A stretch of 24,766 bases of DNA, from IMG/VR virus record IMGVR_UViG_3300046506_000197, positions 1 to 24,766 of that record; one strand, given 5' to 3'. The notes under the pieces were generated by a model. It was not told where the DNA came from and did no database searches. It saw nothing but the letters and a program-made list of their open reading frames with translations. Of this stretch, positions 1 to 24,766 are shown piece by piece. The position numbers and the translations under genes are program-made. This stretch comes from a virus. The stretch's first letter is position 1, and each line of letters starts with the position of its first letter.

Positions 1-622
1 CAGTGTGTTTCAACACGGCCTGTCTGAAGCGGACCAGGTCCTGGCCCACCTGCAACAGCTGGGCGGCGGTATGCGGGCGAAAGACTTTCACCAGGTCGGC
101 GTCGTAGCAGGGGTAATCAGCGTCCGTATTGAGCAGCGCTAGGCCGGTCAGATTGAGCTGGTCGAAAATCTCACTGCCATAGCGCAGCGGCTCGCCCAGG
201 ACGTCCGATGTGAAACCGCTTTCAATATAGAGGGCACTGTCGGCGCTGATCGCCTCCAGCTTTTTCTGATGCAGCGCGGCCAGCACGGCGTTGATGTCGT
301 CCACCCATTCGCCGTTCTTCCAGATCTGATTGGGCCCCGGCTTTTTCAGGGTGTAGCCGGCCGGCACCGGTTCGAAACCTCCAAGGGTTCGCGGTTCGCC
401 GGTCTCGATGCTGTAGACGACAACACCGCCGAAGTAGTCGAGCAGCTGCCAGGCCTTGCCATTCCACCAAGCCGCTTTGTGCTCCGGTACTGTCGGCGGT
501 GGCGTCGTCACGCAGCCCCCTGGGATCAGGAATACACCAGGCTCTAGAGGGGATTCATCCGCTGTCACTGGACCGACTAAAATGCCCAGGTGATTGGTTT
601 GGTAGACGGTTTTCTTGTTCAT
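1..622 (-). CDS. Tail fibre assembly / DUF4376-like protein, 3' end cut by window edge
   Basis: The frame opens at ATG 622 (MNKKTVYQTNHLGILVGP) and stays open to base 1, giving at least 207 residues with the C-terminus missing. The start follows the tail fibre stop by eight bases, with a GAGAG ribosome site overlapping that stop. The N-terminal half has the short Trp- and Tyr-rich segments common in phage tail-fibre accessory proteins (AAWWNGKAWQLLDYF, QIWKNGEWVDD). The second half (VLAALHQKKLEAISADSALY, then a stretch with FDQLNLTGLALLNTD and a final HTAAQLLQVGQD) resembles DUF4376-type domains found after tail fibres. Position directly downstream of a collar fibre supports a chaperone or accessory role in fibre assembly. 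The family assignment is from memory of the pattern; the reading frame itself is certain. Confidence 0.8.
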   Translation of the reverse strand, partial: MNKKTVYQTNHLGILVGPVTADESPLEPGVFLIPGGCVTTPPPTVPEHKAAWWNGKAWQLLDYFGGVVVYSIETGEPRTLGGFEPVPAGYTLKKPGPNQIWKNGEWVDDINAVLAALHQKKLEAISADSALYIESGFTSDVLGEPLRYGSEIFDQLNLTGLALLNTDADYPCYDADLVKVFRPHTAAQLLQVGQDLVRFRQAVLKHT

Positions 623-630
623 AAAGGCTC

Positions 631-2148
631 TCAATACTTGATGCAGACCAGCAACGCCTCGTTGATCGGACGTGCTTCGGTGTCGCCATCGGCATAGATG
701 GTTAAGGTGTGCTGGTGAGTGCCGGCGGTACCGGTTGTAGTGTTGCCGGTCGGCGCAACAGCGATCTGACTGCCGTAATTCACGGTGACGTTACCGCCAC
801 TGCCTGCCGCCGAATAATGAGAGTGATGGCCTGCAACATCGGAGACACCTCCGTGGGTGTGAGTCAGGTTTGCTGGAGCCTGCATTGAGCCCAATCCACG
901 GTTCGGGTCAATGCCGCGACCGTCATCCAGACCCCGAGTAAACAGGCCACGACTGTCGCCCACGTTGAAGGTGGTGCTGCCGTCACCGGCGCCGTACCGG
1001 GTACCGAGCACCGCAAACAACTTGGCGTAGGCGGTGCGCGACACGTTGGCGCCGTTGCGCTTGAGCCACCCCGGGGGCGCGCTGGGCATATCAAAACTGG
1101 CCACCATGCCCACCAGCGAATCGCTGACCTGCTGGTTGAGACGGTTCAACGCGGCGGTGGTGGCCAGGATCTCGCTGCTGTTGGTCCCCGGATCATCACT
1201 TTTCGCATTCGGCAGGTTTCCAAGGCCCACGTCGCCCTTGGTGGTGCCCCGGGCGCGCAGATTGGGATAGTCACCGGTGCGGGCTGCGAAGTGCGTCACC
1301 AGCGCGCCATTGATCGGCTCAACGGTGCGCAGATCATCGACCTGGGCACTCGACACCACTTTGGCGATCGGCACGCAGTAGTGACGTGCACCGGCGCTGT
1401 CGATGTAGTCAGTGTGATTACCAGACATCACTTTCCAACTGGTCACCATGTCGCTGGCCTGACGCTCCAGACAAACATCCAGCCAGATCGTGTCGGTGAT
1501 GACGATACCTGCGACGGGGAGCGGCTCAGCAAGCACCACCCGGATGCCCTCCAGGTAGGCGACGCCAGGCGTGATATAGAAACTGTCGCCCAACCACTTG
1601 AAGGACAGCCCCGAGCCAAAGAAACAGGCACGACCAAATACATCGCGGTTGCTCTGCCGCTCGCGCTCGTCAATGCCGGCAAGGCGCACGGTGAAGTCAT
1701 GCTGCCAGGTGCTCGCGTCGATCGTGACGCCGGTCTGCGCCAGGGCACCATCGAACGCCACCAGGAAGTTACGGGTGACGTTGTTGCCGATCTGAAGCGG
1801 CGGGATGTTCTTGCGCTTCTGCTGCAACGGCACGTAGGACACGGCGAACAACAGACCGTCCTCGTCCTCGAGGCCGACCCAGTTGAAATCCCAGTCGCCA
1901 ATGTCCGACCCCAGCTGCGCGCTGTACACCACCTGGTTGGGGTTCACGTAGCCGGCGTTTTCTTTGGGAATGGTGTAGACCTGGACGATCTGCCCCGCTG
2001 GTGGTTTGCCGGCAGCGCGATCGATCGGCGTCACCGGGTCCAACCCGGGCACGTTGGCAAAGATGAATTTGCTGATGATCAGCGGCTTTTTCTGGCTTTG
2101 CTTCAGGGCAATCTGGCTTTCGCCGGCCAAGGTGATACTGGCGCTCAC
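631..2148 (-). CDS. Tail fibre with N-terminal collar-fibre domain and C-terminal tail collar domain
   Basis: A 505-residue receptor-binding tail fibre (P2 H equivalent). I place the start at GTG 2148 (MSASITLAGESQIALKQSQ) because TAGGAG sits eight bases upstream; the open frame also runs back to a TTG at 2172 inside gene I, which lacks a ribosome site. Residues 1 to about 200 look like the DUF3751/phage tail-collar fibre N-terminal domain that attaches the fibre to the baseplate. A fibre repeat-like stretch (TKGDVGLGNLPNAKSDD) lies near residues 303-319. A tail collar domain (GMVASFDMPSAPPGWLKRNG, then YAKLFAVLGTRYGAGDGSTTFNVGDSRGLF) covers about 347-405. The end is Gly-, Ser-, Thr- and His-rich (THTHGG, HHSHY, THQHTLTIY) and closes with ARPINEALLVCIKY, the usual end of such fibres. 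It should set host range. Confidence 0.9.
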   Translation of the reverse strand: MSASITLAGESQIALKQSQKKPLIISKFIFANVPGLDPVTPIDRAAGKPPAGQIVQVYTIPKENAGYVNPNQVVYSAQLGSDIGDWDFNWVGLEDEDGLLFAVSYVPLQQKRKNIPPLQIGNNVTRNFLVAFDGALAQTGVTIDASTWQHDFTVRLAGIDERERQSNRDVFGRACFFGSGLSFKWLGDSFYITPGVAYLEGIRVVLAEPLPVAGIVITDTIWLDVCLERQASDMVTSWKVMSGNHTDYIDSAGARHYCVPIAKVVSSAQVDDLRTVEPINGALVTHFAARTGDYPNLRARGTTKGDVGLGNLPNAKSDDPGTNSSEILATTAALNRLNQQVSDSLVGMVASFDMPSAPPGWLKRNGANVSRTAYAKLFAVLGTRYGAGDGSTTFNVGDSRGLFTRGLDDGRGIDPNRGLGSMQAPANLTHTHGGVSDVAGHHSHYSAAGSGGNVTVNYGSQIAVAPTGNTTTGTAGTHQHTLTIYADGDTEARPINEALLVCIKY

Positions 2149-2158
2149 TGTTGCGCTC

Positions 2159-2683
2159 CTACAGGGTGGCAACCAGCGTTTGCTGGTCGTCGTTGAAGTC
2201 GATCAAGGCGATTTGCAACGCCACGGGGGTAATGGTGAAAAAGTCATAGCGTCGGCAGGTGCGGCCGTATTGCTGGATCAGCACACGCAACAATTCGGGA
2301 TTGAGCGACAGCTGCGCGTTGCTGAACTTGAGCAGCACCACGTCCCAATCCCGATCGGGGTGGCGCTCCTCGATCTCGACGTAGCCCACGCCCAGGCGTT
2401 CGAAAATGCGCTTCATGCCGGCGGTGCTGCCGGCGTCCACGGAGTTGATAAAGGCGTACTTCACGCGCAACCGGTACAGGCTCTCGGGCTCACCTTTGAA
2501 GCGGGTCACGTCGCGCTGCCAAGCCCACAGTTCGAGGATGGCCATGTGGCAGTTGTCCGGATCGATCTGCGAATATGGCCAGCGCAACCAGCCGGTGACG
2601 GTTTCCCACCAGGTCTGTGCGGCGGCGGTCAGCTTTGACAGTTCGGTGCCTGCCAGCCAGAACGGCAGTTTGAGTTTGATCAC
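2159..2683 (-). CDS. I: Tail protein I (baseplate wedge, GpI)
   Basis: A 174-residue protein of the P2 GpI family (tail protein I), a baseplate component next to GpJ that links baseplate and tail fibre. Recognisable features are the Trp-rich N-terminal segment (QTWWETVTGWLRWPYSQIDPDNC), the conserved AILELWAWQRDV segment, and the R-V-K-Y-A-F-I-N-S-x-D-A-G-S block. The start is GTG 2683, which overlaps the stop of J as GTGA, so the two are translationally coupled. The stop at 2159-2161 (TAG) forms part of the ribosome site of the following tail fibre. Order J-I-fibre is that of P2. Confidence 0.92.
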   Translation of the reverse strand: MIKLKLPFWLAGTELSKLTAAAQTWWETVTGWLRWPYSQIDPDNCHMAILELWAWQRDVTRFKGEPESLYRLRVKYAFINSVDAGSTAGMKRIFERLGVGYVEIEERHPDRDWDVVLLKFSNAQLSLNPELLRVLIQQYGRTCRRYDFFTITPVALQIALIDFNDDQQTLVATL

Positions 2684-3855
2684 TGGATGGCCACCGTCAG
2701 TTTGTTGATCCGGGGGATGCTCAGCCCGCTGACGATGTCGTCCGCCGGCGTAATGCGCAGCGACTCGATGTCAGGGAACTGGCCGTGCAGTTCCTCGATC
2801 AACCGACTGAAACTGAACCGCGACTGGGGAAAGGTCAGCGTCGGTCGGTAGTCGCGGGGTGTGCTTTCGCGAAAGGCCGCACGCACGAACAGCTCGGCTT
2901 CTTTTTCCAGCGTGCTGATCTGATCAGCACTGAGGTTGGGACGCGGCCAGACGTTGACCTGGATAGTCGCTTGGGTTTCCGGCATGACCATGGCCAACAA
3001 GTCATCCCCATGGCCATGGTTACCACCGTCGCGGATGTGGGCGTTGATCTGCTCCAGGTACGAATCAGCCGGGACGCCGGCGTCGAATAGCACATAAGCG
3101 TTCGCACTGCCCGGTCCACGGGGTGCTCCGTGTTCGAAGTACACGCCGTCTGGCCGCACACCCGGGAAGGCGGAAATCATGGCGCGATACACTGCGTCGG
3201 TGTGCCATTGGTTGACCGCCGAGAACTGGTTGCGCACACGCAGACGCAGCTGGTCGTTGGGCTCGGGATCTGCACCAGGTGATTCCAGCCAGCCGTCACT
3301 GTTCACCACCTGGACGATGCCAGGCACGGGCAACGGAAGGATGGCGTAGTAACCCGGGGCCAGGTTGAAGCCGCTGCCAGCCTCGATCGCTTTCACCGGG
3401 ACTTCCAGCTGCAACTGGCCCTCCTGAAAGGTCGCGGCAGCCGTAGAAATCAGTTGATAGACGTTGCCGTTGATCGCAGCCGACTGCACCACGATGCCCT
3501 GTTTCAGCTCCATGGCACCGTCCGGCGTGGCCCGGGTAAATAGCAACGTGCCCTTGGCTTTCGTCGCGCCCTTGCGCTCGACGTTGACCGCCCAGGCGAG
3601 CATGTCCAGCCAGGCGTCCACCGCCGTTTTCACAAAGAAGTTCGGCAACACGGTCAGGCACAGGAAGTCGAGCAACCACATCACCGGCTTGGTAACCAGG
3701 GCGGTCATCACCCGCCAGAACGGCGAGTAGCTGCTGGTGTTGGCTACCTTGGCGCCTTGGGCCTCGACCTCTTTTTCCCACGCGGCCTTCAGATCGGCTT
3801 CGGTGGTCGGAATGCCGGCGTCGGCGATCACCTTTTTAAAATCAACCTCGCTCAC
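2680..3855 (-). CDS. J: Baseplate assembly protein J
   Basis: A 391-residue baseplate J-like protein (GpJ/Mu gp47 family), part of the wedge at the rim of the baseplate. Visible family features are the segment DAWLDMLAWAVNVERKGATKAKGTLLFTR near residues 80-110, the hydrophobic strand-rich core with AGSGFNLAPGYYAIL (about 158-172), the ESPGADPEPNDQLRLRVRNQF block (about 191-211), typical of baseplate J proteins, and the C-terminal FSFSRLIEELHGQFPDIESLRI. The start is GTG 3855, overlapping the stop of the DUF2590 gene as GTGA, with GAGG seven bases upstream inside that gene. Length and neighbours fit GpJ-type proteins, though it is longer than P2 GpJ (about 300 aa). Confidence 0.93.
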   Translation of the reverse strand: MSEVDFKKVIADAGIPTTEADLKAAWEKEVEAQGAKVANTSSYSPFWRVMTALVTKPVMWLLDFLCLTVLPNFFVKTAVDAWLDMLAWAVNVERKGATKAKGTLLFTRATPDGAMELKQGIVVQSAAINGNVYQLISTAAATFQEGQLQLEVPVKAIEAGSGFNLAPGYYAILPLPVPGIVQVVNSDGWLESPGADPEPNDQLRLRVRNQFSAVNQWHTDAVYRAMISAFPGVRPDGVYFEHGAPRGPGSANAYVLFDAGVPADSYLEQINAHIRDGGNHGHGDDLLAMVMPETQATIQVNVWPRPNLSADQISTLEKEAELFVRAAFRESTPRDYRPTLTFPQSRFSFSRLIEELHGQFPDIESLRITPADDIVSGLSIPRINKLTVAIQ

Positions 3856-4169
3856 AGACTTACCTCAATTGAACCGAATTTCAGGGTTTTGGCGGTCACC
3901 AGGTACGTGCCCGGTTCTTGCTGGGTGATGCGAGCCGTACCGGGCACCAGGCGCTCGTCGTCTTCCACCAACAGTTCCAGTTGCTGGATGCAGTCGCGCT
4001 GGCGCAGCCGATCGCGCTCGGCCACCAGCGTGACCAGCAGTCCGCTGTCGCGGATCATGTGAGCGATGTCCTGGGCGATGCAGGCGCGGTCATCGATCAG
4101 CCGCGGCTGACGCGACGGGTCCAAGGCCAGGTCGTTGTCGATGATCAACAGGTCTACGTATTCGCTCAC
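3852..4169 (-). CDS. DUF2590-type phage protein, probable baseplate W equivalent
   Basis: A 105-residue acidic protein between the tape measure and J, starting at GTG 4169 (GTGA overlap with the tape measure stop). It fits the DUF2590 family of VHML-like and related myoviruses: MSEYVDLLIIDNDLALDPSRQPRLIDDRACIAQDI, followed by a segment on a charged helix (RDSGLLVTLVAERD). The arrangement (a short protein immediately before J) and the content (LALD near the N-terminus, D-R-x-C-I-A-Q-D-I) parallel GpW/gp25-like baseplate proteins, which also precede J in P2. The structural role is inferred from position; the family is recognised with moderate confidence. Confidence 0.8.
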   Translation of the reverse strand: MSEYVDLLIIDNDLALDPSRQPRLIDDRACIAQDIAHMIRDSGLLVTLVAERDRLRQRDCIQQLELLVEDDERLVPGTARITQQEPGTYLVTAKTLKFGSIEVSL

Positions 4170-6151
4170 CCACCCACCGCCATGGAAACCATGTTTTCCA
4201 TCTCCAGCGGGTTCATCGGTTTGTTGTTCTGAATGGTGATGTTTTCCACGTGCACGCCCTTGTTCTGGCTGCTGCTGTTGTTCTGGATTTTGGTCAGCAG
4301 GCCACCGGGCGGCACCGCTGACGGGCCGGTTGGGGACAGGCTGGGGATAGCGGCGTTGATGGTCTGCTGGGCTTTCTGCGCGGCGTTGGCCGTGTCGGCG
4401 GCACTGTTCGCGGCATCGATCCCGGGCACCTCGGGCATGCCACCGAAACGCGCTTCGATGTTCACGCCGGGAATGCTGTTCATCAGCTCGATCAAGCCGT
4501 TAACGGCCTTGTAAAAGACGCTGACGATGCTGGCCCATGCCGCGCTGGCCATGCCGGACCAACCGCCCATGGAGTTGAACCAGTCGGACAAGGCTTTGAG
4601 CTGGGCGCTGACCCACTTGAACGCCTCGCTGTTGAGTAGTGCGGTGGTCCATTCGTCCCAGTAGTAGACGGCGGCAGCCACGGCCGCGACCAGGGCGATC
4701 ACGCCGATCACAATCCAAACGATCGGGTTGGCCAAAATCGCCGCGTTGACCAGCCAGATCGCGCCCTGCCACAGCAGCATCGCGCCGCGCACCAATGCCA
4801 GGCCGGCGCTCAGTGTGTAGATCACGGCCATGTACGCCAGAATCGCCAGCTTCTGCAGGACGAAGCCGGCGACGGTGCGCAGGTTCAACAACTGCACAAC
4901 TTTCCAGACCGTGATCAGGCCAAGCCAGGTCATCCGAGCAATGCCCACGACCATCGTCAGCAAGGACATGGCGCCGATGATCGTCAAGATGGTCAGCGCG
5001 GTGATGCCGATCACGCGGGTGATGTTCGGGAACAGCTGCGACCAGCGCACCAGCGTTTTGCCGATATCGACCATCTTGTTCATGAACGGCGTCAGCACCG
5101 GAATCAGCACCTGGCCAAACACCACACGCATGACTTCGACCAGGGATGCCCATTGCTGCCACGGATCGACCATGGCCTGAGCCATCTGCTCGGCCTTCTC
5201 CAGACCGCGCACCTTGCCCAACTGATCGAGGCTGTCACGCAAGCGCCCGGTGTCCTTGGCCAGTGCGCCAATGACCTGGGCACCTTCGCCGCCGAAAGCT
5301 TCCATCAGCTTGGCCCCGGCCGATGCGCTGGTCAGGTCGCCGAACTTGCCCTGGAGCTTGTCCAGGATCGACATCATCGGCAGGATCTTGCCCTGCTGGT
5401 CGGTGAACTTCATGCCGAGCTTGTCCGAGGCGGCGCCGATGTTCTCGAAAAACGCCTTGTAGCGTCCGCCGGCATCGCCGCCTTCCATGGTGCTGCTCAG
5501 CGTACCGATCACCGCCATCTGTTCGGCCAGGTCCACCCCGGCCGTCGTAGCGATCGCACCGGCCTCCTTGAACGCGTCTTTCATGGCGGCGCCGCTGGTG
5601 CGGAACAGTTGCACCGCCAGCGCCGTCTGCCCGCCGAGTTTTTCGACCCACGCGCCTTTGCCCATGGCGTCGGCCTGGGACTTCTGCAAGTTGTAGAGGG
5701 TGCCGACGTATTCGCCCATGGTCGCGGCATCGGTCTTGGTGGCCTTGGCCACTAGGTTGCTGGTATTGGTGAACGTGGCCAGCTGACTGCCGACCAGGCC
5801 TTTAATCGCGCCGTCGATCTGGTACGCCGAGGAGACGAATTCCCGGGCGTTCTCGCCGTAGTTCACCGCGAACTCCAACGACTTGCTGTTGAGCGCGGTC
5901 AATGCGTCTTCGGCCACGCCCAGCGATCGGACGTCGCCCAGGGCGCGATTAACCTCCAGTGCCGGCGCCATGGATTGCTGAATCCCGACCACCGCCGCCG
6001 TGACGCCGGCCAGGCCAAGGCCCATCGTCTTGATGTTCTTTTCACTCTGCTCGGCAAGGTCGGAAAAACCCATTTTCACCTTGCCCAGGGGCGCGGTGAC
6101 CTTGTCGGTCAGGCTCAAGATGAAAGCCAGGCTGGCGCTACGGTCTGCCAC
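4166..6151 (-). CDS. T: Tail tape measure protein (GpT)
   Basis: A 661-residue tape measure protein that sets tail length and is extruded on DNA injection. The start is GTG 6151, seven bases after the stop of the frameshifted chaperone product; the ribosome site is weak, so coupling to chaperone translation is likely. The N-terminus (SASLAFILSLTDKVTAPLGKVKMGFSDLAEQ) and the helical region to about residue 330, including GAIATTAGVDLAEQMAVIGTLSS, are of the PhageMin_Tail type. Long hydrophobic segments lie at about 378-408, 428-452 and 465-497, as expected of the membrane-penetrating part. The C-terminus is low-complexity (Ala, Pro, Asn, Ser), ending GVHVENITIQNNKPMNPLEMENMVSMAVGG. Its position after the E/E' pair is diagnostic. 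At 661 residues it is shorter than P2 T (about 815), so the tail may be shorter. Confidence 0.95.
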   Translation of the reverse strand: MADRSASLAFILSLTDKVTAPLGKVKMGFSDLAEQSEKNIKTMGLGLAGVTAAVVGIQQSMAPALEVNRALGDVRSLGVAEDALTALNSKSLEFAVNYGENAREFVSSAYQIDGAIKGLVGSQLATFTNTSNLVAKATKTDAATMGEYVGTLYNLQKSQADAMGKGAWVEKLGGQTALAVQLFRTSGAAMKDAFKEAGAIATTAGVDLAEQMAVIGTLSSTMEGGDAGGRYKAFFENIGAASDKLGMKFTDQQGKILPMMSILDKLQGKFGDLTSASAGAKLMEAFGGEGAQVIGALAKDTGRLRDSLDQLGKVRGLEKAEQMAQAMVDPWQQWASLVEVMRVVFGQVLIPVLTPFMNKMVDIGKTLVRWSQLFPNITRVIGITALTILTIIGAMSLLTMVVGIARMTWLGLITVWKVVQLLNLRTVAGFVLQKLAILAYMAVIYTLSAGLALVRGAMLLWQGAIWLVNAAILANPIVWIVIGVIALVAAVAAAVYYWDEWTTALLNSEAFKWVSAQLKALSDWFNSMGGWSGMASAAWASIVSVFYKAVNGLIELMNSIPGVNIEARFGGMPEVPGIDAANSAADTANAAQKAQQTINAAIPSLSPTGPSAVPPGGLLTKIQNNSSSQNKGVHVENITIQNNKPMNPLEMENMVSMAVGG

Positions 6152-6156
6152 TGTCG

Positions 6157-6611
6157 TTACCCGTTCATCGCGAGGGAAATGCCGTTAGCCACGGCGATTT
6201 CCGTACGTCTCCAGAATTCGTCCTCCAGCCACTTGGCCGTGCCCATCGCTTCAATCGTGGGCTCGGCGCCAGGTAGCCAGCGGTTCGTCAGGGCCACGAG
6301 TTGGCCCAGTCCGTTTTCGGTCAGGCGCTCAGCGTGGCCGAGCGCTTTTTTACGATCACCTCGACCTTCGGGCCGTACTCTTCAAGCAGCGCGCCGGCGA
6401 GCTGCATCACCATCACCGGGTTACGCAGCAACGGTTTCAAGGTGTCTTTTTCTTCCTGCTTGACGGTGGTGATCAGCAGGTTGTTGCCCGGGGCGACCTT
6501 GTTGGTGGTGGTAATGGCGTTGAAGTACTTGGTCACGTCCGCCGGGGTCAGGGTGAAAGTGAATTCCTGTTCGCCGATTTCCAGGGTGATTTCTGCGTTT
6601 TGCTCGTTCAT
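6157..6611 (-). CDS. Tail assembly chaperone, -1 frameshift fusion (E-E' type)
   Basis: Extended product made if ribosomes slip -1 at the heptamer A AAA AAG (6351 down to 6345). The zero frame supplies 89 residues ending in VIVKK; the -1 frame then reads ALGHAERLTENGLGQLVALT and continues for 62 residues to TAA at 6157-6159, ending KWLEDEFWRRTEIAVANGISLAMNG. The -1 frame has no good start of its own, is open exactly from the slip site to just before the tape measure, and its Trp-rich end is like second-frame parts of tail chaperones. In P2 the E and E+E' products arise in this way from a different slippery heptamer. Both forms are expected to bind the tape measure and recruit tube subunits. 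The frameshift is inferred from sequence only. Confidence 0.8.
6321..6611 (-). CDS. Tail assembly chaperone, short form (E type)
   Basis: A 96-residue protein, MNEQNAEITLEIGEQEFTFT and on to KKRSATLSA, directly upstream of the tape measure. It starts at ATG 6611 with GAGAG as ribosome site. Location between the tube/lysis block and the tape measure, small size, acidic N-terminus and a helical C-terminal half (NPVMVMQLAGALLEEYGPKVEVIVKK) fit the first-frame product of a phage tail assembly chaperone, which coats the tape measure protein during tail assembly and is absent from the virion. Most ribosomes should terminate at TGA 6321-6323; a minority make the longer fusion. It shows no useful sequence likeness to P2 E that I can recall, so the call rests on position and the frameshift architecture. 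Confidence 0.85.
   Translation of the reverse strand: MNEQNAEITLEIGEQEFTFTLTPADVTKYFNAITTTNKVAPGNNLLITTVKQEEKDTLKPLLRNPVMVMQLAGALLEEYGPKVEVIVKKRSATLSA
6345..6351 (-). promoter_or_regulatory. Programmed -1 ribosomal frameshift site, A AAA AAG
   Basis: Read on the minus strand, codons GTA AAA AAG place A AAA AAG in the correct phase for tandem -1 slippage; this heptamer is the very efficient one used by E. coli dnaX. Two possible stimulators flank it: GAGGTG (+ strand positions 6357-6362), a Shine-Dalgarno-like element five bases upstream, and GCGCTC pairing with GAGCGC (6 bp, 9-base loop) that begins at the last base of the heptamer. The dnaX element has the internal Shine-Dalgarno about 10 bases away, so spacing here is shorter and the hairpin is unusually close. 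Confidence 0.8.
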
Positions 6612-6658
6612 GGGTAGCTCTCTGTTGAGGTTAAAAAGTGGTTGCCTTGGTACGCCGG

Positions 6659-7114
6659 TTAACGCCGGCAGACCTTGAGTACGTGTTGCTGCAAGCCCAG
6701 GATCATTTGCTTGCTCAGGGCAAGCTGATCTCTGAGGGTGAAATAATCCGATCGAGCGTCTGTTGCGAGTTCGGGGGGGCCTGCATCAGCCAGGCCGCCG
6801 GCGCCGGTGTTGGCGGGCACTGCGGCGGGACAGGTAGCTTTGATCCACAACCGCTGATTGCCATCGTCAACAGCACGGCGCAAGCCTTCGTTTTCAGTAC
6901 GTGCATGGTTCAGTTCCGTGGTTCGTTCAAGATCGATGGCATCGCGATCGGCCAGCATCTCGCCGCTGATTCGGGCCGCTTCACGCAGGCCGACCACTTC
7001 GGTTAACGCGCTGTCGCGCTCGCGGCGGGCGGTGTCGCGCTGACCTTCCAACAGGTCAAAACCGAACCAGGCCACGCCACAGAACAACAAGAAAAAAAAG
7101 GCATTACTCGGCAT
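6659..7114 (-). CDS. Rz-like inner-membrane spanin (LysB)
   Basis: A 151-residue i-spanin. The true start is ATG 7114, which overlaps the endolysin stop (TGATG). Residues 4-20 (NAFFFLLFCGVAWFGFD) form one N-terminal membrane anchor, followed by a long charged coiled coil (about 22-85; GQRDTARRERDSALTEVVGL) in the periplasm, then a Pro/Ala/Gly-rich linker and a C-terminal amphipathic helix (FTLRDQLALSKQMILGLQQHV). The third gene of the lysis cassette is expected to pair with the nested o-spanin encoded at 6715-6906 and fuse inner and outer membranes after the endolysin degrades peptidoglycan. A 7-G run on the plus strand near 6774-6780 lies inside both overlapping frames. Confidence 0.9.
   Translation of the reverse strand: MPSNAFFFLLFCGVAWFGFDLLEGQRDTARRERDSALTEVVGLREAARISGEMLADRDAIDLERTTELNHARTENEGLRRAVDDGNQRLWIKATCPAAVPANTGAGGLADAGPPELATDARSDYFTLRDQLALSKQMILGLQQHVLKVCRR
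6715..6906 (-). CDS. Rz1-like outer-membrane lipoprotein spanin nested in Rz (LysC)
   Basis: A 63-residue frame lying wholly inside Rz in another reading frame. MHVLKTKACAVLLTMAISGCG is a short signal with lipobox I-S-G-C (Cys20), so the mature protein would be a lipoprotein of about 44 residues. It is Pro-rich straight after the lipid site (KLPVPPQCPPTPAPAAW), the hallmark of Rz1. Nested Rz/Rz1 pairs occur in lambda and P2 (lysB/lysC). The ATG at 6906 has no strong ribosome site; a start further in would be too short to keep the signal. The nesting, lipobox and proline content make a chance frame unlikely. Confidence 0.85.
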   Translation of the reverse strand: MHVLKTKACAVLLTMAISGCGSKLPVPPQCPPTPAPAAWLMQAPPNSQQTLDRIISPSEISLP

Positions 7115-7647
7115 CACAAGCCCTTCCTGCACCGATCTGCTTCAGCCAAACGCCGCGCATGCAGACCCCGGACGAACTCCTTTTTGCCCTGGGCATTGGT
7201 GACAAAGGCCCACACGGGTGTCTTGCCATCCGCCGCCCAGGCCAAGGCCTTGCAGCCCTCGGCGATATGGCCGACGTTGATCAGGCCCACGGCTCGACTG
7301 GAGCAGGTGCTGGGCACGCCGACGTTGTGGGAATGGCTGCTCAGTGCATCGAAAGTGTTCTGGCCCACCTGTTGATTGGTGATGCAGTCGGCGAGCTGCA
7401 ACTGTCCTTTTTGGATCACCAGTTGCTCGACCTGGTGGCATCGAGTGGGAGACCAGTAGTCACCGACCACGACAGGAAATGGGCTGGAGTAACGGGTGAT
7501 GCCCATGCACACGGTCGGCAGACCACGGGCCAGCTTGTCCGCATAAACGACGTTCTGGCCCTGGCCTTCCCAGGTGCCCAGGAACGCCACCAGCGAAGCG
7601 CTGGTCAGCGCAATGGCACCGGCGGCGATCTTGCCGCGCAGGCTCAT
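7114..7647 (-). CDS. SAR-type endolysin (lysozyme, GH24 fold)
   Basis: A 177-residue phage lysozyme that cleaves peptidoglycan. I take ATG 7647, which overlaps the stop of the preceding gene as ATGA, over a GTG three codons upstream. Residues 7-24 (IAAGAIALTSASLVAFLG) form a weakly hydrophobic, Ala/Gly/Ser-rich N-terminal segment of the signal-arrest-release kind. The active site follows: TWEGQGQNVVYADKLARGLPTVCMGIT, shown in part as E27, D37 and T45, with Cys47 next to it. The usual phage T4 lysozyme spacing is E-8-D-5-T; here it is E-9-D-7-T, as in a known subclass reading DKLAxGLPTVC. Six cysteines (47 and five later ones) would suit periplasmic disulfides and redox control of activation. 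Confidence 0.92.
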   Translation of the reverse strand: MSLRGKIAAGAIALTSASLVAFLGTWEGQGQNVVYADKLARGLPTVCMGITRYSSPFPVVVGDYWSPTRCHQVEQLVIQKGQLQLADCITNQQVGQNTFDALSSHSHNVGVPSTCSSRAVGLINVGHIAEGCKALAWAADGKTPVWAFVTNAQGKKEFVRGLHARRLAEADRCRKGL

Positions 7648-7967
7648 GGGAACCACACCCGCAGCAGTGCCGGCACTGCCATTTGCAGCACGGCACCAAC
7701 CAGAGTCAGGATGGTCAACAACCGGCCCACCTTCGATCCGATATCGTTGACCGCCACGGTCAGCGTCTGCTGGCCGGCGTTGAGTTCCGACAGTTGGCCC
7801 GCCATGTGTTCAAACTGCTGTTCCAGCTTGGTGACGCGCGTCGGCACGGTTTCGTGGCGATCTTCGATCTCGCCCACGCGGTGCTCGATTACCGCCATTT
7901 TTCGCTCAAGGCGACCGAGGCGTGCGCCATCAGCTACGGGCTCGACGGGTTGTTGAGCTGTGGTCAT
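7644..7967 (-). CDS. Coiled-coil protein with C-terminal membrane anchor, putative holin
   Basis: A 107-residue protein starting at ATG 7967 (ATGA overlap with the TraR-like gene). Residues about 15-75 are charged heptad-like helix (LGRLERKMAVIEHRVGEIED and TRVTKLEQQFEHMAGQLSEL); residues 82-104 (RLLTILTLVGAVLQMAVPALLRVWF) form a single C-terminal membrane segment. That topology is like XhlA-type accessory lysis proteins and some class III holins. The gene directly precedes the SAR endolysin, the usual holin place, and no other membrane protein in the cassette could do that job. Function is inferred from topology and position; the homologous family is not identified. Confidence 0.7.
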   Translation of the reverse strand: MTTAQQPVEPVADGARLGRLERKMAVIEHRVGEIEDRHETVPTRVTKLEQQFEHMAGQLSELNAGQQTLTVAVNDIGSKVGRLLTILTLVGAVLQMAVPALLRVWFP

Positions 7968-8176
7968 CGGCGGTTACTCCGCTCTGAAAGTGATTCACAG
8001 GGTGTGCAGCGGAGAATCCCGCCCAGGGCTCTGCGGTTCTCGGGGATCGGTTTTTCACAGTCCAGGCAGTGGATGCGGCTCGGACCTGAAGGACGCGGCC
8101 GCGCACGCTGAGCCTTGATCGCGTGTTCACGCTCCAGCTGTTCCAGCGCCGAGGCCTGTTCGAACCAATCCCCCAT
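7964..8176 (-). CDS. TraR/DksA-like zinc-finger protein
   Basis: A 70-residue protein beginning MGDWFEQASALEQLEREHAI, whose C-terminal half carries CLDCEKPIPENRRALGGILRCTPCE, a C-x2-C/C-x2-C zinc finger (Cys38, Cys41, Cys57, Cys60) of the TraR/YbiI class. Phage TraR-like proteins bind in the RNA polymerase secondary channel as DksA does and shift promoter choice; E. coli TraR is 73 residues, like this one. The gene overlaps the tube gene (TGATG) and the holin-like gene (ATGA), so it is made late, with tail and lysis proteins. That late timing suggests a role in late transcription or host shutoff, but this is inference. Confidence 0.88.
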   Translation of the reverse strand: MGDWFEQASALEQLEREHAIKAQRARPRPSGPSRIHCLDCEKPIPENRRALGGILRCTPCESLSERSNRR

Positions 8177-8628
8177 CAGCGCAGCCCCTCGATCTCTTTG
8201 GCGTCGAGGTACGGCACGCCGTTGATGCGGACGAAATCCGGGCTGGTGACTTCATACGGCACCTTGTGTTTGCTCTTTTCGCCGCCCTTCGGATCGATCC
8301 CCAGCAAGCTGGAAATCTTCACCTTGCAGCCGAAGGCCTCGACACGCAGTTCCTCGTCTTCACCGGCCTTGGCGAAAAACACCACGTCAAACGGTTTCAG
8401 GGATCGGAAGCTGCCAGCGGATCGAGCAGCGTCGATCAGCAAGTTAAAGTTGGTGGTATCCAGTTCGAATTCGCCGGCAGCGGCGACATCGCCATCCACG
8501 AAGCCATCCGGCACGCCCCGGGTTTGCGCCACCGCCGAGTTGTCGGTGATATCCAGGGTGCAGTTCTCGACGTGCAGCGACAGGTCACCCAGGCTCACGT
8601 CGAAGTTCTTGCCGCCAATTTTTGCCAT
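8176..8628 (-). CDS. DUF2597-type tail tube protein
   Basis: A 150-residue protein starting at ATG 8628, with GGAG overlapping the end of the sheath gene (spacing about nine bases). It reads MAKIGGKNFDVSLGDLSLHVENCTLDITDNSAVAQTRG, then strand-rich sequence with EFELDTTNFNLL, matching the DUF2597 phage protein family that always follows a DUF2586 sheath in VHML-like myoviruses. It sits where P2 has FII, the tube gene, so a tail tube role is likely. High content of alternating hydrophobic residues fits a beta-barrel tube subunit. The family assignment is from recall. Confidence 0.82.
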   Translation of the reverse strand: MAKIGGKNFDVSLGDLSLHVENCTLDITDNSAVAQTRGVPDGFVDGDVAAAGEFELDTTNFNLLIDAARSAGSFRSLKPFDVVFFAKAGEDEELRVEAFGCKVKISSLLGIDPKGGEKSKHKVPYEVTSPDFVRINGVPYLDAKEIEGLR

Positions 8629-8634
8629 TGGGCG

Positions 8635-9750
8635 TTACTCCGATTTGTCGTTGGAAAGATCCAGGGCGATGTTCGCCGTGAGGTCTTTCGGGCAGTTGAG
8701 GGGTTTGAGCTTGATGTAGGCCACGATCTTGGTTTTGCTGAGCCAGCTCAGCACCAGGTCACCGTCTTTCGGCGACTCGATGTCGCCGGGGAACACCTCA
8801 CCGTTAAAGGTGGTGGACTTGGCCATGGCACGCAGGGGCGCCATCAGTTGGTTGGTGTTGACCGCCATGCTGTTGGGCGTGTTGTTCAAGCGGCGATCTG
8901 CCACACGACGGATCAACAGCACACGGACCTGGCGCGCCGCCTTGTCGGTGATGCGCAGGTATTCAACGACCTGGAAGTCACTGCCCGGGGCGTCCAACAT
9001 GTTGCCGTCGCCCCAGTACACACCCGGGTAATCGGGGTAGGTCTGCGACACGGAGAATCGCGCCCGGTCCAACTCGGCACGTACAGAGGACGGCAGCGGA
9101 ATCTTGTCGGCATCAACGGGCACAGGACCAAGGCCGAGCACTGCACCGGTGGCCGTGCGCATCGGACTGTCAGCAATGCTCACGGACGCATTCGCCAGGC
9201 GACCGGCCAACACGCCGAGGTCATTGCCGTGCAGTTGCGGAACAGGGAGGACACGTGGCGCAGCCAGACCAGCCACCAACGCCCTTTGCTCGCTCACGTA
9301 CTGCGCCCAGGTCTGTTGCACGGTGATGCCGGCAACGGCCGCCATGATGAAAACGCGGCGTCCGTAGGTGTTGTTCAACGCAATGGCGGCGTCATGCATC
9401 GTCGAAAGCTCGGCGGCGGTTGCCACCGGCTTGGTAATCACCACCGCCTCGACCGAATACCCTGAATGCTGGGCTTTTTCCAACGTGTCGGACCAGTTGC
9501 CATCGGCGCCGATCGGAGCCGCCACACAAGCCCAGCGCTGGCCACCGTTGAGACGAGCAGCGGTGATTTGGGTTTTCAGATCGCTGGCCCCCGTGCCCAG
9601 GGCTGCGTCTAGGTCGCTGTCGGTGTTCAGCGGGATGAACTGGCCGACGTTCTTGGTCGCCTGTCCGATGAAAAAGAAATAACGCTCAATCTCTGTCACG
9701 GCACCTTGGCCTAGATTGAGATTGTCGACGGTGACTTGACCGAGTGCCAT
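8635..9750 (-). CDS. DUF2586-type contractile tail sheath protein
   Basis: A 371-residue protein, MALGQVTVDNLNLGQGAVTEIERYFFFIGQATKNVGQF, matching DUF2586-family phage tail proteins. It has the alternating beta-alpha pattern of sheath proteins and sits at the P2 FI position (sheath before tube, after tail completion S). The start at ATG 9750 follows CGAGG, five to nine bases upstream, right after the stop of S. The 371 residues compare with about 396 for P2 FI. The sequence has no obvious P2 FI blocks, so this is an unrelated or very divergent sheath in a P2-like order. It would contract to drive the tube through the envelope. Confidence 0.82.
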   Translation of the reverse strand: MALGQVTVDNLNLGQGAVTEIERYFFFIGQATKNVGQFIPLNTDSDLDAALGTGASDLKTQITAARLNGGQRWACVAAPIGADGNWSDTLEKAQHSGYSVEAVVITKPVATAAELSTMHDAAIALNNTYGRRVFIMAAVAGITVQQTWAQYVSEQRALVAGLAAPRVLPVPQLHGNDLGVLAGRLANASVSIADSPMRTATGAVLGLGPVPVDADKIPLPSSVRAELDRARFSVSQTYPDYPGVYWGDGNMLDAPGSDFQVVEYLRITDKAARQVRVLLIRRVADRRLNNTPNSMAVNTNQLMAPLRAMAKSTTFNGEVFPGDIESPKDGDLVLSWLSKTKIVAYIKLKPLNCPKDLTANIALDLSNDKSE

Positions 9751-9761
9751 GCAGTGCCTCG

Positions 9762-10442
9762 TTAGCGGGGTGAAGTTAGGATTTGCTGAAAGACCTGGTT
9801 AACCAGTTCGCGGGTTTCGTTGCCGCTCCCTACGCCGAGGAACTGGCGTTTTGGCAGGGTGATGTCCCAGCTTTGTGCGCCTGATGTCTCGGTTTTCTCA
9901 TCGTTCAAAATGCGGATCAGCAGACCGGCCTTGGCGTAGTTCACGTGTTCTTGAATCCACGCGACTGACGGCCTGGTCAGCGTTTTTTTGCCTTTCTGCC
10001 GGGTGCGGAATCCCAGACGGCGCAAGCGCTTGGCCTGCTTGTCAGTGCATGCGATACCCGGCGGCACTCGGTTCCAGCGCTTCATCTGCGCAGCGGTGCG
10101 CCGTTCGGTGACGCCGTTGTGTTGTTGCGTGGCGACCCAACGCGTGAGGGCGTTTTTCCAGCCCAGCTCCGCTTCGTCCGCACTGACCCGCGTGACTTGC
10201 AGCAGCTTGGTCAGGCCGGCTTCCATCTTCTTTTTGCCCTTGGCGGGCCCCTTGCGATCGGCAAAGGGCGAACCGTCCAGATTCTTCTGTTCACGTACCC
10301 GCTGGCGGCCCATCGAGCGCACACGCTTGGTCACGTTGTTCAGCAGCCGCCGGCGCAGTTGGGGCCGCAACTCAAGCAACGCCAGTTGGGCGTCAACGCT
10401 GAGTAAGCCCCTGACATCGAGGTCGCACGGACTAGTGGTCAC
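9762..10442 (-). CDS. S: Tail completion protein S (phage virion morphogenesis)
   Basis: A 226-residue product if translated from GTG 10442 (VTTSPCDLDVRGLLSVDAQL), chosen because GAGGTG lies nine bases upstream and the start overlaps the end of R by 11 bases. The open frame continues 55 codons further upstream inside R without a start that fits. Features of the GpS family (PF05069-like) are the Arg-rich helix LRPQLRRRLLNNVTKRVRSM, then RQRVREQKNLDGSPFADRKG (cf. Q-x-P-D-G-T-P-Y-A-x-R-K in P2 S) and a Lys-rich patch KGPAKGKKKM. GpS, with GpR, completes tails and joins them to heads. It is longer than P2 S (150 aa), chiefly in the middle and at the C-terminus. Confidence 0.87.
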   Translation of the reverse strand: MTTSPCDLDVRGLLSVDAQLALLELRPQLRRRLLNNVTKRVRSMGRQRVREQKNLDGSPFADRKGPAKGKKKMEAGLTKLLQVTRVSADEAELGWKNALTRWVATQQHNGVTERRTAAQMKRWNRVPPGIACTDKQAKRLRRLGFRTRQKGKKTLTRPSVAWIQEHVNYAKAGLLIRILNDEKTETSGAQSWDITLPKRQFLGVGSGNETRELVNQVFQQILTSPR

Positions 10443-10881
10443 CGCTGCCCACCTCGCCGCGTTCAGCAACCCACAGATCGAACGGCACAAAGGACCAGGT
10501 CTTGCCGTGGGCCTCGATCTCGCCGGCAGGGTCTTCGGCCAGGTATTGCGGCTCGACGAATTCCAGGGTGATGTCCACGTCGAACAGATCGTTGTCCAGC
10601 GGTTCAACGGCGAACAGCGGTGCCGGCAATTCGTGGCGGTCGCGGTGGGTGTCGTGGTTTTCGAGCCAGCTCCCGACCAGGGCCATCAGCCGCCCCGGAT
10701 GATCGGCGAAGCGCTCCAGCAAAATCGCGGCGCGATAGCGCATGTCGGCCATGTGCATGCCGTCCACGTCGGGCTTCCAGATGAGTTCGAGCGTGACCTG
10801 TTCGGTCCAGCTATCGAGCTGCTCGGCGGGCACCAGTTGGCGTTCCAACAGGTAGCGAGTCAGTGTCTGGAGTTTGATCAC
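10432..10881 (-). CDS. R: Tail completion protein R
   Basis: A 149-residue protein beginning MIKLQTLTRYLLERQLVPAEQLDSWTEQ, close to the GpR family of P2-like tail completion proteins (P2 R is 155 residues). The middle (MADMRYRAAILLERFADHPGRLMALVGSWLENHDTHRD) and the ending with VEPLDNDLFDVDITLEFVEPQYL are typical. The ATG at 10881 overlaps the stop of L (ATGA), and the stop overlaps the GTG of S, so L, R and S are coupled. In P2 the X, Y, K and lys genes separate L from R; here L and R are adjacent. Confidence 0.93.
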   Translation of the reverse strand: MIKLQTLTRYLLERQLVPAEQLDSWTEQVTLELIWKPDVDGMHMADMRYRAAILLERFADHPGRLMALVGSWLENHDTHRDRHELPAPLFAVEPLDNDLFDVDITLEFVEPQYLAEDPAGEIEAHGKTWSFVPFDLWVAERGEVGSGDH

Positions 10882-11339
10882 AGCAGCGCCGCCGTAATGC
10901 GGCCACGGCCCTGCAACGACCGAACCGCCTGCTGGCTGAATTCCAGGAACGTTTCGCCGCGTTCGGGCGCTTCCTTGCCGGTGTTTTCTGCGCTGTCACG
11001 ACGCGTCACGGTGGCGAACTGGGTCAGCAAGCTGGCTTTGGCGCGGCAATACACGGCGCGCTTGTACGTCGCTGCGTGAAATGTGCGCTCCGGCAGCACC
11101 ATAGAGTCAGCAGATTCCACGCTGGTGATGCCCACGTTCTGCCATTGGCCTTTGCGCTTGGCCAGGTCGCGATTGACCTCGATCATCGCGGTGTTCAAGT
11201 CAGTGACCAGCATGTCCACCAGGTACTCCGCCGGCAGGCGGTAACCCTTCTGAAACTCGGCCACGGAGAGGTTCGGCCAAAAGCCGTCGTTCTCAATCGC
11301 CTGTTCCACAAAAGTGGTTGGTTTCCCGGAAAAGCTCAT
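10878..11339 (-). CDS. L: Head completion / stabilisation protein L
   Basis: A 153-residue P2 GpL-family protein: MSFSGKPTTFVEQAIENDGFWPNLSVAEFQKGYRLP, with the conserved pattern F-S-G, I-x-N-D-G-F-W-P and E-F-Q. It plugs or stabilises the DNA-filled capsid at the connector. The ATG at 11339 follows GAG by a few bases. A 98-base gap with an 8-G tract separates it from M, the only gap over 50 bases on the minus strand of this late operon. The stop overlaps gene R. Size and order match P2 (L 169 aa). Confidence 0.93.
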   Translation of the reverse strand: MSFSGKPTTFVEQAIENDGFWPNLSVAEFQKGYRLPAEYLVDMLVTDLNTAMIEVNRDLAKRKGQWQNVGITSVESADSMVLPERTFHAATYKRAVYCRAKASLLTQFATVTRRDSAENTGKEAPERGETFLEFSQQAVRSLQGRGRITAALL

Positions 11340-11437
11340 TGCTGGCCGCTCAAATAGGGCGGGGAGACTGTTTTTCGTGGGTCAGGCCATAAATGGTCAA
11401 CACACGTCCACAGTTCCCCGCTGGGGGGGGTAGTCGG

Positions 11438-12163
11438 TTATTGGGCGCCGCTGGTGGCGACTGCTTGTTTGGCCAGCGCCTTGCGGCACTTCTCGATGCG
11501 GGTGTCGTTGCCAGCCTTCGGATACAACTCGGTGGAGCGTTCAAGGTGCTTGAGCGCGGTTTCCCACTGCTCGGCCTCCATGGCGCGCATGCCGACCAAC
11601 TTGTGGTACTTGCTGGGGATCTGCTCCGTCAGATTCCATTCACCGTCCACACGGGGCAGCAAATCAGACACGTACGGCTCCGGGCTGCGCAGGGCGTTGT
11701 ACTCGGCATAGGCCCACTCGATCACGGCATCAGCCACGAAGGTCTGGATGTCGCGGCGCTTGAAGCGCTCCGGCATTTGCTGGCCCTGCCCGATCGCGAA
11801 GTCGGCCAGCTCCAGCCCGTCTTCGAATTGGGCGGTGTCAAACAGCCAGACCATCACCTGCACCAGGACACGGTTTGGGAAGTTCAAGCCAGACTCGATG
11901 TAGCGCTGGATGTAATCCTGGTACTTGGGCAGCAGCTCGTCGCGCTTGAGCAACTGGCGACCGGCCAGCGCTCCTTTCATGGCACTCAGGCGCTCCAGAT
12001 CCTGATCCAGAGCTGCTTCCTGCAGCAGCAGGTGTTTGCGCGCATTGGCCGGACTGCTCAGCGCATCACCTGGGGTGTAGGCCACCGGCGCCGCTGCAGC
12101 AACGGCTAAGGCAGCGCCCCCCGAGGCGAGAATGCGGCGCTTGTGCGCAAGGGCCAGGCTCAC
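11438..12163 (-). CDS. M: Terminase small subunit (GpM)
   Basis: A 241-residue small terminase subunit like P2 GpM (247 aa), which recognises cos and loads the large subunit for packaging. The start is GTG 12163, overlapping the stop of N as GTGA. Characteristic parts: MSLALAHKRRILASGGAAL (variant of the P2 GpM start), ARKHLLLQEAALDQDLERLSAM, LPKYQDYIQRYIESG, VMVWLFDTAQFEDGLELADFAI, and the C-terminal helical repeat QWETALKHLERSTELYPKAGNDTRIEKCRKAL. The P2-type subunit implies that DNA is cut at a cos site and that the virion carries cohesive ends. Confidence 0.95.
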   Translation of the reverse strand: MSLALAHKRRILASGGAALAVAAAAPVAYTPGDALSSPANARKHLLLQEAALDQDLERLSAMKGALAGRQLLKRDELLPKYQDYIQRYIESGLNFPNRVLVQVMVWLFDTAQFEDGLELADFAIGQGQQMPERFKRRDIQTFVADAVIEWAYAEYNALRSPEPYVSDLLPRVDGEWNLTEQIPSKYHKLVGMRAMEAEQWETALKHLERSTELYPKAGNDTRIEKCRKALAKQAVATSGAQ

Positions 12164-13179
12164 TTCTCCAGCTCCACGTTCTCGGTCATCGCGAACTTCT
12201 CCAGCTGCTCGATCACGTAGCCCTCGTTACGGCTGTTGTAATCCTCGACGCGGGAGCGTTTCGGGTTGTCCACGGTCTGCTTGCGCCAGCTCGAATCCTG
12301 GAAGTAGATCGACAGGTTGTCCCAACTGGTGACCACCACGCCGTTGACCGGAAAAAACGGCACGCTGAAACTCGGCAGACCGCCATAGGTGGCAATCACC
12401 TGGGCGTCTTCAATGCGCTCTTTTTCGGTGGGCACGTCACCTTGCTTGGCGTACAGCTTCGCCTTGTCGGCGGCCAGCAGGTCGGTGCCGATGATGGCGA
12501 TCAGGTCGCCGGCATCACGCACCCGCTCGTCCACCATCTGTTTGGTGTCATGCACCAGGGCGTCCAGATTGGCGTAGTCGCCGCCCTCGCCCATAAGCAC
12601 CTTGCCGGCGGTCTTGCCTTCTTTCAGGACCTGGGCCGGAATCTGCTCACGCGCCTGCTGCAGCCAACCCTTGTTCACGTCCTGCAGCATTGGGTAAGCG
12701 GCAATATCGGTCTGCACAGCCGCGTGCGTGCCGTGGAAACCGACCATGATGCGGTCCAGGGCAATCTGTTTTTGCACGGCAGCGGAATAGCGCTGGTGAA
12801 AATCCGGGAACTTGGCCCAGGCGTCGATTTTCGCGTACGGCAGGCCGACGTCGGATTCGGTCGAGGATAGTTCGTAGTGGGTGTCATCGAGCGCCGAGGC
12901 GTCTTTCGCTTCGCGGTCGGTGGTCTTGGTGTTGGTGCGGCCGGTGACTGGGCCGGAAACGCCAATGAAGACCTTCTGACCTTTGATCTCGGTCACCGGA
13001 ATGACGTTGATGCGCTGCAGGAAATCCGACTTCGCGGTAATCGCGTCGTTCAGCTCCTGGGCAACAGTCGGCTCAACGCTGAACTGCTTGCTGGACAGCT
13101 CGACGCCATAGGTTTCGGCGATGGCGAGCTGCAGCTGCGCGTACATTTTTGCGCCGTAAGCGCTCAGAGACTGGGCCAT
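12160..13179 (-). CDS. N: Major capsid protein N
   Basis: A 339-residue HK97-fold capsid protein of the P2 GpN family (P2: 357 aa). It starts at ATG 13179, one base after the O stop, with GGGTG upstream. Recognisable segments: the N-terminal LQLAIAETYGVELSSKQFSVEPTVAQELNDAI, the FLQRINVIPVTEIKGQKVFIG block, and the C-terminal NGVVVTSWDNLSIYFQDSSWRKQTVDNPKRSRVEDYNSRNE block, strongly like GpN. The GpN family is trimmed at the N-terminus by the O protease. Order O-N-M-L is canonical for P2. Confidence 0.96.
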   Translation of the reverse strand: MAQSLSAYGAKMYAQLQLAIAETYGVELSSKQFSVEPTVAQELNDAITAKSDFLQRINVIPVTEIKGQKVFIGVSGPVTGRTNTKTTDREAKDASALDDTHYELSSTESDVGLPYAKIDAWAKFPDFHQRYSAAVQKQIALDRIMVGFHGTHAAVQTDIAAYPMLQDVNKGWLQQAREQIPAQVLKEGKTAGKVLMGEGGDYANLDALVHDTKQMVDERVRDAGDLIAIIGTDLLAADKAKLYAKQGDVPTEKERIEDAQVIATYGGLPSFSVPFFPVNGVVVTSWDNLSIYFQDSSWRKQTVDNPKRSRVEDYNSRNEGYVIEQLEKFAMTENVELEK

Positions 13180-13180
13180 G

Positions 13181-14107
13181 TCAGAGCACCCGCGCTTTGG
13201 TTTTATCGGTTGCGCCGGTGGTGCGCGGCAACGGACGACCGGTGGTGGTGTTTTGCAGCGTGCTGAACTGTTTGGAAAGGTTCGATAGGGCTGCCAGCAC
13301 GGCTTTGTTCGTTGCGCCGCCGTTGCGACTGAATTCGCGCTCTTCTTCGGCCGTGGTGACGATCGCGTCCACTGCTGCGCTCACATCATCAATCGGGGCT
13401 TGTTCGGGTTCGGGTGCTTCTGCGGCAGCAGGCTCAATCACAGCCTGGATGCCGGCAGCGACGACCAGTAGTTGCGCCAGCAGGGCTTTCAAAGCCGTTG
13501 CGGTAGCTTCATCCATTGGGGGTTTGCTCTCGGTAGGGGTTTGCGGGGGGGTATCGGTGGGGCTGTCTTCCGCGCCGAAGCGCTTGAAGAAACCAGTGAG
13601 CAATGCGGTCAGCTTGCCCAGCTCGCCTTTGGGCTCGGTTTCGCTAAAGGTGCCCAGCTCAACAGAAGACGCGAAGTACGAGTTCCGGCTGGTACGGCTG
13701 GAAAAGTAGAGTTCCTGAGTGCCGGTGCTGGCGGGCTCGTCAGTGACCGCGATACCGGTCATGTAGGCTTTGCCACGGCCACGGAAATTCGGGCGAATCT
13801 CAATGCTGGTGAAGACCTTTTCCCCGGCGTCGTTCAGGCGCAGCAACTTATCGTTGGGCTTCAACTGCGCTTCAAGGGCGACTTGGCCAGGTTCCAGATC
13901 CTCGGCGTCCTCGATCAGACGGACAGCGAAAACCGTCCCGTGAGATCCGAACCAGCGGTCGTGTTCACACCAGATAACGGCGGTGTACAACGTCGGGTTG
14001 TAGGTTTCCGCGATGTCGCGCAGTTCCTGGGGCAGGATCTCGCGGCCATCAACGGTCGGACCGCTGCTGGCAACACGTTTCCAGTAGGAGACAAGAGAAC
14101 GGGGCAT
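13181..14107 (-). CDS. O: Capsid scaffolding protein and prohead protease (GpO)
   Basis: A 308-residue GpO-type protein, first gene of the late operon. I start it at ATG 14107 (MPRSLVSYWKRVASSGPTVDG); the frame is open back to 14167 but there is no P2-like sequence there. The serine protease residues of P2 GpO (Asp19, His48, Ser107) align with D20 (TVDG), H49 (CEHD) and S101 (VFTSIEI) here, and GIAVTDEPASTGTQELYF follows as in P2. The C-terminal half is long, acidic and Ala/Pro/Thr-rich (about 150-250), then a helix that should act as the scaffold. Processing by this protease matures capsid and connector. Ribosome site before the ATG is poor. Confidence 0.93.
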   Translation of the reverse strand: MPRSLVSYWKRVASSGPTVDGREILPQELRDIAETYNPTLYTAVIWCEHDRWFGSHGTVFAVRLIEDAEDLEPGQVALEAQLKPNDKLLRLNDAGEKVFTSIEIRPNFRGRGKAYMTGIAVTDEPASTGTQELYFSSRTSRNSYFASSVELGTFSETEPKGELGKLTALLTGFFKRFGAEDSPTDTPPQTPTESKPPMDEATATALKALLAQLLVVAAGIQAVIEPAAAEAPEPEQAPIDDVSAAVDAIVTTAEEEREFSRNGGATNKAVLAALSNLSKQFSTLQNTTTGRPLPRTTGATDKTKARVL

Positions 14108-14268
14108 GAAAGTAACTGCGCTCAATCGTTGAATGAGCCGCCACGATAGGGAGCCGTTTGCCCCCAAACAAACGCTTTACTACGGGCCCATTCGTAGAAC
14201 TTCCTTCCACGAATAACGCCGCATTTACCCCCGCGTTTCCCGAGTTTTCGCCGCATAGACTGCGGCCC
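14108..14268. promoter_or_regulatory. Divergent late promoter region between O and P, with a 20-bp dyad
   Basis: This 161-base gap separates the leftward late operon from the rightward P-Q-ogr operon, where P2 has PO and PP, controlled by Ogr. No P2 box (TGT-N12-ACA) is present. Instead ATTCGTAGAA (14190-14199) and TTCCACGAAT (14205-14214) form a near-perfect dyad (9 of 10 pairs, 5-base spacer). TATCGT on the minus strand (+ positions 14143-14148) and TAGACT on the plus strand (14256-14261) are equally distant (56-57 bases) from the dyad centre and might be -10 boxes. I take the dyad as candidate activator site; the promoters are weak matches. Confidence 0.55.
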
Positions 14269-16308
14269 ATGAACTACCCGACCGAAGTAAAAGAAGCCGC
14301 AAAACGCCTGTACCTGCGTCGTTGTTCGGTGAAGGAAATCCAGGCGCATTTAAAGCTGCCCAACATCCGCATCGTCTATTACTGGATCCGCCAAGGATGC
14401 TGGGACGAGATGCTGACGGACGAGGAACCGCTGACCGCCATCAGCCGGCGGATCACCCTGATCCTGGAGAAGATCGACACGCTGACCAAGGGCGAACTCG
14501 ACGAACTGGAGCGCCTGACCACCCTGCGCGAACGTCTGATTAAGCAGTCGTCGAAGCCCGCGCCGGCGGCGCCGTCCGAAAGTTCGGACGAGCCCCGGGA
14601 ACGCCCCTCAAGCCAGCGCCGCGATCGGGGCGACAGCGGCGGTAAGAAGCGAGAAAAGAAGGTCAAGAACGACATCAGTGGCCTCACCGAAGTGGACTTT
14701 CTGGATAAGTTCATCTCCAAGATGTACGGCTACCAGAAGGAGCTATTCGAAGCGAAACAAAACCCGCTGACGCGACGGGTCCGCAACATCCTGAAAAGCC
14801 GGCAGGTCGGCCTGACCTACTACTTCGCCGGCGAAGCGTTCATGGACGCCGTGCTGAGCGGCGATAACCAGGTGTTCCTGTCCGCCAGCCGCTCGCAGTC
14901 GGAGATCTTCCGCAGCTACATCATCCAGTTCGCCCAACAGTGGTTCGGCATAGAACTAACCGGCAACCCCATCACGCTCAGCAACGGCGCCGAACTGCGC
15001 TTCCTCAGTACCAACAGCAGCACTGCCCAGGGCTATCACGGCCACGTCTACGTGGACGAATATTTCTGGATTCGCGACTTCGAAAAACTGAGCACCGTGG
15101 CCAGCGCCATGGGCACCCACAAGAAATGGCGCAAAACCTATTTCTCGACGCCTAGTGCGGTGTCGCACCAGGCCTACCCGTTCTGGTCGGGCGAAGAGTT
15201 TCGCAACAGCAAACGCGGCAAAAAGGCTGGTGGTGTGTGGCCCACTGAATCGGCCTACACGCAAGGCGCGCTGTGTCCAGACGGCCAGTGGCGCAAGACC
15301 ATTACCCTGGATGATGCCATTGCCGGCGGCTGCAATCTGTTCGACCTCGAGCAACTGCAGCTGGAGTACGACGAGGACAAGTTTCAGCAACTGTTCTACT
15401 GCAAATTCATCGACAGCACCCAGAGCGCATTCAGCCTCAAGGACCTGGAACGCTGCTACTCCGACCTATCGTTGTGGGAAGACTACAACCCGGAACTGGA
15501 TCGGCCGTTCGGCAACAGCCCGGTCTGGCTGGGCTACGACCCGAGCCGCACCCGCGACGACTCCACCTGTGTGGTCATCGCGCCGCCGCTCGAACCCGGG
15601 GCGAAATTCCGCATCCTCGAGAAGCACAGCTGGCGTGGGCACTCGTTCACCCACCAAGCCGCCCAGGTCAAGAAGCTGACCGAACGTTTCAACGTGCAAC
15701 ACATCGGCATCGACGTCACCGGCGTGGGCCACGGTGTGTTCGACCTGGTGCGCGACTTCTACGCCAAGGCGACGCCCATTCACTACAGCCTTGAGGCCAA
15801 GAACACTCTGGTACTCAAGGCCCAGGACACGATTCAAGGCAGCCGCATCGAATGGGACGCGGGCTGGACGGACATCGCCCAGGCCTTCCTGACGATCAAG
15901 CGTGGCGCCACCACCAGCGGCCAGATCACGTACAGCGCTTCGCGCACCGACGCGACCGGTCACGCCGACATCGCCTGGGCGGTCATGCACGCCCTGGCCA
16001 ACGAACCCCTAAACACCAACAAGCGGCGCCGTAGCCGCTACGTGACGAGCACCCACAGCAGCCATGGCCAACAAACGCAGAAAACCACCGCAAGTTCCAA
16101 GACCACAGCAGCCCATGCGGGCCTTCACGTTCGGGGAGCCCGAGCAGGTGCTGTCCGGCAACATCGGCGAGTACGTGGGGGTGTTCCCCAGCGACGACGG
16201 CAAGATCTACAAGCCACCGGTGTCACGTGTCGGCCTGGCCAAGCTGTTGCGCGCCAACGCGCACCACGGCGCCATTCCGAAGTTCAAGCGCAACCTGCTG
16301 TTGCGTGA
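14269..16308 (+). CDS. P: Terminase large subunit (GpP), C-terminus running into the portal gene
   Basis: ATPase/nuclease that drives DNA into the prohead. ATG 14269 (MNYPTEVKEAAKRLYLRRCS) gives 679 residues. Visible: an N-terminal helix-turn-helix with KEIQAHLKL and YYWIRQGCWDE (about 20-48); an acidic/basic linker (95-135); ATPase motif KSRQVGLTYYFA with Walker A-like 178-185; Walker B HVYVDEYFW (259-267); and nuclease acidic residues D424 (LGYDPSRTRDDS), D482 (GIDVTG) and D567 (GHADIAW). P2 P has about 590 residues. Here the coding frame overlaps the portal by 245 bases, adding roughly 80 Arg-rich residues with no family likeness after RRRSRY (residue 591). Expect either a real extension or an indel that lost the normal stop. 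Confidence 0.92.
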   Translation: MNYPTEVKEAAKRLYLRRCSVKEIQAHLKLPNIRIVYYWIRQGCWDEMLTDEEPLTAISRRITLILEKIDTLTKGELDELERLTTLRERLIKQSSKPAPAAPSESSDEPRERPSSQRRDRGDSGGKKREKKVKNDISGLTEVDFLDKFISKMYGYQKELFEAKQNPLTRRVRNILKSRQVGLTYYFAGEAFMDAVLSGDNQVFLSASRSQSEIFRSYIIQFAQQWFGIELTGNPITLSNGAELRFLSTNSSTAQGYHGHVYVDEYFWIRDFEKLSTVASAMGTHKKWRKTYFSTPSAVSHQAYPFWSGEEFRNSKRGKKAGGVWPTESAYTQGALCPDGQWRKTITLDDAIAGGCNLFDLEQLQLEYDEDKFQQLFYCKFIDSTQSAFSLKDLERCYSDLSLWEDYNPELDRPFGNSPVWLGYDPSRTRDDSTCVVIAPPLEPGAKFRILEKHSWRGHSFTHQAAQVKKLTERFNVQHIGIDVTGVGHGVFDLVRDFYAKATPIHYSLEAKNTLVLKAQDTIQGSRIEWDAGWTDIAQAFLTIKRGATTSGQITYSASRTDATGHADIAWAVMHALANEPLNTNKRRRSRYVTSTHSSHGQQTQKTTASSKTTAAHAGLHVRGARAGAVRQHRRVRGGVPQRRRQDLQATGVTCRPGQAVARQRAPRRHSEVQAQPAVA

Positions 16309-17089
16309 ATTCATCGCCTCGCCTGGCTGCACCACCGAGACGATGGGCCGCGCCGCACTGGACTACATGGTGTTCGGCGAGGCGTACTTCTACAACGACA
16401 CCAACGCCTTCGGCCAGGTGCTGCAGTTGCAACACCTGCCGGCCATCAACATGCGGGTCAAGGTCGGTGGCGGCTTCGTGATGCTGCTGCCCGACAACAA
16501 AGAAATGGAGTTTGAGCAGGACGAGATCTCGCACGTCCTGGACTACGACGTGGAACAAAATATCTACGGCGTGCCGGACTATCTGGGTGGCCTGCAGGCG
16601 CTGCTACTCAACGAAGCCGCGACCCTGTTCCGCCGTCGCTACTACAGCAACGGTGCGCACGCGGGTTACATCTTCTACACCAATGACCCGGATCTGACCG
16701 AGGACGATGAAGAGGAACTGCGGGCACAAATCAGTGCCAGCAAGGGTGTGGGTAACTTCCGCTCGATGTTCGTCAACATCCCCAACGGCAAGGAAAACGC
16801 GATCCAGATCATTCCCGTAGGGGACTTCCAAGCCAAAGACGAGCTGGAGAAAGTGAAAAACATCACGCGCAACGACGTTATCGCCGCGTGGCGAATGAAC
16901 CCTGCCCTGGCCGGCATCATCCCGGAAAACAACGGCGGATTTGGCGACATCGAGAAGATCGATCGCGTGTACACCAGCAACGAAATTCGGCCGATCTGCC
17001 AGCTGTTCAACCAACTGAATGACCGCCTTCGCGAAGACAGGCGATTCAACTGGCAGGAAGCGACATCACCAGTCGATACAACTGCATGA
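16064..17089 (+). CDS. Q: Portal protein (GpQ)
   Basis: A 341-residue portal protein of the P2 Q/PBSX family (P2 Q: 344 aa), the dodecameric gate through which DNA enters and leaves the capsid. Recognisable: NKRRKPPQVPRPQQPMRAFTFGEPEQV, then AHHGAIPKFKRNLLLREF (the P2 S-x-x-H-x-x-x-I-x-x-K-x-N segment), GRAALDYMVFGEAYFYNDTN, EISHVLDYDVEQNIYGVPDYLGGLQALLLNEAATLFRRRYYSNGAHAGYI and NDVIAAWRMNPALAGIIPENNGGFGDIEK. The end (LNDRLREDRRFNWQEATSPVDTTA) departs from usual portals. The gene overlaps the tail of the P frame; no clear Shine-Dalgarno precedes ATG 16064, suggesting coupling to P. Confidence 0.95.
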   Translation: MANKRRKPPQVPRPQQPMRAFTFGEPEQVLSGNIGEYVGVFPSDDGKIYKPPVSRVGLAKLLRANAHHGAIPKFKRNLLLREFIASPGCTTETMGRAALDYMVFGEAYFYNDTNAFGQVLQLQHLPAINMRVKVGGGFVMLLPDNKEMEFEQDEISHVLDYDVEQNIYGVPDYLGGLQALLLNEAATLFRRRYYSNGAHAGYIFYTNDPDLTEDDEEELRAQISASKGVGNFRSMFVNIPNGKENAIQIIPVGDFQAKDELEKVKNITRNDVIAAWRMNPALAGIIPENNGGFGDIEKIDRVYTSNEIRPICQLFNQLNDRLREDRRFNWQEATSPVDTTA

Positions 17090-17098
17090 TGATCTTTC

Positions 17099-17117
17099 TG
17101 TAGAGATAAGCACTACA
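17099..17117. promoter_or_regulatory. 19-bp dyad upstream of ogr, candidate activator binding site
   Basis: TGTAG (17099-17103) and CTACA (17113-17117) form a perfect 5-bp inverted repeat with a 9-base spacer, in the 73-base gap between Q and ogr. The same geometry GTAG-N9-C(T/C)AC lies at the centre of the O/P dyad, with CGTAG and CCACG. P2 Ogr sites are TGT-N12-ACA dyads; this one is TGT-N13-ACA. A binding site for the phage activator is plausible, perhaps autoregulatory. Short motifs like this occur by chance, so confidence is modest. Confidence 0.45.
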
Positions 17118-17162
17118 CCTTGTGGCAACATGGCGGCGATTAGCTGCCCTGGGGAGGGACAT

Positions 17163-17420
17163 ATGCGAGTGACATGTAAGTGCGGGAACAAGGGATTAAT
17201 CCGGGATAGCAAGCCACAGTCGCCGGATTTTGTGACCCTTTACTGCCAGTGCCTGGACGTCCAGTGCGGGCACACATGGGTGGCCCATTTGACGTTCTCC
17301 CACACGCTGAGCCCATCGGCGCAGACGTTCGACCGGTTGTTGTTTGATCGACTGAGGGAAATGCCCAGGGCGAAACAGAGGGAGTTATTCGAACAGCTCG
17401 GGGCGCAGGCGGTTGCGTGA
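17163..17420 (+). CDS. ogr: Ogr/Delta-like late transcription activator
   Basis: An 85-residue zinc-binding activator of late promoters. ATG 17163 is chosen because GGGAGG precedes it by about six bases; the longer frame upstream overlaps the portal and lacks any fit. The zinc part is MRVTCKCGNKGLIRD with Cys5 and Cys7, then YCQCLDVQCGHTW with Cys28, Cys30 and Cys35. P2 Ogr has C-x2-C-x22-C-x4-C; the C-x-CG and C-x4-C forms here are those of Pseudomonas-type relatives. The C-terminal part (SAQTFDRLLFDRLREMPRAKQRELFEQLG) is helical. Unlike P2, where ogr follows the D gene, ogr here ends the P-Q operon. Confidence 0.88.
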   Translation: MRVTCKCGNKGLIRDSKPQSPDFVTLYCQCLDVQCGHTWVAHLTFSHTLSPSAQTFDRLLFDRLREMPRAKQRELFEQLGAQAVA

Positions 17421-17429
17421 CGCTCAAAC

Positions 17430-17451
17430 CGCCGACTCTGATGTGTCGGCG
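17430..17451 (+). terminator. Hairpin after ogr, possible terminator
   Basis: CGCCGAC and GTCGGCG pair perfectly (7 bp) with an 8-base loop, nine bases past the ogr stop at 17418-17420. No T run follows on either strand, so it would be a weak or Rho-assisted terminator. It lies between the convergent ends of ogr (plus) and the small gene at 17490-17675 (minus) and could serve both. Confidence 0.4.
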
Positions 17452-17489
17452 ATCGGTTACACCAAATCGAGGTTAAGCGATTGGGGGCA

Positions 17490-17675
17490 TCAGCTGTTGG
17501 CTGACTCTTTAGGATTGGTGGCAAGAACCTCGAAAAGCCGGCGAAGCTGACCTCGCTCCTGTTCACTCAATGACCGGTAAAGGCCAATGAAACGGCATTC
17601 CGCTCGGGTCAGGTCGAGCCGTTCGAAATCGGCACACCCACCACAAGCGGGTTCTTTTTTGATGCGATCCAACAT
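17490..17675 (-). CDS. Small Cys-containing protein of unknown function
   Basis: A 61-residue protein, MLDRIKKEPACGGCADFERL and onward, ending ERGQLRRLFEVLATNPKESANS. ATG 17675 has GGAG at eight bases, so it is likely to be translated. It carries a CGGC pair (Cys11, Cys14) and a third Cys27 (RAECRF), then a basic/acidic helix, which might bind metal or redox partner; no complete zinc-finger is formed. The gene lies directly downstream of the repressor on the same strand and may be expressed in the lysogen. I recall similar small proteins beside repressors in Pseudomonas prophages, without known function. Confidence 0.7.
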   Translation of the reverse strand: MLDRIKKEPACGGCADFERLDLTRAECRFIGLYRSLSEQERGQLRRLFEVLATNPKESANS

Positions 17676-17777
17676 GCTTACTACTCCATAAAGTGCATTG
17701 CTGAATCGGCGTTATCGGGGCGGGGGCTGGCTTTGAAACGAGGGGGACAACGAATGCCGCACAAGCTTTGTTACAAG

Positions 17778-18125
17778 TTAATTCGATCTCTTCGCGGCAT
17801 CATCGGCCATGGCTTGCAGAAAACGACGGATCGCCTTTTGGTCCTCTTCGGTAATGCTCCTGAACTGTTTTATCAACTCCTCCTCGGCCGCTGTAAACAG
17901 TTGACCGATCGGCGTGGAACGACGGCCAGTCAAAATGTAAGCCGCGTCAGCACCTTGTTCTTCAAGCGCAGCAACATAACGAAGGTCGAGCGAACTCGCT
18001 CCCAGCTCATAGTTTTTTTGTGTCCCCCGACTGACTCCTAAAAGCACTCCAAACTCTGTTTGATTCAGCCCTAGGCGCTCGCGCTCTTCCCTCAGGCGTT
18101 CACCTACTCGATCAGCTATGAGCAT
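17778..18125 (-). CDS. Short XRE-family repressor (CI/C type)
   Basis: The lysogenic repressor candidate, 115 residues from ATG 18125 (MLIADRVGERLREERERLGL). The frame is open further to ATG 18143 and TTG 18167, but those starts overlap the promoter region and lack a ribosome site; GGTG lies about nine bases before ATG 18125. The helix-turn-helix is at about residues 17-38: LGLNQTEFGVLLGVSRGTQKNYE, of XRE type, with YELGASSLDLRYVAALEEQGADAAYILTG following as in C-type repressors. No S24 self-cleaving protease domain follows; the C-terminal 40 residues are helical (EEELIKQFRSITEEDQKAIRRFLQAM). Regulation by simple dissociation or by an antirepressor is therefore more likely than RecA-driven cleavage. 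Confidence 0.88.
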   Translation of the reverse strand: MLIADRVGERLREERERLGLNQTEFGVLLGVSRGTQKNYELGASSLDLRYVAALEEQGADAAYILTGRRSTPIGQLFTAAEEELIKQFRSITEEDQKAIRRFLQAMADDAAKRSN

Positions 18126-18142
18126 TTTTTTAGTCACCACCA

Positions 18143-18171
18143 TTGACTTGATCAATATTTTGACCAAGAAT
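18143..18171 (+). promoter_or_regulatory. Rightward early promoter
   Basis: TTGACT (18143-18148), a 17-base spacer and AAGAAT (18166-18171) form a recognisable sigma-70 promoter reading into the DNA-binding gene at 18218. The -35 box is 5/6 and the -10 box 4/6 to consensus. The spacer is almost entirely the 22-bp dyad described next, so repressor bound there should block RNA polymerase. Transcription would serve the whole early operon to 23339. Confidence 0.6.
18147..18168. promoter_or_regulatory. 22-bp near-palindromic operator candidate
   Basis: The left half CTTGATCAATA and the right half TTTTGACCAAG pair at 9 of 11 positions around 18157/18158. It lies between the -35 and the -10 of the rightward promoter and over a weak leftward promoter candidate (TTGTCT at 18183-18178, AAATAT at 18160-18155, minus strand). 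A single operator controlling both divergent promoters would fit a P2-like C/Cox switch. Sequences flanking it show TCACCAC repeated directly (18134-18140, 18171-18177). Confidence 0.55.
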
Positions 18172-18217
18172 CACCACAGACAAACACAAGTAAACACAAC
18201 TGAACAGAGTGCGCACT

Positions 18218-18418
18218 ATGCCCGCCACCGTTACACCCGAGCAAGCCCGAGAGGCGTTAGATCGCAGAGGTATGAGTATTGCGGAGTTCAGCCGAAAGCA
18301 CGGACTGAACAAAAATTTAGTCAGCGACCTGTTGAACGGAAGGATCAAAGGTCGCCGGGGGGAGGCACATCGAGCTGCCGTATTACTCGGCATCAAAGAC
18401 GGCGTTATCGAACAGTAA
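18218..18418 (+). CDS. BcepMu gp16-like DNA-binding protein (Cro/Cox position)
   Basis: A 66-residue helix-turn-helix protein, MPATVTPEQAREALDRRGMSIAEFSRKHGLNKNL, whose pattern G-x-S-(I/V)-x-x-(F/W)-(S/A)-R-x-H-G-x-x-x-x-x-V and L-L-N-G-R...R-G-x-x-H-x-x-A-V-x-L-G-(I/L)-K matches the BcepMu gp16 family of phage-associated proteins. ATG 18218 is preferred; an in-frame GTG at 18209 would add three residues. AGTGCGCACT (18208-18217), a perfect 10-bp palindrome, touches the start and may be an operator or an mRNA feature. First gene of the early operon and opposite the repressor: the position of Cro or Cox. It may repress lysogenic transcription; no functional data for the family known to me. Confidence 0.85.
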   Translation: MPATVTPEQAREALDRRGMSIAEFSRKHGLNKNLVSDLLNGRIKGRRGEAHRAAVLLGIKDGVIEQ

Positions 18419-18448
18419 CGGCATTGAACCAACAGGGAAAAGTAGAAG

Positions 18449-18928
18449 ATGAAAAGCCCCGTTCTAGAGACGCGCAAGGAAGCTATGCGCGAGATCATTC
18501 GCAGCTACCCCGATGGACGCGAAGGTGCTGCTGCTCGCTTGGGAATGAAAGTCAAAAAGTTCGACAACCACGCCTACGAGAGCGCGGGTTGCAGTCCGCT
18601 GAGTGATGCTCAGGTCTACGTGCTGGAACAAGAGCGCGGCACCTGTCATTTCCCGAACTATGTTGCGCAGATGTACAGCGGGTTATTTGTACCGGTCGCC
18701 GACCCCGAAACGCTGGATAACGTTGAACTATATGCCCGGTCGGTTCAGGTTTCCGCGAAACGCGGCTGTGTTGACCAGGCAATTGCCCGGGCGCTGGAAG
18801 ACGGCTCGATCAACGCAGAAGAAGCCGAAATCATCCTCAACGCTCACAACCTTCACATGGCCGCACGCCACGCCGAAGTGCTGGCAGCCATCGACCTGTA
18901 CCGCGCCAAACCGGGGAAAGGCCAATGA
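18449..18928 (+). CDS. CII-like phage regulatory protein (YmfL / CP76 family)
   Basis: A 159-residue protein whose N-terminal part, RKEAMREIIRSYPDGREGAAARLGMKVKKFDNHAYESAG, then SPLSDAQVYVLEQE, has the form of the phage CII-like regulator family (CP76/YmfL): a helix-turn-helix with A-A-A-R-L-G-M and a following N-x-x-Y. The rest is Ala- and Glu-rich helix (QAIARALEDGSINAEEAEIILNAHNLHMAARHAEVLAAIDLY). It is the second early gene, about 30 bases after the previous stop, where lambdoid and P2-like Pseudomonas phages keep such regulators. It overlaps the following gene as ATGA. Likely DNA binding, role in the lysis-lysogeny choice inferred. Confidence 0.82.
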   Translation: MKSPVLETRKEAMREIIRSYPDGREGAAARLGMKVKKFDNHAYESAGCSPLSDAQVYVLEQERGTCHFPNYVAQMYSGLFVPVADPETLDNVELYARSVQVSAKRGCVDQAIARALEDGSINAEEAEIILNAHNLHMAARHAEVLAAIDLYRAKPGKGQ

Positions 18929-19290
18929 ACAATCTGCCTGTAGTACACGAATATCAGGACATGCTCAAAGCCGCGGCTTTTGCGTTCCTTGAGCGGCACC
19001 GGTGCGAACACCTGGGCGACGATCAGCAACTGTTCCAACGTGCTGTGCAGCACCTCGTCGCAGATTACAACGCCGTGGCTCAGCACGCTGAACGCTTGGT
19101 GCATCTGGCCAGCAGCGAAATGTCAGCGGTAAGCAATCGGCAGCGGTTGGACATCACCAGCAGCACGTCCACGCACACCGTCATCATCGACACCGCCACC
19201 GGCAACGCCTGGGCAATCCCGGTTAGCCTGATCTACGAACGCATTCTCATCGCTCCCGACAACGGGCGTTTCCGCGTCACCGCTTCGTAA
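18925..19290 (+). CDS. Early phage protein of unknown function
   Basis: A 121-residue protein starting at ATG 18925 (ATGA overlap with the CII-like gene). The N-terminal half (MNNLPVVHEYQDMLKAAAFAFLERHRCEHLGDDQQLFQRAVQHLVADYN) is helical and charged; the second half is strand-rich (HTVIIDTATGNAWAIPVSLIYERILIAPDNGRFRV). I do not recognise a family. There is no membrane segment, signal peptide or known motif. Operon position suggests an early regulator accessory or replication-associated protein. Confidence 0.75.
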   Translation: MNNLPVVHEYQDMLKAAAFAFLERHRCEHLGDDQQLFQRAVQHLVADYNAVAQHAERLVHLASSEMSAVSNRQRLDITSSTSTHTVIIDTATGNAWAIPVSLIYERILIAPDNGRFRVTAS

Positions 19291-19361
19291 TACCCACAAA
19301 TAAATCGCCTGCCCCACCGCCGTGGGTTTGGGTGAGCTGCGCCCGAAATTGAGGTTTGACG

Positions 19362-19595
19362 ATGGAAAACGCCATGAACATCAACGCGAAACTGACGCCC
19401 GCCGAGGCTCAAGCGCTCCTGGCCAACCTGCGCGAGCAATACCGTCTCAGCCTCAATGAACTTTGGTACGCAGACCAGTACCGCCTGATTCCAGATGGCC
19501 TGCGCCACGGATCAATCCTCGCCAACAGCCCTGTGATGGCCGCTCAGAAACACCTGATCGGTGCCCTCACCCTCTGCCTCAAGAAAGCGAAGTAA
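19362..19595 (+). CDS. Small early protein of unknown function
   Basis: A 77-residue protein, MENAMNINAKLTPAEAQALLANLREQYRLSLNELWYADQYR to KKAK. ATG 19362 has GAGG at an ideal distance; an upstream in-frame TTG at 19356 is unlikely. Mostly helical, with a charged N-terminal helix; no recognisable motif. It immediately precedes the replication gene, its stop lying two bases before the primase start, so the pair is co-transcribed and perhaps coupled. The 71-base gap before it contains a 5-bp CCCAC/GTGGG hairpin (19313-19326) with no T run. Confidence 0.72.
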   Translation: MENAMNINAKLTPAEAQALLANLREQYRLSLNELWYADQYRLIPDGLRHGSILANSPVMAAQKHLIGALTLCLKKAK

Positions 19596-19597
19596 CC

Positions 19598-22393
19598 ATG
19601 AAAGAAGACCTGCGCGGCGACGTAATCGAGCGCCTAAAACGAGATTACGGGCTTAAGCATCGGGCAAACACCGACTACATGCGCGGGGGCACCTGTCCGA
19701 AGTGCCGTCAGAAAACCCTTTACACGCGTCACTCGGCGCCATGGTTGGTGATCTGCGGCAGGCCGGAAAAGTGCGCTCATTCCCTGCATGTGAAGGAGCT
19801 GTACGACGACCTGTTCGAGGATTGGAGCAAGCGTGCGCCGGCAACCGATCAAAACCCGAACGCAACCGCCCGCGCCTATCTGGAGTTTGCCCGGGGCTTT
19901 CGCATCGAGCTGATTCAAGGCTGGTTCACCCAGGAAAGCTTCTACTCCGGCGAACACAACGCCGGCAGCGCGACCGTTCGCTTTGCCCTAGAGAAAGGCG
20001 GCTGGTGGGAACGCTTGATCGACAAGCCGCATCGCTTCGGAAAGATGAAAGCCCGGTTCAAATCGAAGGACAGCTATCGCTGTGTCTGGTGGTGCCCGCC
20101 TTGCGTGGATCTGCTGGAAGCCAAAGAAATCTGGATTGTCGAGGGCATCTTTGACGCGATCGCCCTGGTTCATAACGACATCGTTGCTGTGTCAGCGATG
20201 TCCTCGAACGCCTTTCCCGAAGAGTCACTGCGAACGCTCGCCCGTAACCGCGATGGAAAGCTTCCCAAGCTGGTTTGGGCACTCGACAACGAATCTGGCG
20301 CCCACGCCTACACCAAGCGTTGGGCGAAGCAAGCGCGAGCCCTTGGGTTCGTCTGCGAGGCCGCACAGATCCCACTTCGTGACGGCCAGAAGACCGACTG
20401 GAACGACCTGCATCAGCGGTGGGGTTTCATCGAAGACGAAAGCGAACGAGCCGACCAGGTCGCTGCCGACCTCAAACAAGCGCGCCACCAGGGCGCCCTG
20501 CTGCTGGCCGAGAGCGCGGCCGAGAAAGCGCTGCTGATGTACGACTGGAACAAGCGCGGGGAATTCCACCTGGGCTTCGGCAGCCGCCTGTACTGGTTCA
20601 AGTTGGACATGGAGAAATTCAACCGGGCGATGCAGGACATCGAGGACAGCGAAAACCACGACGACCAGTTGCTCAATCAATCACAGCAGCGCGAGAAAGC
20701 GCTGCAGCAGTCGGGCAGTGTCGTCGAGATCGCCAACTGCTACCCACAAGCTTTGTATTTCCAGCGCAACGAGGTCACGGACGAGTCCTGGTACTACCTG
20801 CGCGTGGACTTCCCGCACGACTCCGAAAGCGTGAAAAACACCTTCACCAGCGGCCAGCTTTCTGCTGCCAGCGAATTCAAAAAACGACTGCTCGGTATGG
20901 CCGCTGGCGCCATGTACACCGGGAGCGGTCAACAACTGGACAAACTTATGAAAGATCAACTTTTCGGCATCAAAACCGTCTCGACGATCGATTACGTAGG
21001 CTACAGCAAGGAATACAGCTGCTATGTCTACGGCGACATCGCGATCAAGGATGGTGTCTCCTACAAGGTCAACAGCGAGGACTATTTCGAGTTCGGGAAA
21101 CTTCGTCTGAAGACGCTGCAAAAAGGCGTGCCTATCAAACTGCAGCGCGATGGAAAAGACTTCAACGAAGAATGGCTGCAGTTGCTGTGGACATGCTTCG
21201 GCACCCAGGGCCTGGTGGCGCTGGTGTTCTTTTTCGGTTCGCTGTTCTGTGAGCAGATCCGCGGGCGTTACCAGTCGTTTCCTTTCCTGGAGGCCACCGG
21301 TGAGGCCGGCGCCGGCAAGACCACTCTGCTCAACCTGCTGTGGAAGCTGCTCGGTCGGCAAGGCTACGAAGGCTTCGATCCGATGAAGTCTACGAAAGCC
21401 GGCCGATCGCGACTGATGGGCCAGGTGTCCGGGATGCCGGTTGTGTTCCTTGAGGCCGACCGTCACGGTGACGATCGATCCCATGCCAAAACATTCGAAT
21501 GGGACGAGCTCAAAGATTTCTACGGCGGTGGCACCTTGGCCACCAAAGGCGTGAAGACTGCCGGCAACGAAACTTACGAACCGCCGTTTCGCGGGACGAT
21601 CGCTATCAGTCAGAACGCCGCTGTTGTCGCCCATGAGGCGATCATGACCCGGATCGTGAAACTGCACTTCATCCGGCCAACCGTCACCCCGCAAAGCCGT
21701 GTTGCGGCGGACAAGCTGAACGCCCTGGACGGCAGCACGCTGAGTCACTTTCTGATTCGAGCGGTCGGCAAAGAATCCGCCATCCTCGAGCTTTTCGCCC
21801 AGCGCATGCCCGAACACGAAGCCAAGCTGCGCCGCCTGCACACCCACTGCTTTGCTTGCGGCACCGAGTATCCCAGCGAACAAGGCAACTGCAGCAGCTG
21901 CGGTTATGACCTGCGCGGATACATCCGCGTCGAGCGGATCAGCAAGAACCACGCGCAACTGCTTTCACTGCTCGATGCGCTGAGGTTGATCCTAAAACTG
22001 GACGAACCACAAGTGGCGGCTACCCAGCGGCAGATCGTCCGCATGGCGATCGAGCGCCAGGCATCGATCAGCTCCGACCACCCGGCGGTTGCCGAATTTT
22101 GGGAGGTGCACGACTACCTCGAATCGCTCAGTGACGATCCTGTGGTCGACCACAGCAGCGACCCAAGTGTTATCGCGATCAACCTGAATGAATTCAGCGA
22201 ACGCGCCGCAGAGCACAAACAGAAGCTGGCCGACGTGGCCACCCTGCGCGACCTGTTGAAGGAATCTCGATCCCACAAATTCGTGGAAGCAAACAAGGCG
22301 GTACACAGCGCAGTCCGCGCCGCGATGAACAGCAAAACACCACTGGCGCCAGGTCGTCCCACGACGGTCAAGTGCTGGATTTTCAAAGCGTAA
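19598..22393 (+). CDS. Zinc-finger / TOPRIM / ATPase replication protein (primase-helicase)
   Basis: A 931-residue replication protein. I start it at ATG 19598 (MKEDLRGDVIERLKRDYGLK); the open frame upstream lies inside the previous gene. Domains: a zinc finger with Cys33, Cys36, Cys53 and Cys59 (CPKC...CGRPEKC); a TOPRIM domain with E182 (IVEGIFDAIAL), D230 (WALDNE) and D267/D270 (DWNDL); a middle region without recognised motif; an ATPase with Walker A GEAGAGKTT (568-576) and a Walker B-like VVFLEAD (615-621); and a second zinc ribbon CFACGTEYPSEQGNCSSCGY (751-770). It probably unwinds and primes at the phage origin, in place of the P2 GpA nickase, so replication may be theta type. It is the largest early gene. 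Confidence 0.9.
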   Translation: MKEDLRGDVIERLKRDYGLKHRANTDYMRGGTCPKCRQKTLYTRHSAPWLVICGRPEKCAHSLHVKELYDDLFEDWSKRAPATDQNPNATARAYLEFARGFRIELIQGWFTQESFYSGEHNAGSATVRFALEKGGWWERLIDKPHRFGKMKARFKSKDSYRCVWWCPPCVDLLEAKEIWIVEGIFDAIALVHNDIVAVSAMSSNAFPEESLRTLARNRDGKLPKLVWALDNESGAHAYTKRWAKQARALGFVCEAAQIPLRDGQKTDWNDLHQRWGFIEDESERADQVAADLKQARHQGALLLAESAAEKALLMYDWNKRGEFHLGFGSRLYWFKLDMEKFNRAMQDIEDSENHDDQLLNQSQQREKALQQSGSVVEIANCYPQALYFQRNEVTDESWYYLRVDFPHDSESVKNTFTSGQLSAASEFKKRLLGMAAGAMYTGSGQQLDKLMKDQLFGIKTVSTIDYVGYSKEYSCYVYGDIAIKDGVSYKVNSEDYFEFGKLRLKTLQKGVPIKLQRDGKDFNEEWLQLLWTCFGTQGLVALVFFFGSLFCEQIRGRYQSFPFLEATGEAGAGKTTLLNLLWKLLGRQGYEGFDPMKSTKAGRSRLMGQVSGMPVVFLEADRHGDDRSHAKTFEWDELKDFYGGGTLATKGVKTAGNETYEPPFRGTIAISQNAAVVAHEAIMTRIVKLHFIRPTVTPQSRVAADKLNALDGSTLSHFLIRAVGKESAILELFAQRMPEHEAKLRRLHTHCFACGTEYPSEQGNCSSCGYDLRGYIRVERISKNHAQLLSLLDALRLILKLDEPQVAATQRQIVRMAIERQASISSDHPAVAEFWEVHDYLESLSDDPVVDHSSDPSVIAINLNEFSERAAEHKQKLADVATLRDLLKESRSHKFVEANKAVHSAVRAAMNSKTPLAPGRPTTVKCWIFKA

Positions 22394-22407
22394 GGGAGGC
22401 TACACAG

Positions 22408-22701
22408 ATGCAAATCCAAGTCTTTATGGGCAATGCCGGCGACGGCAAAACGAGCAAGCTGCAGGAGATCCAGGACCGGTTGGAATGGATGGGCGAAAGC
22501 CATCCGATCATTCAGGCCGGTGCATATGGTGAGAATGGTTTGCTACAGATTCTGGAAGTTCGTGCCGCAGCTGGCCAGCGCGAAATCCTGGTCGATGAGT
22601 GCAACTCTCAGCAGATCTTGAGCGTGCTGGAGTGGCAAGCATGCACTGAGGAAGCTCCTGATTACGCCGACCTGATTATCCACCTGGCCCGCCAGGACTA
22701 A
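22408..22701 (+). CDS. Compact P-loop protein of unknown function
   Basis: A 97-residue protein, MQIQVFMGNAGDGKTSKLQEI, starting at ATG 22408 after GGGAGG that overlaps the primase stop. Walker A is GNAGDGKTS (residues 8-16); a Walker B-like segment REILVDECNS (58-67) has hydrophobic strand then Asp63-Glu64. Few other elements fit, so a full ATPase fold would be truncated or very small; this may be a nucleotide-binding accessory or a partner of the replication ATPase next door. I recall similar short proteins in Pseudomonas prophages, none characterised. It has no signal peptide or membrane segment. Confidence 0.8.
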   Translation: MQIQVFMGNAGDGKTSKLQEIQDRLEWMGESHPIIQAGAYGENGLLQILEVRAAAGQREILVDECNSQQILSVLEWQACTEEAPDYADLIIHLARQD

Positions 22702-22767
22702 CGGACAAGAGAAGCGATGTCGAGGAGTTGGCCCTCCCCGACATCAACCACCACTGAGGGCAACACC

Positions 22768-23067
22768 ATGCAAGCACAGCACCAAAGTAGCAGCGATTCG
22801 AAGGCTAACACATTGGCCAACATTGACGCCCAGTCCGCCCGCCATCTGATGGCCATTCGGATTGTCGGCACGGCGTTGTTCGACTACCAGGTGCGGAAAA
22901 CCGACGACGCGCGAATCCGACTTGAGTGCCTTACCGGCTTTGCCAAAGAGCTTGGCGACATAAATGCGGATGAGTTCGCCGTTGTGGCTCAGCTGTTGGC
23001 TGACCATCCATCGACTAGGAACGACACAGCTGTTCGAACTTTCTCACTTGAAGGAGCAACACAATGA
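22768..23067 (+). CDS. Small early protein of unknown function
   Basis: A 99-residue protein starting MQAQHQSSSDSKANTLANID. ATG 22768 follows GAGGG by seven bases; the frame upstream to 22717 has no ribosome site. N-terminal 25 residues are Ser/Gln-rich and probably disordered; the rest is helical (SARHLMAIRIVGTALFDYQV, GFAKELGDINADEFAVVAQLLADH). No family recognised. The stop overlaps the PrtN-like gene as ATGA, so the two are coupled. Confidence 0.74.
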   Translation: MQAQHQSSSDSKANTLANIDAQSARHLMAIRIVGTALFDYQVRKTDDARIRLECLTGFAKELGDINADEFAVVAQLLADHPSTRNDTAVRTFSLEGATQ

Positions 23068-23339
23068 AAACGTTATTTGTCTTGATGGCTCAATACAACG
23101 GCCAGGTGGTCATTCCCTTGGATCGAGTCTGTAAGGACTACTTCACTCATCTCACCACGGACATGTTCCAGCGCAAGGTGGGTGCCGGGCAAATCAAGAT
23201 TCCCATCACGCGTATGGAGCCAAGCCAAAAAAGCGCAAAGGGCATTCACATCACGGACCTTTCCGAATACCTGGATGCTCAGCGCGCTGCTGCCGTCAAA
23301 GAGAGCAATCAGCTGAACAGCGCGCCACGCAGTAGCTAA
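23064..23339 (+). CDS. PrtN-family transcriptional activator-like protein
   Basis: A 91-residue protein, MKTLFVLMAQYNGQVVIPLDRVCKDYFTHLTTDMF, clearly of the pyocin activator PrtN family: M-x-T-x-F-x-L-M-A-Q-Y, I-P-L-x-x-V-C-x-D-Y-F, K-V-x-A-G-x-I and P-x-x-R. PrtN activates pyocin genes in P. aeruginosa by binding P boxes; prophage homologues often sit beside the integrase. A winged-helix-like DNA-binding role is likely, and because the gene abuts int it may act as an excisionase or early activator. Its stop is one base from the integrase stop on the opposite strand. No P boxes were recognised here. Confidence 0.9.
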   Translation: MKTLFVLMAQYNGQVVIPLDRVCKDYFTHLTTDMFQRKVGAGQIKIPITRMEPSQKSAKGIHITDLSEYLDAQRAAAVKESNQLNSAPRSS

Positions 23340-23340
23340 T

Positions 23341-24465
23341 TCACTTCAGTGTCCTGGCGCCCAGCTTTACGGGCGCCTGTAGGATCTTCTTTTGCCATTC
23401 CCAGTTTTCGTAGGCGTCACCTCGTCCGCGAAGGTGGGTGTAGCGCCGCATTGAGTTCCAATCGCGATGCCCCGATACACTTGCCACCCGAGGAATATCC
23501 CAATCCATTTCAAACAGCCGGCTAACGCCATCGTGGCGCAGGTCATGGAAGTGTAGATTCTCGATGCCAACCATCAGACAAGCCCTGGTCCATGAAGCGG
23601 ATACAGACTCGGCACAGTAGGGAAAAATTTCGGGGAGCGTCTTCGGCATGGATTGGAGAATGGCCCAGGCTTCCGGCGGTAAATGGCACCAAACATCGTT
23701 GCCGATCTTCTGTCCCGGGTTTTTCATGTCACGCACCAGCACCCGCTGACCTACCTCATCAAGGTCCGCCCATTGAATCCGCGTGATTTCTTCCTGACGC
23801 CGTGTTGAAAACAACGCAAACCCCGTCATTTTGAGCATATTGATCGACGTTGGGCGGCGGGCTTGGATACCCTGAAAATGCTTTAGCAGCTTGTCGAGCT
23901 CGTCCAAAGTGGGGCGCCGGTCACGCTCGCGACTTTTCATGTTGTACCCAAGCTTTTTCAGCACCCGTCGAGCATCCGTCATTGCGTGCGGATCAACCTC
24001 GTACCCCCAAGCAGGACGAGCAATCGACAGCACCGCACCAAGATGGGCGAGATCGTTACCGGCTGTCTGTGGTTGGACGCCCCCGCCCTCTTCATCCATA
24101 CGCCAAAGCGCATACTCCACCAGCAGCTGACTATTTATGTCCTGGTCATTCGATTTACCCAGGAACGATTCGCTGATTGCTTTAAGGGTGGCGAGCTTGG
24201 TCTTACCCAGCGGTCGGACTTTTTCCATTTCAATCAGATAGCGCTCAATCATTTCCTTGACCGTCGCGCCTTTGCGGTTCGCTCGCTCAATCGCGCCCGG
24301 CTGATCCAACTCCGACTCACGTTTTCGAACCCACGCTTGGGCTGCCTGTTTTCGGGCGAAGGTCTGACTCTCTTGGTAAACTTGCACTCCATCACGAAAC
24401 AGACGTATCTGGGCCGTGTAACTGATGCTGCCGTCGGTGCGTTTCCGTGCTCTGATCGTGGCCAT
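23341..24465 (-). CDS. int: Tyrosine site-specific recombinase (integrase), dusA-targeting
   Basis: A 374-residue phage integrase starting at ATG 24465 (MATIRARKRTDGSISYTAQI); the frame runs back to TTG 24480 without a ribosome site. The N-terminal residues 1-55 form the arm-binding domain; 60-150 the core-binding SAM-like domain; the catalytic domain carries R223 (RRQEEI), K248 (DMKNPGQK), H307-x-x-R310 (FHDLRHD), H333 (SGHRDW) and Tyr342 (SMRRYTHL). All six expected residues are present. The gene reads away from dusA and is the last phage gene before it, as in the known family of dusA-integrating phages and islands. It converges with the PrtN-like gene. Confidence 0.95.
   Translation of the reverse strand: MATIRARKRTDGSISYTAQIRLFRDGVQVYQESQTFARKQAAQAWVRKRESELDQPGAIERANRKGATVKEMIERYLIEMEKVRPLGKTKLATLKAISESFLGKSNDQDINSQLLVEYALWRMDEEGGGVQPQTAGNDLAHLGAVLSIARPAWGYEVDPHAMTDARRVLKKLGYNMKSRERDRRPTLDELDKLLKHFQGIQARRPTSINMLKMTGFALFSTRRQEEITRIQWADLDEVGQRVLVRDMKNPGQKIGNDVWCHLPPEAWAILQSMPKTLPEIFPYCAESVSASWTRACLMVGIENLHFHDLRHDGVSRLFEMDWDIPRVASVSGHRDWNSMRRYTHLRGRGDAYENWEWQKKILQAPVKLGARTLK
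23356..23377 (+). terminator. Hairpin at the end of int, possible terminator for the early operon
   Basis: GGCGCCC (23356-23362) and GGGCGCC (23371-23377) pair perfectly (7 bp, 8-base loop), only 16 bases beyond the PrtN stop and inside the last codons of int. A T-rich stretch (ATCTTCTTTT) follows about six bases later on the plus strand. It could stop transcription from the early operon before it becomes antisense to int; for int itself it lies upstream of the stop. Confidence 0.4.
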
Positions 24466-24472
24466 GGTCAAC

Positions 24473-24520
24473 TGGTACAATTGCTAAATGGATTGGTACA
24501 TTGTAGCAACGACCTGTCAA
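24473..24520 (-). promoter_or_regulatory. Integrase promoter region with 21-bp spaced repeats
   Basis: On the minus strand TTGACA (+ positions 24520-24515), a 17-base spacer and ACCAAT (24497-24492) form a promoter candidate for int; the -35 box is perfect, the -10 weak. Two direct repeats TGGTACA lie at 24473-24479 and 24494-24500, 21 bases apart (two helical turns), the second overlapping the -10. TTGCTA (24481-24486) and TAGCAA (24504-24509) form an inverted repeat over the same stretch. These are candidates for integrase arm-type sites or autoregulation. Confidence 0.5.
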
Positions 24521-24567
24521 AAACGCCCTTTTACCCCCGAAAACCGGCTTTAAACACGTAGAGCAAA

Positions 24568-24690
24568 ATGTCAGAGAATTCAGCTACATACCCAGTAAAC
24601 TCAAGCTCTACAGTGTCTAGACGCTTTAGCGTTGCACCTATGATGGATTGGACTGATAGGCATTGCCGTTTTTTCCTACGCCTACTCTCC
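24568..24690 (+). other. Probable attachment site region at the dusA 5' end (att boundary)
   Basis: Prophages of this integrase class insert in the 5' end of dusA. The first 120 bases of the gene here are about 45% GC by hand count and use codons such as AGG, AGA and CTA, whereas the next 79 are about 63% GC. That break, near 24688, marks the likely host-phage junction: the 5' part of the gene would be phage DNA that rebuilds the coding frame. The core repeat cannot be located because the other end of the prophage is outside the window. Confidence 0.5.
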
Positions 24691-24766
24691 AAGCACGCCC
24701 TCCTCTACACCGAAATGGTCACCACCGGTGCGCTGCTCAACGGCGATCACGACCGCTTCCTGCGTC
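24568..24766 (+). CDS. dusA: tRNA-dihydrouridine synthase A, 5' part, cut by window edge
   Basis: The frame from ATG 24568 encodes [20 protein letters not shown] and then [20 protein letters not shown], continuing to [20 protein letters not shown]. The FSVAPM-(M/L)-DWTDRHCR block and TEMVTTGA are diagnostic of DusA, the FMN enzyme that reduces U20/U20a in tRNA. Only 66 residues lie in the window; the rest is beyond the right edge. GTAGAG serves as a reasonable ribosome site. The N-terminus before SRRF is variable among DusA proteins and is probably encoded by the phage. Since its upstream region is now phage DNA, its promoter must be phage-supplied or lie in the int-dusA gap. Confidence 0.9.

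Follow-up and report, generated by a model that had tools for sequence, protein, structure and literature searches.

A predicted Ogr operator between the divergent late operons of a Pseudomonas P2-like prophage, with a specificity unlike that of P2

The window analysed here, a virus record of 24,766 bases taken at its full length, holds most of a Pseudomonas P2-like prophage with the phi3/K139/HP1 layout, and a short inverted repeat lies between its divergent genes O and P. In P2 (NC_001895) one Ogr activator site with dyad symmetry, served by an Ogr_Delta zinc protein, lies between the divergent O and P operons (PMC3931495). Does the dyad of the window play the same part, and for which protein? 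The original prediction was that it is the recognition site of the phage's own Ogr/Delta protein, with a specificity unlike that of P2, and covariation among relatives strongly supports this claim. We consider it very probable that the dyad is the operator of the late-gene activator Ogr, and we infer both binding and transcription starts from sequence comparison.

The O/P dyad and its gene setting

The genes from O to the tail fibre run leftward in the window (14107 to 631), P and Q run rightward, and ogr follows directly after Q. Beyond ogr lie the repressor, the replication genes and the integrase. The features needed at this point are:
13181 to 14107, minus strand: gene O, capsid scaffold/protease, which leads the leftward late operon O-H (Pfam PF05929, 8e-45)
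14190 to 14214, no strand: predicted Ogr operator of class A, a 25-bp dyad ATTCGT-N13-ACGAAT with its centre at 14202 (dyad, conservation and covariation)
14269 to 16308, plus strand: gene P, terminase ATPase, which leads the rightward late operon (Pfam PF03237, 1e-46, and PF17289)
17163 to 17420, plus strand: ogr, an 85-aa Ogr/Delta zinc-ribbon activator (Pfam PF04606, 2.7e-11; its class tracks the dyad in 91/91 relatives)

The Ogr match to PF04606 (43.7 bits) is above the curated cut-off of 26.3. Two annotation matters concern Q and the region after it. The P frame overlaps Q by 245 nt in another frame (16064-16308), and UFJF_PfPro has a terminase annotation of similar length with the portal start 3' of it; together these suggest that Q starts may be mis-annotated in the P2-like group of the window. 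In HP1 (L315, NC_001697) an ogr homologue missing from the annotation lies just after Q, at about 10420-10713 on the minus strand (E 6e-20).

The dyad is present as first described, with arms ATTCGTAGAA (14190-14199) and TTCCACGAAT (14205-14214), a spacer of 5 and 9 of 10 pairs; it can also be written ATTCGTAGA-N7-TTCCACGAAT. Its proposed geometry held in part. The pattern YGTAG-N9-CYACR does occur in the window only at 14193-14211 and, as a second dyad before ogr, at 17099-17117 (0.27 matches expected; none of 100 shuffles reached 3). The dyad itself stands, but GTAG-N9-CYAC does not, and CGT-N13-ACG within the 25-bp dyad describes the site best. The P2-type pattern TGT-N12-ACA is absent from the O/P gap, as had been stated, and has its sole match in the window at 17444.

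Bare symmetry is a poor guide here. Inverted repeats like the O/P dyad number 11 in the window and 4-23 in eight Markov shuffles, so we rejected the idea that the dyad is statistically rare by itself window-wide, although only 0.05 such repeats are expected in the 161-bp gap. What lifts the dyad above chance is its conservation and covariation in relatives.

Two dyad classes that follow Ogr

We gathered relatives of Ogr from genomes and viral contigs and located O and P in each. In nearly all Pseudomonas relatives 158-163 bp separate the start codons of O and P, and in the aligned gaps the dyad stands at the same place in 91 of 91 distinct relatives; conservation extends to relatives with a near-identical Ogr, in which it was specifically checked. 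As found for the window, the dyads of 16 relatives carry CGT-N13-ACG (class A), while those of the other 75 carry CCT-N13-AGG (class B). Class A sites read TCGTAGA-N7-TCTACGA or close to it, and belong to Ogr proteins 79-100% identical to that of the window. Class B sites read TCCTATWT-N5-AWATAGGA, with Ogr proteins mostly 64-78% identical. The right arm in the window departs once from its class pattern (CCACG for CTACG). The change from one class to the other comes down to a single base pair in each half-site, 8 bp out from the dyad centre. This pair is complementary in 91/91 relatives (64.6 expected from the columns), being G-C in 16 and C-G in 75. The core CGTA-N11-TACG was found in the gap of 13/17 class A and 0/80 class B loci, and CCTA-N11-TAGG in that of 76/80 class B and 0/17 class A loci; outside the gap the two cores have 8 matches in total in 1.13 Mb.

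The class of the dyad equals the class of Ogr in all 91 relatives. Independent contrasts agree in 11 of 11 cases on the O tree (sign test p 0.001) and, over supported branches, in 7 of 7 on the P tree (p 0.016). The dyad class changes once on the Ogr tree, as compared to 12 times on the P tree, 12 on O, 11 on Q, 13 on N, 9 on that of orf61 (61-aa), 10 on HTH, 11 on cro and 10 on the CII-like gene. Divergent promoters often carry repressor operators, and genes for the HTH, Cro and 61-aa proteins lie less than 1.5 kb from ogr, so that one of these (a CI-like HTH protein, Cro or the 61-aa protein) might use the dyad to silence the late genes in the lysogen. The 9-11 changes of dyad class on their trees against one on the Ogr tree, together with several relatives that keep the dyad and in which these proteins were not found, make such an operator very unlikely.

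The window was also compared with two relatives (L008/L111). Identity is 87% in O, 93% in the gap flanks, 91-92% in P and 87% in Q, but 52% in the dyad and 75% in ogr, and the comparison shows a natural swap of ogr plus dyad. Conversely, the window and three relatives (L001/L083/L099) encode an identical Ogr protein from ogr genes that are 89-90% identical in DNA. P2-like prophages recombine often, and joint change of dyad and ogr could in principle be hitch-hiking by block recombination, with no binding involved. We give this next to no probability: P and Q lie between dyad and ogr, yet the class changes 12 and 11 times on their trees, both flanks of the dyad stay 87-93% identical between the window and L008/L111, and the association of site and protein recurs in Vibrio, enterobacterial and other lineages.

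Among those lineages, the dyad found 66-70 bp before P reads TTCGG-N13/14-CCGAA in Vibrio, K139-type and enterobacterial relatives, at the same position as in the window, with K15, S/T16 and D25 in the Ogr of the Vibrio/K139 type. Vibrio phage K139, ESSI-2-type phages and HP1 share the plan of the window (divergent O/P, ogr near Q), and the K139 O-P gap is annotated with putative promoters only. The contigs L404, L408, L409 and L379 carry CCT-N13-AGG. No clear full dyad was seen at the expected place in phi3-type relatives (Ogr 58-60% identical; A14, T15, R16, K25), nor in some Vibrio relatives, which keep the left half alone; a few of these relatives may be decayed prophages.

A scan for the class A core by DNA alone returned unrelated phages with 3-4 ATCGTAGA-N7-TCTACGAT sites each, of which 5/6 encode Ogr_Delta and two have a site in the gap before a P-like gene. 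These sites mark a P2-like phage group (L172, L224, L232, L254, L275 and records G001-G006) with 2-4 such dyads in each record, one apparently for each late promoter, and an Ogr_Delta with R14-S-S in 5/6 records. Single matches to the DNA pattern in viral contigs were set aside: multi-copy contigs excepted, most were without Ogr in the stretch examined and look like chance.

Predicted promoter layout and the dyad before ogr

Hexamers resembling promoter elements are placed symmetrically about the dyad centre, and we name the two predicted late promoters PO and PP:
14143 to 14148, minus strand: -10-like hexamer TATCGT of PO, 54-59 bp from the centre, with a start predicted near 14136 (relatives)
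14166 to 14171, minus strand: -35-like hexamer TTGTTT of PO, 31-36 bp from the centre, kept in nearly all of 91 relatives; promoter role predicted
14233 to 14238, plus strand: -35-like hexamer GCGTTT of PP, 31-36 bp from the centre, conserved; promoter role predicted
14256 to 14261, plus strand: -10-like hexamer TAGACT of PP, 54-59 bp from the centre, with a start predicted near 14268 (relatives)

The spacer between -35-like and -10-like hexamers is 17 bp on each side. The -10-like hexamer of PO reads ACGATA or AAGATA on the plus strand in 92/97 relatives, and TAGACT lies 6-8 nt ahead of the P ATG in 97/97. A consensus scan of the O/P gap returned no ordinary sigma-70 promoter. In the Pseudomonas, Vibrio and enterobacterial lineages the dyad centre keeps a fixed distance of 66-70 bp upstream of the P ATG. 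Given the symmetry of the hexamers about the dyad centre, both late promoters would be served by a single operator near -66. Since the structural genes follow O with no obvious break, the whole leftward run may be transcribed from PO. From spacing, the predicted PP start falls at the P start codon, and the P (terminase) mRNA is therefore probably leaderless.

Several smaller features accompany these hexamers. In Vibrio and enterobacterial relatives TATGAT or CATAAT stands 6-7 nt before the P ATG, and by eye a TANNNT-like hexamer is found at this distance in Vibrio, enterobacterial and other relatives. TAGACT itself sits inside a perfect inverted repeat, GCCGCA-TAGAC-TGCGGC (14250-14268), immediately ahead of the P start codon, and 89/97 relatives preserve the stem, once in other letters (GGGGC/GCCCC). 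The 5' leader predicted for the O message (14108-14142) holds a conserved small stem-loop, GCTCA...TGAGC, without a clear ribosome-binding site.

The dyad could also act as RNA, as a hairpin or attenuator and not as a protein site, and its minus strand does fold well (-14.8 kcal/mol, z -4.1) with complementarity kept. The plus strand RNA folds weakly, however (z -1.5), no terminator was found, and an RNA element would not follow the class of Ogr. Because the dyad lies upstream of both -10 hexamers (54-59 bp from its centre), neither late transcript should contain it. We judge an RNA role to be extremely unlikely.

For the dyad as Ogr operator, we propose that one Ogr dimer or two monomers would bind the half-sites TTCGT/ACGAA midway between the two divergent late promoters, neither of which has a good -35 box. 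Bound at about -66 on each side, Ogr would recruit host RNA polymerase to PO (the O...H operon) and to PP (P-Q), and the first beta-hairpin of its zinc ribbon (residues about 14-25) may read the half-sites. On this reading, related phages have many times replaced ogr by a version of another specificity, and each time the operator has changed too. Against it count the relatives without a clear full dyad, the centre at -66 where P2 has -55, and the one departure in the right arm of the window.

The P2 record annotates the activator site at 3057-3087 and the starts at 3016 and 3127, 55-56 bp from both. Like P2 Ogr and P4 Delta sites, the site in the window pairs an Ogr_Delta zinc protein with a single dyad between O and P, but the half-site is TTCGT with an N13 spacer, whereas that of P2 is TGT in TGT-N12-ACA. 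The centre lies at about -66 from the predicted starts as compared to about -55 in P2, an 11-bp offset that is about one helical turn; the O/P dyad of the window does not fit the P2 consensus TGT-N12-ACA centred near -55. The window apparently has one site while P2 has four late promoters, the first zinc knuckle is CX1C and not the CX2C of P2, ogr adjoins Q unlike in P2, and the P mRNA probably has no leader where that of P2 is about 23 nt. On this comparison the O/P dyad would work like a P2 Ogr box but is not one by its letters. In the Ralstonia phages phiRSA1 and phiRSY1, which have an Ogr homologue, a late motif TGTTGT-N13-ACAACA lies ahead of the late operons (PMC5694545). Its 25-bp geometry (6+13+6) is identical to that of the window and its half-site letters differ; there are four sites per genome, and the paper does not tie the motif to Ogr by covariation (PMC5694545).

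The original prediction took the second dyad, TGTAG-N9-CTACA (17099-17117), for a further Ogr site. It is literally there, but its left arm is unconserved even where Ogr is 100% identical, and just 3 of 134 relatives (Ogr identity at least 60%, the window counted in) have YGTAG-N9-CYACR upstream of their ogr. One variant, CGTAG-N9-CTACA, lies upstream of ogr in a relative with an identical Ogr (L084). That variant and the copy in the window would fit an Ogr that binds here and regulates itself, which we nonetheless consider very unlikely given this distribution. The right arm CACTACA is not class-specific, since class B phages have it too; it belongs to a conserved element, CAC-N8-GTG in 77/134 relatives and CCAC-N8-GTGG in 65/134, that overlaps a sigma-70-like promoter (TTGCCA-N16-TATAGT in a number of relatives). 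The window copies of both element and promoter are degenerate. The second dyad is probably chance on top of the ogr promoter. Many relatives keep TTGCCAC-N8-GTGGCAA before ogr, overlapping the promoter -35 (window 17099-17140), possibly the operator of another regulator.

Ogr residues, specificity and possible insulation of prophages

At residues 14, 15, 17, 19 and 25 of Ogr, class A and class B have no amino acid in common. All five lie in one beta-hairpin, encoded as follows:
17202 to 17237, plus strand: codons of Ogr residues 14-25, beta-hairpin with all five class-separating residues (alignment and model)

The AlphaFold2 model of Ogr (mean pLDDT 85, 93-95 over residues 1-40, pTM 0.52) places the strands of this hairpin at 10-20 and 23-30, and its two helices beyond residue 50 do not distinguish the classes. 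Of the zinc motif C-X2-C-X22-C-X4-C, X22 and X4 fit, and the first knuckle is C5-K-C7 (CX1C), while other relatives keep CX2C; among 67 relatives C7, C30 and C35 are invariant and C5 nearly so. A Foldseek search with the model returned nothing below E 0.1, and the sequence profile of Ogr gave a weak match only, to the RPB9 C-terminal zinc ribbon (E 5e-4).

The simplest rule that would relate residues to sites, as a correlation, is a basic residue at 16 or 25 with CCT and none with a middle G. It covers 89 site calls with basic/CCT and 69 with no basic/middle G, lineages pooled, and was formed after viewing the same data, in which several residues change together per lineage. Six of 164 automatic site calls have off-pattern triplets (TTC, TTT, CGC, TGT); in the single one inspected (TGT, L404-type) a CCT-N13-AGG dyad overlaps. 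Residue 14 as sole determinant (Arg with G) was rejected because L379 has R14 with CCT, and basic 16/25 fits better. Residues 16 and 25 vary separately in natural variants: S16 K25 in L158/L154, R16 N25 in L408, and R14 R16 K25 in L379.

In the literature covered, which leaves the older P2/186/P4 biochemistry outside, DNA choice by Ogr/Delta zinc proteins is unsettled, and sites outside P2 were assigned by likeness to TGT-N12-ACA. The more than 150 natural protein-site pairs, drawn from several lineages, supply a register, a rule for the distance and candidate contact residues. The O/P dyad is a specificity variant of a known late-gene switch, with an unusually clean coevolution record. We propose tentatively, at a little short of even confidence, that HP1/K139/phi3-like P2 relatives preserve in their O/P operators a natural record of a simple Ogr recognition code, in which a zinc-ribbon hairpin with basic 16/25 specifies C in mid half-site (AGG on the other strand) and one with S/T16 and a non-basic 25 specifies G, and that repeated joint swaps of ogr and operator would keep co-resident prophages and satellites from responding to one another's late activator. 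Both Ogr classes occur in one genome in Pseudomonas sp. TH31 (L003/L016) and in P. violetae TNT19 (L052/L007/L012), as expected if the classes insulate co-resident prophages, in two genomes only. The joint swapping of ogr and operator suggests selection against cross-activation between related prophages.
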